Positions 1 to 64,000 of a DNA stretch of 64,000 nucleotides are shown here, piece by piece. Source of the DNA: an uncultured Paracoccaceae bacterium (lineage in GTDB: Bacteria; Pseudomonadota; Alphaproteobacteria; Rhodobacterales; Rhodobacteraceae); contig CANLSM010000008.1 in NCBI GenBank assembly GCA_947493745.1, positions 62,001 to 126,000 of the forward strand. The letters run 5' to 3'. A model generated the notes under the pieces. The model ran no database searches, was not told where the DNA came from, and saw only the letters and a program-made list of their open reading frames with translations. Each line of letters begins with the position of its first letter. Position 1 is the first letter of the stretch. The translations under genes were made by a program, and so were the position numbers.

Positions 1-165
1 AAGCTGACCACCGATATAGGCGCCGCCCCAGTCGGGCAGAGGTGCTGGGATCGGTGCTGGTGCAGCAATGGGTGTTTCTACCGGTGCCTCGAAGGTCACG
101 TTGCCCGCCAGGGCCGGGCTGGTCACGCCCAGTCCGATAACAGCGATGCTCATGATCCGTTTCAT
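1..165 (-). CDS. Outer-membrane beta-barrel / porin family protein, N-terminal part only
   Basis: The start of the gene is inside the window and the rest lies to the left of base 1, so only 55 residues are visible. They begin with a clean Sec signal peptide (MKRIMSIAVIGLGVTSPALA, likely cut before GN). A Pro/Ala-rich linker follows, then DWGGAYIGGQL. That DW-GxYxGxxx entry into the first strand is typical of small opacity or Omp25-type beta-barrel proteins of Alphaproteobacteria. The protein should sit in the outer membrane. The start ATG has a purine-rich stretch just upstream. The exact family and length cannot be told from this fragment. Confidence 0.7.
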   Translation of the reverse strand, partial: MKRIMSIAVIGLGVTSPALAGNVTFEAPVETPIAAPAPIPAPLPDWGGAYIGGQL

Positions 166-515
166 TTTTCATTCTCCAATTACAAGCGCAGCGCAAGACT
201 GCCTAGCCGCAGGATCAGTGAACCTGCCTCCTGTAGACGTCGCAGCGGCCAGTCTCGTTCCGTCACCTCATTGTGATGTGCGGATGCCCGCTCAGCAGGG
301 TTTCGCCGATCCTGTCGGGTCAAAAACGACCAAAGCGCCGGAATCGGGCCAGTCTGGTGGCTCTGCCGCGCTAAACTCGGTTCATGATCAAGCTGAACTG
401 GCTGACATATCTTGTTGATCTGACAATCGGGGCGGCACGCGGGCGGGCCGCGCGGGGATCTCCGCGGGCTGGCTGATGCGACCTCGCCAATCCCGTTTGC
501 AAACAAGGCCCTATC
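166..515. other. Intergenic stretch, no convincing gene
   Basis: This 350-base gap lies between two divergent genes and should hold the promoters for both. A 30-codon reading frame begins at 384 and ends at 476 (MIKLNWLTYLVDL...). It turns Arg/Gly-rich after residue 17 and has no convincing ribosome binding site, so I do not call it a gene. I see no terminator, riboswitch or RNA gene. Confidence 0.5.
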
Positions 516-2066
516 ATGTCCCAGACTGCACCAAGATCCCGCCGCTCCGGCGGTCGGCAGGCCCGCCAGGCGCTCCGTTCCGCACCGCTGGCCGATGACA
601 TCCGCCCGGTTCGCGCCGGGCTTGAGGGCGGACGCTTTGCTCCGCTCTCGCCTTCTGAGATCGAGAAGATACATCAGGCAGCCCTCAGAGCGCTGGAAGA
701 GATCGGCCTGGCCGACGCCCCTCAAAGCGGCATTGATGCAATGGTCGGGGCAGGCGCCAGGCTGGGAGCGGACGGGCGGCTGCGGTTCCCTCCCGCACTG
801 GTCGAGGACATGCTCGCCAAGGCACGCAAGGAGCTGACGCTTTGCGGGCGCGATGCGAGGCACGACCTGCATCTGAAGGGCAAGCGGGTTCACTATGGCA
901 CTGCCGGTGCGGCGGTCCATGTGGTCGATATCGAGACGCGGGCCTATCGCGACAGCACCCTGCAGGATCTTTTCGACGCGGCCCGGATTGTCGAACAGCT
1001 CGACAATATCCACTTTCTGCAACGCCCGATGGTGGCACGAGACGTCCTCGACAACGCGGAGATGGACCTCAACACGGTCTATGCCTGCTGTCAGGGCACA
1101 ACGAAGCATATCGGCACCTCGTTCACGGATGTGGCCTCGTTTCCGCCAATCCTGGAAATGCTGCACATGATTGCAGGCGGCGAGGAAGCGTGGCGTGCGC
1201 GGCCTTTCGTGTCGAACTCGAACTGCTTCGTGGTCCCGCCGATGAAATTCGCCACGGAAAGCTGTCAGGTGATGGAGGCCTGCATCCACGCAGGCATGCC
1301 GGTCCTGCTGCTCTCGGCCGGCCAGGCAGGGGCCACAGCACCCGCCCCGATTGCGGGTGCCATCGTGCAGGCGGTGGCCGAATGTCTGGCAGGCGTGGTC
1401 TATGTCAACGCGCTTGCCCCCGGTCATCCGGCAATCTTCGGCACCTGGCCTTTCGTGAGCGATCTGCGCACGGGTGCAATGTCCGGCGGCTCGGGCGAGC
1501 AGGCGCTGCTGACGGCGGGCTGCGCCCAGATGCATCAGTTCTACGGCCTGCCGGGTGGTGCTGCGGCAGGCATCGCGGATGCGAAACTGCCCGACATGCA
1601 GGCCGGATGGGAACAGGCGATGTCGAATGTCATGGCCGGGCTTTCGGGGCTCAACATGGTCTATGAGGCCGCTGGCATGCATGCCTCGCTGCTGGGCTTC
1701 TGTCTGGAAAGCCTGATCCTGGGCGATGACCTGCTGGGACAGGCCATGCGCTGCGTGCGTGGCATCGAGGTGACCGAGGATACGCTCTCGCTGGAAACGA
1801 TGCGCAGCGTCTGCCTGGAGGGACCGGGCCACTTTCTGGGGCACGCCCAGACGCTGTCGCTCATGCAGACCGAGTACATCTACCCCGCCCTGGGTGACCG
1901 GACGAGCCCCAAGGAATGGGAGGAACGCGATAAGCCCGATCTGCTGCAAAACGCCATTGCCCGCAAACAGGAGATCCTGAACCGGCCCGGCCCGTTCCGC
2001 CTTGACCCGGCGCTCGATGCCGAGATCCGGGCACGGTTTCCGATCCACCTTCCACCGCATCCATGA
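516..2066 (+). CDS. Trimethylamine methyltransferase (MttB) superfamily protein, non-pyrrolysine type
   Basis: This 516-residue protein has the MttB-family TIM-barrel pattern throughout: an N-terminal region with LSPSEIEKIHQAALRALEEIG, then long Gly/Ala-rich barrel segments. True trimethylamine methyltransferases contain pyrrolysine at an in-frame amber codon. This frame is uninterrupted and of full family length, so it belongs to the widespread non-pyrrolysine branch. Characterised members of that branch demethylate glycine betaine and related quaternary amines, passing the methyl group to a corrinoid protein. No corrinoid protein or methyltransferase activator is nearby, so the substrate is open. 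It is the only gene of its transcription unit here; a tRNA promoter begins five bases after its stop. Confidence 0.8.
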   Translation: MSQTAPRSRRSGGRQARQALRSAPLADDIRPVRAGLEGGRFAPLSPSEIEKIHQAALRALEEIGLADAPQSGIDAMVGAGARLGADGRLRFPPALVEDMLAKARKELTLCGRDARHDLHLKGKRVHYGTAGAAVHVVDIETRAYRDSTLQDLFDAARIVEQLDNIHFLQRPMVARDVLDNAEMDLNTVYACCQGTTKHIGTSFTDVASFPPILEMLHMIAGGEEAWRARPFVSNSNCFVVPPMKFATESCQVMEACIHAGMPVLLLSAGQAGATAPAPIAGAIVQAVAECLAGVVYVNALAPGHPAIFGTWPFVSDLRTGAMSGGSGEQALLTAGCAQMHQFYGLPGGAAAGIADAKLPDMQAGWEQAMSNVMAGLSGLNMVYEAAGMHASLLGFCLESLILGDDLLGQAMRCVRGIEVTEDTLSLETMRSVCLEGPGHFLGHAQTLSLMQTEYIYPALGDRTSPKEWEERDKPDLLQNAIARKQEILNRPGPFRLDPALDAEIRARFPIHLPPHP

Positions 2067-2070
2067 AGGC

Positions 2071-2099
2071 TTGACCTTTACCCTCCCGGCGCATAGATA
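2071..2099 (+). promoter_or_regulatory. Sigma-70-type promoter for tRNA-Gln
   Basis: TTGACC at 2071-2076 and TAGATA at 2094-2099 are separated by exactly 17 bases. The tRNA begins 15 bases after the -10 box. The box starts only five bases past the stop of the preceding methyltransferase gene, so the tRNA has its own promoter rather than relying on readthrough. Confidence 0.7.
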
Positions 2100-2113
2100 C
2101 GGGGCCGCTTCGA

Positions 2114-2187
2114 TGGGGAATAGGTTAACGGTAGACCCGCAGACTCTGACTCTGTTAGTCCTGGTTCGAATCCAGGTTCCCCAGCCA
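2114..2187 (+). tRNA. tRNA-Gln: tRNA-Gln (anticodon CUG)
   Basis: The 74-base gene folds as a full cloverleaf. The acceptor arm TGGGGAA pairs with TTCCCCA. The anticodon stem GCAGA/TCTGT encloses the loop CTCTGAC, whose centre CTG reads the glutamine codon CAG. The T arm is CCTGG-TTCGAAT-CCAGG. Discriminator G and an encoded CCA end the gene. The U1-A72 type acceptor start is typical of glutamine tRNAs. Confidence 0.95.
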
Positions 2188-2222
2188 AGCCCTTTCCCGT
2201 CCGTTTCGCCCTGAGTGGCCGC

Positions 2223-2660
2223 CTATGCCAGGTCTGCCTGCGACATGGCCTTCACGATCTCCGCCCGGCGGGTCTCGATGATCGCCAGCCTTTCGGCGAC
2301 ACGTTCCGGCGTGAAGAAATGGGCAATGTCCAGAATGTTGACGGTGCCGATCACCGCGCCGTCGCGAACCGGCACGTTCAGGGCCGAGCCGCATCCCAGC
2401 GCCTCGATCACCGCATGGTCGGGAAAATAGATCGCAAACTCCGCAACCGTGTTGGCCACGAACGGCTCTCCCCGATCGACGACCTGCGTGGTCCAGTCCC
2501 CCTGCCCCATCGGCTTGGTGCCGGAGACCGGGTACTCGACCGGATGCGAGGTATAGACCCGGCGCGCCAGACCGGCCTTGCGGTCCAGCACCGTCACGGT
2601 CATCAGCCGCCCCCCGACGCTCGTATGGAGGGTAGCATAGACCTCGTCGGGCGTGCTCAC
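2223..2660 (-). CDS. GAF domain protein at the end of the hps operon
   Basis: This small soluble protein (145 residues) is essentially a single GAF fold. The core has GEPFVANTVAEFAIYFPDHA followed by GCGSALNVPVRDGAVIGTVNILD, the usual central strands and last helix of GAF domains. I start it at the GTG at 2658-2660, which overlaps the stop of the upstream binding-protein gene as GTGA, a classic translational coupling. An upstream in-frame extension exists but lies inside the previous gene. GAF domains bind small molecules or act as sensors; here it probably senses or modifies something in the pathway. The function is not known. Confidence 0.75.
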   Translation of the reverse strand: MSTPDEVYATLHTSVGGRLMTVTVLDRKAGLARRVYTSHPVEYPVSGTKPMGQGDWTTQVVDRGEPFVANTVAEFAIYFPDHAVIEALGCGSALNVPVRDGAVIGTVNILDIAHFFTPERVAERLAIIETRRAEIVKAMSQADLA

Positions 2661-4249
2661 TCCTTCTCGACCAGCCGGTAGAAGACGAAGTCCGAGGTCG
2701 CGCCATTGACGAAGCCCCTGACCCGCTCGTTCATCGCCACCTGCTTGATCGCCTGGAACATGATCACGAAAGGCGCTTCGGCCTGCGTTTCCCTTTGCAA
2801 TTCCATATACATGTCCAGGCGTTTGTCGGCATCCCGCTCGGCAAGCGCTGCCATGGTCTTGGCGTTCATCTCGGCGGGCGGCATCCATGCATTTCGCCAT
2901 GTCGTGGTCGAGGCATACTTGTCGTCCGAGTTGTCGGCATTGAAGGCAAAGGCCTTGGCGTTGGAATGCGGATCCATGAAGTCCGGCCCCCAATAGAGCA
3001 GCATCGCCTCATGGGTTCGGGCGCGGTACTTCGTGATCACCTGCGCACCGGTTCCGGGGATGACCTCCAGATTGATCCCGCCCTCGGCGAAGGAGGCCTG
3101 CAGGGACTGCGCCATATCGACAAAGGGCGTGGCCGAGATCACGTCGAGCGTGACATTGATCGGCAGTTCAACACCGGCCTCCGTCAGAATCTGCTTCGCC
3201 TTCGCGGGATCGTAGGTGTAAGGCGTATCGGTCAGCGCGCCGGGGAAACCATCGGGCCAGAAGGCCTGGTGCACCTTCATCTGACCGGCCAGGTAGGAAC
3301 CCGCCATCCCCTCGTAGTCAACCAGGTAGCGCGCGGCCTTCCAGACCGCGGGATCGGTCAGAGCATCGACCTTTTGGTTGAACGAGACCCAGTGAACGGC
3401 GGCCTGCGGATAGGTCTGGACCGTGACCCCGGCCTCATCCGCCAACCCCGTCACCTGATCGGGCGTCAGGTTCTTGGCCATGTCGATATCGCCTGCCACG
3501 AGTTGCAGCCGCTGGGTTGCGGCCTCGGGGATGTGCTGGATCAGAACGCTGCGCATTGCGGGTGCGCCCTGATAGTAGTCAGGATTTGCGTCCAGCGCCA
3601 AAAGCTCCGCCGGGCGATAGCTGCGCAGTTTGAACGGGCCCGTCCCGGCGGAATTCCGGTTCATCCAGGCATGGCCGAGATCGCCATCGACCTCATTGGC
3701 CATCACGGTTTGCATATCGACAACGGAGGCCGGGCGCGCGGCAAGCACGTTGAGCACGAAGGACGGTGCGAAATCGCCCTCATAGCGGGCCGTGACGGTG
3801 TTCCCATCGACCGTGACCATTTCAGCGATGTTCTCTGGCGTCCAGCCAAGCTGGGTCAGCATGAAGGACGGCGCCTTGTCGAGCGTCACGACACGGGTCC
3901 AGGAACCCAGCACATCCTCACCGCGCAGAGAGTTGCCGGAATGGAATGTCACGCCGTCGCGCAGGGTGAAGGTAACTGTCTTCGCAGCAGGATCGACCGT
4001 CCATTCGGTGGCGAGCGCGGGGGCGAGAACGGTCGTGTCCGTCGCGTCGTACCGGACCAGAGTATCATAGGTGTTGGCGACATACTCACCGGAGGAGAAC
4101 TCATAGGCCGAGGCCGGATCAATCGTGACAATATCGTCAATGTTCTGCGCCACGACCAGCACATCCGCAGGTGTCTCGGCCAAAACCGGCGCGGCCGCCA
4201 GATATGCTGCAAGAACTCCCGAAGCCGCAATCGACATGATACGGTTCAT
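2657..4249 (-). CDS. ABC transporter substrate-binding protein, family 5 (dipeptide/oligopeptide type)
   Basis: The 530-residue protein starts at the ATG at 4249, which has GGGAG a few bases upstream, and carries a Sec signal peptide ending APVLA-ETP. The mature part shows family 5 binding-protein features: TWTVDPAAKTVTFTLRDGVTFHSG-type sequence near residue 90 and the closing segment AEAPFVIMFQAIKQVAMNE. These periplasmic proteins feed an inner-membrane ABC importer. No permease or ATPase gene is next to it, which is odd for the family. Because it lies in the hps operon after the dehydrogenases, it probably binds DHPS or a related compound, but this is inference from position. Confidence 0.85.
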   Translation of the reverse strand: MNRIMSIAASGVLAAYLAAAPVLAETPADVLVVAQNIDDIVTIDPASAYEFSSGEYVANTYDTLVRYDATDTTVLAPALATEWTVDPAAKTVTFTLRDGVTFHSGNSLRGEDVLGSWTRVVTLDKAPSFMLTQLGWTPENIAEMVTVDGNTVTARYEGDFAPSFVLNVLAARPASVVDMQTVMANEVDGDLGHAWMNRNSAGTGPFKLRSYRPAELLALDANPDYYQGAPAMRSVLIQHIPEAATQRLQLVAGDIDMAKNLTPDQVTGLADEAGVTVQTYPQAAVHWVSFNQKVDALTDPAVWKAARYLVDYEGMAGSYLAGQMKVHQAFWPDGFPGALTDTPYTYDPAKAKQILTEAGVELPINVTLDVISATPFVDMAQSLQASFAEGGINLEVIPGTGAQVITKYRARTHEAMLLYWGPDFMDPHSNAKAFAFNADNSDDKYASTTTWRNAWMPPAEMNAKTMAALAERDADKRLDMYMELQRETQAEAPFVIMFQAIKQVAMNERVRGFVNGATSDFVFYRLVEKE

Positions 4250-4344
4250 CACCACACTCCCTCTCTTGTTGATACAAGGGATGATGGCTTGATCGGGAAG
4301 GAATGCCAACCGCGTTCAACCATGCTGATTGCGGCAGGTGTGCT

Positions 4345-5334
4345 CTACGGCTCCAGGATGATCTTGGGCGCGGCAACCTCGCCCGCGCGAATGGCGCGGA
4401 ATGCAGCCGCGCCGTCTGACAGCGCGCGGGTCTCGATCCAGTCGAGCGGACCGAGACTGCCGTCATAGATCGCCTCGGCGGTCTCGCGAAAATCCTCGGT
4501 CGTATAGGTGTAGGTGCCGATAAAGGTGATTTCCTGAAGGGTCATACGCCGGATATCGAGCCCGCCCGTCCCCTCGCCCAGACCAATATGAGCGATCACG
4601 CCGCCGGGGCGCGCCTGAGCGGACGCAATCTCCCGTGTTGCGGCAAAGCCGACACCATCCACCACCAGATCAAACTGCCCGTCGGTTTCGAGTGCGTCCG
4701 GTGAGACGACAGTCTGTCCGCATCCGTCCTGCAGATACGCCCGGCGGATAGGGTTGGATTCGACGATTGTCACATTGCGCACGCCCTGCGCCTTGAGGCT
4801 GAGCGCTGCACCAAGTCCGATCGCGCCGCCACCGATGGCCAATGCCTTGTCGGCACCGCCCGTGTCTCCGAGCGCCTCCAGCCCCAGACGGACCGCATGC
4901 CAGCTGCAGGCAATCGGCTCTGCAAGAGCCGCCTTCCGGGGTGATATGCCGTCGGGCACCTCGACAAGGTTGGCCGCCGGCATGCTGAGCCATTCGGCAA
5001 ATCCACCCTCACGCGGCGGCATCGAGATGATCTGGCGTTCCGGGCAGATGTTCTCACGTCCCGACATGCAGGCCGGACAGGTGCCACATGGCACCAGCGG
5101 GTTCACCGTGACGCGGGTTCCGTCGCGCGGCCCGCCTGTGATGATGCCTGCAATCTCGTGACCCAGGATCAGCGGCGGCGGACGGCGGGCATCATGGCCG
5201 AGATAGGCATGCATGTCCGATCCGCATATCCCGACAGCCTCGATCCGGATCAACTCGGTTCCTTCGCCCGCAACCGGATCGGCGACATCATGATAGGAGA
5301 GGCTCTCGGGCCCCATGTAAACAAGTGCCTTCAT
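4345..5334 (-). CDS. hpsP: Zinc-dependent alcohol dehydrogenase (MDR), likely sulfopropanediol 2-dehydrogenase HpsP
   Basis: This 329-residue medium-chain dehydrogenase has the catalytic zinc signature (GICGSDMHAYLG, then GHEIAG) and the structural-zinc cysteines in VPCGTCPACMSGRENICPE. The Rossmann turn is IGGGAIGLGAAL. It overlaps the upstream SDR gene by four bases (ATGA). In DHPS-degrading bacteria, HpsP and HpsO oxidise C2 of 2,3-dihydroxypropane-1-sulfonate, interconverting enantiomers through the ketone so that HpsN can act. The assignment to HpsP rests on family and on its place beside hpsN and hpsO; another polyol substrate is possible. Confidence 0.75.
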   Translation of the reverse strand: MKALVYMGPESLSYHDVADPVAGEGTELIRIEAVGICGSDMHAYLGHDARRPPPLILGHEIAGIITGGPRDGTRVTVNPLVPCGTCPACMSGRENICPERQIISMPPREGGFAEWLSMPAANLVEVPDGISPRKAALAEPIACSWHAVRLGLEALGDTGGADKALAIGGGAIGLGAALSLKAQGVRNVTIVESNPIRRAYLQDGCGQTVVSPDALETDGQFDLVVDGVGFAATREIASAQARPGGVIAHIGLGEGTGGLDIRRMTLQEITFIGTYTYTTEDFRETAEAIYDGSLGPLDWIETRALSDGAAAFRAIRAGEVAAPKIILEP

Positions 5335-6083
5335 TTCGCCGTGAACCCTCCATCAACCATCAGAACCTGCCCCGTGACGTAGGCCGACGCATCGCTGCAC
5401 AAAAAGAGCAAGGGGCCCGCGATATCCTCCGGCTCGCCATTGCGCCCGATGCAGGTCTGCGCCGCGTTGCGGGCCGCACGCTCAGGATCCGCGAAAACGG
5501 CCTCGGTCAACTCGGTTCGGAAAAACCCCGGACCTATCGCGTTGGCGGTGATGCCAAAGGGCGACCAGGCCTCGGCCATGGCGCGGGTAAGCTGACCGAT
5601 CCCGCCCTTGGAGGCGCCATAGGCCAGTCCGCCGGGAAAGGCGCGGTGGGTCTGGAGCGAGGCAAAATTCACGATCCGCCCCCAGCCCCTTTCCTTCATC
5701 GCAGGCACCAGAGCCTGGCTGAAAAAGAAAGGCGTTGCGAGGTTGAGATTGAGCGTGACGTCCCAGCCCTCGGGCGTGACATCATCGGCGGTCTGGCGCG
5801 TGTTGATCCCGGCTGCATGAACGAGGATATCGGGTGAACCGAAGGGCTCCGCAACACGTTTGGCCAGCGCGTTGAGGCCATCCCGGTCCGCGAGATCATG
5901 GGAGATGGCCGCGGTCTCGCCGTCCGCCTCCGCGCGCCATTCATCAAGCGCCTCCGCCCGCCGGGCCACGCCGACAACCCGTGCACCTGATGCTGCCAGA
6001 ACCGACGCCGCATGGCGCCCGAGGCCGGAGCTGGCCCCGGTTACACAGGCAACACGGCCCCTGATGTCAAAGAGCGTGCGCAC
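5331..6083 (-). CDS. hpsO: Short-chain dehydrogenase/reductase, likely HpsO
   Basis: A typical 250-residue classical SDR: the NAD(P) motif VTGASSGLGRHA near residue 14, the NAG-equivalent HAAGIN, catalytic Ser in NFASLQT and the YGASKGG active-site Tyr/Lys, ending VDGGFTAK. The start is a GTG nine bases after the hpsN stop, and the end overlaps the next dehydrogenase by four bases, so the three are clearly co-transcribed. In the known pathway HpsO is the SDR-type DHPS 2-dehydrogenase. The role here is inferred from the neighbours. Confidence 0.75.
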   Translation of the reverse strand: MRTLFDIRGRVACVTGASSGLGRHAASVLAASGARVVGVARRAEALDEWRAEADGETAAISHDLADRDGLNALAKRVAEPFGSPDILVHAAGINTRQTADDVTPEGWDVTLNLNLATPFFFSQALVPAMKERGWGRIVNFASLQTHRAFPGGLAYGASKGGIGQLTRAMAEAWSPFGITANAIGPGFFRTELTEAVFADPERAARNAAQTCIGRNGEPEDIAGPLLFLCSDASAYVTGQVLMVDGGFTAK

Positions 6084-6092
6084 GCGCGGCGA

Positions 6093-7400
6093 TCAGTCGG
6101 CGGCCTTGAGATCGAAGCTCTCATCGGGAAAATACTTGGCCAGCCGGATGTCGGCCGTGCGCGCATGGCCTTCCATGCCCTCAAGGCGCGAGATACGCGC
6201 CGTCGCCTCGGCAATCGGCCTTGCCCCTTCGCGTGTGGCCCGTTGCCAGGTCACGATCTTCATGTATTTGTGCACCGACAGACCGCCCGTATAGGACGCG
6301 GCACCCGAGGTTGGCAGGACATGGTTGGTGCCCGACGCCTTGTCGCCGAAGGCCACCGTTGTCTCCTCGCCCAGAAAGAGCGACCCGTAGCAGCTGAGCC
6401 GTTCCAGCCACCAGTCGAGATCGGCGGCCTGCACCGTCAGATGCTCGGGCGCGTACATGTCGGATGTTGCAGCCATTTCCTCCCGATCGGCACAGAGGAT
6501 CACTTCGGCATAGTCGCGCCACGCGGCGGCCGCGTTGGTGCGGTTGACCTCCGGCAGAGCATCGATCAGGGGCGGCACAAGCTCCATCACTTTCTCCGCC
6601 AGAGCCTTGTCATCAGTGACGAGCCAGACGGGCGAGTTGTAGCCATGCTCGGCCTGCCCGACCAGATCGGCCGCCACGATGGCCGCATCCGCTGTCTTGT
6701 CGGCCAGTATCAGACTGTCAGTCGGACCGGCAATCATGTCGATGCCGACCCGGCCAAACAGTATCCGTTTGGCCTCCGCGACGAACTGGTTTCCCGGACC
6801 GACGAGGATGTTGGCTTTCGGCAGCCCGAAAAGGCCGAATGTCATTGCGGCCACACCCTGCACGCCGCCCATGGCCAGAATGGTGTCCGCCCCCGAGATA
6901 TGCGCCGCATAGACAATCGCCGGGGCGATGCCGACCTCGGGCCGTGGTGGCGAGCAGGCGACAATATGACTGCATCCGGCCACCTTGGCCGTGGTCACGG
7001 TCATGATCGCGCTGGCAATATGTGCATAACGACCACCGGGCACATAACATCCCGCCGCGTTGACGGGGATGCTCTTCTGTCCGGCAATCAGGCCCGGCAC
7101 GACCTCGATCTCGATGTCCTGCAGGGTCTCTTTCTGGGCTTCGGCGAACCGGCGAACATTGTCCTGAGCAAAGCGGATATCGGCCTTCAACCTTTCGGGC
7201 ACCTGCGCAATGGCCGCCTCGATCTCGTCCGCGGTCAGAATGACATTGCCTTCGTACCGATCGAACCTGGAGGCATAATCGAGAGCGGCCTGATCACCTC
7301 CGGCTTCGATGTCGTCAAGAATGCCTCTGACGGTCTGCTGCACATCGGATGCGTCCGACGCCGCAGTCAGTGTGGCCTTTTTCAGATACGTAATCGGCAT
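6093..7400 (-). CDS. hpsN: Sulfopropanediol 3-dehydrogenase HpsN (histidinol dehydrogenase family)
   Basis: The 435-residue protein belongs to the HisD family. It keeps the zinc and catalytic region motifs QAEHGYNSP, GTNHVLPTSGAA and YAPEHL. From memory it is very close to the characterised HpsN of Ruegeria pomeroyi over its whole length, starting with the YLKKA opening and the long stretch around CYVPGGRY. HpsN oxidises (R)-DHPS in two NAD-dependent steps to sulfolactate. It heads an operon with two other dehydrogenases and lacks any his gene neighbours, which argues against a role in histidine synthesis. The start ATG has AAGGA upstream. Confidence 0.88.
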   Translation of the reverse strand: MPITYLKKATLTAASDASDVQQTVRGILDDIEAGGDQAALDYASRFDRYEGNVILTADEIEAAIAQVPERLKADIRFAQDNVRRFAEAQKETLQDIEIEVVPGLIAGQKSIPVNAAGCYVPGGRYAHIASAIMTVTTAKVAGCSHIVACSPPRPEVGIAPAIVYAAHISGADTILAMGGVQGVAAMTFGLFGLPKANILVGPGNQFVAEAKRILFGRVGIDMIAGPTDSLILADKTADAAIVAADLVGQAEHGYNSPVWLVTDDKALAEKVMELVPPLIDALPEVNRTNAAAAWRDYAEVILCADREEMAATSDMYAPEHLTVQAADLDWWLERLSCYGSLFLGEETTVAFGDKASGTNHVLPTSGAASYTGGLSVHKYMKIVTWQRATREGARPIAEATARISRLEGMEGHARTADIRLAKYFPDESFDLKAAD

Positions 7401-7464
7401 CGGGGAGATCCTTGTCTGTGAATTTCGGGCAGAGAGACCGGTGAGATCACGGGTTCGGCGGCAA

Positions 7465-7477
7465 TCGATTCAATCGA
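7465..7477. promoter_or_regulatory. Perfect 13-base palindrome between hpsN and the lacI-type gene
   Basis: TCGATT-C-AATCGA is a perfect inverted repeat with a one-base centre. It abuts the LacI-type operator to its right by one base. It could be a second half of a composite operator or an unrelated site; I cannot decide. Confidence 0.4.
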
Positions 7478-7478
7478 A

Positions 7479-7494
7479 ATGTAAGCCATTACAT
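7479..7494. promoter_or_regulatory. LacI/GalR-type operator
   Basis: ATGTAA-GCCA-TTACAT is a perfect inverted repeat. Its TGTAA....TTACA core has the same 14-base spacing as the common LacI/GalR-family operator. It lies between the divergent hpsN and lacI-family genes, about 80 bases upstream of hpsN and about 100 upstream of the regulator, so it is well placed to control both. Confidence 0.75.
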
Positions 7495-7595
7495 ATCAAG
7501 CTGCAACAGCTTTCGTGGCAGTCCGCGACGTGGCAACCACCCGAAGTTGAATGAAAATGTGGATGAGAGCCGATTTGCACGCTAGAACTGCGGGC

Positions 7596-8639
7596 ATGAA
7601 ACAGGAGAGTTCAAGACGATCACGTTCGGCCCCGACCATCGAGGATGTGGCCCGGCTGGCGAATGTCTCGACTGCGACTGTGTCGCGCTGCCTGAACCTT
7701 CCCCACCGGGTCGTCGAAAGCACCCGCAAACGGGTGATCGCGGCCGTGAACGAGTTGGGGTATTCGCCCAATTTCGGTGCGCGCGCCATGGCGGCCAACC
7801 GGACCAACACCATTGCCGCGATCATTCCGACGATGGAAAACGCGGTCTTTGCCCGTGGTATTCAGGCCTTTCAGGAGGAGTTGCATCTGCACGGCGTGAC
7901 CCTGCTCGTTGCCTGCTCTTCCTACTGCGCTAAACTGGAGGGGGAGCAGATCCGCACCCTGACCGCGCGCGGGGCGGATGCGTTCCTGCTGATCGGGCAT
8001 CACCGCGAGGACTGGATCTACCGCTTTCTCGAAAAGCAGAGCATCCCGGCCCTGTCTTGCTGGACCTATGATGCCGAAAACCCCAACCTTTCCATAGGCT
8101 TCGACAACGAAGCTGCGATGCGAGACCTGACCCGGGCCGTATTGGAGACGGGGCATCGCAGAATCGGTTACATCTCGGCCCACATGGCGACCAACGATCG
8201 CGCGCGCGCGCGCTATCTCGGCATTCGGGCCGCGCTGGAAGAAGGCGGTCTGGACCCTGACAAGTTGAGCCTGATCGAGACGCCATATGGCATTGATGAG
8301 GGGGCCGAGGCCTTCAATCAGCTGATGGAAGGCGGCGAGAAGCCGAGCGTCGTGATGTGCGGCAATGATGTTCTGGCCGTGGGCGCGTTGCGCGGCGCGC
8401 GGGAACGGGGCATGAGGGTGCCCCAGGATATCTCGATCACCGGTTTTGACGATATCGAGCTTGCGCGCGTGACCGAGCCGAACCTGACAACGGTGCATGT
8501 CCCGCATCGCGAGATGGGGCGCGAGGCCGCGCGTCTTCTGGTCGGGATGGTCAATGGCGAACAGCCGGCCGACAGCGTGCGTCTTGAGACCACCTTGTGC
8601 CTGCGCGGCTCCCTCGCGAAACCCTCGGATAGCAGGTGA
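7596..8639 (+). CDS. LacI-family transcriptional regulator of the hps operon
   Basis: The protein has an N-terminal LacI helix-turn-helix (DVARLANVSTATVSRCLN) followed by the hinge helix region NELGYSPNFGARAMA and a periplasmic-binding-like ligand domain that ends with PDISITGFDD-type sequence and the TTVHVP segment. I chose the ATG at 7596 (347 residues) because LacI proteins place the helix-turn-helix close to the N terminus; an ATG at 7551 would add 15 residues and has no better ribosome site. It is divergent from hpsN with a LacI-type operator between. The likely role is repression of the hps genes until substrate is present. Confidence 0.85.
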   Translation: MKQESSRRSRSAPTIEDVARLANVSTATVSRCLNLPHRVVESTRKRVIAAVNELGYSPNFGARAMAANRTNTIAAIIPTMENAVFARGIQAFQEELHLHGVTLLVACSSYCAKLEGEQIRTLTARGADAFLLIGHHREDWIYRFLEKQSIPALSCWTYDAENPNLSIGFDNEAAMRDLTRAVLETGHRRIGYISAHMATNDRARARYLGIRAALEEGGLDPDKLSLIETPYGIDEGAEAFNQLMEGGEKPSVVMCGNDVLAVGALRGARERGMRVPQDISITGFDDIELARVTEPNLTTVHVPHREMGREAARLLVGMVNGEQPADSVRLETTLCLRGSLAKPSDSR

Positions 8640-9107
8640 GCGAAACATAGGCGCCAGTCGCACCAGCCGTGCTACGCCCAAGGCCGGGATACGGCATCGC
8701 CTTGATCGCGCTTACGCTGAGTTCTGCACATGCGATCAGGACCCATGTTTTCGCCCCTCCACAGAGAACCTGACAGCTTTCGCAGTCGAAAGAACGCCGC
8801 ATTGGTCGTGGCTTTCACGATCCTTGACGCGGGCGCGTAATGTTGCCGCGAACTGCCAAACCTGCCTTGAGAGACTGGCTGCAGCGCTGAATTAATGTCT
8901 CTCGGCACAGCCGTGACCAGATTGACACCCGCGAACCGCCGGGCAGATCGGGAGACGCGGTGCAGGGGTCACCGGACCTACTGAAAACACCTCGTGATGA
9001 CTTTGCGTACGGTCGTGCATTAATTCTGGCAACACTTTACCTTTCTCGTTAAAGTTGTATTTTGGCTGAAAGTACCCTCCGTTTGAATTAGTGCAGCAGG
9101 AACAACC
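8640..9107. other. Intergenic region upstream of the CheB-CheR gene, no gene seen
   Basis: No reading frame here has recognisable protein sequence. The last 100 bases are AT-richer than the surroundings and probably hold the promoter of the following gene. An inverted repeat ACTTTA-N10-TAAAGT lies at 9034-9055 and could be a regulator site. I do not recognise transposon remnants with confidence. Confidence 0.45.
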
Positions 9108-12100
9108 ATGAATAAAACCGACACGGACCTGCACATGGTCCCCGGGGGGGAAGCGCGACTTGGACAGGTGGATACGTCCTATTTTCTGGTCGGTGTCGGG
9201 GCGTCGGCCGGAGGTCTGGAGGCGATCAAGACATTCCTCGCGCCGATCCCGGGTGACTGCCCGCACAGTTTTGTCTTCATCCAGCATATCTCGCCCGACT
9301 ACAAATCCCTGATGGGGGACCTGCTGCGCCGGGAGACATCGCTGAAGATTGCCGAGGTCGAGGACAACATGCCCATCGATCCGGGCCATGTGTACATCAT
9401 CCCGCCCAAGGCGAATGTCATCATTCAGGGCACCAATCAGGAAGAGGGCGAGGACGATCAGGTCTCGCCGCCGCTGGCCGATCATGGACTGCGCTTCACG
9501 CTGGTCGATCAGCCGCCGCGCCCGCAGCTGAACCTTCCGATTGATCTCTTCTTCCAGTCGCTGGCCGAGGCGGTCGGCGACCGTGCGGTGGCCGTGATCC
9601 TGTCGGGCACCGGATCGGACGGCAGTCGCGGCCTGCGCGCGGTCAAGGATGCCGATGGCATGGTGATGGTGCAGGATCCCGGAACAGCGGCCTTCGACGG
9701 CATGCCCCGGGCCGCGATCACCACGAAGCTGGTCGACATGGTCCTGCAGCCCGACCTGATGGGCAAGGAGCTCTATCGGTATTTCGACCTCCACCGCTCG
9801 GGCCTTGTGCAGGTCGAGCGGCTGTTTCAGGATTCCGAAGATGCGCTTGAGACCATCCTCGATGCGGTCGGTCAGGAAGCCCAGATCGACTTCCAGCGCT
9901 ACAAGCGCCCTACCCTGCAACGGCGGATCGCACGGCGGATGTCGATCAAGGGATGCACATCGCTGGAGAGTTACCTCCAGATCATCGAGGATGATCCGAA
10001 CGAGGTTGCCATTCTGCACCGCGAGTTTCTGGTCGGTGTGACGCATTTCTTCCGGGACTACCCGGCCTGGGAAATCCTGCATGACACGGTATTGCCGTCA
10101 ATTGTCGAGAACCACTCCGGTCCGGGGCCGATCAAGGTCTGGTCTGTGGGATGCTCGACCGGCGAGGAGGCCTATTCGATCGCGATGATGCTGGACACCT
10201 ATCTCACCGAGATCGGGTCCAGCAAGGAATTCAAGGTCTTCGCGACCGATGTGAATGAGGCCGCCATCGAGACCGCGCGCGAGGGGATCTACCCCGAGAA
10301 CGCGATGGAGGACATTCCCGAGAAATACGCCAGCACCTACATGTCATACCGGCGTGGCGGTGTGGTCATTAAGGAGAGCCTGCGGCGCAGCATCATCTTC
10401 TCGACCCACAATGCAGGCGATGATGCGCCCTTCATCCATACCGACCTGCTGATCTGCCGGAATATGCTGATCTATCTGACCCCCGCCCTGCAGGCGCAGC
10501 TTCTGACCTCGTTCTCCTACGCGCTCAATCACGGCGGGTATCTGTTCCTGGGTGCCAGCGAGAGCATCGAACGGGGGTATTCCCGTTTCTCCGCTGTCGA
10601 TGTGAGATGGCGCATTTTCCGCAACTCGGCGCGGGCACAGATCGCGGATGCGGGCTCGCACTCCTTTTCAAACTTCTTCGCCCCTGCCTACCGCCCCCTG
10701 CCCCCGATGCGGGCACGAACGGCGGATACCGGCGGGGACGAGTCCGTGCGGACGGTTGTCGGTGCGATGATGGGGGCGATGGACTCCTGCGCGCTTGTTG
10801 TCACTCCGAATATGCAGATCCTTGAGACGTTTGGCGACTATCAGCGCTTCATCCGTCTGCCCCGGGACGGATTTTCCGCCAAGCTTCTCGATCTGGTTCC
10901 CGACCGGTTAATCAGTGCGCTGTCGATTGTTTTCCGCAAGGCGGACAAGGAGGGCACCGCGCGCTACGGACCGGTCAAGCTGATGTCGGAGGACCGGCTC
11001 ATTCCGGTTGATCTGACCTGTGCGAAGGTTGAGGGGCCGAACACGGTGCCGAGCTTTGTGGTCGTGCTGTCCTCGGGCCCCGAGACGGTGCTGATCGAGG
11101 GCGACAAAGATGACCATTCGGTCCGGACCCATGAGCTTTCCGAACAGGCCCGTTATGTGGCCGAGCTTGAAGCGGAGCTGGCCGCAGCCCGTGAAACGCT
11201 GGAGGCGACGGTCGAGGATCTGGGCGTTTCCAATGAGGAGCTTCAGACCTCGAACGAAGAACTCATGTCGGCCAACGAGGAGCTTCAGTCGACCAATGAG
11301 GAAATGCAGAGCGTCAACGAAGAGCTTCACACGATCAATGCCGAACACACCGAGAAGATTGCCGAGCTTGAGGCTGCCTATGCCGATATCGACAACCTTC
11401 TGAACAGTACCGAGATCGCGACCGTGTTCCTTGATCCCGACCTGCGCATTCGCCGGTTCAGCGAAACCATCAAGACCCATTTCAATCTGGATGCGCGCGA
11501 TATCGGGCGACCGCTGGTGCATTTCTCGTCGCATCTGGATGGAGACACCAATGCGCGGCTGTTGTCGGCTGCCCAGCTTGCGCTGGAGAAGGGCGAACCC
11601 AGCGCCTACGAGGTGCAGTCCAATGATGGCAGTTGGTATTATGCCCGTATCCGGCCCTTTGCAGGCATCGAGGGCGGCACCGAAGGCGTCGTGCTGACCT
11701 TCACGGATATCACCCAGCCCAAGATTATCCGCCGGGAGCTGGAAATCCAGCGCGGCATGACCGAAGTACTCGAAGCCCTTCTGGAAGGCGAGACCGCGGG
11801 CTACTGGGACTGGAACATGCAAGAGAATTCCAAGTATCTCAGCCCGCAGTTCAAGAAGATGTTCGGCTATGAGCCCGACGAGATGGAGAACACGCCTGAG
11901 GCCTGGCAGGCGCTCATCTTTGAGGAGGATCTAGCCCGGCATCAGGCGGCGCTGGATGAACACATCGCGTCCGAGGGCGAGACGCCCTATGATCTGGAAG
12001 TGCGCTTCCACCACAAGAACGGCTCGACCGTCTGGGTGAACAGCCGCGGCCGGGTGATCGAATGGGACAATGCGGGCAAGCCGCTCAGGATGATCGGCTG

Positions 12101-12827
12101 CCACCTCGACATCACCCAGCAGAAAGAGCGCGAGTTCGCGTCCTCCCGGCGCGCCGAGGAAATTCGTCGGTTCGCCTATATTGCCGCGCATGACCTGCGC
12201 GAGCCGATGACGACGATCCAGACCATGATCGAGCTTCTGACCAACGAGATCGGTGACGATCTGCCGCCCAAGCAGACCAAGATCATGAATTTCGTGACCA
12301 CCGCCAGCACACGCATGAGCAATCAGATAGACGGGGTGCTGGATTATGCCAAGCTTCTGGATGGCGACAAGGTCTTCGCCGATCTGGACATGAACAAGCT
12401 GGTCAAGACATGCCTTGAGGACCTCGCCGAGCCAATCTCGGAGGCAAAGGCGAAGATCAAGTGCGACAAGCTGAAAGTCTGTAAGGGATCCGAGCCGCTG
12501 ATCGCACGGGTCATCCAGAACCTCGTCTCCAACGCGGTCAAATTCCGCGACAAGAAGCGGCCGCTGAAAATCTCGATCACCAGCAAGGACAATGGTCGCG
12601 GCCAGATCGAGTACTCGGTATCGGACAACGGCATCGGCATCCCCGAGAAACACCGGGATCGGATATTCGAGCTCTTCTACAGGCTTCACACGGAGAAGGA
12701 TTATTCCGGCGGAGGGCTTGGCTTGGCGATGTGCGCGCGTATACTGGAAATCCACTCCAGCGCAATCTGGGTCGAAGATGGCGAAGATGGGGGGAGTTGC
12801 TTTAAATTCATCCTTGAGGCCGCCTGA
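9108..12827 (+). CDS. CheB-CheR-PAS-histidine kinase fusion protein
   Basis: A 1239-residue multidomain protein. Residues about 24-205 are a CheB methylesterase with active-site Ser33 (GASAGG), His60 (FIQHIS) and the Asp in LSGTGSDGS. Residues about 215-490 are a CheR methyltransferase with the SAM loop SVGCSTGEEAYS and CRNMLIYL. A long Glu/Asn-rich coiled coil spans about 680-765, then two PAS domains (about 765-1010). A HisKA domain follows with the phospho-His near 1028 (AAHDLREP), then an HATPase domain with SDNGIGIPEKH and GGGLGLAM. It is cytoplasmic, with no membrane segment. Such fusions signal through the downstream response regulator rather than a classical chemotaxis array; no che genes or receptors are nearby. 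Confidence 0.93.
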   Translation: MNKTDTDLHMVPGGEARLGQVDTSYFLVGVGASAGGLEAIKTFLAPIPGDCPHSFVFIQHISPDYKSLMGDLLRRETSLKIAEVEDNMPIDPGHVYIIPPKANVIIQGTNQEEGEDDQVSPPLADHGLRFTLVDQPPRPQLNLPIDLFFQSLAEAVGDRAVAVILSGTGSDGSRGLRAVKDADGMVMVQDPGTAAFDGMPRAAITTKLVDMVLQPDLMGKELYRYFDLHRSGLVQVERLFQDSEDALETILDAVGQEAQIDFQRYKRPTLQRRIARRMSIKGCTSLESYLQIIEDDPNEVAILHREFLVGVTHFFRDYPAWEILHDTVLPSIVENHSGPGPIKVWSVGCSTGEEAYSIAMMLDTYLTEIGSSKEFKVFATDVNEAAIETAREGIYPENAMEDIPEKYASTYMSYRRGGVVIKESLRRSIIFSTHNAGDDAPFIHTDLLICRNMLIYLTPALQAQLLTSFSYALNHGGYLFLGASESIERGYSRFSAVDVRWRIFRNSARAQIADAGSHSFSNFFAPAYRPLPPMRARTADTGGDESVRTVVGAMMGAMDSCALVVTPNMQILETFGDYQRFIRLPRDGFSAKLLDLVPDRLISALSIVFRKADKEGTARYGPVKLMSEDRLIPVDLTCAKVEGPNTVPSFVVVLSSGPETVLIEGDKDDHSVRTHELSEQARYVAELEAELAAARETLEATVEDLGVSNEELQTSNEELMSANEELQSTNEEMQSVNEELHTINAEHTEKIAELEAAYADIDNLLNSTEIATVFLDPDLRIRRFSETIKTHFNLDARDIGRPLVHFSSHLDGDTNARLLSAAQLALEKGEPSAYEVQSNDGSWYYARIRPFAGIEGGTEGVVLTFTDITQPKIIRRELEIQRGMTEVLEALLEGETAGYWDWNMQENSKYLSPQFKKMFGYEPDEMENTPEAWQALIFEEDLARHQAALDEHIASEGETPYDLEVRFHHKNGSTVWVNSRGRVIEWDNAGKPLRMIGCHLDITQQKEREFASSRRAEEIRRFAYIAAHDLREPMTTIQTMIELLTNEIGDDLPPKQTKIMNFVTTASTRMSNQIDGVLDYAKLLDGDKVFADLDMNKLVKTCLEDLAEPISEAKAKIKCDKLKVCKGSEPLIARVIQNLVSNAVKFRDKKRPLKISITSKDNGRGQIEYSVSDNGIGIPEKHRDRIFELFYRLHTEKDYSGGGLGLAMCARILEIHSSAIWVEDGEDGGSCFKFILEAA

Positions 12828-12829
12828 AC

Positions 12830-13219
12830 ATGACTGCCAATCCCGCATTTGAACATGTGGTCCTCATCGATGACAATGAAGCGCACAGTTTTCTGCATCG
12901 GTGTCTGCTGGAGGATTCCGGCCAGGCCCGCGAGATCACCGAATTCTCCTATGCGGAAAAAGCGCTGCATTTCCTGAAATCGCCCAATCGCTCGCCTGTC
13001 GATCTGGTGCTGATCGACATCAACATGCCTGTGATGGACGGGTTCGAGTTCGCCGACAATTTCGCGACACTCTATCCCGAACTCGTCAGCGCAACCCGGC
13101 TGGTGATGGTCTCGGGCTCGCTCAATCCCGATGACCGGGACCGCGCCGAAGCCCATCCGGCAATCCACTCCTATCTGGTCAAGCCGGTGGATCTCGACAG
13201 CCTTCTGGCGCTCGCCTGA
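12830..13219 (+). CDS. Single-domain response regulator
   Basis: This 129-residue receiver domain starts two bases after the kinase stop, so the two form an operon. The acidic pair is in LIDDN (residues 14-15), the phospho-acceptor is Asp63 in LIDINMPVMDG and the conserved lysine is Lys118 in YLVKP. There is no output domain. The sequence style is that of the Rcp1-type receivers that partner phytochrome-like HisKA kinases, which fits the HDLREP histidine box of its neighbour. Confidence 0.92.
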   Translation: MTANPAFEHVVLIDDNEAHSFLHRCLLEDSGQAREITEFSYAEKALHFLKSPNRSPVDLVLIDINMPVMDGFEFADNFATLYPELVSATRLVMVSGSLNPDDRDRAEAHPAIHSYLVKPVDLDSLLALA

Positions 13220-13318
13220 CACCCCCGGTGTTTACCGAACATTAAGCCTTTCACTGCACTAGTTGGTTAACCAGTCAGAAAGATTTGGTTGAGTTCAAGT
13301 AGCGGCTGGAAGGTCAGA

Positions 13319-14158
13319 ATGACGAGACAGATCCCGAGTTTCACAGCAATCGGATCCTGCCGGATTGCCAATCCCCTGCGCCAGGCAAGCGCTTCGGGCG
13401 CCATCCATCTCAACTCGGATCGCATCTACGGATACACCCATTCCAGTGCCGAGGCGGTTCAGCAGGCGCTCTATCTGCATGGCGATGTCGAAATCCCCGA
13501 GCTTGCACGGCCGCTTGTCATGCCAAGCGTGGACGGGCTCTCGCAGGGCGAGGTTCGGCATCGGCCCTCCGACATATATGTGGTCGAGATATCCTCGGCC
13601 AAGGAGGTCCGGATCGAGAACACGCTGGTCCAGCTCAACTACGTGACCCGGCATTTCCGCGATTTCTTCTCCGATGTCGAACGAACGCGCACGTTCTGGC
13701 GGCTTGCCACCGGCGAGCGGGAAACCGAGAAGATGATGTTCCTGGCCGGGGAAGAGGCCTTTCAGGACCTGGACGATGCGGACAGGGAACGTCTTGCCCG
13801 GCTGACCGCCAGACCGGTAACGGGCGCGGCCCTGCTGACCGACATCATCTTTCTGAAACGACGTCTGGGCAATGTCGCCTTTGTCACCCATTGCAACGCG
13901 GTGACCAACGCGGGACGACCACTGATCAGCCGCAGCCGTTTCATCGCCCAGCTCAAAGCCATCCTCTCGAAGGCCAAGGTGCCGTTTTGCGACCCGACCA
14001 CCGCCATGACAGCCTTCGGGCAGGACCGAGCCATGCTCGATCAGAGCGGATCGCTTTCCCATTACACGCCCGAGTTCGAAGCCCATCTTTTCCAAACCTG
14101 GTGGCAGGAGATGTTTGAGCCGATGCTTGCCCCACGCCTGATGTCCGAGAGCGCATGA
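13319..14158 (+). CDS. Uncharacterised protein opening the capsule locus, possibly SGNH-hydrolase-like
   Basis: I do not recognise a named family with certainty. The 279-residue protein begins with FTAIGSCRIANPL near residue 8, a GSC block in the position where SGNH/GSCFA-type hydrolases place their nucleophile. It ends with SLSHYTPEFE, where such enzymes carry the catalytic histidine. No signal peptide or membrane segment is visible. I start it at the ATG at 13319, after GGAAGG; a TTG 30 bases earlier is less likely. Its end overlaps the glycosyltransferase start by four bases, so it probably acts in polysaccharide synthesis or modification. A 10-base palindrome, TGGTTAACCA (13264-13273), lies upstream. 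Confidence 0.6.
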   Translation: MTRQIPSFTAIGSCRIANPLRQASASGAIHLNSDRIYGYTHSSAEAVQQALYLHGDVEIPELARPLVMPSVDGLSQGEVRHRPSDIYVVEISSAKEVRIENTLVQLNYVTRHFRDFFSDVERTRTFWRLATGERETEKMMFLAGEEAFQDLDDADRERLARLTARPVTGAALLTDIIFLKRRLGNVAFVTHCNAVTNAGRPLISRSRFIAQLKAILSKAKVPFCDPTTAMTAFGQDRAMLDQSGSLSHYTPEFEAHLFQTWWQEMFEPMLAPRLMSESA

Positions 14159-16182
14159 TGGACCTGCTGCGGCCTTATCTGAGCAACGAGGCGGCGGGTG
14201 AGCCGCCCGCCGGTCTCGACGCCCAATGCGACGCCCTGCTGCAGGGCGTGGAGACGCCGCAAGAGGCCCAGTCCCGGCTTGAAACAGCCTATCAGATGGT
14301 CCAGGCGCACCCAGGTCAGGAGGCGCCGCAGATCGCCGCGGCGCGGCTTCTCGAACTGACCCGGCGCAATGACAGCATGGCCGAAACCTGGGCCGCCCTT
14401 CACCGGCGCTTTCCCGATAACGCACTGGCCATGCGGATGAGATTGCGATGGCTGGCACGGGTAGGCCATGGCGATGAGGGCAAGACCATCGTACAGGCCG
14501 CCTTCGACCGTCCGGATCTGAGCCTTGAGGAACAACTCCTGGAGGCGGATTTCTACGCTGAGCTACGAGACATCGCGACATCCGATCTCTGTTTCGAGAC
14601 GATCCTTGAGACCTATCCCGGCATTGCAAAGCCGCGCATTCTCTATGCCAAGCGGCTCCATCAGCGCGGTCTGTTCTGGGAGGCGGGGCGGGTGCTCGGC
14701 ACAATCGATCCCGCCGCCCGGATCTCTCAATCGGGACACGAGCTTTGCCGTCAGGTGGATGAAGCCCTGAAAGCCGCCCGTGCCCTGCCCTTCGAGACCA
14801 CCGACCGGGAGAAGGTCCAGTCCGCCGCCCTGCAGGCGGCAATCCTGCTCTTCAGGGATCGCAAGATGCCGGTCAGTTTCGGGCAATCGCTGGGTAATGT
14901 GGCCTTCGTGACCGGATCGCTCGGGGCCGGTGGATCGGAACGCCAGATGAGCCGGATTGCCCGCGCCATGAAAGAGGCCCGCGATGCGGATGAGCGCCCC
15001 GGCGGCGTCGGCCTTCTGGGCGATATCGAGGTCATCGTGACCGACAACAACCCGGCCGCGCGCAAGAATTTCTACCAGCCGGTGCTTGAAGAGGCGGACG
15101 TCGCGCTCACGGTTCTGGCGCACCAGCCGGAGGACAGGTTTGCCGATATCGGTCTTCGGTTCGAGCAGATTACCCGGATGGAAAACATCCTGCCCAAGAA
15201 GACCCGTTACGGACTCTGCCGGCTGACCCGACTGTTGCGGGCGCGCAAGCTGGAGGCGATCTATCTCTGGCAGGACGGTGCAGTGTTGCTGGGCGCACTG
15301 GCGGCCCTTGTGGCCGGTGTGCCGCGCATCGTGATTTCGCTGCGCGGCCTGCCACCCAACCTTCGTCCCTACATGATGGTGGACGAGTATGAGGACATGT
15401 ATCGCGCGCTGGCCAATGTTCCCGGTGTGATCTTCTCGGCCAACAGCCGGGCCGCGGCACATGCCTATGCGGACTGGCTTGACCTGCCGCGCGAACGTTT
15501 CGCGGTGATCCCCAATGCCTCGGAGCCCTTGCCGTCCCGCGGCGGGTTGGAGGCGTCGGTCTCGTGGAACAGGTTCGACAAGCTGACCCATGGCGGCTTC
15601 ACGCTGGGAACGGTGATGCGGTTTCACGCGAACAAGCGCCCCCTGCCATGGATCGATATCGCCGCACATGCCTTGGCGCGTCATCCCAGGATGCGCTTCG
15701 TGCTGGTCGGCTCGGGCCCCGAGTTTGCAGAGGCGCAGGCGCGTGCCGTTCAGCGGCGGATCGATGACCGGATCCTCTTCACCGGCCCGTCCAACGATGT
15801 CGGCTTCTGGCTCTCGAAGATGGATGCCTTCCTGCTGCTTTCCGAATTCGAGGGCCTGCCCAACGTGCTGATCGAGGCACAGATGGCGGGGGTTCCGGTG
15901 ATCTCCACGCCAGCGGGTGGCGCAACGGAAACCTTCGATCCCGATGTCACCGGTTTCTGCCTCAGATCGGCCTCGAACCCTGATCCGAAGGAGGTGCTGA
16001 GCAAGATCACCTTCCTCAACGACAACCCCCATATCCTGGCGAAGATGTCCGAGATCGCGGCGCGCGACACGCCGCCGAATTATGCACTTCCCCGCATCCT
16101 TGCCGTGACCACGCGGCTGCTGAAGGGATTGCCCATCGATGCCAGACCCAAAGATGCGGAGCCCATTTACCATGCCGGATGA
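14155..16182 (+). CDS. Glycosyltransferase family 4 protein with TPR-like N-terminal region
   Basis: The 675-residue protein has two parts. Residues about 1-230 are an alpha-helical, TPR-like region rich in Ala/Leu/Arg (ADFYAELRDIATSDLCFETI and similar repeats). From about residue 245 a GT-B glycosyltransferase follows: donor-side start NVAFVTGSLGAGGSERQ, and the family 4 signature around residues 540-610 with LLLSEFEGLPNVLIEAQ and PVISTPAGGATETF. It overlaps the upstream gene by ATGA and contains the start of the next gene near its end. It is likely a cytoplasmic or membrane-attached enzyme adding a sugar to the capsule or lipid-linked glycan. The acceptor and donor sugars are unknown. Confidence 0.83.
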   Translation: MMDLLRPYLSNEAAGEPPAGLDAQCDALLQGVETPQEAQSRLETAYQMVQAHPGQEAPQIAAARLLELTRRNDSMAETWAALHRRFPDNALAMRMRLRWLARVGHGDEGKTIVQAAFDRPDLSLEEQLLEADFYAELRDIATSDLCFETILETYPGIAKPRILYAKRLHQRGLFWEAGRVLGTIDPAARISQSGHELCRQVDEALKAARALPFETTDREKVQSAALQAAILLFRDRKMPVSFGQSLGNVAFVTGSLGAGGSERQMSRIARAMKEARDADERPGGVGLLGDIEVIVTDNNPAARKNFYQPVLEEADVALTVLAHQPEDRFADIGLRFEQITRMENILPKKTRYGLCRLTRLLRARKLEAIYLWQDGAVLLGALAALVAGVPRIVISLRGLPPNLRPYMMVDEYEDMYRALANVPGVIFSANSRAAAHAYADWLDLPRERFAVIPNASEPLPSRGGLEASVSWNRFDKLTHGGFTLGTVMRFHANKRPLPWIDIAAHALARHPRMRFVLVGSGPEFAEAQARAVQRRIDDRILFTGPSNDVGFWLSKMDAFLLLSEFEGLPNVLIEAQMAGVPVISTPAGGATETFDPDVTGFCLRSASNPDPKEVLSKITFLNDNPHILAKMSEIAARDTPPNYALPRILAVTTRLLKGLPIDARPKDAEPIYHAG

Positions 16183-17203
16183 CAACGCGATACGCTTCGC
16201 CCCGAAACATGTGCTCGTCACCGGCTCGGCCGGGTTTATCGGCTATCATCTGTGCCAGCTGCTGCTCGATCAGGGGATGAAGGTCACCGGCTTTGACGGC
16301 ATGACCGATTACTACGATGTCGAGATCAAACACAGACGGCATTCGATGCTGTTGCAGAACCCCAACTTCCAGGCCCATGAGGCGATGCTGGAGGACGGCA
16401 CGGTTTTCTTCGATCTTTGTGCCGATATCCGGCCCGATGTGATCGTGCATCTCGCAGCCCAGGCAGGTGTGCGATACTCGCTGGAAAACCCGCGCGCCTA
16501 TCTCGACGCCAATATCGTCGGCACCTTCAACGTGATGGAGGCCGCGCGGGAGCATTTTTGCCAGCACCTGCTGATGGCCTCGACTTCGTCGGTCTATGGC
16601 GCAAGCACCGAGATGCCGTTTCAGGAGGCAGGCTGCACCGACACGCCGCTGACCTTCTATGCCGCCACCAAGAAGGCCACCGAGGTCATGGCGCATTCCT
16701 ATGCGCATCTGTGGAAGCTGCCGATCACGATGTTCCGCTTCTTCAGCGTCTACGGCCCCTGGGGGCGTCCCGACATGGCGCTTTTCAAGTTCGTCAGGGC
16801 AACGCTGAACGGCGAGCCGATCGATCTTTACAACAACGGCCAGATGGAGCGCGACTTCACCTATGTCGGCGATCTTGTGGAGAGCATCCGCCTGTTGATC
16901 GATGCGGTGCCCGAAGCCGAGAAACCGGATGTCGATGACGGTGTCAGCCCGGTCGGCCCCTACCGCGTGGTCAATATTGGCAACTCCCAGAAAGTGCCGC
17001 TGATGGACTTTGTGGAGGAGATCGAGGCCGCGCTCGGCAAACCCGCTACACGCAATTTCATGGAGATGCAGAAAGGCGACGTTCCGGCAACCTGGGCCGA
17101 TGCGACCCTGCTGAAGGATCTCACCGGATTTCAGCCAAGCACACCGGTCTCGACCGGCGTCCGGAAATTCGTCTCTTGGTACAAGGACTATTATGGGGTC
17201 TGA
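16172..17203 (+). CDS. NAD-dependent epimerase, UDP-glucuronate 4-epimerase type
   Basis: An extended short-chain dehydrogenase of 343 residues with GSAGFIGYHL at the Rossmann turn, STSSVYG, the active-site YAATKKATE and FRFFSVYGPWGRPDMA. This last block is typical of UDP-glucuronate 4-epimerases, which make UDP-galacturonate for capsules and lipopolysaccharide. I start at the ATG at 16172, inside the previous gene (11-base overlap); an in-frame ATG at 16139 is less likely. The stop is three bases before the KpsM-like gene. The product is probably a sugar nucleotide for the polymer exported by the neighbouring transporter. Confidence 0.82.
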   Translation: MPDDNAIRFAPKHVLVTGSAGFIGYHLCQLLLDQGMKVTGFDGMTDYYDVEIKHRRHSMLLQNPNFQAHEAMLEDGTVFFDLCADIRPDVIVHLAAQAGVRYSLENPRAYLDANIVGTFNVMEAAREHFCQHLLMASTSSVYGASTEMPFQEAGCTDTPLTFYAATKKATEVMAHSYAHLWKLPITMFRFFSVYGPWGRPDMALFKFVRATLNGEPIDLYNNGQMERDFTYVGDLVESIRLLIDAVPEAEKPDVDDGVSPVGPYRVVNIGNSQKVPLMDFVEEIEAALGKPATRNFMEMQKGDVPATWADATLLKDLTGFQPSTPVSTGVRKFVSWYKDYYGV

Positions 17204-17206
17204 GCG

Positions 17207-17983
17207 ATGGCGTTTCTGAGCTGGTGGCAGCTCATCACAAGCCTGATGATCCGCGAGGTGCACTGCCGGTTTGCCGGCGGTGCCCTTGGCTATATCTGGA
17301 CCTTCGTCACACCGGTGGCCTGGATCGTCGCCCTCGTGGTGTCCTTCGATTTCCTGGGCCGCGAGCCTGGTATTCTGGCCGATGTCCCGAGCTTCGTTGC
17401 AACCGGCATGCTGCCCTATGTGATCTTCCGTCAGACCGTCACCTCGATGGGCCGAACCATGGCCACCAGCCGTTCGCTGGTGCATCTGGGACCGCTGACG
17501 ATCTCTGACACGCTGTTTGCGGCGGCCGTGCTGGAACTTCTCAATGCCATCGTGATCTTCTCGGTCATCTTCCTGATCATCGGGGTGTGGTACGGGTTCA
17601 CGCCGATTGCCGACCCGCTTCTGGTTCTGGGCGGGGTCTTTCTGGCCCTCCTGCTGGGCGCATCCTTCGGCAGGCTCGCAGCAGTTCTGATCCAGCTCAG
17701 CGACGCGGCGGCGAGGATCATTCCGATCGCGCTCAGGCCGCTTTTCTGGATCTCGGGCATCTTCTTCACCGCCGCCGAATTGAGCGGCGAGCTGCGCGAT
17801 ATCCTATGGTTCAATCCGCTTTTGCATGTCATCGAGATCCTGCGCAGCGGGTATTTCGCCGACTATACCTCGCGCTTTGCCGACATCTCGGTCATCGTCT
17901 TTGCCGCAGGCGGCTTCTACTTCGCCTCGCTCCTGATCCAGCACGCCGCCGTGCGCAATGTGCGGGGGCAGATGCTGACATGA
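17207..17983 (+). CDS. kpsM: ABC-2 type polysaccharide export permease (KpsM family)
   Basis: A 258-residue integral membrane protein with about six hydrophobic segments and the ABC-2 layout: an amphipathic N terminus (SLMIREVHCRFAGGALGYIW), then helices starting near residue 30 and RPLFWISGIFFTAAEL near residue 180. It is paired with the KpsT-like ATPase, whose start overlaps its stop by four bases, and with a KpsE-like protein. Together they would export a lipid-linked capsular polymer across the inner membrane. Confidence 0.85.
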   Translation: MAFLSWWQLITSLMIREVHCRFAGGALGYIWTFVTPVAWIVALVVSFDFLGREPGILADVPSFVATGMLPYVIFRQTVTSMGRTMATSRSLVHLGPLTISDTLFAAAVLELLNAIVIFSVIFLIIGVWYGFTPIADPLLVLGGVFLALLLGASFGRLAAVLIQLSDAAARIIPIALRPLFWISGIFFTAAELSGELRDILWFNPLLHVIEILRSGYFADYTSRFADISVIVFAAGGFYFASLLIQHAAVRNVRGQMLT

Positions 17984-18648
17984 TCCGCATGATCGGCATC
18001 TCACGTGGCTACCGCGGACCCGACGGGTATGTGCCTGTTCTCAATGACGTCTCGCTCACCTTCGACAGCCGGGAGCGGATCGGCATCCTTGGTGCTGGCA
18101 GCTCGGGTAAATCCACCTTGATGCGCATTCTTGCCGGTCTTGAGCGCCCCGATGACGGGTTGCTCGATTGCCGGGCACATCTGTCCTGGCCGCTTGGCTC
18201 ATCGCACGGCTTCCATCCCGACCTTACGGGCGAGGAGAACGTGGCCCTCCTGGCACGGATTGCCGGGCTCGACCCGCATGAAGCGGTGATCTTCTGCGAC
18301 GGGTTTGCCGAACTCGGTGCCTATTTCAAACGCGCCATGAGCCGTTATTCGCCGGGAATGCGCGCGCAACTGGCCTTTGCGTTTTCCATGGTCGGGCGGC
18401 CCGACATGTATCTTGCAGACGAAATCCTGAGCGCTGGCGACAGCCATTTTCGCGAGAAATGCGAGGCGCTTCTGATGACACGGCTGGAAGAGGCGGGGCT
18501 TTTTCTGGTCTCCAAACATGCCCGCACGCTGAAACGTTACTGCAACCGGTTGTTTGCGTTTGTCGAGGGCCATCTGCTGCCCTGCGACACGCCGGAGCAG
18601 GCCGAGGATCTGATCCGGCTCGCACAGAAAAACCGCATGGTCCACTAG
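17980..18648 (+). CDS. kpsT: Polysaccharide export ABC ATPase (KpsT family)
   Basis: A short 222-residue ATPase of KpsT/Wzt-N type. The Walker A motif is GAGSSGKST, the signature is degenerate as in KpsT (YSPGMRAQLAFAF), and Walker B is MYLADEILSAGD. Residues 1-45 carry the A-loop region. The ATG at 17980 overlaps the permease stop. It has no carbohydrate-binding C-terminal domain, so it is the capsule type rather than the Wzt O-antigen type. Confidence 0.87.
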   Translation: MIRMIGISRGYRGPDGYVPVLNDVSLTFDSRERIGILGAGSSGKSTLMRILAGLERPDDGLLDCRAHLSWPLGSSHGFHPDLTGEENVALLARIAGLDPHEAVIFCDGFAELGAYFKRAMSRYSPGMRAQLAFAFSMVGRPDMYLADEILSAGDSHFREKCEALLMTRLEEAGLFLVSKHARTLKRYCNRLFAFVEGHLLPCDTPEQAEDLIRLAQKNRMVH

Positions 18649-18659
18649 GAGGATGTCCG

Positions 18660-20054
18660 ATGGCTGATCCGAAAAAGTCCGAGCCGCTGATCCTGACCGA
18701 TGAGGAACGACTGGCCGCGTGGCGGGCGGAGCGGGCGAAAGTCGCCGAGGAAGGCCGCGCGGAGCGGTTGCGTCAGGCCGATGAGGACCGGCGCAAGCGC
18801 ATGGAAGCCTTTGAAGAGGACAAGGAGAGACGGGTCGAGGAGGCCGCCCGCAAACGGGAGGAGGCTGCCGCCCAGGCTGAGGCCGAGCGGCTTGAGAAGG
18901 CCGCCGAAAGGCTCGACACGCTGGAGGATCTGGAAACGGCACGCGCGCGGCTTAATCAGCGACGGCGGCGCGGCAATCTCACTCTGGCGGCCCGGTTCGT
19001 CGTGCTGGTGCTGCTGCCGACCTGTCTTGCGCTCTGGTACTACACGCAGGTCGCGACCCCGATCTATGGGTCCCGCGCGATCTTTGCCGTCCAGACGCTC
19101 GGCAATGATCCCGCCACCGAAGACAGACTCCAGGCAAGTGCCGCCTCCAACCGCGATGCATTCATTGCGCGCGCCTACATCACCTCGCCGGACCTGATGG
19201 AGCTGATGGCCGAGGAACATGGTTTCATCGCGCATTTTGACGGGGCCAGGGACAGCATCACGGCCTGGGCAATGACGGCGGCTGGCGAAACGCGCCCCGC
19301 GATGGACACCTATCTGCGGCATGTGCAGGTCGGGCTCGACATTCAGGAGGGTCTGCTGACCCTGAGCATCTCCGCCCGAACCGCCGAGGATGCCGCCCGC
19401 TTCTCCGACATCATACTGGACTACACGCAGGCCCATATCAACGAGCTTGCAGGCAACCGGCAGCGCCGCCAGTTGTCCGACATCGCAACCGAGGTGGCGC
19501 TCGCCTCGGAAAAGCTGGGGGCGACACGGCGAAAGCTGGCGGACCTACAGATCGAAACCGGCGAGATTGACCCGGCGAGCCGGGCCGCCTCGATCTATGG
19601 GCTGGTCGCCGATCTTGAACGGGAACTGACATCCGAGCGCCGCAGTCTGGAAGACCAGATCGCCCGCAGCGGCGCGACAAATGCGGTGGTTCAGCATTCC
19701 AAGAAGAAGATCTTTCAGCTTGAACAGAGCATTGCCGATCAGCGCGCCATTCTGGTCAGCGATGCGGGCGATCACTCGGTCAACCGACAGATTGCGGAGT
19801 TCGAATACGCCAAGGTCGATATCGATCTGGCCCGGCGGGACTGGGAAAGCAAGCTGGGCGCGCTGGAGGCGCTGCGCCTGAAAATCGCCCAGTCAGAGCG
19901 CTACATCGCCCGGATATCGCAACCCACCAGACCGCTGCTGCCGGGCTATCCCGACCCGGTCTCGGGCTCGCTGGTCGTCTTTCTGATCGCCCTTGCGGGC
20001 TTCATGATCCTCAATGTCTTCTGGGCCAGCATCACCATGCATGCGCGACGCTAA
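18660..20054 (+). CDS. kpsE: Capsule export inner-membrane/periplasmic protein (KpsE, PCP family) with long charged N-terminal coil
   Basis: The 464-residue protein starts after a perfect AGGAGG. Residues about 10-105 are a cytoplasmic, highly charged Glu/Arg/Ala-rich coiled coil. A membrane segment lies near 108-130 (VVLVLLPTCLALWYY), a long periplasmic part with coiled-coil helices follows, and a second membrane segment lies near 435-455 (VVFLIALAGFMILNVF). The PCP-type Pro/Gly segment RPLLPGYPDPVSGS precedes the last helix. KpsE links the ABC exporter to the outer-membrane channel. The N-terminal coil is longer than in typical KpsE. The gene ends overlapping the convergent neuA by four bases. 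Confidence 0.82.
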   Translation: MADPKKSEPLILTDEERLAAWRAERAKVAEEGRAERLRQADEDRRKRMEAFEEDKERRVEEAARKREEAAAQAEAERLEKAAERLDTLEDLETARARLNQRRRRGNLTLAARFVVLVLLPTCLALWYYTQVATPIYGSRAIFAVQTLGNDPATEDRLQASAASNRDAFIARAYITSPDLMELMAEEHGFIAHFDGARDSITAWAMTAAGETRPAMDTYLRHVQVGLDIQEGLLTLSISARTAEDAARFSDIILDYTQAHINELAGNRQRRQLSDIATEVALASEKLGATRRKLADLQIETGEIDPASRAASIYGLVADLERELTSERRSLEDQIARSGATNAVVQHSKKKIFQLEQSIADQRAILVSDAGDHSVNRQIAEFEYAKVDIDLARRDWESKLGALEALRLKIAQSERYIARISQPTRPLLPGYPDPVSGSLVVFLIALAGFMILNVFWASITMHARR

Positions 20055-20734
20055 TCGCGCGCGCGCAACTGCGCCTCGGCCTTGGCGAAATCCTCGGCTG
20101 TATCGATATCGAGCGAGCGCGCCTCGTCCATTTCGATCATGCCCATGCGCTCGGTTTCCAGCCCGCCATTCAGCAGATACCAGTCGCGCGAGAAGACATA
20201 GACCGCCCCGTTCGGCCGGTAGATCGCGGGCAGGCTCTGCCGGTTGGTGAAACAATAGGACGGATCGGAGACAGGCCGGAAGGCCCCATCTTCTCCGAAA
20301 CCGAATTTCAGGATACCCGAGGATGTCCGCGTGGTGCTGAGCACAAGATCGAACCGACCTGTCCCATAAAGCTTCAGCGCCGCCCTGATATCATCCAAGC
20401 GGCGGAGCGGGCTGGTCGCCTGAAGGAGAACCAGCGTCGCATCACCACCGCCCATCTGCTCGAATGCGTGCGTCAGAACCGGTGCGATCGGGGTCTCGTC
20501 GCCCGCCAGATCGGCAGGACGGGAGACCAGCGTGACATCGGGACCGTGATCGGTTTTCAGAACCTCCGCAATGTCTGTCGTGATGAGGCAATGCCTGGCA
20601 CCGGCCTCAAATGCCAGATCAACCGCGTGCCGGTAGAGCGGCTTTCCGAGCAGCGGTCGCGTGTTCTTGCCCGGCAGCCCCTTGGACCCGCCCCGAATGG
20701 GCACAACGCCGATCCAGTCGCCACGTCCGTTCAT
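20051..20734 (-). CDS. neuA: CMP-nonulosonate (sialic acid) cytidylyltransferase NeuA
   Basis: This 227-residue nucleotidyltransferase has the CMP-sialate synthetase start RGGSKGLPGKN after IGVVPI, then LLQATSPLRRLDDI and RPNGAVYVF. It couples CTP with Neu5Ac or a related nine-carbon acid. The ATG at 20734 overlaps the end of the neuC-like gene by four bases. It is the last gene of a three-gene operon and runs convergently into kpsE. Whether the sugar is Neu5Ac, legionaminic or another nonulosonic acid cannot be told from this gene. Confidence 0.85.
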   Translation of the reverse strand: MNGRGDWIGVVPIRGGSKGLPGKNTRPLLGKPLYRHAVDLAFEAGARHCLITTDIAEVLKTDHGPDVTLVSRPADLAGDETPIAPVLTHAFEQMGGGDATLVLLQATSPLRRLDDIRAALKLYGTGRFDLVLSTTRTSSGILKFGFGEDGAFRPVSDPSYCFTNRQSLPAIYRPNGAVYVFSRDWYLLNGGLETERMGMIEMDEARSLDIDTAEDFAKAEAQLRARD

Positions 20735-21849
20735 GCTTCCCGGAAGTCCTTTTGCATCGGCACGTCCCAGAAAACAGGGCTGTTCAGCGTTTCCACGAAC
20801 CGCTCCGCCGAGTTGCCCGCCCCGAACGCTGTATCCGGCGTGAGACGCACACCCCATTTCCGCGACAGGAAATCCATCACCTCCGCCCGGTCATCTGCCT
20901 GACAGGCGGTGATGGAGGTCGCCTGAGAGCGACGGTTCTGCCGCGTGCCGATGTCAAGGCTCGGGATGCCGAGAAACGGGGCCTCGCGCACGCCCGCCGA
21001 CGAGTTGCCGACAAAGGCCTGTGCGTTCTTCATCAATTCCGAGAAATACGCAAAGCGCATCGAGGAGATAAGCCGGAAGCGGTCCTGTGGCAGTGTCTCC
21101 AGAACCGCGAAGATGTCCTTTGAGCCGGGATCATTGTTGGGCGCGATCACCACGAAATTTCGCCCGCTCTCCTCCAGCGCGCCGAAGAGCGACGCAGCCT
21201 GCGCGCCCATCGTATCGGCTTCGGACGTGACGGGGTGGAACACGGCGATGCCGTAGGTCTCGAACGGGATCTCATAGTATCGCCGGACCTCGTCAATGCT
21301 CACGCCGGACGGTTTCAGGTGCGTGTCCAGTTCGGGCGAGCCTATGACGAAGACGCTTTCGGGCGCCTCACCGAGCGACTGCACCCGCTGCTTGGCAGTC
21401 TGGGAACTGACGAAATGGGTGGTGGCAAGCTTTGTGTTGCAGTGCCGGAACACCTCGTCGATGGTGCCGGAGACCTCGCCGCCCTCGATATGGGCCGAGC
21501 GGATATAGTTGGTGGCACAGACCAGCGTGCAGGCCAGCGCCTCGATCCGGTCGCCGTGGACAACCACCAGATCGGGCTCATGCTCCTGCAGATAATCCGA
21601 AAACCCCAGAATGGTCTTGGAGAGCACGAGATCCATCGGATCGCCCTCGCGCTGGTTGATGAAGTCGCTGACCTCGACGCCTTCGACACGGGCGACCTCG
21701 AACTTGGTCTGGCCATAGCGTTTGAGCATATGCATGCCGGTCACGAAGAACCCGACCTTGAACCCGGCATCGCGGGCTGCCAGCGCCAGAGGCTCCAGCT
21801 TGCCGAAATCGGCCCGCGTGCCGGTGACAAAGAGGATCGATTCGCTCAT
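20731..21849 (-). CDS. neuC: UDP-N-acetylglucosamine 2-epimerase (hydrolysing), NeuC type
   Basis: A 372-residue GT-B-fold hydrolysing epimerase with the family start VTGTRADFGKLEPLA, the active-site region SAHIEGGEVSGTIDE and GNSSAGVREAPFLGIPSL. NeuC converts UDP-GlcNAc to free ManNAc, the precursor for NeuB; the legionaminic-acid homologue acts on a diacetamido sugar. It overlaps neuB upstream and neuA downstream, each by four bases. No dehydratase or aminotransferase for bacillosamine-type sugars is present nearby, which favours a Neu5Ac-like product. Confidence 0.87.
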   Translation of the reverse strand: MSESILFVTGTRADFGKLEPLALAARDAGFKVGFFVTGMHMLKRYGQTKFEVARVEGVEVSDFINQREGDPMDLVLSKTILGFSDYLQEHEPDLVVVHGDRIEALACTLVCATNYIRSAHIEGGEVSGTIDEVFRHCNTKLATTHFVSSQTAKQRVQSLGEAPESVFVIGSPELDTHLKPSGVSIDEVRRYYEIPFETYGIAVFHPVTSEADTMGAQAASLFGALEESGRNFVVIAPNNDPGSKDIFAVLETLPQDRFRLISSMRFAYFSELMKNAQAFVGNSSAGVREAPFLGIPSLDIGTRQNRRSQATSITACQADDRAEVMDFLSRKWGVRLTPDTAFGAGNSAERFVETLNSPVFWDVPMQKDFREA

Positions 21850-22874
21850 GCGAAGTCCGACCAGCGCAGTTGCTGGTTGCGGGTGACATCCACTTTCAGT
21901 GTCTTGCCGACAACCTTGTCGAAGTCATAGCCGGCAATCTCGCCATTGCCGGGGCGGCGCGCCCAGATATCGGCCTCACCGATCACCGTGCCTGCCTTGA
22001 GGTCCTGATCGGCCACGATGGAGGCGCGCGCGAAGCGGTAGACATCCTCTTCCGGCCCGGTGCGCTCTTTCTCGTTGTGCAGGGCGGTATGGATCTCACG
22101 CGACCGGTCGATTAGGAGTTTCAGTTCCGCGGGGTCCATCGAGCACGAGATATCCGGCCCCTTGCGATAACGCGTATCTGTGAAATGCCGCTCCAGAATG
22201 CAGGCCCCCAGCGCTACCGAGGCCAGCGCCATCTCTGGCCCGATGGAGTGGTCCGAAAAGCCCACGACCGCATTCGGGAACGCCTTTTGCAGATCCGTCA
22301 CCCCTTTCAGCGAGACGATCTCGGGCGGTGAGGGATAGAGATTGGTGCATTCCAGCAGCGCATATTCGACACCGGACTGATCGAGGATCTCGACCGAGGC
22401 GCGCAGGGTCTCGATCGTCTGCATGCCGGTCGACATGATCACCGGCTTGCCGAAACGCGCGATATGGCGGATGAGCGGCAGGTTGTCCGCCTCGCCCGAG
22501 CCAATCTTGTAGGCGGGCACGTCCAATTCATTGAGGAAATTCGCCGCCGCCCGCGAGAATGGCGTGGAGATGAAGATCATCCCCAGGCTCTCGGTATAGC
22601 GCTTCAGCTCCGCCTCATCATCGCGCGACAGCGCACAGGACGCCATCACATCCCAGATCGAGACCTCCGCATTGGGCGGGAAAATCTGCTTGGCCGCCTC
22701 CGTCATCTCGTCCTCGACGATATGGGTCTGGTGCTTGACCATCTCACAGCCCGACTGCGCGGCCTTCAGCACCATGTCCTTGGCAACCTCAAGCGAGCCG
22801 CCATGATTGATCCCGATCTCGGCAATCACCAGAGGAGGATCGAGGGGCGAGATGGTACGATTGGCGATTTTCAA
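21846..22874 (-). CDS. neuB: N-acetylneuraminate (nonulosonic acid) synthase NeuB
   Basis: A 342-residue protein with the NeuB TIM barrel (VIAEIGINHGGSLEVAKDMV, STPFSRAAANFL, SGEADNLPLI, STGMQT, GFSDHSIG) and a C-terminal SAF antifreeze-like domain (RASIVADQDLKAGTVI). It condenses phosphoenolpyruvate with ManNAc or a relative. The start is a TTG: no ATG or GTG is available before the conserved N terminus, an in-frame TAG lies a little upstream, and GAAGGA sits nine bases before the TTG. It is the first gene of the neuBCA operon. Confidence 0.87.
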   Translation of the reverse strand: MKIANRTISPLDPPLVIAEIGINHGGSLEVAKDMVLKAAQSGCEMVKHQTHIVEDEMTEAAKQIFPPNAEVSIWDVMASCALSRDDEAELKRYTESLGMIFISTPFSRAAANFLNELDVPAYKIGSGEADNLPLIRHIARFGKPVIMSTGMQTIETLRASVEILDQSGVEYALLECTNLYPSPPEIVSLKGVTDLQKAFPNAVVGFSDHSIGPEMALASVALGACILERHFTDTRYRKGPDISCSMDPAELKLLIDRSREIHTALHNEKERTGPEEDVYRFARASIVADQDLKAGTVIGEADIWARRPGNGEIAGYDFDKVVGKTLKVDVTRNQQLRWSDFA

Positions 22875-23166
22875 CGGTCCGGGTCCTTCACGCGATGCTT
22901 TGTCAGAACCCTATATCCGCGATGCCGCGGGCGAAAGTGGGGCATGGCCGTGGGGACGCACGTTTTTGACGGCCGCGGTTGCAGGTGTGCCACAGATGAG
23001 GCGGTACCAATGATTGAGATCAAAGGGATGCGATATGTTTCGCATTCCGGAAACGGCTGCCCATGATACTGAGCGAACCGGCTCCGACGTCATCGCCTCA
23101 GTGGTGGATGAGGCGCTGGTTCTCGATGTAATTGTGCAGTTGCCAGCGCCAAATATGAAAGGCCTG

Positions 23167-23256
23167 TGGCGGAGAGACAGGGATTCGAACCCTGGATACG
23201 GTCTCCCGTATACACACTTTCCAGGCGTGCGCCTTCGACCACTCGGCCACCTCTCC
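23167..23256 (-). tRNA. tRNA-Ser: tRNA-Ser (anticodon GGA)
   Basis: The 90-base gene has the long variable arm of a class II tRNA (TACGGGAGACCGTA hairpin). The anticodon stem CACGC/GTGTG encloses CTGGAAA, whose centre GGA reads TCC and TCT. The acceptor arm GGAGAGG pairs with TCTCTCC, followed by G and encoded CCA. It follows the layout of the Escherichia coli tRNA-Ser(GGA) closely. Confidence 0.96.
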
Positions 23257-23269
23257 GCTGGAAATGCCG

Positions 23270-23297
23270 GTTATACTGACGGGCCGGTTGATTGCAA
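23270..23297 (-). promoter_or_regulatory. Sigma-70-type promoter for tRNA-Ser
   Basis: On the minus strand TTGCAA (23292-23297) and TATAAC (23270-23275) are 16 bases apart, and the tRNA starts 14 bases after the -10 box. Confidence 0.55.
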
Positions 23298-23305
23298 GAG
23301 GGTGG

Positions 23306-24022
23306 TCACGCCAAATGCACCGAAACGCGGCGGTTCTGGCGGCCTTTCTTTTCGATCTTCCCCAAGGTGACGGGGCCGATCTCGGCGGTGCAGCGGACAT
23401 GGGTGCCGCCGCAGGGCTGCAGGTCGATGCGCGCCGTGTCCGAGCCGATCTGCACCAGCCGCACCCGACCCGCACCGGTGGGTGGCGAGACAGACATGGT
23501 TTTCACCAGTCCGGGATTGTCCGCAAGCTCCGCATCCGTGATCCAGCGTTCGCTGACCGGGTGATCGGCGGCGATGAGCGCGTTCAAATCGGCCTCCAGC
23601 ACGGCCTTGTCCTCAGGCGCATCGGGCATGTCGAAATCAAGCCGCCCCTTAAGGGCCGTAATCTGGCCGCCGGTCACCGGTAACGGGATCACGACCGAGA
23701 GCAGATGGAGTGCTGTGTGAAGCCGCATGCAGGCATGGCGCGCCTCCCAATCAAGCGTCTGCGTTACATTCGCCCCGACCGGCGGCAGATCTTGATCCGC
23801 GGCGGGTACAAGTATCACGGCCTCGCCCTCCCCCTTCACGGTCGTGGCGATATCAATCCGCCTGCCATCCATATCGAGATGGCCGATGTCGCCTGCCTGC
23901 CCGCCGCTTGTGGGATAAAAGATGCTCCGGTCGAGCACGATGCCGCCCAGATCCGTCACATCCGTGACCTGGGCGGTTGCGGTCTTCAGGTAGGCGTCCT
24001 GACGAAACAGAAGCTCGGTCAT
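23306..24022 (-). CDS. Alanyl-tRNA editing protein AlaX
   Basis: A freestanding alanyl-tRNA editing domain of 238 residues. The zinc ligands are the HxxxH of [10 protein letters not shown] (near residue 101) and the CxxxH of QPCGGTHV (near residue 207). These proteins hydrolyse Ser- or Gly-tRNA(Ala) made in error. The gene begins four bases after the cysK stop and is therefore co-transcribed with it. The length matches the single-domain plus linker AlaX type; there is no full AlaRS here. Confidence 0.88.
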
Positions 24023-24026
24023 CGGC

Positions 24027-25067
24027 TCAGTCCACAGCCTCCGTCACATCGGGCATGTCCCGCTGCGAGGTGCGGAAAGCGGGGATCGGGAAACCCTTCT
24101 CGGCCAGAAATGCCGGGTCGTAGATCTTCGACTGGTAGCGCGTGCCATAGTCGCAAAGCATGGTGACGATGGTCTTGCCGGGGCCGAGATCACGGGCGAG
24201 ATGCACCGCGCCTGCAACATTGATGCCCGAGGATGCACCAAGGCAGAGCCCCTCCTCGGCCAACAGATCGAAGATGATCTGCATCGCCTCCGCATCGTGT
24301 ATGTTATAGGGGAAATCGACCTTGAGACCTTCGAGATTGGCGGTGATCCGGCCCTGCCCGATCCCTTCGGAGATCGAGGAGCCTTCGGCCTTCAACTCGC
24401 CATGCGCGTAGAAATTGTAAAGCGCTGCTCCGTCGGGATCGGCCAGCCCGATCTTGATGTCCGGATTGCGGGCGCGCAGGGCCTCGGCCACACCCGCCAC
24501 GGTCCCGCCCGAGCCTGCGGCACAGATGAACGCATCGACCTTGCCGTCCGTCTGTTCCCAGATCTCGGGGCCGGTCGTGTCGATATGGGCCTGCCGGTTG
24601 GCGACATTGTCGAACTGATTGGCCCAGATCGCGCCATTTGGCTCGCGTTCGTTGAGCGCCCTGGCCAGACGTTCGGAGTAGCGCACGAAATTATTGGGAT
24701 TGCGGTAGGGCGCGGGCGGCACTTCGACCAGATCGGCGCCAGCGATGCGGATCATGTCCTTCTTTTCCTGGCTTTGGGAATTGGGGATCACGATCACCGT
24801 GCGAAAGCCCATGGACGCACCCACCAGCGCAAGCCCGATCCCGGTGTTCCCGGCCGTGCCTTCGACAATCGTGCCGCCGGGTCTGAGCGAGCCATCGGCA
24901 ATCGCCGCGTTGATGATGGACAGCGCAGCCCGGTCCTTCACCGACTGTCCGGGGTTCATGAACTCCGCCTTGCCCAATATCTCGCATCCCGTCAGTTCCG
25001 AAACTTTGCGAAGCCGGATGAGAGGCGTGTTTCCAATGGCTTCGGCCAGATTGCGGCGGATCGTCAT
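24027..25067 (-). CDS. cysK: Cysteine synthase A
   Basis: A 346-residue PLP enzyme of the O-acetylserine sulfhydrylase family. The start has IGNTPLIRL, the PLP lysine is in PGQSVKDRAAL (near residue 44), the substrate loop is EGTAGNTGIG and the phosphate loop is AAGSGGTVAG. It makes cysteine from O-acetylserine and sulfide. It is about 25-30 residues longer than short CysK proteins, the extra being at the C terminus. I start at the ATG at 25067; an ATG at 25121 would add a stretch unlike the family. Confidence 0.88.
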   Translation of the reverse strand: MTIRRNLAEAIGNTPLIRLRKVSELTGCEILGKAEFMNPGQSVKDRAALSIINAAIADGSLRPGGTIVEGTAGNTGIGLALVGASMGFRTVIVIPNSQSQEKKDMIRIAGADLVEVPPAPYRNPNNFVRYSERLARALNEREPNGAIWANQFDNVANRQAHIDTTGPEIWEQTDGKVDAFICAAGSGGTVAGVAEALRARNPDIKIGLADPDGAALYNFYAHGELKAEGSSISEGIGQGRITANLEGLKVDFPYNIHDAEAMQIIFDLLAEEGLCLGASSGINVAGAVHLARDLGPGKTIVTMLCDYGTRYQSKIYDPAFLAEKGFPIPAFRTSQRDMPDVTEAVD

Positions 25068-25232
25068 GGGCGGGAACTTTCGATTGAGAATACAGGTCTG
25101 AAAGGAACCTAAGGGGGGCATGCGGCGTTGACAAGCGCCGCTCCGAGAGACCTGCCGGGTCAGGGTCTCGACAGGGCACGGTTGCTTTGCACAAAATTTG
25201 AGCTAAATCGACACGTCGGGACGAGAAACCGG

Positions 25233-25262
25233 TGATCCAATCTCGACCTGCTTGCGTATGAA
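25233..25262 (+). promoter_or_regulatory. Sigma-E (RpoE/ChrR)-type promoter of chrR
   Basis: TGATCC at 25233-25238 is followed by exactly 18 bases and TATGAA at 25257-25262. The predicted RNA would start about 30 bases before the chrR ATG. The same arrangement (TGATCC, AAT immediately after, 18-base spacer, TA-rich -10) occurs at 34019-34048 in front of the photolyase operon. TGATCC is the -35 element reported for sigma-E of Rhodobacter sphaeroides. Confidence 0.72.
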
Positions 25263-25298
25263 ATACCAAACACGGATGACAAACAGGCAATCGTACCG

Positions 25299-25937
25299 AT
25301 GACCTTGGAACACCCCACAAGCCACTATCTCGTGGCATATGCAAATGGCTCGCTCTCGGACGGGATGAGTCTGCTGGTTGCATCTCACTTGACCTATTGC
25401 CCGCAATGCCGTCGCGACGTCGAGAAATACGAGGCGATTGTCGGCGGACTTTTCGAGGCCGAACCGGCCAATGGTCTGTCGGTGCCAGACCGCGACGCCG
25501 TCATGGCGAAATTGGATCTGGAAGATGAAGCGCCGGTGCGCGAGATTGCCCTTGATCAGAACTCTCCCCTGCCAGCGCCGATCCGGGCTGTCGCGAAGGG
25601 CGATGTGGACGCGCTCGGCTGGAAGTTCCGCATGCCGGGTCTGTCGGAATATGCACTCAACAGTTTCGAGGGCGAGACCGTCAGTCTGCTGCGCGTAAAG
25701 CCCGGCACAGCGATGCTTGCACACACCCATGATGCGGAAGAAGCGACGCTGATCCTGTCTGGGCAGATGCAGGATGGAGACAAGATATACCGCAAGGGGG
25801 ATGTTGCCCTTGCCGATCATCACGATGATCACCGCCCGAAAGTGATCGGGGATGAGGTCTGTTACTGCCTGATCGTTATGTCGGGTTCGGTGAAGTTTAC
25901 CGGCCGCGTGGGACGTGCCTTGAACCTGTTTACCTGA
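25299..25937 (+). CDS. chrR: ChrR-family zinc anti-sigma factor / cupin protein
   Basis: A 212-residue two-domain protein. The N-terminal anti-sigma domain has His5 and the zinc motif His30-x3-Cys34-x2-Cys37 (SHLTYCPQC), nearly the same positions as in R. sphaeroides ChrR. The C-terminal cupin domain has HTHDAEEATLILSG and DHHDDH as metal ligands. ChrR binds and inhibits RpoE until singlet oxygen releases it. Unusually no rpoE gene lies upstream: the gene has its own sigma-E-like promoter and faces cysK. It could be the main anti-sigma factor with rpoE elsewhere, or a paralogue. Confidence 0.83.
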   Translation: MTLEHPTSHYLVAYANGSLSDGMSLLVASHLTYCPQCRRDVEKYEAIVGGLFEAEPANGLSVPDRDAVMAKLDLEDEAPVREIALDQNSPLPAPIRAVAKGDVDALGWKFRMPGLSEYALNSFEGETVSLLRVKPGTAMLAHTHDAEEATLILSGQMQDGDKIYRKGDVALADHHDDHRPKVIGDEVCYCLIVMSGSVKFTGRVGRALNLFT

Positions 25938-25957
25938 CCGGAACCGGGAGAAGATCC

Positions 25958-26635
25958 ATGACCATGAACCGCAGAACCTTGCTGGCCGGCGCGACGGCTG
26001 CACTGATTACCCCCACAACGGTGCAGGCTGCCGCCGGTCAGCGAGTGTTTGATATCTATCGCGACGACAAGAAAATCGGCAGCCAGACGCTTGCCGTGTC
26101 CCGCAGCGGTCGCCAGGTTCGCGTCGATATCAACATTGACATAAATGTCCGCATCCTTGGCCTGTCGGCCTACAGCTATGCCCTGTCGAGCAGGGAACTG
26201 TGGGAAAACGGCATGTTACGCACCCTCAAGGCGACGACCAATGACAATGGTAATCGCGAATTCGCGAATGCCGAGCGGGTAAGTGGCGGTTTGCAGATCG
26301 TCGGCTCTGGCTTCAAGGGACTGGTGCCGGGCAATCCGGGGACGACGACCTATTGGGCGAAGGCGTTTTTGCAGCGCCCGGTCTGGATCAACACGCAGAA
26401 TGGTCAGCCGATGAACGTGCCTGTGCGCAAGGTCGGCACTGTTTCGCTGCCGGTTCCGGGTGGGTCCGTGCAGGCGCATAAATACGATTGTCTGGGCGAT
26501 CTCGACACGCTTGATCTGTATTATGACACGCAGCGGGAGTGGGTCGGCAACAGTTTCGAGGCACGTGGCGAACGCGCCCGCTTCGTTCTGGCCAGCAAAG
26601 GGCGGAGCCTTGACCCCTTGTGGGTCGATGCATGA
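25958..26635 (+). CDS. DUF6134-like exported protein
   Basis: A 225-residue protein with a twin-arginine-like signal peptide (MNRRTLLAGATAALITP, cut near VQAAAG). The mature part is predicted beta-rich, with repeated strands (VFDIYRDDKKIGSQTLAV, YSYALSSRELWENG) and no cysteines apart from one near the end. It resembles the DUF6134 family, of unknown function. It lies 20 bases after chrR and overlaps the SDR gene by four bases, so it is part of the sigma-E-like operon. A role in handling damaged lipids in the periplasm is only a guess. Confidence 0.65.
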   Translation: MTMNRRTLLAGATAALITPTTVQAAAGQRVFDIYRDDKKIGSQTLAVSRSGRQVRVDINIDINVRILGLSAYSYALSSRELWENGMLRTLKATTNDNGNREFANAERVSGGLQIVGSGFKGLVPGNPGTTTYWAKAFLQRPVWINTQNGQPMNVPVRKVGTVSLPVPGGSVQAHKYDCLGDLDTLDLYYDTQREWVGNSFEARGERARFVLASKGRSLDPLWVDA

Positions 26636-27420
26636 GCCCATTCTCCCGCGTAATGCGTCCCCGCGACGGGGCAGCCTGGGTCACAGGCGCGTCCGGCGGT
26701 ATCGGTCGTGCGCTGACATTGCGGCTCGCCAACAAGGGCTGGACAGTCTTTGCAACCGCGCGAAGTGCCGATGATCTGAAAGCCCTTGCCGGTGAAGTGA
26801 CGGGGTCGGGCAAGATCATCCCCCTGCCTGGTGACGTGACCGATGCCGAGACCATGGCCTCTCATGTCGCGACCATCACCAAGGAAGGCCCGCTTGCGCT
26901 CTCGGTCCTGAATGCCGGGATCTACACGCCCATGCGCGCGCAGAATTTCGAGAGCACAACCGCCTCCAAGATGCTGAACGTCAATCTGGGCGGGGTGACC
27001 AACTGCCTCGATCCAGTCCTTAAAACCATGATCGACCAGAAGACCGGTCATGTCGCGGTGACGGCGTCGGTGGCGGGATATCGCGGGTTGCCCGATGCGG
27101 CCGTGTATTCGGCAACCAAGGCAGGGCTGATCGCGATGTGCGAGGCGCTTGCGATGGATCTGGTCGATCTGGGCGTGCGTATCTCGGTGATCAACCCGGG
27201 CTTTGTCGAAACTGAGGCCACCTCGGTCAACAGCTTCAAGATGCCGTTTCTGATGTCTCCCGACGAGGCGGCAAGACGGATCGTCGAAGGGCTGGAACGC
27301 CCCGGTTTCGAGATCGTCTTCCCGCGCCGCTTTGCGCTGATCCTGCGCGCCATCGGCCTGCTGCCCAACCGCGCCTATATCTGGACGATACGCAAGATGC
27401 TGGGCTGGGGTCAGTCCTGA
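26632..27420 (+). CDS. Short-chain dehydrogenase in the chrR operon
   Basis: A 262-residue classical SDR: VTGASGGIGRAL near residue 18, LNAGIY, catalytic Ser in TASVAGYRG and YSATKAG. A C-terminal extension (FALILRAIGLLPNRAYIW) looks membrane-associated, as in SDRs acting on lipids. The ATG at 26632 overlaps the upstream stop. The published R. sphaeroides sigma-E regulon includes an SDR gene next to an MFS transporter, and the same pair is found here convergently, overlapping by 10 bases. The substrate is unknown. Confidence 0.82.
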   Translation: MSPFSRVMRPRDGAAWVTGASGGIGRALTLRLANKGWTVFATARSADDLKALAGEVTGSGKIIPLPGDVTDAETMASHVATITKEGPLALSVLNAGIYTPMRAQNFESTTASKMLNVNLGGVTNCLDPVLKTMIDQKTGHVAVTASVAGYRGLPDAAVYSATKAGLIAMCEALAMDLVDLGVRISVINPGFVETEATSVNSFKMPFLMSPDEAARRIVEGLERPGFEIVFPRRFALILRAIGLLPNRAYIWTIRKMLGWGQS

Positions 27421-28715
27421 GCCTCGATCCGGGCGCGGGTCGCCTCCTGCTCGGCCTTTGAGAGCGGAAAGGACCACATCAGCACCACCGCGATGAGTTT
27501 CAGGACAATCGGTGCCAGTGCGTAGAGCCCGGCCAGACCAGCCAATGCCAGCGCGGTGTTCTGCGCCCCGGCTTCGAACCCGAAAACGGCTTCCAGAACG
27601 ATGAAGGCGACGCCGCTGGCAACCGCCAGTGCAGCCTTGGTGGCGAGCGACCAGAGGGCGAAGAAAGCACCGGTCCGTTGCTGTCCAGAGCTTAGCGTGT
27701 CGATGTCCACGAGATCGGCCTGAATGGCTGCGGGCAGCGAGAGGTCGGCGCCCAGAGCCGCTCCGCTGGCAATGCAGACCGCCGCGAAGATCGCCACATC
27801 CCCCGGCCCCAGCGTAAGCGCAACCGAGAAGACGGCTGCCGCGTAGATCATCGCACAGCACCAGACCCGGTTCTTGGAATACCGCCCGATGAGCCACGGC
27901 CAGAGCGGTGCCGCCAGAACGGCTGCGCCGAAATAGAGGATCAGAAGGGCCGGCCCCCAATCGGGTGCCTCCAGCCTTGCACCGACGAAGAACAGGAAAA
28001 GCGAGGCCGGCAGGGCATTCGCCGCCCCGTTGATGAAATAGGCGATGAGAAGCCGCAGGAACCGCCTCTCGCTCACCAACACGGAGAGAAGTGAGCTGGC
28101 GCTGCCGGACGTCTTCGAGAAATCAGTCGGTTCCGGCACTTGCCAGAGACAGAAGGCGACCGTCAGGGGCAGTGCCGTGACGATGAGAAGAGCGACGACA
28201 TGAAGACCGTCGGTGGCATTGGCTGCCGTCCCGTAGAGAACTGCGGCGAGGATGGTGCCAATGAGACCGGCTGCCTCGCGCCAGACCGCGACGCGTCCCC
28301 GCTCCGCGTAATCGCCCGAGACCTCCGCCCCCCAGGCAAAATACGGCGTCAGCATGATCGTCCAGCCAAGCGTCAGCAGGAAAAGCCAGAGACCGAAACC
28401 CCATGCGCTCGCATCCGCGCCGGGGACGAAAAGCTGCCAGGCCGACAGCATCACCAGCGGACAGCCTATCACCAGCCATGGTCTGCGCCGCCCGACCGGC
28501 AACCGCACCCGGTCGCTGACCAGCCCCATGACAGGATCCGAGACCGCATCGAAGAGCCGCACGGCGATGAATGCCGAACCAATGAAGGCGAGCGACAGCC
28601 CATGCGTTGTCGAGTAGAACTCTGCCAGAAAGACATAGACCGGGAAGTACATCGCCGCCAGAGGCAGCGCAGGTCCGGCAAACGCGATCAGCGTGAGACG
28701 CGGCAGTCGTCTCAC
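27411..28715 (-). CDS. MFS transporter of the GPH (sodium/melibiose symporter) family
   Basis: A 434-residue polytopic protein with about 12 membrane segments. It has the GPH-family segments DAVSDPVMGLVSDRVRL near residue 55 and GRRRPWLVIGCPL near 75, which form the conserved loop after helix 2. Family members carry sugars or related solutes, but several have other roles. It is the last gene of the photolyase operon and starts 16 bases after the TrgA gene. Its substrate cannot be inferred from the sequence. Confidence 0.82.
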   Translation of the reverse strand: MRRLPRLTLIAFAGPALPLAAMYFPVYVFLAEFYSTTHGLSLAFIGSAFIAVRLFDAVSDPVMGLVSDRVRLPVGRRRPWLVIGCPLVMLSAWQLFVPGADASAWGFGLWLFLLTLGWTIMLTPYFAWGAEVSGDYAERGRVAVWREAAGLIGTILAAVLYGTAANATDGLHVVALLIVTALPLTVAFCLWQVPEPTDFSKTSGSASSLLSVLVSERRFLRLLIAYFINGAANALPASLFLFFVGARLEAPDWGPALLILYFGAAVLAAPLWPWLIGRYSKNRVWCCAMIYAAAVFSVALTLGPGDVAIFAAVCIASGAALGADLSLPAAIQADLVDIDTLSSGQQRTGAFFALWSLATKAALAVASGVAFIVLEAVFGFEAGAQNTALALAGLAGLYALAPIVLKLIAVVLMWSFPLSKAEQEATRARIEAQD

Positions 28716-28731
28716 GATTTGACCCCTTGGC

Positions 28732-29181
28732 CTATCTCCAGCGGCGGTTGGCGTTTTCGGTCAGCATGCCCGCCGTGATGCCCAGAAAGAGCGCGGCCCC
28801 GGCGACCTTCCAGTCGAGCAGGAAGCCGAAATAGCTCCACGCCGTCCCGACCAGATCGAGCACTGCCTGCATCGGCTCCTGATAGGAGTGCCGACCCATC
28901 CGGTCGAGCACCTGCAGAAGACCGACAAGACCCGCGATCCAGACAGCACAGGTAACAGCCGCGCGCATCCCCAGCGGAATGCCGGAGCCCAGCTTGTAGC
29001 TGATCCGCTTGCCCAGTGAAAACCATCCGACCATCAGGCCGACGCCGGCGAAAAGACCCAGCAGGATCTCCTGATTGAGATCGAAGCGTTCCTCGGGATA
29101 CTGGATCAGAAGGATCGGATACATTGCTACGCAAGCAGCAGCCAGAGCGAACGCAGCAATCAATCGCGCAGCAGTGGGCAT
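28732..29181 (-). CDS. trgA: TrgA family membrane protein
   Basis: This 149-residue protein opens with MPTAARLIAA, has GWFSLGKR near residue 52 and ends with GMLTENANRRWR. It has about four membrane segments. These features match the TrgA family of Rhodobacterales, first linked to tellurite resistance in R. sphaeroides together with trgB and cysK. Here trgA lies in the photolyase operon, with cysK about 4 kb away. Its biochemical role is unknown. Confidence 0.7.
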   Translation of the reverse strand: MPTAARLIAAFALAAACVAMYPILLIQYPEERFDLNQEILLGLFAGVGLMVGWFSLGKRISYKLGSGIPLGMRAAVTCAVWIAGLVGLLQVLDRMGRHSYQEPMQAVLDLVGTAWSYFGFLLDWKVAGAALFLGITAGMLTENANRRWR

Positions 29182-29214
29182 CAGCCTTTCTCCTCGTCAG
29201 CGGCACGTGCCCCG

Positions 29215-30462
29215 TCACGCCGGTCGCGTCATGGACACCTGAGTGACGTCAGTTGTGCCTGATTTGAAGCAGGCTGCACAAGAGGTAAGGTAGTAATTCC
29301 ACATCCGTTGAAAGCGCTGATCAAAGCCCATGCGGGCGATATCATCCCAGGCCGTGTTGAAGCTGTCATACCAGCGACGCAGCGTGTCGGAGTAACTCTG
29401 CCCGAATTCCACCGATCCGGCAAAGTTCAGACCCGCACTTTCGATCTCGCGGCGCAGGACCTCGGGTCCCGGCAGCATCCCACCCGGGAAGATATATTTC
29501 TGAATGAAATCAACGCCTTTTCGATAGGTGTCGAACAACTGGTCTTCGATGGTGATTATCTGCAAGGTCGCGGTTGCCTGCGGGTTCAGGCAGCGTTTCA
29601 CGGTCGAGAAATAGGTCGGCCAGTACCTTTCGCCGACGGCCTCGAACATCTCGATAGAGGCGATGCCGTCATATGTGCCCTTTTCGTCACGGTAGTCGCG
29701 CAACACGATCTCGACCCGCTCGTTCAGCCCCTCGCGGAACATGCGTTTCTTCGCGAAATCATGTTGTTCCCGGCTGATCGTGAGGCCCGTAACCCTGACA
29801 CCCCGCGTCTTGGCGGCGTGTTCGGCAAACCCGCCCCAGCCGCACCCGATCTCCAGAAGATGATCGCCCTGCTTGACCCCGATCAGGTCGCACATGGAGG
29901 CGTATTTGCGCGCCTGCGCGTCCTCCAGCGGCTCCGAGGGATTTGACAGGATGGCGGATGAATAGGTCATGCTCTCGTCAAGCCATTTGCCGTAGAAATC
30001 ATTGCCCAGATCGTAGTGATGCGAGATGTTTTTCTTCGCCTGCCGCTGCGAGTTGGAGCGCAGCCAATGGCGCAACCGCTCGTAGGAGCGGACCAGCCCC
30101 ATTCCGGGCAACTGATGGGTCACTTCCTTGTTGTTGAGCATCAGGAGATCCATCAGTTCCATCAGGTCAGGCGTGTCCCACCACTGATCCATATAGGCTT
30201 CGGCAAACCCGATATCCCCGTCGCGCAGGAGGCGCCCGAACAACTGCGGGTTCCGCACGATCAGACGTCCATGGGGACCGATCTCGGGGCCAAACGCGCG
30301 AAACACGCGGCCATCGGGCAATTCGACATCAAGCGTTCCGGCACGCATGCTGCGAAGGGTATGAAAACAGGCGGCAAACCAGCGCGGCAGATTCGTCTGC
30401 CCACGCGTGGTGGTCAAAAGTCTATCGTCCGTCACGTTCGTCCCACTCATCAAGTCAAGCAT
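29215..30462 (-). CDS. cfaA: Cyclopropane-fatty-acid-synthase-type SAM methyltransferase (CfaA/UfaM class)
   Basis: The 415-residue enzyme has the CFA synthase layout: an N-terminal lipid-binding domain (about 1-115), NISHHYDLGNDFYGKWLD (about 145), the SAM-binding loop LEIGCGWGGFAEHAA (about 205) and the C-terminal FIQKYIFPGGMLP. It transfers a methyl group to an unsaturated acyl chain in phospholipid. In R. sphaeroides a member of this class, induced by sigma-E, makes a methylated trans-unsaturated chain that is the precursor of furan fatty acids. I start at the ATG at 30462, after GGGAG and just past the upstream stop; an ATG at 30522 would overlap by 38 bases. Confidence 0.85.
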   Translation of the reverse strand: MLDLMSGTNVTDDRLLTTTRGQTNLPRWFAACFHTLRSMRAGTLDVELPDGRVFRAFGPEIGPHGRLIVRNPQLFGRLLRDGDIGFAEAYMDQWWDTPDLMELMDLLMLNNKEVTHQLPGMGLVRSYERLRHWLRSNSQRQAKKNISHHYDLGNDFYGKWLDESMTYSSAILSNPSEPLEDAQARKYASMCDLIGVKQGDHLLEIGCGWGGFAEHAAKTRGVRVTGLTISREQHDFAKKRMFREGLNERVEIVLRDYRDEKGTYDGIASIEMFEAVGERYWPTYFSTVKRCLNPQATATLQIITIEDQLFDTYRKGVDFIQKYIFPGGMLPGPEVLRREIESAGLNFAGSVEFGQSYSDTLRRWYDSFNTAWDDIARMGFDQRFQRMWNYYLTSCAACFKSGTTDVTQVSMTRPA

Positions 30463-30484
30463 TTCTGCCACTCCCGGTCTCAAG

Positions 30485-31234
30485 TTATGCAGTCTTTTGG
30501 GTTTCGTCCACCGAGCGGCCATCGGGGTCGAAAGGCACCCCTTTGAGGAAAAGCCGCAGCGCCTGCCAATGGATCAGTGCAATCACGCGGAAGCTCATCA
30601 ACGGGTGCCGCAGAAAAGCGCGGCGCAAGGCGCTGCGCGTCAGGGGCTCGCCCTTCGCGGTGTGGGTCGCGATCAGTGTCTCGCCCGCCTTGCCGCTTTG
30701 GCGGATGCGTAGGGCGAACCGGTCGGAGGGCGGCTGGATCGTGAATTGGTAGGTCTGGTCCATCTCCACGAAGGGCGAGACGTACATTTCCTTGTGCTGC
30801 GTCTGGCGGATCGCGCCGCCTCGCTGGGTCGTTGCATGGGTGTAGACCGTCTGTCCGCCGAAGGTGTTCTTCACCTCGTAAAGCGTTGCGAACAGACGAT
30901 TTTCATTATCATAGCAGAAATAGACCGAGAGCGGATTGAACACATAGCCCAGGATCCGCGGAAAGGCGAGCAGCATGACCGATGCGGCCCCGGGCAGCCC
31001 TGCTTCCGACAACTCCCGGTCCACCCAGGGACGCAACGGACTGCCGTCGCGCGCGCCATGATCGCGGTCGTGAAAGGACATCAGCCCGAAACGGTTGCGC
31101 ACTAGGGGCATCTCGTCGAGCCGGTCAATATCGACCAGCAAGCTGAAGACACCGTAGCGGAACCGATGCGCCCTGGGGATCAGGCGCATATGCATGACAT
31201 GCCCCTGATAGAGGGTTGGTTGCGGCACGCTCAC
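30485..31234 (-). CDS. DUF1365 family protein
   Basis: A 249-residue DUF1365 protein with the family blocks HRFRYGVFSLLVDID, FPRILGYVFNPLSVYFCYD and HKEMYVSPFVEMDQTY. No signal peptide or obvious membrane helix apart from a hydrophobic patch near residue 215. DUF1365, an FAD amine-oxidase-like protein and a CFA-type methyltransferase occur together in many bacteria, often with a photolyase. In the furan fatty acid pathway two further enzymes are needed after methylation, a desaturase (UfaD) and an oxygen-inserting protein (UfaO). This protein and its neighbour are the natural candidates. It overlaps the FAD gene by four bases. Confidence 0.85.
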   Translation of the reverse strand: MSVPQPTLYQGHVMHMRLIPRAHRFRYGVFSLLVDIDRLDEMPLVRNRFGLMSFHDRDHGARDGSPLRPWVDRELSEAGLPGAASVMLLAFPRILGYVFNPLSVYFCYDNENRLFATLYEVKNTFGGQTVYTHATTQRGGAIRQTQHKEMYVSPFVEMDQTYQFTIQPPSDRFALRIRQSGKAGETLIATHTAKGEPLTRSALRRAFLRHPLMSFRVIALIHWQALRLFLKGVPFDPDGRSVDETQKTA

Positions 31235-32544
31235 TCGGCGGCCTCCGCAAAGCGGTTCGGTGCGGGCCGTGGCATGTCACGTGCCCAGTCCGGCGCGGCG
31301 CCAAGCGCACCTGCAACCCTGAGCCCGGAGCGCAACCCGTCTTCGTGAAAGCCATATCCGAGCCAGGCACCAGCATACCAGACGCCCCCGCGCCTCTGTA
31401 TCGCCTCGATATCCTCCTGCGCCTGAAAGGTTGCCGCGTCATAGAGCGGATGGGCGTAGTTGTGCACTGCATATGTCCGCTCTTCTGCCGGTGCAGTACC
31501 GGGATTGAGGCTGACGAAGAGATCATGCGCCGGGTCGAGCCCTTGCAGGCGCTGCATCCAGTATGTCACCGGTGCGGGCCGGTCATGATCGGCGTCAAAC
31601 CCGCTTGACAGGAAATTCCAGCTGGACCACACTCTGCGCCGCTTGGGCATGAGGCCGGGATCGGAATGCAGATAGGCCGTGTTCGCGGTGGTGCGGAATG
31701 TCGAGAGGATCGCCCGCTCCTGCGCGTCCTGCCCGTCAAGCAGCGAGGCTGCCTGCGGTCCGTGACACGCAAAGACGACCTGATCGAAGACCGCCTCGGT
31801 CCCGTCCTCAAGCGTCACCTTCGGCAGACCACCCGAACGGGTAACGGAGCGCACGGTCTGGCCACTATGCGCCGCGGTCAGGGATTGCACGATGCGGTTG
31901 ACATACTGCTCCGATCCGCCATCGACCGTGCGCCAGCGCTGCATAGGGTTCATGCCCTGCATCAGATCGTGGTTGCGGAAGAAACTGACGAAGTTCGCCG
32001 CCGGGAAGTCGAGCACCTTGCCGACCGGTGTCGACCAGATCGCCCCGCCAAAGGGCGTCACGAAACAGTCGCGAAACCATTTGGAGAACCGGTATTTCTC
32101 CAGAAATGCGCCAAGCGACAGGCCTTCCAGCTCGCCCCGATCCAGCAGGTCACCAGCTATTCTGTTGAATTTAAGTATTTCCCTCAAGCCATTGATAAAG
32201 AATGGATTAAACGCATTCAGGCGCTGCGCGAAAATCTGATTGAGACTATCACAGGCGTATTCCATCCGACCGCCCTTGACCGAAAGGCCAAAGGACATGT
32301 CGGACCATTTTGTCGGTACATCCAGATGTTCGAACAACCCTGTCAGATTGGGGTAGTTCCGGTAATTGTAGACGATGAAACCGGTATCGACCGCGATCCG
32401 CGTGCCGTCGATCTCGACATGGTTGGTGTGGGCATGGCCGCCAAAGCGGTTTTCCTTCTCAAAAACGGTGACATCCGCGATGTCTTTCAGGGCATAGGCA
32501 GCCCCGAGCCCGGCAATGCCCGAGCCAATGATCGCCACTCTCAT
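31231..32544 (-). CDS. FAD-dependent amine-oxidase-like protein (possible fatty acid desaturase, UfaD-like)
   Basis: A 437-residue flavoprotein with the dinucleotide-binding start VAIIGSGIAGLGAAYAL and the FAD ribose acid in FEKENRFGGHAHTN. The C-terminal FAD segment is WYAGAWLGYGFHEDGL. It belongs to the amine-oxidase/protoporphyrinogen-oxidase superfamily variant found beside CFA synthases. The first codon overlaps the photolyase stop by four bases, and its end overlaps DUF1365. Oxidation or desaturation of acyl chains is likely from context; amine oxidation is unlikely. Confidence 0.82.
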   Translation of the reverse strand: MRVAIIGSGIAGLGAAYALKDIADVTVFEKENRFGGHAHTNHVEIDGTRIAVDTGFIVYNYRNYPNLTGLFEHLDVPTKWSDMSFGLSVKGGRMEYACDSLNQIFAQRLNAFNPFFINGLREILKFNRIAGDLLDRGELEGLSLGAFLEKYRFSKWFRDCFVTPFGGAIWSTPVGKVLDFPAANFVSFFRNHDLMQGMNPMQRWRTVDGGSEQYVNRIVQSLTAAHSGQTVRSVTRSGGLPKVTLEDGTEAVFDQVVFACHGPQAASLLDGQDAQERAILSTFRTTANTAYLHSDPGLMPKRRRVWSSWNFLSSGFDADHDRPAPVTYWMQRLQGLDPAHDLFVSLNPGTAPAEERTYAVHNYAHPLYDAATFQAQEDIEAIQRRGGVWYAGAWLGYGFHEDGLRSGLRVAGALGAAPDWARDMPRPAPNRFAEAAE

Positions 32545-33971
32545 GCCACAACTTCCTTTTTGAGCGCACTATGGGCCGAATAGGCCTCAAGCGCTTTGTT
32601 GCGCCCCTCCATGAGATCGACCATGGGGGCGGGATAGGTGTCTTTCCGGTCGAGCTTCCAACTGCGCGGTACGGCGTCGAAATAGGACAGCGCCTCTTCG
32701 CCCGGATCCTCACTGAGTTCTGCCACGAAGCGGGACCTGTAGGTGGCGTTCGGGTCGAACTTCTCGGCCTGCGTTGCCGGATTGAAGATGCGGAAATAGG
32801 GTGCGGCGTCGGGGCCCGAACCCGCCGCCCATTGCCATCCCATCGCGTTGGAGGCCGGGTCCCAGTCGATCAGGCACTCCTCGAACCATTTGAGCCCCAC
32901 CTTCCAGTGGGTCATCAGATGTTTGGTGAGATACGAGGCCACCAGCATCCGCGCCCGATTGTGCATGGTACCGGTGACGTACATCTCGCGCATCGCGGCA
33001 TCAATCACCGGCTCGCCGGTGCGTCCCTGCCGCCAGCGCTCGGCTGCGTCATTGTCGTCCTGCCAGGGGAAGGCATCCCATTCCTCGCGCCAGTTGTCCG
33101 TCGTGATATGCGGCGTATGATAGATCAGGTGATAGGCAAAGTCGCGCCAGACGACCTCCTTGACAAAATGCTCGGCCCCTTGTGCTCCGGCCTGGACCGC
33201 ACGAAAGCCCGCGTGCCAGCAGGTGCGCGCCGAAATCTCACCATAGGTGAGGTTTTCCGAAAGTTTCGACGTAGCGTCCCGGTCGAGACGATCGCGCTTG
33301 GCCTTGTAGGCGTCAATCGAGGTCTCAAGGAAATCCTGCAGGCGGTCCTGAGCCGCCGCCTCGCCAACCTTCGCGTGGCGTTTGACGATGTCCGCCCCCC
33401 TGCGCATGGCCGCGCCAAGCTGCCAGTCATCCAGATCATCGCTTGAGGGCCATGTCTCGGGTGCGGGAATTTCGCGGACTGGGTCGAGCGGCGCACCGGG
33501 ATCCCTGTCGCGCACCGCCTTCCAGAAGGGCGTATAGACCCGGTAGAATGACCCCTGCCCGGTTTTGACGGACCACGGCTCGAAGAGAATGTGACCCGCG
33601 TGGCTTTCCGCGTGAACCCCGTCCTCGGAGAGCGTTTTCTTGACCTCGGTGTCACGCGCGATGGCGTCGGGGTCGTAGAGCCTGCTCCAATGCACGGCAT
33701 CAGCGCCGGTCTCATCGACCAGGGCCTTGAGTGTCTCGACCGCCGGCCCGCGCCGCAGGATCAGCTTTGAGCCGATGGCGTCCAGACTTTGACCGAAGAC
33801 CCGCAACGCCTCCTGCAGCCGCCATTTCGGAGCGGCCCCCATGCTTTCGGTCTCGGGGTCAAGGATGAATACCGGAATGACCGGGCCACCCTTGGCGAGC
33901 GCAGAGGCAAGGCCGGGGTGGTCAGCAAGCCGGAGATCGCGGCGAAACCAGAAGATAATGGGGGAGGTCAT
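32541..33971 (-). CDS. phrA: Deoxyribodipyrimidine photolyase
   Basis: A 476-residue class I cryptochrome/photolyase. The N-terminal antenna domain starts WFRRDLRLADHPGL. The FAD-binding part has LTYGEISARTCW (about 265), VWRDFAYHLIYH, MHNRARMLVASYLTKHL (about 365) and DPASNAMGWQWAAGSGPDA, which carries the tryptophans used for electron transfer. It repairs cyclobutane pyrimidine dimers with blue light. I start at the ATG at 33971; an in-frame GTG/ATG-type extension to 34049 would run through the promoter. It is the first gene of the sigma-E-like operon. Confidence 0.93.
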   Translation of the reverse strand: MTSPIIFWFRRDLRLADHPGLASALAKGGPVIPVFILDPETESMGAAPKWRLQEALRVFGQSLDAIGSKLILRRGPAVETLKALVDETGADAVHWSRLYDPDAIARDTEVKKTLSEDGVHAESHAGHILFEPWSVKTGQGSFYRVYTPFWKAVRDRDPGAPLDPVREIPAPETWPSSDDLDDWQLGAAMRRGADIVKRHAKVGEAAAQDRLQDFLETSIDAYKAKRDRLDRDATSKLSENLTYGEISARTCWHAGFRAVQAGAQGAEHFVKEVVWRDFAYHLIYHTPHITTDNWREEWDAFPWQDDNDAAERWRQGRTGEPVIDAAMREMYVTGTMHNRARMLVASYLTKHLMTHWKVGLKWFEECLIDWDPASNAMGWQWAAGSGPDAAPYFRIFNPATQAEKFDPNATYRSRFVAELSEDPGEEALSYFDAVPRSWKLDRKDTYPAPMVDLMEGRNKALEAYSAHSALKKEVVA

Positions 33972-34018
33972 GACGGGCGGCGTATTCAATCCCAGCTTGG
34001 ATTTGGTGTGTTTGTATG

Positions 34019-34048
34019 TATTTACGTCACCCACACCGAATTGGATCA
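34019..34048 (-). promoter_or_regulatory. Sigma-E (RpoE/ChrR)-type promoter of the photolyase operon
   Basis: Read on the minus strand: TGATCC (34048-34043), an 18-base spacer beginning AATT, then TAAATA (34024-34019). The photolyase ATG is 48 bases downstream of the -10 box. The spacing and the AAT after the -35 box match the chrR promoter at 25233. Confidence 0.72.
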
Positions 34049-34081
34049 CCGATCAGCGTCGCTTGTCTATCCCGAACTGCC

Positions 34082-35314
34082 TCAGAGCGTTTCATCAAGC
34101 GCCGTGATCAGTTTGCCGATCTCGTCCGGATGGGTGTAGTGCACGAAACTGAGCCGCAAGGCGCCCGCCTCGGTCGGCACACCCATGGCCTGCAAAAGCC
34201 TCACCGCGTAGAAATCGCCGCCGCCTGCCATAATCCCCCGCTTGGCCAGAGCGGTCACAACGGGCTCGGCCGCACGTCGCAGATCGATCGCGACGGTGGG
34301 CACGCGGGCCTCCGCCGTCTTCGGTCCCAGAAGCCGGATATCATTGCGCGCGCGAAGATAGTCGAGCAGCGGGGCCAGCAACTCTTTCTCATGGCGGGCT
34401 TGCAGAGCGGAAACCGCACGCGCCTGCGCGGCCAGCGTCCCCGATCCGCCCAAATGATGCGCATGCAGGTTGCGCACATAGTCCACCATGCCTGCTGACG
34501 CGGCAATCTGCGCATGATCTGGACCCGCCGGAGTGAACCGCTTGGAGCGATAGTCGGCATTGAAGTAATGCGCCTGATTGGGCAGACCGTCCGCAAGGTC
34601 GCGCCGAACGACCATCACGCCCTGATGGGGTCCGTAGGTCTTGTAGCTTGAGAAGAGGTAGATATCCGCCCCAAGGGCTGCCACATCGGGAAAGCCGTGT
34701 GGTGCGAAGCTGACCCCGTCAACGCAGGTCACGGCCCCTGCCGCCCGCACCATGTTGCAGATTTCTGCAACCGGGTTCACCTCACCCACGATGTTCGAGC
34801 AGTGCGGGAAACAGACCAGCCGCACCTTGTCGTCCAGCAGATTGGCAAGATCGAGCGGGTCGAGATGACCGGTATCGGGCTCGACCTGCCATTCCCGAAC
34901 TTCGATGCCGCTTTCCGCAAGCCGCCTCCACGGACCGGAATTGGCCTCATGATCCTGATTGGTGACGATGATCGCATCGCCTTCGCGCAGAATCTGCCGG
35001 AAGGCCTGTGACAGCACATAGGTGTTCTGCGTGGTCGAGGGACCGAAGCTGAGCTCATCAGGCTCGACATTGAGGATCTCGGCCATGCCCACCTGAGCCT
35101 CGTCCATCTCCGCGCCACCGGCCTGTGAGGCCGCATAGGGTGCGTAGGGCTGGACCTTCCGCTCGGTATAGAACCGGGTCAGCCGATCGATCACAGGCTT
35201 GCAGGTATAGGAACCGCCCGCATTCTCGAAGAAGGCCTGCTCCTGAAGCGAAGGCTCGGCGAAAGCCGGGAACTGCGCACGGACGAAATCGATGTCCAGA
35301 CGGATATCAGGCAT
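34082..35314 (-). CDS. Class V aminotransferase-fold protein, cysteine desulfurase-like (VC1184 subfamily type)
   Basis: A 410-residue PLP protein with the class V start FFENAGGSYTCKPVIDRL, the PLP His/Asp region around TCVDGVSFAPHG and the Schiff-base lysine in FSSYKTYGPHQGV (near residue 225). The catalytic cysteine loop of IscS or SufS is missing: the corresponding C-terminal segment reads GIMAGGGDFYAVRLLQAMG, as in the VC1184-type branch. It is thus unlikely to be a sulfur donor. It overlaps acuI by eight bases. The substrate is not known. Confidence 0.82.
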   Translation of the reverse strand: MPDIRLDIDFVRAQFPAFAEPSLQEQAFFENAGGSYTCKPVIDRLTRFYTERKVQPYAPYAASQAGGAEMDEAQVGMAEILNVEPDELSFGPSTTQNTYVLSQAFRQILREGDAIIVTNQDHEANSGPWRRLAESGIEVREWQVEPDTGHLDPLDLANLLDDKVRLVCFPHCSNIVGEVNPVAEICNMVRAAGAVTCVDGVSFAPHGFPDVAALGADIYLFSSYKTYGPHQGVMVVRRDLADGLPNQAHYFNADYRSKRFTPAGPDHAQIAASAGMVDYVRNLHAHHLGGSGTLAAQARAVSALQARHEKELLAPLLDYLRARNDIRLLGPKTAEARVPTVAIDLRRAAEPVVTALAKRGIMAGGGDFYAVRLLQAMGVPTEAGALRLSFVHYTHPDEIGKLITALDETL

Positions 35315-36299
35315 TCACGTCGACCACGACGCGGCCCCGAACCTGTCCTTTCAGGATGTCGGCACCAAGCTGCGGCAGATCACCGAGCGTCGCGGGCACC
35401 ACCATCGCCTCCAGCTTGTCCATCGGCAGGTCGTTTGCGATCCGCTGCCATGCACGGACCCGGTCTTCATAGGGTTTCATCACGCTGTCGATGCCCAGCA
35501 GGTTCACGCCGCGCAAGAGGAAGGGAATGACCGTGGCAGGCAGGCCAGCCCCACCTGCCAGCCCAACAGCCGCAACCGAGCAGCCATATTTCATCTGGCC
35601 CAGAACCCGCGCCAGCATCGCGCCGCCGACTGCATCGACGCAGCCTGCCCACGCCTCGGATTCGAGTGGGCGTTTGACGGTCTCGTTGATCTCCTCGCGG
35701 GCCACGATCTGGCACGCGCCCAGTGATTTGAGGTAGTCTGCGGTCTCCGGCCGACCGGTGACGCCCGCGACTTCATAGCCGAGATTGGCGAGGATCGCGG
35801 TTGCGACCGAGCCGACACCGCCTGCCGCACCGGTCACCAGAACGGGGCCGTGGTTCTTGACCATGCCATGCGCCTCCAGCGCATCGACCGCCAGCATCGC
35901 CGTAAACCCCGCCGTGCCCACGGCCATCGCCTGCCGTGTGGTCAGTCCCTCTGGCAGCGGCACCAGCCAGTCGGCATTGACGCGGGCCTTCTGGGAATAG
36001 CCGCCCCAATGCGCCTCGCCCACGCGCCAACCGGTCAGAACCACCTTGTCGCCGGGCTTGTAGCGGTCATCAGACGACGTCTCGACCGTGCCTGCGAAAT
36101 CAATGCCCGGCACATGCGGGTAGCTGCGCACCAGGCCGCCGCCGGGGCCGATACACAGCCCGTCCTTGTAGTTCACGGTGGAATACTCGACCGCAACAGT
36201 CACTTCCGCATTCGGCAGATCGGTACCCGTCAGGGTTTTTACCGAGGCGGAGGTTTTCCCGTCTTCGCCCCTCTCGACGACAAGTGCGTTGAAGCTCAT
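35307..36299 (-). CDS. acuI: Acryloyl-CoA reductase AcuI (MDR family)
   Basis: A 330-residue medium-chain reductase of the YhdH/AcuI type without zinc ligands. It has STVNYKDGLCI (about 44), FAGTVETSSD, the nucleotide-binding GAAGGVGSVATAILANLGY (about 157) and VNLLGIDSVM (about 270). In Rhodobacterales AcuI reduces acryloyl-CoA from DMSP and detoxifies acrylate. The ATG at 36299 is chosen because the family starts there; a longer frame exists upstream. It is 10 bases after the DUF1326 gene, and dmd or ddd genes are not visible in the window. Confidence 0.82.
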   Translation of the reverse strand: MSFNALVVERGEDGKTSASVKTLTGTDLPNAEVTVAVEYSTVNYKDGLCIGPGGGLVRSYPHVPGIDFAGTVETSSDDRYKPGDKVVLTGWRVGEAHWGGYSQKARVNADWLVPLPEGLTTRQAMAVGTAGFTAMLAVDALEAHGMVKNHGPVLVTGAAGGVGSVATAILANLGYEVAGVTGRPETADYLKSLGACQIVAREEINETVKRPLESEAWAGCVDAVGGAMLARVLGQMKYGCSVAAVGLAGGAGLPATVIPFLLRGVNLLGIDSVMKPYEDRVRAWQRIANDLPMDKLEAMVVPATLGDLPQLGADILKGQVRGRVVVDVNA

Positions 36300-36309
36300 G
36301 GTTCTCTCC

Positions 36310-37002
36310 CTATTTCCCCGGTCCCGACCAGTCGATCGGGCATATCTCGGCGGACTTGCCGCCAAAGTCCCAGACCCGGCCATAGTCACGGACCCGGCTC
36401 TTGGTGCCCTTGGCGACATAGATGTCCGGTCCCATCCAGTATTTGGTGTTTTTCACGACCACCGGCTGATCCTCGTGGCCCAGCACCAGCTCGATCTCGC
36501 CCTGGATCTTACGGCCGATCACGATGCGGCGGATGTTCTCTTCGGTCTCGATGATCACGGGCGCGCGCTCGGCCCCGATGATCTCGCTTACCAGCATGGT
36601 GAAAAGGCCGGTGGTGCCGCCCGCCTTGCCCGAGAATATCTTGAGAATCCCGTCATAGGCGATATGGCTGGCGCGCTCGTCCACATAGGCGGCCACCTTC
36701 CAGTTGCCCTCGCCCATACGGCCCGGGATATCCACCAACAGCCCGATATTGAGGCCGCCGAGGTCTTCGGACCCATAGTTCCCCTGATCAATGCGAATGC
36801 CCATCCAGGCATGGCAATGGCCCTCGGTGGGCGGATGCGCGCCCAGCGAGACCACACAGGGGCAAAAAACCGTGCAGGAGCAATTGAGAAAGAGCTCTCC
36901 CTTGATGGACCAGTCCACATCCGGTTTTGTCTCGCGGGTCGGGTCGGGCAGCCGCTGGTCGAGCTTCGCGGTCACCTTGATCTTGTCGGATGTCTCGGCC
37001 AT
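36310..37002 (-). CDS. DUF1326 family protein
   Basis: A 230-residue soluble protein. Near residue 42 it has NCSCTVFCPCVVSLG, a Cys-x-Cys ... Cys-x-Cys cluster with a nearby GHCHAWMG, a likely metal site. The family name DUF1326 rests on this cluster and the following LGGLNIGLLVDIPGRMGEGNWK region. The gene follows the DUF2182 membrane-protein gene by 10 bases; these two families occur together often, so they probably work on the same metal or substrate. The function is not established. Confidence 0.8.
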   Translation of the reverse strand: MAETSDKIKVTAKLDQRLPDPTRETKPDVDWSIKGELFLNCSCTVFCPCVVSLGAHPPTEGHCHAWMGIRIDQGNYGSEDLGGLNIGLLVDIPGRMGEGNWKVAAYVDERASHIAYDGILKIFSGKAGGTTGLFTMLVSEIIGAERAPVIIETEENIRRIVIGRKIQGEIELVLGHEDQPVVVKNTKYWMGPDIYVAKGTKSRVRDYGRVWDFGGKSAEICPIDWSGPGK

Positions 37003-37012
37003 CTTCGTCTCC

Positions 37013-37789
37013 CTATATGAGTTTGCTCAAATGCCAGGCGGCGGCGGCAAGGAATGCGACGCCAAGGGGGCGGGTCAGCCAGCGCCCCAGATCGGGCAGT
37101 TTTTCCAGTGTCATGATCAGGGTGGCGATCCCCATCCAGATCAGGTTCATCGCTCCGCCGACGAAACCAAGCGACATGATCGCCCAGCAGCAGACCACGC
37201 AATAAGCCCCGATACCAGCCCCCATCCGAGCGCCGCCCATCAGCCCCCCCCGCCAGTGGCCGAGGAAATAGGTCATCGGCGTGCGGCACTTGCCCAGGCA
37301 GACATCCTTCACCTTTGTGAACTGATAGGCACCGGCAACACCCAGCAGGACGGCGGAGAACAGGAGCGAGGTGCTGCCGCCCATGTTTGACAGAAGCCCG
37401 AGGCGGAGAAACCCGTAATGCGCCACCGCGATTGCCGCGCCGAAGCCGAACCAGACGGCAAGATAGCCCGCGATCAGCCCGATGAAGCCCGCACGGGTCC
37501 CGGCACCCGAGCCGATCAGATCCTCATAGGTACGCGCGGTCGGAACAAAAGTCGGACCCATCATGGCGGCCATCATGATGACCCACATCGGGATCAGAAC
37601 GCCGGGCGAGGTCATGGCCATGCTCTGGCCCATGCCCATACTCATGCCGTCGGCCATTTTCATGCTGCCGGTCAGCGTCATGCCCATGCCTGCGGTCATC
37701 GCATACATCAGCCACCACGCCCACAGGATCACAGCAAAGAAGCCGAGCCACAGGGCGGGTCTGAGAAGGGCTTGGGCAGGCAAGGGCAA
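37013..37789 (-). CDS. DUF2182 family integral membrane protein, methionine-rich
   Basis: A 258-residue polytopic membrane protein with about six hydrophobic segments. Between the first two lies a methionine-rich stretch (MTAGMGMTLTGSMKMADG and onward, about 14 Met in 40 residues). The family blocks MWVIMMAAMMGPTFVPTA and GAGIGAYCVVCCWAIM follow. The many Met and the CC pair suggest a copper-type metal ligand, but this is inference. It is the first gene of the DUF2182-DUF1326-acuI-aminotransferase run and is divergent from a GntR-family regulator. Confidence 0.8.
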   Translation of the reverse strand: MPLPAQALLRPALWLGFFAVILWAWWLMYAMTAGMGMTLTGSMKMADGMSMGMGQSMAMTSPGVLIPMWVIMMAAMMGPTFVPTARTYEDLIGSGAGTRAGFIGLIAGYLAVWFGFGAAIAVAHYGFLRLGLLSNMGGSTSLLFSAVLLGVAGAYQFTKVKDVCLGKCRTPMTYFLGHWRGGLMGGARMGAGIGAYCVVCCWAIMSLGFVGGAMNLIWMGIATLIMTLEKLPDLGRWLTRPLGVAFLAAAAWHLSKLI

Positions 37790-37849
37790 ACTCCCGATTT
37801 CGATGCTGGCCAGTCCTGCGCCAATTTGCTAGAAAGTCAATTGTAAAAA

Positions 37850-37862
37850 GGTCAGACAATTA
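37850..37862. promoter_or_regulatory. Probable GntR/FadR-type operator in the promoter region
   Basis: GGTCAGACAATTA lies 10 bases before the GntR regulator start. It shares the 11-base block GTCAGACAATT exactly with a perfect palindrome inside the regulator gene (38286-38300). The core fits the TNGTNNNACNA pattern of FadR-branch GntR proteins on one side only. Confidence 0.5.
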
Positions 37863-37872
37863 GGATTTCACT

Positions 37873-38601
37873 GTGGATGTCGAGTTCAAACCGGTTTCGC
37901 GCGCAGGTCTGCCGGGCCAGATTGCCGATGCGATCCGGGACGCCATTCTGAACGGCAAACTTGCGATTGACGAGCGTCTGCCCAGCGAGGCCGATCTTGG
38001 CGCACGGTTCGGGGTCTCCCGCCCCACCGTGCGCGAAGCCCTGAAAAAACTGGCTGCACAGAACCTGATCCGCACCACGAGGGGCGTGACAGGCGGTGCT
38101 TTCGTGAACCGGCTCGACTGGGACACGGCCCGCAGTGACGTGGTCACACAAGCTACATTGCTGATGTCGCTGACCCAGACCAACTTCGACACCGCCTGTA
38201 CCGCCCGCTTCCAGCTGGAGCGCGCCTGCCTGCCGCTGAGCATCCGAAACCGGACATTCGAGACCGTCAATCTGCTCCGCCGCGAAATTGTCAGACAATT
38301 TACGAAAGGCCTGAGTGACGAGGATTTCTGCGCCTCCGACGTTGCCTTTCACCGCGCATTGATGATGGCATGCGGCAATCCGGTCCTGATCTATCACAGT
38401 GTCAGCGCGGTCGAGGCCATGCAGCCCTTGATGAACATGCTCACCTATCGGGCGCGGGAGCGAAGGCAGATCGTCGATCTGCACGTGGCCCTGACCGATG
38501 CAATCCAGTCCCGCAAGGAAGATGATGCGCGATCGGTGCTTGATCAGTTGGAGGCCTATACGGTTTCCCTGGGTCAGCAACTTCTACACAAACAGCCCTG
38601 A
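37873..38601 (+). CDS. GntR-family regulator, FCD (FadR) branch
   Basis: A 242-residue regulator. The N-terminal winged helix-turn-helix has LPSEADLGARFGVSRPTVRE (about residues 36-55) and TRGVTGGAFV in the wing. The C-terminal FCD ligand domain has the metal-binding Asp/His series (FCASDVAFHRALMMACGNP, then HVALTDAIQSR). It starts at a GTG. It lies 21 bases upstream of an aldo/keto reductase and is divergent from DUF2182. Autoregulation is suggested by the operator-like sites in its promoter and coding region. Confidence 0.88.
   Translation: MDVEFKPVSRAGLPGQIADAIRDAILNGKLAIDERLPSEADLGARFGVSRPTVREALKKLAAQNLIRTTRGVTGGAFVNRLDWDTARSDVVTQATLLMSLTQTNFDTACTARFQLERACLPLSIRNRTFETVNLLRREIVRQFTKGLSDEDFCASDVAFHRALMMACGNPVLIYHSVSAVEAMQPLMNMLTYRARERRQIVDLHVALTDAIQSRKEDDARSVLDQLEAYTVSLGQQLLHKQP
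38286..38300. promoter_or_regulatory. Perfect palindrome AATTGTCAGACAATT inside the GntR gene
   Basis: This 15-base perfect inverted repeat (centre A at 38293) lies in the coding sequence of the regulator. It fits the TNGTNNNACNA operator pattern of its own family and repeats 11 bases of the promoter site at 37851-37861. It could serve as an internal auxiliary operator. Confidence 0.5.
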
Positions 38602-38621
38602 AACCCAGCCAGGAAAATCAA

Positions 38622-39662
38622 ATGAAAATGAAGCCACTCGGCCGAACCGATGTGATGGTCTCGGAAATCTGTCTCGGGTCGATGACCTGGGGTGTGCAGA
38701 ATACACAGGCCGAGGGTCACGCCCAGATAGACTTCGCCGTTGAGCGCGGTGTCAACTTCATTGATACGGCCGAGTTGTACGCCGTTCCGGCCTCGGCCGA
38801 GACCTATGGCGCGACCGAGACGATCATCGGCAACTGGATCGCGACCTCGTCGAGGCGGGACCAGGTCGTGCTTGCGACCAAGGTTGCTGGTGGCGGGAAC
38901 GACTGGATCCGGGACGGCAGGGCGCTGACCGGAGACGATGTCATTGCGGCGGCGGAAGGATCGCTGCAGCGGCTCAAGACCGACTATATCGATCTGTACC
39001 AGATTCACTGGCCTGATCGCCCGCACTATCACTTCCGCAGAAGTTGGAGCTACAACCCGAGCGGGCATGAACCCGAGAGGATACGGGACCAGATCCGTGA
39101 GATCCTGGCGGCCATGCAGACCCTTATCGATCAAGGCAAGATCCGCCATGTCGGCCTCTCGAACGAGACAGCATGGGGGACGATGCAGTTCTTGCGGATC
39201 GCCGAGGCGGAGGGCTTGCCCCGCGTTGTCTCGACCCAGAACGAGTACTCCCTGCTGCACCGCATCTTCGATCTCGACATGGCCGAAGTCAGCCAGTGCG
39301 AGGCTGTCGGACTTCTGGCCTATTCGCCGCTGGCGGCCGGCATTCTGACCGGCAAGTATCGCAACGATGCGACCCCGGCCGGATCCCGAAGATCGCTGAT
39401 TTCGGGGATGAACGGACGGTTCAACCCCCGCTCTGTGCGGGCGATGGAGGCCTATTGCAGTCTGGCAGAGCAGCATGGCCTCGATCCCGCGCAGATGGCG
39501 CTCGCCTTTTGCCTGAGTCGGCCCTTCATGACCTCGACGATTGTCGGTGCGACCTCGGTCGCGCAGCTTGAAAGCGATCTGGGCGCCATCGACATCACCC
39601 TTTCGCAAGAGGTGCTGGACGGCATTTTCGAGATTCATCAGAACAACCCCATCCCGATGTGA
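38622..39662 (+). CDS. Aldo/keto reductase (Tas-like)
   Basis: A 346-residue AKR with the catalytic tetrad visible: Asp and Tyr in FIDTAELYAVP (about 50), Lys in VLATKVAG and His in IDLYQIHWPDR (about 128). The NADP site is near STIVGATSVAQLESDL. Length and the AVPASAETYGATE loop are as in the Tas protein of E. coli. It follows the GntR regulator by 20 bases and overlaps the next gene, so it is probably regulator-controlled. The substrate is unknown. Confidence 0.87.
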   Translation: MKMKPLGRTDVMVSEICLGSMTWGVQNTQAEGHAQIDFAVERGVNFIDTAELYAVPASAETYGATETIIGNWIATSSRRDQVVLATKVAGGGNDWIRDGRALTGDDVIAAAEGSLQRLKTDYIDLYQIHWPDRPHYHFRRSWSYNPSGHEPERIRDQIREILAAMQTLIDQGKIRHVGLSNETAWGTMQFLRIAEAEGLPRVVSTQNEYSLLHRIFDLDMAEVSQCEAVGLLAYSPLAAGILTGKYRNDATPAGSRRSLISGMNGRFNPRSVRAMEAYCSLAEQHGLDPAQMALAFCLSRPFMTSTIVGATSVAQLESDLGAIDITLSQEVLDGIFEIHQNNPIPM

Positions 39663-40189
39663 TGTTCTATTTCGCCTATGGCTCAAACCTTCTGACCACC
39701 AGGCTGAGCGCGCGCTGCCCATCGGTTGAACCGGCAGGGGCGGCGATTGCGACGGGTTACACGCTGGAGTTTTCCAAGCTGAGCCGCCTGGATGGTTCGG
39801 GCAAGGCGACGATCCGGGCAGGCGACGGAGAGGTCGAGGGCGTGCTCTTTCATCTGGCCGATGACGATATCCCGCGCCTCGATGCCGCTGAAGGGGTCGG
39901 CAAAGGCTATGCCCGGCTTGACCGGTTCGTCGTGATGCAGGGCGGGCAAACGTTTGCCGCATTCACCTATATCGCGGATCACCACGCGCCCGACCTGCGC
40001 CCCTTCGACTGGTATCTGGCGCTGATCCTGGCGGGTATGGCTGAGCATGATCTGTCGGTCGAGCGTCGGTCAGCCCTGGCCGCAATCCCTCGTGATCGGG
40101 ATCCGCAACTTGATCGTCCAGGCCGAAAGGTCGCCATCAAGGCGCTTGAGGCCGCCGGGTTCGCGAACTGGCGCCTCTTGCTTGGCTAG
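39662..40189 (+). CDS. Gamma-glutamylcyclotransferase-like (AIG2/GGCT fold) protein
   Basis: A 175-residue protein that starts with FYFAYGSNL, the GGCT-fold substrate loop, and has the catalytic Glu in RLDAAEGVGKGY (about residue 80). Such enzymes release 5-oxoproline from gamma-glutamyl compounds. The ATG is taken at 39662, overlapping the aldo/keto reductase stop by one base; a GTG one codon earlier is possible. The 3' end overlaps the convergent esterase gene by four bases. Confidence 0.8.
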   Translation: MFYFAYGSNLLTTRLSARCPSVEPAGAAIATGYTLEFSKLSRLDGSGKATIRAGDGEVEGVLFHLADDDIPRLDAAEGVGKGYARLDRFVVMQGGQTFAAFTYIADHHAPDLRPFDWYLALILAGMAEHDLSVERRSALAAIPRDRDPQLDRPGRKVAIKALEAAGFANWRLLLG

Positions 40190-40980
40190 CCTTCGGGCTG
40201 CGCCAGCAACTCGTCGAGCTGCCGTCTTATCCAGCCGCGCGGAATGAAATGCCCCCGCGCATGCAGGTCGAAGATCACCGGCTTGCCGGAGGCGCAATCG
40301 TTCCAGACATGGCGCGAGAATGTGTCATGCTCGGTCACGGACCAGTCGGTGACGCTTGCCGGATCGCCCTCGCAGCCATTCTCGCGCCGCCAGAGCGCGA
40401 CCGGATAGGTGACGTCACCTCCCGGGCCAAAGGGAAAATCCATCACGGTGTCCTTCAGCCCGTGCACATGCCGCACATGGACCGGACCGGCGGGGCAATC
40501 CTCGTCCTGGCTGGGGAGCGTGCCTCCGACGGCCAGAAGAGCCGCGATCCCCTCGCCTGCCTCGCATGCGTAACGCCAGGCCATCGCAGAGCCATAGGAA
40601 TATCCCGAGACGAAAATCCGCTCCCGATCAATCGGATAGCGCTTTGCGACATCCTCCAGAACGGCGCTGGCGAAATCGACATCGCCGGTGTCATCATCCC
40701 AGAAATCCCAGCTCTTGCCCCGACCATTGGGCGCGATCAGCAGGACGCCCACGCGCCGCGTCGCGCCGGAAATCCGGCCATGTTTGACGATCAGCGTGCC
40801 CTGCCGCGCCCAGCCATGGAAATGCAGCATCACCGGCATTTTCGAGACACCGTCCCAGTCATCGGGGAGTTTCACATGATAGCTGCGGTCGCCGAGTTGG
40901 CAGGGTGTCTGTTCAAGGCAGTCATCAGCGCGGGCCGCAAACGCGGTTACAAGAAAGATCAGAACGAGGATGAGGCGCAT
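40186..40980 (-). CDS. Exported alpha/beta-hydrolase, polyhydroxybutyrate depolymerase/feruloyl esterase-like (LpqC type)
   Basis: A 264-residue protein with a Sec signal peptide (MRLILVLIFLVTAFAARA, cut before DD). The nucleophile elbow is GYSYGSAMAW, the oxyanion HG motif is LHFHGW, and a candidate catalytic His is in LHARGHFIPRGW near the C terminus. Cysteines (DDCLEQTPC, NGCEGD, NDCASG) suggest disulfides in the periplasm. It is probably an esterase on a small polymer or ester; the exact substrate cannot be predicted. Confidence 0.75.
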   Translation of the reverse strand: MRLILVLIFLVTAFAARADDCLEQTPCQLGDRSYHVKLPDDWDGVSKMPVMLHFHGWARQGTLIVKHGRISGATRRVGVLLIAPNGRGKSWDFWDDDTGDVDFASAVLEDVAKRYPIDRERIFVSGYSYGSAMAWRYACEAGEGIAALLAVGGTLPSQDEDCPAGPVHVRHVHGLKDTVMDFPFGPGGDVTYPVALWRRENGCEGDPASVTDWSVTEHDTFSRHVWNDCASGKPVIFDLHARGHFIPRGWIRRQLDELLAQPEG

Positions 40981-41044
40981 TCAGGTCTCCGGTGATTTTC
41001 GCCGAGACTAGGATGCACGTCGCAAATGGGAAGTCACAAGCGTG

Positions 41045-42865
41045 TCAGGAACCTATCAGCGCCTCCCGGAGGTCCTCAAGCATCAACCACTCTTCCTCGG
41101 CGGCACCGAGGGCCGCCTGCCGCTCCGCCAGACCGTCGCTGGCCTTGCGAAACTTCGCGGGCTCGCGGGTGAAGAGGTCGGGGTCGGAGAGAAAGGTTTC
41201 AAGCTTTGCAATCTCCGCCTCCAGACGCTCGATCTCCCCTGGCAGTTCGGACAGGCGATGCTCCTGCGCGAAGGACAGCTTGCCCGAAGAGGCTGACGGT
41301 TTCGGCTTCGCCGCAGACCGGGCCTTTGGTTTCGCGGCGGACATGGTTTCAGGAACATCCCCACGCTGGCTGAGATAGTCGGAATAGCCCCCCGCATAGA
41401 CCACTGCCCGTCCGCGCCCTTCCATGGCAATGGTTGTGGTCGCGACACGGTCGATGAAATCCCGGTCATGGCTCACCAGCAGCACCGTGCCGTCATAGTC
41501 GTCAATGACCTCCTGCAACAGATCGAGCGTCTCGATGTCGAGGTCATTTGTCGGCTCGTCGAGGATCAGCAGGTTGGAGGCGCGCGCCATGATCCTGGCC
41601 AGCATAAGCCTTGCCCGCTCACCTCCCGACAGCGCCGAGACCGGGCTTCGCGCCTGCACCTCGGCGAATAGGAATTCCTTAAGATAGCCGACCACATGTT
41701 TGGGCCGCCCGCGCACCATGATCTGATCCGAACGCCCCGAGACACCCAGCTCGGGCGAGAGCGCGAGATTGTCCCAAAGGCTCGCATTCAGGTCGAGCTT
41801 CTCACGATTCTGGTCGAACACCGCCTGTTCCAGGTTGCTGCCAAGCCGGATCGTGCCGTCGTCAGGCGCGATCTCGCCCGTCAGCATCTTCAGCAATGTG
41901 GTCTTGCCGATCCCGTTCGGCCCGATCAGCGCCACCCGGTCGCCCCGCTGGATCTTCAGCGAGAAATCCTCGACGATCTTGTGATCTCCGAAAGCCTTGC
42001 TGATGTCCCTGGCCTCGACCACCAGCCGACCGGATTTCGGCCCCACATCAAGCTCCATCTTTGCGGACCCGGTTCGCGATATCTGACCGGCGCGTTCCGC
42101 GCGCATGTCCTGCAGGCGGCGCACCCGGCCCATGTTGCGTTTGCGGCGGCCGGAGATCCCCTCGACCGCCCAGCGGCTTTCGGATTTGATCAGACGATTG
42201 AGCTTGTGACGTTCCTGATCCTCCTCCTCGAAAATCTTGTCGCGCCAGTCCTCGAAGCTCTCGAACCCCTTGTCCCGCCTGCGCACGACACCGCGGTCCA
42301 CCCAAAGGGTCGCGCGGGTCAGCTTGCGCAGGAAGGCGCGGTCATGGCTGATAAGGACGAAAGCCGTCCGGGTCTCGGCGAGATGCGCCTCAAGCCAGGC
42401 AATCGCCTCGATGTCGAGATGGTTCGTGGGCTCGTCCAGCAGCATCAGATCAGGTTCGGCCGCGATCAATTTTGCGAGAGCAGCCCGACGTTTCTCGCCA
42501 CCGCTGGCCTTGGCCGGATCGAGACCGGGGGCAAGCTTCAGCCCCTCAAGCGCGATCTCGGCGCGGTAGGTCTCGCCCGCATCAAGCCCGTCAGTCGCGA
42601 AATCCAGCATCGAGGCGAAGCCCGCAAAGTCCGGTTCCTGCTCCATATAGGCGACATGCGATCCGGGCTTGAGAAAGCGTTTACCTGCATCGGGCTCGAC
42701 AAGGCCTGCCATGATCTTCATCAGGGTGGATTTGCCCGACCCGTTGCGCCCGACAAGACAGGTCCGCTCACCCGGACCGATGATCAGCGAGGCGCCGCCA
42801 AAGAGCGGAGCGCCGCCAAAGGTCAGCGCGATGTCGGTCAGCGTGAGAATGGGAGGAGGTGCCAT
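41045..42865 (-). CDS. ABC-F family ATPase (Uup type)
   Basis: A 606-residue soluble protein with two ATPase halves. Walker A is GRNGSGKST (about 37) and GPNGIGKTT (about 320); signatures are ASGGEKRRAAL and LSGGERARLML; Walker B ends LLDEPTNHLD and LILDEPTNDLD. A charged linker lies between the halves and a C-terminal coiled coil (LSELPGEIERLEAEIAKLE) marks the Uup branch. ABC-F proteins act on ribosomes rather than transport. I use the ATG at 42865; a longer start exists 39 bases upstream. Confidence 0.9.
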   Translation of the reverse strand: MAPPPILTLTDIALTFGGAPLFGGASLIIGPGERTCLVGRNGSGKSTLMKIMAGLVEPDAGKRFLKPGSHVAYMEQEPDFAGFASMLDFATDGLDAGETYRAEIALEGLKLAPGLDPAKASGGEKRRAALAKLIAAEPDLMLLDEPTNHLDIEAIAWLEAHLAETRTAFVLISHDRAFLRKLTRATLWVDRGVVRRRDKGFESFEDWRDKIFEEEDQERHKLNRLIKSESRWAVEGISGRRKRNMGRVRRLQDMRAERAGQISRTGSAKMELDVGPKSGRLVVEARDISKAFGDHKIVEDFSLKIQRGDRVALIGPNGIGKTTLLKMLTGEIAPDDGTIRLGSNLEQAVFDQNREKLDLNASLWDNLALSPELGVSGRSDQIMVRGRPKHVVGYLKEFLFAEVQARSPVSALSGGERARLMLARIMARASNLLILDEPTNDLDIETLDLLQEVIDDYDGTVLLVSHDRDFIDRVATTTIAMEGRGRAVVYAGGYSDYLSQRGDVPETMSAAKPKARSAAKPKPSASSGKLSFAQEHRLSELPGEIERLEAEIAKLETFLSDPDLFTREPAKFRKASDGLAERQAALGAAEEEWLMLEDLREALIGS

Positions 42866-42964
42866 GCCGTCTATCTCGGCCAGATCGCGCGAAGCGTCAA
42901 GCACCCCTTCTCATCCGGGAGTATGCCCGCTAACGTCGCCCGAGATTTTTTGGGGAGAGCATCC

Positions 42965-44155
42965 ATGTCCTTCGGTCCTGTCAGTCCGTCGCTCGCCGCG
43001 AGCTTCCCGCCACCGGTGATGGAGGCGCGCGCCTGGCTGACCTCGATCCCGCGACCGGACGGCCTGCCATTGATCAATGTCTCGCAGGCCGCGCCCGTCG
43101 ATCCGCCGCCGAAAGTGTTGCGCGAGGTGATGGCGCAGCACATTCTTGAGGTCCCCGAGGCGCATCTCTACGGCCCGGTTCTGGGCCTGCCCGCCCTGCG
43201 CGAAGAGATCGCCGAGCAATGGTCTGCGGCTTATCTGGGCCGGATCGAGGCCGACGAGGTGGCCATCACCTCGGGCTGCAATCAGGCGTTTTGCGCGGCG
43301 GTCGCCTCGCTCGCCAGGGCCGGTGACGCGGTGATCCTGCCGACACCCTGGTACTTTAATCACAAGATGTGGCTGGACATGATGGGGATTGAGGCGCGGC
43401 TTCTGCCCTGCCGCGACGGGATGCTGCCCGATCCCGACGAAGCAGCCGCGCTTGTCGACGACCGGGTCAAGGCGATCCTGCTGGTCACGCCCAACAACCC
43501 AACCGGGGCAGAGTATCCCGCCGGTCTGATGCGTGGTTTCGCCGAGCTTTGCCGAAATCGTCATATCGCGCTGATCGTCGATGAGACCTACCGCGATTTT
43601 CACGCCGTCGAAGGCCCGCCCCATGATCTTTTTGGAGCCGACTGGCAGGATGTGCTGATCCATCTCTACTCGTTTTCGAAGGTGTTCCGGCTGACCGGCC
43701 ACCGCGTCGGCGCGATGATTGCGAACCGGGAGCGATTGGCACAGGTCGAGAAATTCCTCGACACGGTGACCATCTGCCCGGCCCAGATCGGCCAGCATGC
43801 AGCGCTTCATGGTTTGCGGGAGATGGCAAACTGGGTTGCGGATGAGCGCGACGAGATCCTGGCCCGCCGTTCTGCCATCACGCGCGGCCTGCAGAGGCTG
43901 GAGGGCTGGAAAACACTGGGGACCGGCGCCTATTTCGCCTATGTCGAGCACCCTTTCGACATGGCCTCGGATGAGCTGGCAAAGGCGCTGCTCGGAAAGC
44001 AGGCGATCCTCGCCCTTCCGGGCACGATGTTCGCCCCCACAAGGGTCGATGGCGGCGATGGCAGTGCCGAGCAGCAACTGCGCATGGCATTCGCCAATAT
44101 CGACGCGGATGGCATCGCAGAGCTGATCGCGCGGATGAAATCCTTTCAGCCCTGA
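42965..44155 (+). CDS. Class I/II aminotransferase
   Basis: A 396-residue PLP aminotransferase with YGPVLGLPALREEIA, TSGCNQAFCAAV, LVTPNNPTGAEYP (about 180), IVDETYRDF and the Schiff-base lysine in SFSKVFRLTGHRVGAM (about 240). It has no operon partner and is divergent from the ABC-F gene. The family includes aspartate, aromatic and methionine aminotransferases; the substrate is not determined. Confidence 0.85.
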   Translation: MSFGPVSPSLAASFPPPVMEARAWLTSIPRPDGLPLINVSQAAPVDPPPKVLREVMAQHILEVPEAHLYGPVLGLPALREEIAEQWSAAYLGRIEADEVAITSGCNQAFCAAVASLARAGDAVILPTPWYFNHKMWLDMMGIEARLLPCRDGMLPDPDEAAALVDDRVKAILLVTPNNPTGAEYPAGLMRGFAELCRNRHIALIVDETYRDFHAVEGPPHDLFGADWQDVLIHLYSFSKVFRLTGHRVGAMIANRERLAQVEKFLDTVTICPAQIGQHAALHGLREMANWVADERDEILARRSAITRGLQRLEGWKTLGTGAYFAYVEHPFDMASDELAKALLGKQAILALPGTMFAPTRVDGGDGSAEQQLRMAFANIDADGIAELIARMKSFQP

Positions 44156-44241
44156 GCGCCCTCTTGCCTCGCCCCGTTCAAGCCCGTACACCCAGACCGC
44201 AACAGTGCCGCTAGCTCCGGCTGTTTGAGGAAAGTTCACAC

Positions 44242-46113
44242 ATGTTGAAAACAATCCGAAGCTCAAGCTCCAGTGTCTTTGTCTGGATTCTGATGGGCTT
44301 TCTGGTGCTGGGTCTGACCGGGTTCGGCCTGACCGGTGTGGTGTCCGGCCTGTCACAGCAGAATGTGGCGCAGGTCGGCAGCCAGAAAGTCGAGCGTGAG
44401 GCCTTCTTCCGGCAGTTGCAGGCGCAGATCCGCGAGACCGGCCAGCGGCTCGGCACACCTCTGAGCATGGAGCAGGCGCGGCTTTTCGGCATTGATCAGC
44501 AGGTTCTCGGACGCATGATCGCCTTTGCTGCGCTCGATGATGAGACCAGCAAGCTCGGCTTCTCGTCCGGGGATGTGGCGGTGCGGGACCAGCTTCTGGA
44601 GACGCCGGCCTTTCGGGGTATCAACGGACGGTTCGATCCCGAAAGCTACAATCTGGCGCTGGAACAGCTTGGCATGACGGCTTCCGAATACGAGGAGCAG
44701 CTGCGCAAGGATCTGACCCGCGGATTGCTGCAGAACGCGCTGCGAAACGGCTATCATGTTCCAGACGAGATGGTGCACACGCTTCTGGGATATCTGCAGG
44801 AAACCCGCGATCTGAGGATCGCAAGCCTGACGCTGGATGATCTGACCACAGAGGTCGAGGCACCGACCGAGGACGCAATTCTCGCCGCTTACGAGGCCTC
44901 TCCCGACGCCTACACGGCGCCCGAGATCCGCAAGGTGTCCTACGCCGCGCTCCGTCCCGAGGATCTGATAGAGACCGTTGAGGTCAGCGAGGAAGACATT
45001 GCAGATCTTTATGAGGCGCTGTCCGATACATACAACACGCCCGAGCGGCGGATCATTGACCGGATCGTCTTTGGCAGCGAGGAAGAGGCGGCAGCCGCAC
45101 TCGACCGGATCAATTCCGGTGAGGCCGGTTTTGACAAGATCGCCACCGAGCGCGATCTGAGCGCGGACGACATCGCGCTTGGCGGCGTGGCCGCTGATGC
45201 GTTGTCGCAGGAGGCGCGCGCTCTGGTCTTCGCAGAGGACGAGACCGGCATCTTCGGCCCCGTGCGGAGCGCGCTTGGCCCCGCTCTCTTCCGCGTCAAT
45301 GCGATCCTGAAGGCCCGCAGCACGCCGCTCGATGATGTACGGGAGGATCTGCGCGTACAGCTTGCGGCAGAGGCCGCCCAGGCCTCGGTCGGGGACTGGA
45401 TCGACACGATAGAGGATCTGCTCGCCGGTGGTGCCACCCTTGAGGAGCTTGGCGCTGAGACCGACATGATCACAGGCACCGCGGAAGTGAGCGTGGAGAT
45501 CGGCGAAGGTCTTGCAGCCGATCAGGCGTTCCGTCAGGAGGCCTTTGAAGCCGAGATCGACGAGGAGCGTGACCTGATCGACCTGTCCGATGGCGGGCTG
45601 GCCGTTCTCCGGGTTACCGAGATCGTGCCGCCGACCCTGCGTCCGCTGGAAGAGGTACGCGATCAGATCATCGAGCGTCTGATGCAAGAGGCGCGCCGAA
45701 CCGCCCTTGCAGAACAGGCCGAGGCCACCCTGGCGAAGCTGCAGGACGGGTTTGCCTTCACCACCGCGCTTGGTCTTGAGGGAATCGCAGTCCGATCCGA
45801 AAACGGCGTTCTGAGGGGCGCGGATGTCGACGGGCTGACACTTGAGACGCTTGGCCAGGTTTTCGAGGCCCAGAACGGCGAAACACTTCTGGCAGAACAG
45901 GATGATGCGGTCCTGCTGATCGAGATCGCTGATGTCGCGACCTTTGACCCGACCGATCCCGCGAATGCGGAGCTTATCGACACGGTACGTACAAATCTTG
46001 AAATCCAGATCTCGGCCGATCTGTTTCAGGCCTATGCGGGCAGCATCCAGCAGCAGACCGAAGTTTCAGTCAATCAGACCCTGATTGACCAGACACTCGA
46101 TTTCTATCAGTAG
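44242..46113 (+). CDS. ppiD: PpiD-like periplasmic chaperone / peptidyl-prolyl isomerase
   Basis: A 623-residue protein anchored by one N-terminal membrane helix (residues about 12-35, VFVWILMGFLVLGLTGFGL). A SurA-type N-terminal chaperone domain follows (VGSQKVEREAFFRQLQAQ to FDPESYNLALEQLGMTASEYEEQLRKDL), then a parvulin-like region near 240-370 and a long helical C-terminal part. The parvulin core looks weakly conserved, as is common in alphaproteobacterial PpiD. It assists outer-membrane and secreted proteins. It precedes trpE by nine bases and is probably co-transcribed with it. Confidence 0.85.
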   Translation: MLKTIRSSSSSVFVWILMGFLVLGLTGFGLTGVVSGLSQQNVAQVGSQKVEREAFFRQLQAQIRETGQRLGTPLSMEQARLFGIDQQVLGRMIAFAALDDETSKLGFSSGDVAVRDQLLETPAFRGINGRFDPESYNLALEQLGMTASEYEEQLRKDLTRGLLQNALRNGYHVPDEMVHTLLGYLQETRDLRIASLTLDDLTTEVEAPTEDAILAAYEASPDAYTAPEIRKVSYAALRPEDLIETVEVSEEDIADLYEALSDTYNTPERRIIDRIVFGSEEEAAAALDRINSGEAGFDKIATERDLSADDIALGGVAADALSQEARALVFAEDETGIFGPVRSALGPALFRVNAILKARSTPLDDVREDLRVQLAAEAAQASVGDWIDTIEDLLAGGATLEELGAETDMITGTAEVSVEIGEGLAADQAFRQEAFEAEIDEERDLIDLSDGGLAVLRVTEIVPPTLRPLEEVRDQIIERLMQEARRTALAEQAEATLAKLQDGFAFTTALGLEGIAVRSENGVLRGADVDGLTLETLGQVFEAQNGETLLAEQDDAVLLIEIADVATFDPTDPANAELIDTVRTNLEIQISADLFQAYAGSIQQQTEVSVNQTLIDQTLDFYQ

Positions 46114-46122
46114 CGCCACCCC

Positions 46123-47637
46123 ATGCAGATCCATCCCGACTTCGACGCCTTCGAGACCGCCTATAGGGAAGGGCGGAATCAGGTTGTCTGGACCAGGCTG
46201 ATCGCGGATCTCGATACGCCAGTTTCGTTGATGCTGAAGCTTGCACAGGCCCGCAAGGACAGCTTTCTGCTCGAATCCGTGACTGCGGGTGAGGTACGCG
46301 GGCGTTACTCGGTGATCGGAATGAAGCCCGACCTGATCTGGCGCTGCCGCGGTGAAAAGGCCGAGATCAACCGCTCGGCCCGGTTTGACACGGATGCGTT
46401 CGAGCCGATGGACGCGCACCCTCTGGACGCGCTGCGCGCGATCATCGCGGAAAGCCGGATCGAGATGCCCGAGGCGCTGCCGCCGATCTCGGCCGGACTG
46501 TTCGGATATCTCGGCTATGACATGATCCGGCTGGTGGAGCATCTTCCCAATGTGAACCCGGACCCTCTGGGGCTTCCGGACGCCGTGATGATGCGACCGA
46601 CGGTCGTGGCGATGGTCGACGGGGTGAAGGGCGAGGTCATTGTCGTGAGCCCGGTCTGGGCGGGTCAGGATGTCTCGGCCAAGGCCGCCTTTGCGCAGGC
46701 CGCCGAGCGGGTGATGGACGCGGTGCGTGATCTTGATCGCCCGGCCCCCGATGAGACACGCAGCCCCGGGGATGAAGCACCCCTGCCCGATCCGGTCTCC
46801 AACACCACGCGTGAGGCCTATTTCGACATTGTCGAGAAAGCCAAGGAATACATCCGCGCGGGCGACATCTTTCAGGTGGTGCCAAGCCAGCGCTGGTCAC
46901 AACCCTTCGATCTGCCACCGTTCGCGCTCTACCGCGCGCTGCGGCGGACCAATCCCTCGCCCTACATGTTCTTTTTCAACTTCGGCGGCTTTCAGGTCGT
47001 CGGCGCCAGCCCGGAAATTCTGGTGCGCGTGAAGGATGGCAAGGTCACGATCCGGCCCATCGCGGGCACCCGTCCGCGCGGCAACACACCTGCCGAGGAC
47101 AAGGCGCTGGAGGTCGATCTGCTGGCCGACAAGAAGGAATGCGCCGAGCATCTGATGCTGCTCGACCTGGGGCGCAACGATGTCGGTCGTGTCGCGAAGA
47201 TCGGAACCGTCGATCCCAACGAGCAGTTCATCATCGAGCGCTACAGCCATGTGATGCACATCGTCTCCAATGTCGAAGGTGAGCTGAGCGACGATCACGA
47301 CCCGCTCTCGGCGCTTCTGGCAGGCCTGCCGGCCGGAACCGTCTCGGGCGCACCCAAGGTGCGGGCGATGGAGATCATCGACGAGTTGGAGACCGAGAAG
47401 CGCGGCGTCTATGCGGGCGGCGTGGGGTACTTTTCGGCCGCAGGCGAGATGGATATCTGCATCGCGCTGCGCACCGGCGTTCTGAAGGACAAGACGCTTT
47501 ACGTTCAGGCCGGTGGCGGCGTCGTCTATGACAGCGTACCCGAGGACGAATATGTCGAGACCCAGAACAAGGCCCGCGCCCTCATGAACGCCGCCATCGA
47601 GGCCGGCCGGTTCGGGCGCGGTTCGGGCAACAACTGA
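46123..47637 (+). CDS. trpE: Anthranilate synthase component I
   Basis: A 504-residue chorismate-using enzyme. The N-terminal part has the tryptophan feedback site (LLESVTAGEVRGRYSVIG). The catalytic part has AGDIFQVVPSQRW, PIAGTRPRGNTPAEDKALE (about 312), LDLGRNDVGRVA and the C-terminal block YAGGVGYFSAAGEMDICIA. It makes anthranilate together with TrpG. It lies nine bases after ppiD. No leader peptide or attenuator can fit directly before it. Confidence 0.96.
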   Translation: MQIHPDFDAFETAYREGRNQVVWTRLIADLDTPVSLMLKLAQARKDSFLLESVTAGEVRGRYSVIGMKPDLIWRCRGEKAEINRSARFDTDAFEPMDAHPLDALRAIIAESRIEMPEALPPISAGLFGYLGYDMIRLVEHLPNVNPDPLGLPDAVMMRPTVVAMVDGVKGEVIVVSPVWAGQDVSAKAAFAQAAERVMDAVRDLDRPAPDETRSPGDEAPLPDPVSNTTREAYFDIVEKAKEYIRAGDIFQVVPSQRWSQPFDLPPFALYRALRRTNPSPYMFFFNFGGFQVVGASPEILVRVKDGKVTIRPIAGTRPRGNTPAEDKALEVDLLADKKECAEHLMLLDLGRNDVGRVAKIGTVDPNEQFIIERYSHVMHIVSNVEGELSDDHDPLSALLAGLPAGTVSGAPKVRAMEIIDELETEKRGVYAGGVGYFSAAGEMDICIALRTGVLKDKTLYVQAGGGVVYDSVPEDEYVETQNKARALMNAAIEAGRFGRGSGNN

Positions 47638-47640
47638 ACC

Positions 47641-49068
47641 CTATCGGGTACTCAGCGCCTCCATCGCGACCGAGACCGGCGCGATCGTCACCGATTTGGA
47701 TCCATTGCTTATCAGCCAGGAGAAGAGCGTCGTCACGGTCTCGGGCCGGGTCGTTCCAACCACCACGGCAGCGCCCGAACGGGAGGCCTCGAAAACCGCC
47801 TTGTCCAGTGCTGACTGGATGGAGCGCGGGTCGCTGTTTGCGTCGATCTCCTGATAGACCGTCGCACTTTGAAGACCCTCGGTACGGGCCAGGCGGTCAA
47901 CCGAGTTCAGGCCACCGCTGCGATGGGTCAGAATTCCGTGACCGCTGACCTTGAGGCTGTCGATCAGCGTGCGGACCAGGTTTGCATCCCGAGGCATGTC
48001 GCCATCGACGCGGTCCATCACCCCGACCGCGGTCGGCACAGCCGCCAGAAAACCGCCCAGATTGGCTGAGACCACAGAGGCATCCATGCCCCTTGAAATC
48101 ATCTGCGTCCCCGCATCGGGCAGCAGGGCCACGGTCTCGATCCCCTTGGCAAAGTAGGTGCGGCTGATCCCGGCGGCCCCATCCATGGTGACCGGCAGGG
48201 CAACCGTGATCGGCACTCCGAGATCGAAAAGCGCCTCGCGGGCCACGCCCTCATCCCCCACGTCGCGCAGCACGATCGCCAGGAACGGCTGGGACGGATC
48301 GCCCTCGAACGCGACCCGGTTGCTGGTGAACGCGTCGCCCGCGACAATGTCTGCGGGCGGCACAACATAGACCTCATCGGTCGGAACAACAGCGGGCACG
48401 GGCGTGATGTCTTCCGGCGTGATCACGGGTTCCTCCGTGACCACGGCGGTCTTGATTTCAGGCTCTTTCGCAGCCGGTTCTTCGGCGACCGTATCCGTGC
48501 CCTTGTTGGTGGGCTCGATCGGAGTGGCCGATGTGGTGCCTTCCGTTGTCACACGCTGGGCCCCGGTATCGACCTGGGGGATCTCTGCGGTCTGGGTGTT
48601 CACACTCGGCGCATTGGGGGTGTCGCCTCCTGCCGTCGCGCTCGACAGGCTGGGGGCCGAACCACGCGCGCTCAGCCCGGTGGGCGCATCGGACCGGCGC
48701 ACGGTCGGCGCATTCGGACTGTCGGTCTGGCCTTGAGGAATGCTGGGCGCGTCGAAGGCAATCACCGGCGCGAACGGATCTCCGTCGAGCGATGCCACAC
48801 CGGTCTCGGGCGGCGTCTCGGTCTCTGCCACGACCGGGGCTTCTTCAATCACCGGCGCAGGCGCAACAACGGCGACGTCCGGCTCCTCGACAACGGGGGC
48901 CTCGACCACCGGTTCACCGGCTGAGCCTGCCGGAGCCGCGTCGAAAACCGGGCGCATCCCGCTTTCCAGCGGCACCAGCCCTGCCAATGCCGCAAGTCCG
49001 GCACCACTTACAATCACGCCATAAATGGCGCCCCTCAGAAATCCGCCGCCTTGTGCTGCATCAGCCAT
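47641..49068 (-). CDS. YibQ-like divergent polysaccharide deacetylase with long acidic linker
   Basis: A 475-residue protein on the opposite strand between trpE and trpG. An N-terminal membrane helix lies near 12-32 (AIYGVIVSGAGLAALAGLV). Residues about 45-235 are a low-complexity, Pro/Glu/Val/Thr-rich stretch. The C-terminal 220 residues are the divergent polysaccharide deacetylase (DUF610/YibQ) domain: FLAIVLRDVGDEG, ALPVTMDGAAGISRTY, HGILTHRSGGLNSVDRLA. The usual DD metal pair in the first strand reads RD here. I start at the ATG at 49068; a longer frame extends into trpG's promoter. It stops three bases short of the trpE stop. Confidence 0.8.
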   Translation of the reverse strand: MADAAQGGGFLRGAIYGVIVSGAGLAALAGLVPLESGMRPVFDAAPAGSAGEPVVEAPVVEEPDVAVVAPAPVIEEAPVVAETETPPETGVASLDGDPFAPVIAFDAPSIPQGQTDSPNAPTVRRSDAPTGLSARGSAPSLSSATAGGDTPNAPSVNTQTAEIPQVDTGAQRVTTEGTTSATPIEPTNKGTDTVAEEPAAKEPEIKTAVVTEEPVITPEDITPVPAVVPTDEVYVVPPADIVAGDAFTSNRVAFEGDPSQPFLAIVLRDVGDEGVAREALFDLGVPITVALPVTMDGAAGISRTYFAKGIETVALLPDAGTQMISRGMDASVVSANLGGFLAAVPTAVGVMDRVDGDMPRDANLVRTLIDSLKVSGHGILTHRSGGLNSVDRLARTEGLQSATVYQEIDANSDPRSIQSALDKAVFEASRSGAAVVVGTTRPETVTTLFSWLISNGSKSVTIAPVSVAMEALSTR

Positions 49069-49082
49069 TACAAACTGCCCTT

Positions 49083-49098
49083 CATATGCGCGCATATG
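49083..49098. promoter_or_regulatory. Perfect 16-base palindrome upstream of trpG
   Basis: CATATGCGCGCATATG reads the same on both strands. It lies between the divergent YibQ-like gene and trpG, 14 bases upstream of the former's start. It may be a regulator site, but no regulator gene is next to it. Confidence 0.45.
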
Positions 49099-49207
49099 TG
49101 CCAAGCTGCCCCTTGACCATTCTGCGTCTCTGAGAGCATGTATACCTCGCCAATTCTTTTGTTCCAGCCCAAACCGGGGCGGAACATATCGCAGATAAGG
49201 GTCATAC

Positions 49208-49789
49208 ATGCTCCTGTTGATCGATAACTATGACAGCTTTACGTATAATCTTGTTCATTATGTGGGAGAATTGGGAACAGATGTCGAGGTTTGGCGCAAT
49301 GATGCCCTGACCGTTCAGGATGCGGTCGCCAAACATCCCGACGCAATCATGCTGTCGCCGGGCCCCGGCACTCCGGATCAGGCCGGGATCTGCCTGCCGC
49401 TTGTTCTGGCCGCCGCCGAAATCGGGATTCCGCTGATGGGCGTTTGCCTGGGACATCAGGCCATCGGGCAGGCCTTCGGTGGCACGGTCACCCGCCATTC
49501 GGATATCGTGCATGGCAAGGCCGGAAAGATCGTCCATGAGGGCAAGGGCGTCTTCAGCGGCCTGCCATCGCCGTTTTCGGCGACCCGCTATCACTCCCTA
49601 GTCGTGGACCGCGCCACATTTCCCGACATGCTGGAGATCACGGCGGCGCTAGACGATGGCACCATCATGGGCCTGCGCCACAGGACCCTGCCGATCGAGG
49701 GGGTTCAGTTCCACCCTGAATCGATTGCCTCCGAACACGGCCATGCGATGCTGCGCAACTTTCTCGACCGCGTGCCGGTTTCCGCATGA
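49208..49789 (+). CDS. trpG: Anthranilate synthase component II (glutamine amidotransferase)
   Basis: A 193-residue type I glutaminase with [26 protein letters not shown], the nucleophile Cys in [13 protein letters not shown] and the His/Glu pair in QFHPESIAS. It supplies ammonia to TrpE. It overlaps trpD by four bases and starts the trpGDC-moaC-moeA operon. The same order with a YibQ gene between trpE and trpG is found in Rhodobacter. Confidence 0.96.
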
Positions 49790-50805
49790 GCGATGCCCTC
49801 AAACCGCTGATCGGCAAGGCGGCCGATGCACCACTGACGCGTGCCGAGGCCGAGGCCGCCTTCAACATCATCATGGAGGGCGAAGCGACGCCCTCCCAGC
49901 TTGGCGGTCTTCTGATGGCGCTGCGCACCCGTGGCGAGACTGTCGACGAATATGCCGCCGCTGCCGCCGTCATGCGGGCCAAATGTTACGCGGTCCAGGC
50001 CCCGAAAGGCGCGATGGATATCGTGGGCACCGGCGGTGACGGAAAAGGCACGCTCAACATCTCGACCGCAACCGCCTTCGTCGTGGCGGGCACCGGTCAG
50101 GTTGTCGCCAAGCATGGCAATCGCAATCTGAGCTCGAAATCCGGCGCGGCAGATGCGCTGACCGAGCTTGGGATCAATGTGATGATCGGTGCGGATGTGG
50201 TCGAAAAGGCGCTGAGCGAGGTCGGCATCGCCTTCATGATGGCGCCGATGCATCATCCGGCGATGCGCCATGTCATGCCGACCCGTGCCGAGCTTGGCGT
50301 GCGCACGGTCTTCAACATCTTGGGACCATTGACAAACCCGGCCGGGGTCCGGCGACAGCTCACTGGAGCGTTCTCACGCGAGGTGATCCGCCCGATGGCC
50401 GAGACGCTGCGCTCTCTGGGATCGGAGAAAGCCTGGCTGGTGCATGGCTCGGACGGCACCGACGAGATCTCGATCGCCGGCCCGACCTTCGTGGCGGCCC
50501 TCGATGGTGATGAGATACGCGACATGGAAATCTCGCCCGAGGACGCGGGCCTGCCGGTGCATCCCTTCGAGAGCATTCAGGGCGGCACACCGGCAGAAAA
50601 CGCCGTTGCCTTCCGTGCGCTTCTGGGCGGCGCGGCATCGGCCTACCGCGATGCGGTGCTCCTGAATGCGGCGGCGGCCCTCGTCATCGCCGACAGGGCA
50701 GCGTCTCTGCCCGAAGGGGTGGAGATGGCAGCACAAAGCATAGACAGCGGGGCAGCGGCCGCGAAGATCGAGGCCCTTGCCACGCTGACATCCCAAGGAG
50801 GCTGA
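49786..50805 (+). CDS. trpD: Anthranilate phosphoribosyltransferase
   Basis: A 339-residue TrpD. The phosphoribosyl pyrophosphate loop is [15 protein letters not shown] (about 82), followed by [15 protein letters not shown] and [16 protein letters not shown]. It transfers phosphoribose to anthranilate. The start overlaps the trpG stop and the stop is three bases before trpC. Confidence 0.96.
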
Positions 50806-50808
50806 CCG

Positions 50809-51609
50809 GTGGCAACCATTCTCGACAAGATCAAAGCCTACAAGCTTGAAGACGTTGCCGCCCGCAAGGCGGAGCGTCCCCTGAGATTCGTGGAGGCCGC
50901 AGCCAGGGATGCCCCGCCGGTCCGCCGGTTCGCGGATGCGCTCCGCAGGGCTTCCATGAAAGGTTACGGGCTGATCGCCGAGATCAAGAAAGCCAGCCCG
51001 TCCAAAGGTCTGATCCGTGCCGATTTTGACCCGCCCGCCCTGGCCCGGGCCTATGAGGCAGGCGGCGCGACCTGCTTGTCCGTGCTCACCGACGGCCCGA
51101 GCTTTCTGGGCGATGACAGCTATCTCGTGGCTGCCCGAAATACGGTGTCGCTTCCGGTCCTGCGCAAGGATTTCCTCTATGACCCATGGCAGGTCGTCGA
51201 GAGTCGGGCTCTCGGTGCGGACTGCATTCTGGTGATCATGGCCAGCGTTTCCGACGCTCAGGCCGCCGACCTTGAGGCCACCGCGTTCGATTGGGGGATG
51301 GATGTGCTCATCGAGGTCCATGATGCGGCCGAGCTTGACCGCGCGCTCCGTCTCAAATCCGCCCTTCTGGGGATCAACAACCGTAATCTCAACACGTTCG
51401 AGACCACGCTGGAGACCACCCGCACCTTGTCCGCCCATGTGCCCAAGGACAAGCTTCTGGTCGCGGAAAGCGGCCTCAATGCCCCTGCCGATCTGGCCGA
51501 TCTCGCGGGCCACGGGGCGCGATCCTTCCTGATCGGCGAAAGCCTGATGCGGCAGGACGACGTCACGGCAGCGACACGCACCCTGCTTGCCAGCCCGGTG
51601 CATGCCTGA
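50809..51609 (+). CDS. trpC: Indole-3-glycerol-phosphate synthase
   Basis: A 266-residue TIM barrel with [57 protein letters not shown] and [11 protein letters not shown] followed by AESGLN. These carry the usual substrate-binding lysines and glutamates. The start is a GTG preceded by AAGGAGG, which confirms it. The stop overlaps the moaC start by one base. Confidence 0.96.
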
Positions 51610-52082
51610 TGGCTAAGCTCACCCATTTTGACGATCAGGGTGCCGCGCATATGGTCGATGTCTCGGACAAGGAGATCACCCATCGGATCGCGATTGCGAC
51701 CGGTCAGATCACAATGGAGCCCGAGACCCTCGCGATGATTGTCGAGGGCCGCGCAAAGAAAGGCGACGTGCTGAGCGTGGCGCGTCTGGCAGGCATCATG
51801 GCCGCCAAGAAGACCCATGACCTGATCCCGCTCTGCCATCCGCTGGCGCTGTCCAAGGTCTCTCTTGATCTGAGAACGGCGGAAGACCCGGCCCGTGTCG
51901 AAATCAACGCCACCGTGAAAACCACCGGTCAGACCGGGGTCGAGATGGAGGCGCTGACAGCCGTCTCTGTCGCGGCCCTGACTGTCTATGACATGGTCAA
52001 GGCCGTGGATCGGTCGATGGTGATCGGTGAGACGAAGCTCACGCTCAAGGATGGCGGCAAATCCGGGCGGTTCGAGGCGTGA
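51609..52082 (+). CDS. moaC: Cyclic pyranopterin monophosphate synthase MoaC
   Basis: A 157-residue molybdenum cofactor enzyme with [14 protein letters not shown], the active-site [12 protein letters not shown] (about 74), and [21 protein letters not shown]. It makes cyclic pyranopterin from the MoaA product. It starts at the last base of the trpC stop and is followed by moeA one base after its stop, giving a tryptophan/molybdenum cofactor operon. Confidence 0.96.
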
Positions 52083-52083
52083 G

Positions 52084-53256
52084 ATGCTGAGCACGGACGA
52101 GGCGCTGTCCCGTCTCCTGTCGCTGATAACCCCGGTTCCGGTCGAGACGATCCCGCTGGCCGATGCTTGCGGGCGGGTGCTGGCGATCACGCAGACCGCA
52201 AGGCGCACGCAACCGCCATTTGCCGCCTCCGCCATGGATGGCTATGCCGTCCGGGCGGGCGAGGCCGAGCCGGGGGCGCAGCTGAACGTGATCGGCGAGG
52301 CCGCCGCCGGATCGCATTTCGATGGCAGCCTGTCAGAAGGTCAGGCCGTGCGGATCTTCACCGGCGCTCCGGTGCCGGATGGGGCCGACGAGATCGTCAT
52401 TCAGGAAGACGTGACACGCGATGGCGACCGGATCACGATCCACAAGGACCGCGACCGCGCAAACTACATCCGTCCCGCAGGCGGGGACTTCAAGCAAGGT
52501 GCACCGCTTGATGCGCCGCGCCGCCTGACCCCGCAGGACATCGCGCTTCTGGCGGCCATGAATATTCCCGAGATCCCGGTGCGCAAACGGCCCCGGATCG
52601 CGCTCATTCCCACCGGGGACGAACTGGTCTCACCCGGCGAGACACCGGGTCCCGATCAGATCATCAGTTCCAACAATTTCGGCCTCAAGGCGCTTCTGGA
52701 GAGCCATGGTGCCTCGGTCGCGTTGCTTCCGATTGCGCGGGACAATGCATCGAGCCTCGCGGCGGCGTTCGATCTGGCGCGGGAGGCTGACATGATCGTG
52801 ACGCTCGGCGGCGCGTCCGTCGGCGATCATGATCTGGTGCGCGATGTGGCCGGAGACAACGGTCTGGATCTCGACTTCTACAAGATCGCCATGCGACCGG
52901 GAAAGCCGCTCATGGCTGGCCTGTTCGGCGGCACTCCAATGATCGGCCTGCCGGGAAATCCCGTATCATCAATGGTTTGCGGGCATATCTTCCTGCGACC
53001 AGCGCTTGATGCGATACTGGGCCTGCCCGCCCGTGCTCTACCGCGCAAGACCGCCCGTCTGGCCCATGCGCTCGGACCCAACGGCCCCCGCGAGCACTAT
53101 ATGCGCGGATCTGTCCATGATGGTGAATGCGAGGTTTTCGAGCGGCAGGACAGCTCGCTCCTGTCAGTGCTGTCCCGGGCCAACGCGCTGGTCGTTCGGG
53201 TGCCTTTCGACGAGGCACGGGCCAAGGGGGCAGAAGTCTCATTCATCCCCCTTTAA
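52084..53256 (+). CDS. moeA: Molybdopterin molybdenumtransferase MoeA
   Basis: A 390-residue MoeA. The N-terminal block has PPFAASAMDGYAVRAG (near residue 47), then FTGAPVPDGADEIVIQED. The MoCF-binding core has IPTGDELVSPGE (about 180), TLGGASVGDHDLVRDV and GLPGNPVSSMV. It inserts molybdenum into molybdopterin. The ATG at 52084 lies one base after the moaC stop; longer upstream starts are inside moaC. Confidence 0.95.
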   Translation: MLSTDEALSRLLSLITPVPVETIPLADACGRVLAITQTARRTQPPFAASAMDGYAVRAGEAEPGAQLNVIGEAAAGSHFDGSLSEGQAVRIFTGAPVPDGADEIVIQEDVTRDGDRITIHKDRDRANYIRPAGGDFKQGAPLDAPRRLTPQDIALLAAMNIPEIPVRKRPRIALIPTGDELVSPGETPGPDQIISSNNFGLKALLESHGASVALLPIARDNASSLAAAFDLAREADMIVTLGGASVGDHDLVRDVAGDNGLDLDFYKIAMRPGKPLMAGLFGGTPMIGLPGNPVSSMVCGHIFLRPALDAILGLPARALPRKTARLAHALGPNGPREHYMRGSVHDGECEVFERQDSSLLSVLSRANALVVRVPFDEARAKGAEVSFIPL

Positions 53257-53274
53257 CCTCCGTGAACAGAAAAT

Positions 53275-53303
53275 TTGACACAAAAGGAGAACTTTTGTAG
53301 AAC
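53275..53303 (+). promoter_or_regulatory. Promoter of lexA with overlapping SOS box
   Basis: TTGACA (53275-53280), a 17-base spacer and TAGAAC (53298-53303) make a strong sigma-70 promoter. The -10 box overlaps a LexA box at 53289-53303 (GAAC-TTTTGTA-GAAC, the alphaproteobacterial GAAC-N7-GAAC form). A further GAAC follows at 53310-53313 with a six-base gap. The repressor would block its own promoter. Confidence 0.85.
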
Positions 53304-53347
53304 GCTCTGGAACGAAAGGGTATCAAACGGGGTAAAGGGCCGGATAC

Positions 53348-54028
53348 ATGCTCACCAGAAAACAGCTCGATCTTCTTCAGTTCATCCATAAACGGGTGCA
53401 GCGCGATGGCGTGCCTCCTTCCTTTGATGAAATGAAGGAAGCGCTTGATCTGCGCTCCAAATCCGGCATTCACCGCCTGATCACGGCTCTGGAGGAACGC
53501 GGCTTTATCCGGCGTCTGGCGCATCGTGCCCGAGCAATCGAAATCGTCAAACTGCCCGACAGCATGGATGGCGGAGGCTTCTCCCCCCGCGTGGTCGAGG
53601 GCGGCATCCGCGAGAAACCCCGCAGCGCCATGTCGGTTGATGTCGAGGCTATCGAGATCGGTGTCCGTGGCCAGATCGCAGCCGGTACGCCGATTGAGGC
53701 CATCGAGCAGGTCTCGCATAATGTGGCCGTGCCAAGCTCGATGGTTGGGTCTGGCGAGCATTATGCGCTTGAGGTCAAGGGCGACTCAATGATCGATGCT
53801 GGGATCAATCACGGTGATATCGTGGTGATCCGCGAACAGCCCGATGCCGATACCGGCGATATCGTGGTGGCGCTCGTCGAGGGGCAGGAAGCGACGCTGA
53901 AACGCCTGCGCAAGCGCGGCAGTGCGGTGGCGCTCGAAGCGGCCAACCCGGCCTATGAGACGCGGCTTTACCGGGACGATCAGGTTCGCGTTCAGGGCAA
54001 GCTTGTGGGCCTCATCCGCACTTACTGA
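53348..54028 (+). CDS. lexA: SOS repressor LexA
   Basis: A 226-residue LexA with an N-terminal winged helix ([35 protein letters not shown]). The autocleavage site is the Ala-Gly in [11 protein letters not shown] (about residue 114). The catalytic Ser is in [11 protein letters not shown] and the Lys in [10 protein letters not shown]. It represses the SOS genes until RecA triggers cleavage. The gene follows its own SOS box; its 3' end overlaps comEC on the other strand by seven bases. Confidence 0.97.
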
Positions 54029-56076
54029 AATTCGAAGCCGCGCACGGTCCAGGGACGCGTTCCGGTTGCCCTGTTCACGGTTGCGATCTCGTAGCCTGTG
54101 TCGGTCAGCTTCAGCGCTGTCGCCCCGAAATCCTTCAGTTTCTGACCTGTGATTGAAAAGCAAGGACCGGCCGGGATCTCTTCCCATTTCGGTGCAACAA
54201 TGATGGTGTTGGCCGCGCAGATGTCATCTGCCGGGCTGTCAGAGGTCGTCCAGAGAACCGCCTGGTCTTCACCGAAGAGGGCCGAGACGAGACCCCGGCT
54301 GCGCTGAAACCCGTCTCGCGCTGCGGCCTCGACCTGATCGGCAGGATCGCCATCGTTTTCAAGCCAGCTTCGCGCGGCAAATCCGTTGCCACGGTCCGTG
54401 CTGAGAATACGCCCCTGCTCGGTCAGAATGCCGACCAAGCGCCCGTTTTCGGCAATAAGGATATCGGGCCGTTCAAGCCCAGCCCAGAGCCAGATGCCCA
54501 GAGCCATGGGGGCCAGCCCCAGGATCCGCAATCGCCCAACCCAGAGCCCTGCGAAGAGCGCGCCTGTTGCGATCAGCGGCAGGGTCTGCGGCGGACCGAT
54601 GGTCAGATGCCAGACGGACCCGTCAAGCCCGGTTACCCACTCTGCCACGCCCAGGATATAGGCGATGCCCCTGTCCATCACCCAGAAAGCCGGGCCGGAG
54701 GCACCAAAAGGCGCGAGGCAGAAGCCGATCACGGCCGCGGGCATCACGACGAGACCCATCGCCGGAACCGCCAGCAGGTTCGCCAAGAGACCGTATTGCG
54801 GCACCTGATTGAAGTGAAACGCGGAGAACGGTGCCGTTGCGGCACCCGCGACTGCCGAAGTCAGCATCAACGCCAGCACGGGCTTGACGTAGCGCAGACG
54901 CCCCTCCCCCAATCGCCGCCAGAACCATGTGCCGCGCAGCATGTTGAAGGTAGCGATCAGGGCAGCCGTTGCCGCGAAGGACATCTGGAAACCCGCCTCC
55001 GTCAGGCTCTCGGGTCTGCGGACAAGCACGATCAGGGCTGCAATTGCGACAGCGCGCAATGTGAAGGCGGGGCGGTCGAGCATGACCGCGACAAGAACCA
55101 CTGCCGTCATCACGAAAGCCCGTTGGGTGGCAATGCTTGCGCCCGAGAGCAGCAGATAGGCCAACCCTGCGGCCAGGGCCGCCACAGCCGCGATTTTCTT
55201 GACCGGCAGGCGCAGGGCAAAGCGCGGGACGAGCGCCAGTCCATAGCGAAAGACCGCAAAGACGAACCCGCTCAGGAGCCCCATATGCAGCCCCGAGATT
55301 GCCAGAAGATGGGCCAGATTGGATGCGCGCAGCGCCGTCAGGGATTGCGGATCAAGCGCTGAACGATCGCCTGTCAGAATGGCTGCCGCGAATGCGCCGG
55401 TGCGGGCAGGCATCTGGTCCCGGATCCACTGCGAAAGCCCGATGCGCATCACGAACAGCCGGACACCGAGCCCCGCCTCCATCCGGTCAGGGGCGCGCAA
55501 CACCGGCGTGCGGGTGTAACCAACCGCACCGAGACTTCGGAACCAGGCCATACGGCGGAAGTCGAAGCCGCCCGGCTCGACCGGCGCGCCGGGTGGTCCG
55601 AGAAAGGCCGTCAGAGCGATCCTTCCGCCCGGCAGCAGCGCGGATATGTCGGTTTCACCATGCAGGGACACCCGAACCCTGGCGGGCGTTTCCTCGCTGG
55701 TGAGGCGTGGCAAATAGACCTCATCAAGCAATATGCGCGGTGCGTTGCTGGCAGAGCGATCAAGCCCGATGATGCGCCCTTCGACCGGTCCGCGATAATC
55801 GCTCATCAGAACCGGGGCCTGCACGGTTCGGGCACGCTCGGCCACCAGAACGAAGCCTGCGAGTGACAACGCAATCAGGACCAGCAGCCCCAACCGGCTC
55901 CAGAGCCAAAGGGCCGCGAGAGCAAGCGCCGCGAGGCCGCAGGCCGCGAGCACCGCGAATGTCGGCTCGGAGAGGCGGGTGAAATAGAAGCCGATGCCCG
56001 CGCCGAGAAACACCGGGCTCCATAAAAACAGCTGCGGGCGTTGCGCCTCGCACATGTTTCGCACCCAGGAAATCAT
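54022..56076 (-). CDS. comEC: ComEC/Rec2 family DNA uptake membrane protein, without C-terminal hydrolase motif
   Basis: A 684-residue polytopic protein. The N-terminal DUF4131-type region (about 20-200) has [14 protein letters not shown]. The Competence domain (about 215-480) has [18 protein letters not shown] and [16 protein letters not shown]. After the membrane part, the last 150 residues are soluble but carry no HxHxDH metallo-beta-lactamase motif, as in many alphaproteobacterial ComEC proteins. It is thought to pass single-stranded DNA across the inner membrane. I start at the ATG at 56076; a longer frame exists. Confidence 0.87.
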
Positions 56077-56156
56077 CGCAGCCCTTGTTCTCAACAGGTC
56101 AAATGGCCTACATGGTCGCAGTTTTATGCCCAATGGTTTCCAAGAGGTTAACCAAG

Positions 56157-57560
56157 ATGTCCGAACCCGCCTACGTGGTCACCCGATTTGCCCCCTCACC
56201 GACCGGATATCTGCATATCGGAGGCGCACGGACCGCTCTTTTCAACTGGCTCTTTGCCCGCCATCACGGCGGCAAGATGCTGTTGCGGATCGAGGATACC
56301 GACCGGGCACGACATACGCCGGAGGCCACCCAGGCCATCCTCGACGGGCTGACATGGCTGGGGCTTGACTGGGATGGTGAGGCGATCAGCCAGTTCTCCC
56401 GGCTGGAGCGGCATCAGGAGGTCGCCCGCGAGATGCTGGGGCGCGGCACCGCCTATCGGTGCTACGCCACCCGTGAAGAGATCGATGCCTATCGCGAAGA
56501 TGCGAAGGCCAACGGGCGTCCGCCGCTGTTCCGGTCTCCATGGCGGGATGCGGACGCGCCAGCGCCCGATCTGCCCTATGTGATCCGCCTCAAGGCACCG
56601 CAAAGCGGCAAGACGACGATTGCGGACGAGGTCCAGGGCGAGGTCTCGTGGAAAAACGAAACGCTCGATGACCTGATCCTGCTCCGCTCGGACGGAACAC
56701 CGACCTATATGCTGGCGGTGGTGGTCGATGATCATGATATGGGCGTGACCCATATCATTCGCGGCGATGACCATCTGACAAACGCGGCGCGACAGACGCT
56801 GATCTATCGCGGCATGGATTGGGACCAGCCGGTCTTTGCGCATATTCCTCTGATCCATGGTCCCGACGGGGCAAAGCTGTCGAAGCGGCATGGAGCCCTC
56901 GGGGTCGAGGCCTACAGGGACATGGGGTATTTGCCGGCTGCGATGCGCAACTACCTTGCGCGGTTGGGCTGGAGCCATGGAGATGACGAGTTTTTCACCA
57001 CCGACCAGGCCGTGGAATGGTTCGGGCTTGAGGCCATCGGCAAGTCACCGGCACGTTTCGATTTCAAGAAGCTGGAGAACCTGTCCGGCCAGCATATTCG
57101 CGCGACCGAGGACGCGGATCTGGTCAGGGAACTCACCCGCTTTGCTGCAACGCAAAATAGACCGCCCTTCACTTTCAATCAGTGCGAAATGCTGCTGAAC
57201 GCCATGCCCGGCCTGAAGGAGCGCGCAAAGACCTTGCCGGAACTTCTTGAAATGGCACATTACTTTCTGTCGGAACGCCCTTTCACCCCGGATGAGAAGG
57301 CCGCCGGCATTCTTGCGGCAGCCCCCGAAGGCATGCTCGGCAGATTGACTTCGCGCCTGCGAGATGCTAGCTGGGAGAACGAAATTCTGGAGGCGGAACT
57401 ACGCAGCTTTGCCGACAGCGAACAGCTCAAACTAGGCAAGATTGCTCAGCCCCTGCGGGTGGCCCTGACCGGGCGGACCGTATCACCCAGTGTTTTCGAT
57501 ATCATGGTGAATATCGGCAAGGATGAGACACTGGCCAGGTTGATGGATGCAAGCTCCTGA
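56157..57560 (+). CDS. gltX: Glutamyl-tRNA synthetase
   Basis: A 467-residue class I synthetase. The HIGH motif is in [17 protein letters not shown] (about 12-28) and KMSKS is AKLSKRHG (about 243). The catalytic [20 protein letters not shown]-type block precedes the discriminating [17 protein letters not shown]. The ATG at 56157 begins the conserved N terminus; an in-frame ATG at 56085 would add 24 unlike residues. Rhodobacterales usually carry two GltX-type genes; whether this one also charges tRNA-Gln indirectly is not visible. Confidence 0.95.
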
Positions 57561-57678
57561 CCGGACTGCCGCTCCGATTTGAGCCAAAATCAGACGTGGC
57601 GCGAAATCCCGCGTCATCAAATATTTACCATCCGCCTGCATGAGGCACGCAGAGGTGGGAAACAATAGGGGATACTAT

Positions 57679-58977
57679 ATGGCAAAAGACGCAAACCGTT
57701 CCGCTCAGCTGACATTTGGCGACAAGACGCTCGACCTTCCGATGGCCAGTCCGACACTCGGCCCCGATGTGGTTGATATCCGCAAGCTCTATGCGCAGGG
57801 CGATATCTTCACATACGATCCCGGCTTCACCTCCACGGCCTCGTGCGAAAGCGCGATCACCTATATCGACGGCGCGAAGGGCGAGTTGCTCTATCGTGGC
57901 TATCCGATTGACCAGCTGGCAGAGAAATCCCATTTTCTCGAGGTTTGCTATCTGCTGATCTATGGCGAGTTGCCATCCGCGATGGAGCTGGAGAAGTTCG
58001 AGAACCTGGTGACCAACCACACCATGCTGCACGAGCAGATGACCAACTTCTTCCGTGGCTTCCGCCGGGACGCACATCCCATGGCCATCGTCTGCGGCTG
58101 CGTGGGCGCGATGTCTGCCTTCTATCACGACAGCACCGATATCTCCGACCCGCATCAGCGCGAAGTGGCGATTGTGCGTCTGGTGGCCAAGCTGCCGACG
58201 ATTGTCGCCTGGGCCTACAAATACCATGTCGGCCAGCCGCTGGTCTATCCGCGCAATGATCTCGATTACGCGTCGAACTTCCTCAACATGTGCTTCTCCG
58301 TGCCGTGCGAGGAATACAAGGTTGATCCGATCCTGAGCCGGGCGATGGACCGCATCTTTACACTGCATGCAGATCACGAGCAGAACGCGTCGACCTCGAC
58401 CGTGCGGCTTGCGGGCTCGTCAGGTGCCAATCCGTTCGCGTGCATCGCAGCCGGTGTTGCGTGCCTTTGGGGACCTGCCCATGGCGGCGCCAATGAGGCA
58501 GCGCTCTCGATGCTGCGCGAGATCGGGACCGTCGAGAAGATCCCGGAATATATCGAGCGGGCACAGGACAAGAATGACGGCTTCCGCCTGATGGGCTTCG
58601 GCCACCGGGTCTACAAGAATTACGATCCGCGCGCCAAGGTGATGCAGGAAACCGCCAAGGAAGTGCTGGCCCTGATGGGTGTCGAGAACAATCCGACGCT
58701 GCAGGTCGCCCAGAAGCTGGAAGAGATCGCGCTCAACGATCCCTATTTCATCGAGAAGAAACTCTACCCCAACGTGGATTTCTACTCGGGCATCATTCTG
58801 GATGCGATGGGCTTCCCGACCTCGATGTTCACGCCGATCTTCGCGCTGGCGCGCACAGTCGGGTGGATCTCGCAGTGGAAAGAGATGATCGCAGACCCCA
58901 GCCAGAAGATCGGTCGGCCCCGTCAGCTCTATACCGGTGCACCGCATCGCGACTATGTCGACGTTGAAAAGCGCTGA
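57679..58977 (+). CDS. gltA: Citrate synthase
   Basis: A 432-residue type II citrate synthase of the hexameric Gram-negative type. It has [18 protein letters not shown], the oxaloacetate site [14 protein letters not shown], the catalytic His in [13 protein letters not shown] (about 270) and [16 protein letters not shown], plus the catalytic Asp in [10 protein letters not shown]. It starts at the ATG at 57679 (AGGGG upstream). A clear terminator follows 20 bases after the stop. Confidence 0.97.
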
Positions 58978-58997
58978 TCCGGCACAGGGCCAGTGTG

Positions 58998-59025
58998 AAG
59001 GCCGGGTCTGATCCCGGCCTTTTTT
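58998..59025 (+). terminator. Rho-independent terminator after gltA
   Basis: AAGGCCGGG (58998-59006), loop TCTGAT, CCCGGCCTT (59013-59021) form a perfect nine-pair stem running into six T residues. It closes the gltA transcript. Confidence 0.93.
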
Positions 59026-59038
59026 CGATGAGGCACCG

Positions 59039-59509
59039 ATGAGCAAGAGCCTGAAACGTGTGATCGCCCATGCCGAGGAGTTGGGGCTGGATATCACACC
59101 TGTGCGCATGGATGACGGCACGCTCACCGCACAGGCCGCGGCAGATGCATGCGGGTGCAAGGTCGATCAGATCATCAAGTCGATCCTCTTCAGGGTTGCA
59201 GGCAGCGATGAGCATGTCCTTTTTCTCACGGCTGGCAGCAATATGGTCGATATGACCAAAGCCGCCGGTGTCTGTGGGAAGCGTCTGGAAAAGGCGGATG
59301 CCGCAAGTATCAGAAACTATACCGGTTTTGCGATCGGTGGCGTGTCACCGCTCGGACATATCAACCCGGTTGAGGTCTTCCTCGACCCGCATATCTTGAC
59401 ATTCCCGACAATCTTGGCCGCCGCCGGAACACCGCATCATGTCTTTGAGATCGACCCACGGCGTCTGCAGGATGCACTGAACCCCACCGTCGCGAACTTC
59501 ACCCGATAG
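59039..59509 (+). CDS. YbaK/EbsC-type aminoacyl-tRNA deacylase
   Basis: A 156-residue YbaK/ProX-fold protein. It has DGTLTAQAAADACGC, the conserved lysine in IIKSILFR (about 46) and FAIGGVSPLGH (about 102), with HHVFEID near the end. Members hydrolyse mischarged tRNAs such as Cys-tRNA(Pro). It begins 14 bases after the gltA terminator, so it has a separate start or readthrough supply. The 3' end overlaps lpxB by 11 bases convergently. Confidence 0.85.
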   Translation: MSKSLKRVIAHAEELGLDITPVRMDDGTLTAQAAADACGCKVDQIIKSILFRVAGSDEHVLFLTAGSNMVDMTKAAGVCGKRLEKADAASIRNYTGFAIGGVSPLGHINPVEVFLDPHILTFPTILAAAGTPHHVFEIDPRRLQDALNPTVANFTR

Positions 59510-60656
59510 CGCTCAGGACCGAGCGGGCCGCCCGCAGGCCCGGCGGCTCCTGCCCCCGACCAAGCGCCAGCATGGCCTGTCTGGCGGCTTCGCGTTGCTC
59601 AGGGGCACCCGATGTCAACATCTGCTCGACAGCCGGTCTGATCTGTTCCGGTGTACAGGCCTCGAAGAGGAACTCCGGCACCGCACGGGTATCGGTCACG
59701 AGATTGACAAGCGTCGCGGTGTCGATCCTTGCGAGCCGCCGGACCAGGGCACGCGTAAGCCGGTTGGCATCATAGGCGATCACCATCGGTGTGGCCATTG
59801 CCGCCAGTTCGAGCGAAACCGTGCCCGAAGCGGCCAAGGCCCCGTCCGAGGCGGCAAAGGCCACCAGTTTCCTGCGCTCGGTCGCGGCTGCATCATCACT
59901 CTCCCCCGTCAGAACGCGGGCATCCGGGAAGAGCGCCCGGATCTTGGTGGCGAGATGCGGCAGGGTCGGCACAATCACCTTTGTCTCCGGCAACGCCTCG
60001 ACCGCGTCACGGAACACCGGCCCGAGACGATCAACCTCGCCATTGCGCGAACCCGGCAGAACGGTCAGGAGCCGCTCGCCGGTCGCAAGCTCCATCTCGG
60101 ATCGGAATGCGGCAATCTCCTGCTCGGGCGGCTGAGACACACTGACGATAGGGTGCCCCACGAAGTCGCATGTCATCCCGGCCTCGCGCATGTAGGGCGG
60201 CTCGAACGGCAGGAGGGCGAGCACATGATCGATGACCCGTGCCATCTTCTTTGCCCGACCCGGACGCCAGGCCCAAACGCTGGGCGCAACATAATGGATG
60301 GTGCGCAGATCGGGGCGGGTCTTGCGTGCGCGCCTGGCCACGCGCAGGCAGAAATCCGGACTGTCGATGGTGATCAGCACTGCCGGCGCGCTCCTCTCGA
60401 CGGCCTCCGCCGTCTGCCGGATGCGCCGCAAAAGCTGAGGCACACGCGGCAACACCTCGGCGATGCCCATGATCGAAAGCTCATCGATGTTGAAAAGGCT
60501 GGTAAGCCCCTCGGCCTGCATCAACGGACCGCCGAGCCCCTCGAAAACCACGGCGTCATCGGTCAGCTCCTTCAGACCGGCCATTAAGGCAGCGCCGAGC
60601 CGGTCGCCCGAAGGCTCTCCGGCGATCAGAAAGAGTTTGAGCGGCTCAGGAGGCAT
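59499..60656 (-). CDS. lpxB: Lipid-A-disaccharide synthase
   Basis: A 385-residue GT-B enzyme starting LFLIAGEPSGDRLGAALMAGL. It has SLFNIDELSIMGIAEVLP, YVAPSVWAWRPGRAKKM (about 128), FEPPYMREAG and VLPGSRNGEVDRL (about 195). It condenses lipid X with UDP-diacylglucosamine. I take the ATG at 60656, which overlaps the end of lpxI by 11 bases. It is the last gene of the bamA-skp-fabZ-lpxA-lpxI-lpxB operon. Confidence 0.95.
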   Translation of the reverse strand: MPPEPLKLFLIAGEPSGDRLGAALMAGLKELTDDAVVFEGLGGPLMQAEGLTSLFNIDELSIMGIAEVLPRVPQLLRRIRQTAEAVERSAPAVLITIDSPDFCLRVARRARKTRPDLRTIHYVAPSVWAWRPGRAKKMARVIDHVLALLPFEPPYMREAGMTCDFVGHPIVSVSQPPEQEIAAFRSEMELATGERLLTVLPGSRNGEVDRLGPVFRDAVEALPETKVIVPTLPHLATKIRALFPDARVLTGESDDAAATERRKLVAFAASDGALAASGTVSLELAAMATPMVIAYDANRLTRALVRRLARIDTATLVNLVTDTRAVPEFLFEACTPEQIRPAVEQMLTSGAPEQREAARQAMLALGRGQEPPGLRAARSVLSAIG

Positions 60657-61521
60657 CGCTCTGGGCTCGTCCCCAGAGGAAAAGCCCAAGCGCATCAGCA
60701 CGGGCAACAGTGTCTTCCAGCCCGAGGATCAGGACGCCTCCGGCCTCGACCACCACTCCGGCAAGACCGGCTGCATGGGCGCTGTTCATGGTCTCCGGGC
60801 CGATGGCTGGCAGATCCACGCGCCAGTCCTGCCCCGGCTTGGGTGCCTTCAGCAGGACCCCTTTGCTGCCTTCGGGGTCGGGGCGGTACATCTCGCCGGT
60901 CTTGGCGACAAAACTCAGCATCTGGTCGGTGCCCTGAATGCTCTCGGTCGCCAGACAGATGCCCTGCGCCACCACGGCACCCTGCCCGACATCGACCTGA
61001 CCGATGGCCCGGACGATCTCGGCTGCGCGTGCCGCATCCCGCTTGTCATCCGCGCTCGGTTGCGCCTTGGTGTGGACGCCGGGCCGGGCAAGCAGCTCAG
61101 CCAGCAACTCGTGCGGCGCATGGATCCTGAACCCCTCGGTCTCGAATATCGATGAGACGATGCGCAACGTGTCGTCATCCCCCGATTTCAGCGCCTTGAA
61201 CAACATCGGCGCGAGCCTGAGGCCCTTGAAGTCAAACCTCAGCGGGCTGAGGCGCGGACGGATCATGCCGCCTGCAAAGGTCACCGACTTGCAACCGGCC
61301 TTTCTCAGATCAGCAAAGAGCCGTCCGGGCTTCTCGAAAACGGCATGGATCACCGGGTGTTTCTGGAGCCAGTCGAGGCTGACCCCCTCAAACACGACAA
61401 CCCTGTATGGCTGTCCGCGCCGCGCAAAATCCTCCGCGATCAGACGCGGGAGGACGCCATCACCTGCAACAATTGCAATCGCATCGCCTATGGCAGGCAA
61501 GTTCGGCGTGGGCGAGGTCAT
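60646..61521 (-). CDS. lpxI: UDP-2,3-diacylglucosamine pyrophosphatase LpxI
   Basis: A 291-residue LpxI (DUF1009) protein with AIVAGDGVLPRLIAEDFARR at the start and FAGGMIRPRLSPLRFD (about 80). The C-terminal catalytic half has DVGQGAVVAQGICLA and VDLPAIGPETMNSAHAAGLAG with the conserved acidic and Thr residues. LpxI replaces LpxH in Alphaproteobacteria and makes lipid X. It starts directly after the lpxA stop. Confidence 0.93.
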   Translation of the reverse strand: MTSPTPNLPAIGDAIAIVAGDGVLPRLIAEDFARRGQPYRVVVFEGVSLDWLQKHPVIHAVFEKPGRLFADLRKAGCKSVTFAGGMIRPRLSPLRFDFKGLRLAPMLFKALKSGDDDTLRIVSSIFETEGFRIHAPHELLAELLARPGVHTKAQPSADDKRDAARAAEIVRAIGQVDVGQGAVVAQGICLATESIQGTDQMLSFVAKTGEMYRPDPEGSKGVLLKAPKPGQDWRVDLPAIGPETMNSAHAAGLAGVVVEAGGVLILGLEDTVARADALGLFLWGRAQSDAS

Positions 61522-62325
61522 TCAGGTATCCGGTGTCGTGAAATGGCGTGAGGTTTCGCTCGACATAAACTCTGTGACGGTCTGTACAAGGCTGTTCTGC
61601 GGATAGCGCGCGGATATCTCGGCGGCCCGCTCATGCAGGCTGCCATCGCCTGAAAAAAGTTCGGTGAAGGCTGCGCGCAGACCTTGTATCTCGGCCTTGT
61701 CCGCCCCTCGACGGCGCAGGCCGACAAGATTGAGGCCAGCCAGGCTCGCCCGATCGCCCATGACCGTTCCAAAGGGGATCACGTCGCTTACCACCGCTGC
61801 CAGGCCGCCGATCATCGCGCCGCGGCCGATGCGGCAGAACTGATGGACACCGGCAAGAGCGCCGATCACGACATTGTCCCCGATGATGCAATGCCCGCCC
61901 AGAGACGCGTTGTTCGCAAGCACCACGCCGTTGCCAACCATGCAGTCATGGCCGACATGAACGCCCATCATGTAAAGCCCGCCATCGCCGACGCGGGTCA
62001 CACCGCCGCCGCCCTCTGTGCCGGGGTTCATGGTCACATGCTCGCGGATCATGTTGTTCTTGCCGATGACGAGCTGCGTGCGTTCGCCTGCGAATTTGAG
62101 GTCCTGGGGCCGATGCCCGATGGAGGCAAACGGCCAGATCGTCGTGCCATCGCCAATATGGGTCCATCCGGCCAGCGCCACATGGCTCTTCAGTTCGACA
62201 CCTGCGCCGAGCATGACTTCGGGCCCGATCGTGCAGAGCGGTCCGATCTTGCAGTCCGGTCCGATCACCGCACCGTCCTCGACAACAGAAGTGGGGTGGA
62301 TCTGCGCGCTGGGATCAATTGACAT
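61522..62325 (-). CDS. lpxA: UDP-N-acetylglucosamine acyltransferase
   Basis: A 267-residue left-handed parallel beta-helix protein with hexapeptide repeats from residue 5 (IHPTSVVEDGAVIGPDC) to about 190. The catalytic His lies in GVHVGHDCMVGNGV (about 124). The C terminus is helical. It adds the first acyl chain to UDP-GlcNAc in lipid A synthesis. The start overlaps the fabZ stop by one base. Confidence 0.96.
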   Translation of the reverse strand: MSIDPSAQIHPTSVVEDGAVIGPDCKIGPLCTIGPEVMLGAGVELKSHVALAGWTHIGDGTTIWPFASIGHRPQDLKFAGERTQLVIGKNNMIREHVTMNPGTEGGGGVTRVGDGGLYMMGVHVGHDCMVGNGVVLANNASLGGHCIIGDNVVIGALAGVHQFCRIGRGAMIGGLAAVVSDVIPFGTVMGDRASLAGLNLVGLRRRGADKAEIQGLRAAFTELFSGDGSLHERAAEISARYPQNSLVQTVTEFMSSETSRHFTTPDT

Positions 62326-62810
62326 CAGCTGTCCTTGTCTGTCTCTGGAGGCTGGATCATCGCGGTAAACTCGGCCTCGGCCACGATCTGCCCCTCAACC
62401 TTGCCCTCCCCCCAGAACTTCCAGACCTTGCCGCGACCGCGGATCACGGTGACATGCAGCTCAAGCTGGTCGCCCGGCTGGACGATCTGGCGAAACTTGC
62501 ATTTGTCGAGCGTCATGAAATAGACAAGCAGGTCGTTGTCGATGAGGTCCAGCGACTTGACCACCATCACCGCAGCGGTTTGCGCCATGGCCTCAACAAT
62601 CGTGACCCCTGGCATAACCGGTTTGGCCGGGAAGTGCCCCTGAAAATGGGGCTCGTTCACAGTCACATTCTTGATCCCGACCGCCGCCTTGTTGGGCTCG
62701 ATATTGATGACCCTGTCGATGAACAGGAACGGATAGCGATGCGGGATGCAGCGCTTGATCTCGTCAATATCGGCCATTTCAAGGTCTTGATTGATATCCG
62801 TATAAGCCAT
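62325..62810 (-). CDS. fabZ: 3-hydroxyacyl-ACP dehydratase FabZ
   Basis: A 161-residue hot-dog-fold dehydratase with [13 protein letters not shown], the catalytic His in [14 protein letters not shown] (about 60) and the Glu in [10 protein letters not shown]. It works in unsaturated and saturated fatty acid elongation. The ATG at 62810 begins [19 protein letters not shown]; a longer frame enters the skp gene. Only 10 bases separate it from skp. Confidence 0.96.
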
Positions 62811-62820
62811 TTCGCGTTCC

Positions 62821-63378
62821 CTAGTTACCCGAAGAGGTGGCGTCGGGGTTGTCCAAGTTGTTCTTTTTGTAGACGTCATCCAAACGTGTAATGACCCGGT
62901 CGGTAATGTTCAAATTCTGATTTGACATCAGAACCGCGCGCTGCTCGACGACCGCACCGGCACCGGTTTCGGTCAGGATCTGCTGTAGGATGGGCGCGAC
63001 CTGACTGAAAAAGTCGCGACGTCGCTGCTCGGCGGCCTGCGACAGGGCAGATGCCTTCTCTTCCTGCTCGGCGCGGATACGGACCACCTTGGCGTCAAAG
63101 GCATCAGCCAACGCCTGAAAGCTGGCCGGATCGGTGCGCGGTCGCAGATCCGTCAACTGCTGCTCTTCGGCCTCAAGCTCCTGATCCAGCGCGCGGCCTT
63201 CGGCGATCAGTTCGGTCCGTTCGGCATCTTCCTGTGCGAGCACGTCGCGGCCAGCAAGGCTTTCGGCGAGAACCCTTTCCTGCTCCAGGATCAGAAAGGC
63301 AGGGCGGAAGGTCTGTGCGGTCGCCGATGTGGCGGTGGCGAGCAAACCGGCGATGAGAAGCGAGCATATCCAGCGCAT
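62821..63378 (-). CDS. skp: OmpH/Skp family periplasmic chaperone
   Basis: A 185-residue protein with a Sec signal peptide ([21 protein letters not shown], then QTF). The mature protein is a long charged coiled coil ([20 protein letters not shown] to [19 protein letters not shown]) and ends with the beta body segment around [18 protein letters not shown]. It assists outer-membrane protein folding and lies between bamA and fabZ, as is usual. Confidence 0.88.
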
Positions 63379-63391
63379 GAGGGCAGGTTTA

Positions 63392-64000
63392 TCAGAAACG
63401 GGTATCCACCGTCAGCCGAAAACGTTCCTCCTCGTCGCCCTCAACGGTTTTGAGCGGTTTGGCGAAGTTGAAGCGCAAGGGGCCAATCGCAGTGTCCCAG
63501 AAAAGCGAAACACCGACGGCGGATCGCAACTCGGCACCGTCGTCAATCGGGCCGGAGGCTCCATCGACCACATCATCCAGACCCCAGACCGTGCCGGTAT
63601 CCAGAAACACGCCGCCAAACACGCCATACTCTTCGGGAAAGCCGATCGGAAAACTCGCTTCCAGTCGCGCAATCGCATAGTAGTTTCCGCCCAGCGAGTC
63701 GTTCACGCTGTTGGCTGAGCCCGGACCGATACAGGCATCGCATCTGTCGCGAGGGCCGAGCCCGCCACGATCGAAGCCGCGGAAACTGTCGCCACCCAGA
63801 AAGAACCGGTCGGAAATGCGGGAGTTGCCGTCCTGCATGACCAGCGCGCCGCCCTCCAACTCGGCGGACAGGACCACGTCCTCTTCAAAGAAACTGGTGA
63901 AGACCCGCGCGTTGACGACGGATTTCGAGAACTCGGTGTCGCCACCCACACCTGCAAAGTCCTGATCGAAGCGCAGAATGAAACCGGCTGTCGGATCGAT
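63392..64000 (-). CDS. bamA: Outer-membrane assembly factor BamA, C-terminal part
   Basis: Only the last 202 codons are inside the window; the gene continues to the right of base 64000. The visible part is the end of the 16-strand barrel: FFLGGDSFRGFDRGGLGPRD (the VRGY/RGF loop region), GVFGGVFLDTGTVWG, then ELRSAVGVSLFWDTAIGPLRF with the final Phe. A small disulfide-like loop CDACIGPGS lies in an extracellular loop. The neighbours skp-fabZ-lpxA confirm the identity. Confidence 0.94.
   Translation of the reverse strand: MDPTAGFILRFDQDFAGVGGDTEFSKSVVNARVFTSFFEEDVVLSAELEGGALVMQDGNSRISDRFFLGGDSFRGFDRGGLGPRDRCDACIGPGSANSVNDSLGGNYYAIARLEASFPIGFPEEYGVFGGVFLDTGTVWGLDDVVDGASGPIDDGAELRSAVGVSLFWDTAIGPLRFNFAKPLKTVEGDEEERFRLTVDTRF

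Follow-up and report, generated by a model that had tools for sequence, protein, structure and literature searches.

The window, a stretch of 64,000 nucleotides, very probably holds two unrelated units side by side: an ordinary hpsNOP operon for the degradation of DHPS – a sulfur compound made by algae – and the relocated tail of a dipeptide-type ABC operon, consisting of a periplasmic binding protein (SBP) gene and a GAF gene, whose SBP probably feeds DppBCDF in trans. The pair had been proposed in an earlier note on this DNA as a different DHPS uptake or sensing route taking the place of a TRAP transporter; it probably does not form a new uptake route, because it normally belongs to a peptide transporter that is found elsewhere in the genome.

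The DHPS enzymes and their regulator

Every gene described in the earlier note is present and in place, and its picture of three dehydrogenase genes packed under a LacI-type regulator is borne out. On the minus strand, hpsN (6093–7400; HisD family, by homology an R-DHPS, or sulfopropanediol, 3-dehydrogenase) is followed after 9 bases by hpsO (5331–6083, minus strand; an SDR, R-DHPS dehydrogenase by homology), which overlaps by 4 bases with hpsP (4345–5334, minus strand; a Zn dehydrogenase of the MDR family, S-DHPS dehydrogenase by homology). Divergent to hpsN, on the plus strand, lies the regulator gene (7551–8639; Pfam LacI, 2.2e-19), an hpsR candidate to which the regulators in the hps loci of relatives are 47–68% identical.

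That hpsNOP encodes DHPS-degradation enzymes is well supported by matches to solved structures and by conserved active-site residues. The crystallised DHPS dehydrogenases RpHpsN (8WWE), RpHpsO (8WWF) and DsHpsP (8WWD), described in PMC11131964, are the best PDB matches of HpsN (residues 1–407, E 9.2e-230), HpsO (E 5.3e-135) and HpsP (E 4e-136, with the runner-up at 4e-29), respectively. A histidinol dehydrogenase in place of HpsN (Pfam Histidinol_dh, 6.2e-135) is ruled out by these structure matches together with the G-R-Y-A/S-H motif that distinguishes HpsN from that enzyme (PMC11382572), found here as GRYAH at residues 123–127; the motif is absent from both HisD-family paralogues in the genome (47% and 37%), one of which has GGKFPM and the other GGLASYP. 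HpsN also retains the catalytic or substrate residues E319, H320, D353, K354 and H360 (RpHpsN numbering), as well as H412, while Ser226 of CpHpsN corresponds to a Thr (T227) shared with the aligned 8wwe chain. For HpsO, a Ser-Tyr-Lys triad has been described along with Gln147, which sets R-DHPS specificity (PMC11131964), and S142, Q144, Y155 and K159 here match S145, Q147, Y158 and K162 of RpHpsO. HpsP retains H59, E60 and E139, the His59, Glu60 and Glu139 of the same paper. The operon is of the common Rhodobacteraceae type, with an ordinary set of DHPS enzymes. By analogy with their close homologues, the three dehydrogenases would convert R- and S-DHPS into sulfolactaldehyde and sulfolactate. 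A SuyAB pair, whose genes lie on another contig, then probably cleaves the sulfolactate.

Between lacI and hpsN lies a palindrome without strand, ATGTAAGCCATTACAT (7479–7494), which is a probable LacI operator: TGTAAGCGCTTACA or a variant recurs upstream of LacI in 21 of 28 such regions from relatives. It is the only operator-form site in the 64-kb window, where 26 of 100 shuffles also give one match at 2 mismatches. A second copy, sought genome-wide for a co-regulated importer, was not found – the one site at 0 mismatches is the known one – and the backward control of the pattern gave 2 genome sites, the pattern as such not being enriched. The LacI-type repressor would bind this palindrome and thereby control the three dehydrogenases.

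The displaced pair and the search for an importer

Downstream of hpsP stand the SBP gene (2657–4249, minus strand), encoding a family 5 (peptide-type) periplasmic binding protein (Pfam SBP_bac_5, 4.3e-71) whose N-terminus looks signal-peptide-like by eye, and the gene for a single-domain GAF protein that co-travels with it (2223–2660, minus strand). The GTGA overlap that was said to couple them is real (2657–2660), and, again as had been claimed, no permease or ATPase gene adjoins them. The SBP gene does lie beside hps, on the same strand, but it is not tightly packed with hpsNOP: 95 bases separate it from hpsP, a looser arrangement than that within the operon.

The absence of hpsKLM, likewise claimed, holds at the locus and across the genome (completeness 99.97%), where the best hpsM match, a DctM, reaches 32% identity and short partial matches go up to 36%; hpsM in the hps loci of relatives is 80–89% identical. 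Searches of the same genome gave a best match of only 34% to the fused TRAP type that lies beside hpsN in one relative (L167) and, run without a positive control, no match to the MFS protein HpsU and no ComE. For three DHPS-transporter types these searches found no close copy in the genome, a gap that the SBP could in principle fill and a point against treating the two units as unrelated.

The SBP does not, however, occupy the place of the TRAP genes: in relatives these sit, when present, between the regulator and hpsN, that is, upstream of hpsN, so a replacement at that position is rejected for a pair lying downstream of hpsP. TRAP genes are missing from 11 of 30 sampled hps operons (from 38 regions chosen out of at least 46 genomes with HpsN, 37 of the regions having HpsN at 70% or more and 30 of these 37 HpsO or HpsP at 55% or more; the identity cut-offs in the surveys are our own choice). 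Of 13 other hps genomes in which TRAP genes are locally missing – G115 and G146 being only 81 and 83% complete – 12 gave no match to hpsM either at E up to 1e-100, which bears on DHPS uptake there, and none of these 12 has the SBP at 63% or more.

The last count speaks against a reading that we consider highly improbable, in which the SBP is a receptor for DHPS or a C3 sulfonate that replaces hpsKLM and passes DHPS to a permease encoded elsewhere, the GAF protein acting as sensor. This reading draws on the SBP being the sole transport-related gene adjoining hps and on the importer searches just described. Yet across 149 family genomes, with HpsN at 68% or more in 46 and the SBP at 63% or more in 11, both occur only in the window's own; a laxer HpsN cut (59–63%) adds three genomes with both, on different contigs (G007, G025 and G086).

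Less far-fetched, if still unlikely, is a capture at the level of regulation, compatible with the reading favoured here: the SBP, still peptide-binding, would now be induced with the DHPS operon, and peptide scavenging would be raised when algal DHPS is sensed. The shared strand, the 95-base gap and the lack of a terminator-like site within it favour such a capture, as does the single operator, which means that LacI control of the SBP would be possible only through read-through. On the other side, the gap could accommodate a promoter (a promoter-like site lies at 4309–4281, in a region where such sites are no more frequent than in shuffles), and detached pairs in four other genomes lie at places unrelated to hps. 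The possibility of read-through from hps into the pair, and the fact that the SBP deviates more than most at conserved columns, are further points against the two units being unrelated.

The home of the pair in dipeptide-type operons

In 12 relatives, an M19 dipeptidase, a first SBP (SBPb), DppB, DppC, DppD, DppF, the SBP and the GAF protein are encoded in this order, the SBPs of these dpp operons being 81–84% identical to the SBP here. Contig C4 of the window's genome carries LysR, M19, SBPb and DppBCDF, ends its dpp operon at DppF with no SBP–GAF after it, and has a joined DppBCDF 86–89% identical to those of the 12 relatives. The search for a permease set elsewhere in the genome, suggested in the earlier note, leads to this core (its Pfam assignments checked), the cognate and probable partner of the SBP, although not adjacent to it. 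Peptide patterns gave 365 candidate SBP loci. Among the best 80, some of which are on short contigs, at least three of DppBCDF lie within 8 kb in 72, a GAF gene shares the locus in 74 and an M19 or M24 peptidase occurs in 44, while hps genes are nearby in none; nor does SBP–GAF lie near hps, within short flanks, in any of 10 family genomes. These surroundings in relatives argue against a DHPS receptor, and the proposed replacement of the TRAP transporter by SBP–GAF falls with them: the pair is the tail of a dipeptide operon whose core is still in the genome, it has no link to hps in the relatives sampled and it sits at another position.

The SBP is thus probably the displaced second SBP of a DppBCDF-type transporter. 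The remaining 8 of the best 80 loci comprise four short contigs and four detached cases (L073, L074, L076 and L079), the genomes of which have an 88–89% identical DppB elsewhere, in a dpp operon without SBP–GAF. The detached pairs lie at non-hps places, and upstream of each SBP a piece of dppF remains (tblastn E 7.8e-17 to 3.9e-4); no such scar was found upstream of the window SBP. Five sampled genomes therefore show the pair off its dipeptide operon, at five places and through at least two events, since four copies share the dppF scar and the window copy has none. The overlap of SBP stop and GAF start recurs in 15 of the 16 closest relatives and is, on this comparison, ancestral.

There is also a small chance that the pair is a relic, neutral or in decay, or that its junction is an assembly error. 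In the second species of this genus the dpp core occurs without a close SBP–GAF, so that the pair is dispensable in the genus; yet both genes here are open with conserved residues kept, complete genes flank the junction, which is internal to a 152-kb contig, and four other assemblies also have detached pairs. Of repeats that might mark an insertion of the pair only short ones were found, and the 3′ end of tRNA-Gln recurs in the 64-kb window only as the tRNA itself. In the trees, the window SBP takes a basal position in the close group (support 0.944) and its Dpp core a position inside it (0.833), the 78 GAF rows including 3 repeats (L006, L007 and L210); the pair may have moved within the lineage or may have come from outside, and the trees leave both open.

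E. coli DppA, among the top solved-structure matches of the SBP, holds the peptide amino group with D436 (PMC12136057), which aligns with D423 here, invariant in 91 of 91 rows (repeats left in). The SBP keeps 195 of 198 strongly conserved whole-family columns, its three deviations placing it at rank 85 of 91; in the close group it deviates at 13 of 352 conserved columns, the most of 17. Both the kept Asp and the retained columns argue against a receptor for DHPS, which has no amine. At the aligned place of R383, the Arg of DppA for the peptide carboxylate, the SBP has no Arg and the alignment is gapped; lacking a clear counterpart, it may bind something other than an ordinary dipeptide. We give very little credence to a variant in which hpsKLM was lost and a peptide-type SBP recruited to hps, delivering a DHPS-related or amino-sulfonate ligand to DppBCDF in trans, with the GAF protein as intracellular sensor. 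If, as we favour, the two units are unrelated, the ligand that the moved SBP picks up in the periplasm is most likely a peptide or a peptide-like amine, which it would hand in trans to the DppBCDF core on C4, the GAF protein being a small accessory of the peptide system.

The GAF identity of that small protein, marginal by Pfam (21.5 bits against a cut-off of 22.4), is upheld by its AlphaFold model (mean pLDDT 96.3), which matches GAF domains. Its C90 is invariant in 43 of 43 rows of alignment A1. The fold match 4mmn, used for comparison with free methionine-R-sulfoxide reductase (fRMsr), a stand-alone GAF enzyme with catalytic cysteines, reaches Z 12.7, a value shared by many other GAF domains; no fRMsr match stands above these, and the protein may function as an fRMsr. 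NCBIfam matched 0 of 43 family members, no PDB chain matched the family in sequence at E up to 1, and no mention of a GAF gene within dipeptide operons came up in the literature searched.

Comparison with known systems

The Ruegeria pomeroyi cluster, described as hpsR-hpsKLM-hpsNOP-hpsQ-slcD (SPO0590–SPO0598; PMC4334477), shares with the window a LacI-type regulator and hpsN, hpsO and hpsP in the same order, and supplies the best solved matches, RpHpsN and RpHpsO. Unlike in that described cluster, here no hpsKLM lies between the regulator and hpsN, and hpsP is followed not by hpsQ or slcD but by the displaced SBP–GAF pair. The Cupriavidus pinatubonensis cluster, hpsRNOUP-suyAB (PMC11382572), which we read from plasmid p2 of strain HN-2, likewise has LacI, HpsN (58%), HpsO (52%) and HpsP (43%) and is without TRAP genes. 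That cluster also contains suyAB and an MFS gene, hpsU by its position; the genome here has its suyAB-like genes on a separate contig and gave no match to HpsU (searched without a positive control).

For the pair itself, the closest parallel is the Pseudomonas aeruginosa DppBCDF transporter, which is described as working with five SBPs (DppA1–A5), DppA5 being encoded away from the operon (PMC4206461). Both systems have a family 5 SBP, a DppBCDF core with a nearby dipeptidase gene and one SBP off the core operon; unlike in the P. aeruginosa system as described, the SBP here belongs to another subfamily and co-travels with a GAF protein. The locus as a whole corrects a tempting inference: a binding-protein gene that lies beside a catabolic operon need not serve that operon.

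Gene layout and the DHPS dehydrogenases

All six genes named in the earlier note – hpsN (6093-7400), the SDR gene hpsO (5331-6083), the Zn dehydrogenase gene hpsP (4345-5334), those for a family 5 peptide-type periplasmic binding protein (SBP; 2657-4249, minus strand) and a single-domain GAF protein (2223-2660, minus strand), and the divergent regulator gene lacI (7551-8639, plus strand) – were found where it placed them, and this gene content is real and correctly read. The three dehydrogenase genes are indeed tightly packed, with a 9-base gap followed by a 4-base overlap; the SBP gene starts 95 bases after hpsP and is coupled to the GAF gene by a GTGA overlap, beyond which lies tRNA-Gln (2114-2187). 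The window is part of contig C8 of a genome (G000) that is 99.97% complete. An MttB-family methyltransferase gene (516-2066) adjoins the tRNA, and an MttB homologue (40%) is also found directly upstream of hpsN in one relative (L159). At 9108-13219, a fused CheB-CheR-PAS-histidine kinase protein is followed by a single-domain response regulator.

The best solved matches of HpsN (8WWE, E 9.2e-230), HpsO (8WWF, E 5.3e-135) and HpsP (8WWD, E 4e-136; next match 4e-29) are the crystallised DHPS dehydrogenases RpHpsN, RpHpsO and DsHpsP, whose accession codes are given in PMC11131964. The checked active-site residues reported there and in PMC11382572 are retained in HpsN (GRYAH, E319, H320, D353, K354, H360, H412), HpsO (S142, Q144, Y155, K159) and HpsP (H59, E60, E139), the single departure being Ser226 of CpHpsN, which is Thr in the window protein and also in the aligned RpHpsN chain. 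Given these matches and residues, the predicted activity of the set is very probably oxidation of R-DHPS by HpsN and HpsO, and of S-DHPS by HpsP. Since candidate hpsO, hpsP and hpsN are reported in 609 genomes (PMC11131964), the set is common. The window's DHPS enzymes are ordinary. The two sampled species of the genus differ in their hps operon: one (L148) has TRAP genes and no hpsP was found in it, the other (window 4345-8639) has hpsP and no TRAP genes; their HpsN proteins are 82% identical, a level that HpsN proteins from other genera also reach.

On contig C14, a SuyA-like gene adjoins a SuyB-like gene, whose product matches the SuyB-like protein of a relative's hps operon (L149) at 83% and its counterpart in the Cupriavidus pinatubonensis cluster at 68%; the predicted pair would take the pathway on to pyruvate and sulfite.

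The lacI-hpsN intergenic region holds a candidate operator, ATGTAAGCCATTACAT (7479-7494), the sole site of its form in the window, with none found there ahead of the SBP gene. At 0 mismatches, TGTAANNNNTTACA has this one site in G000, and its backward control pattern has 2, so that the genome shows no enrichment of the pattern itself. In 28 LacI upstream regions of relatives, TGTAAGCGCTTACA is exact in 19, present as a 1-2-base variant in 2 and absent in 7; the window site differs from it at two central bases.

DHPS uptake

The earlier note placed the SBP in the role of the TRAP transporter encoded by hpsKLM, reported from mutant growth and drawdown as the DHPS importer of R. pomeroyi (PMC10130141). 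Among 149 genomes of the family, HpsN (at least 68%) occurs in 46 and the SBP (at least 63%) in 11, and both only in the window's own genome – one co-occurrence against about 3.4 expected if independent; with the HpsN cut relaxed to 59-63%, G007, G025 and G086 also have both genes, on different contigs. Thirty hps operons, out of 38 regions fetched, were read with wider flanks: hpsM stands beside hpsN in 19 and not in 11, and an SBP of the window kind lies within 8 kb of hps in 0 of the 30. Twelve of 13 hps genomes without local hpsM also lack it elsewhere (E up to 1e-100; two of the 12 are only 81 and 83% complete), G123 being the exception; both search controls, G055 (the query source) and G001, matched. 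These counts indicate that loss of hpsKLM is common and that the SBP does not make it good, so the proposed substitution is not borne out.

Another TRAP set, lying directly upstream of hpsN in L167 and L172 and some kilobases off in L152 and L173, is a candidate alternative DHPS importer in those relatives. By Pfam, it includes a DctQ-DctM fusion in L167, and the L172 and L173 proteins are similar in length; the best match to the L167 protein in G000 reaches only 34%. GMC-oxidoreductase-like, TerC-like or IclR-like genes were recognised by eye at these four hpsN loci, all of which lack hpsKLM.

Dipeptide operons and detached copies of the pair

A scan of GTDB genomes gave 365 candidate stretches for the SBP, of which the best 80 (SBP identity 66-84%) were analysed with flanks of up to 10 kb on each side. 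None of these 80 holds hps genes; 72 have at least three genes of the dipeptide-type transporter core DppBCDF within 8 kb of the SBP, 74 a GAF gene alongside and 44 an M19 or M24 peptidase nearby. Twelve loci (L066-L072, L075, L077, L078, L080, L081) share the order M19 dipeptidase-first SBP-DppB-DppC-DppD-DppF-SBP-GAF, with a divergent LysR gene at 11 and none seen in L081. The same operon, from LysR and M19 through the first SBP to DppB, DppC, DppD and DppF (core Pfam-checked), is present on contig C4 of G000 (L146) and stops at DppF. The SBP and GAF genes of the window are this peptide-type pair, displaced from its operon. In G001, a genome of this genus, the Dpp operon is likewise found without the pair (L147), the best SBP match there being at most 44%.

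Four more genomes – Litoreibacter arenae, L. meonggei and two Aliiroseovarius (L073, L074, L076, L079; around 9,500-12,000) – carry the pair away from Dpp genes, near no hps genes and with neighbours that differ by eye; the last 4 of the 80 loci are short contigs (L083, L097, L098, L130). Each of the four genomes has, elsewhere, a DppB 88-89% identical in an operon stopping at DppF. Because all four carry a dppF 3'-end remnant upstream of the SBP (tblastn E 7.8e-17, 5.1e-14, 5.0e-11, 3.9e-4) and the four SBPs group in a single clade (support 0.992), these copies likely reflect a single detachment, moved again later. The 700 bases upstream of the window SBP hold no such remnant (best E 3.2), which makes the window copy a second case; that the pair has detached repeatedly is a modest new point.

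The GAF protein is assigned to the peptide system on account of its gene neighbours. Its AlphaFold model is a confident GAF fold (mean pLDDT 96.3). The fold matches, with near-tied Z scores, include the stand-alone GAF enzyme type II free methionine-R-sulfoxide reductase among sensor GAF domains, phytochromes and phosphodiesterases; the family has one invariant cysteine, C90 (43/43 sequences).

Possible ligand and partner of the binding protein

E. coli DppA is among the top solved matches of the SBP. Its D436, reported to hold the dipeptide amino group (PMC12136057), aligns with D423 of the SBP, invariant in 91/91 rows; a clear counterpart of the DppA carboxylate-holding arginine was not seen in the aligned SBP. 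At strongly conserved whole-family columns the window SBP departs at 3 of 198 (P107S, I130M, I396V; rank 85 of 91, more than most), and at columns conserved in its close group at 13 of 352, the most of 17 SBPs. These departures fit its position as a basal branch in the tree, and neither show nor exclude a new specificity.

In P. aeruginosa, the DppBCDF core is reported to take several SBPs, one of them encoded away from the core operon (PMC4206461); by analogy, the window SBP would serve the C4 DppBCDF core from its distant locus.
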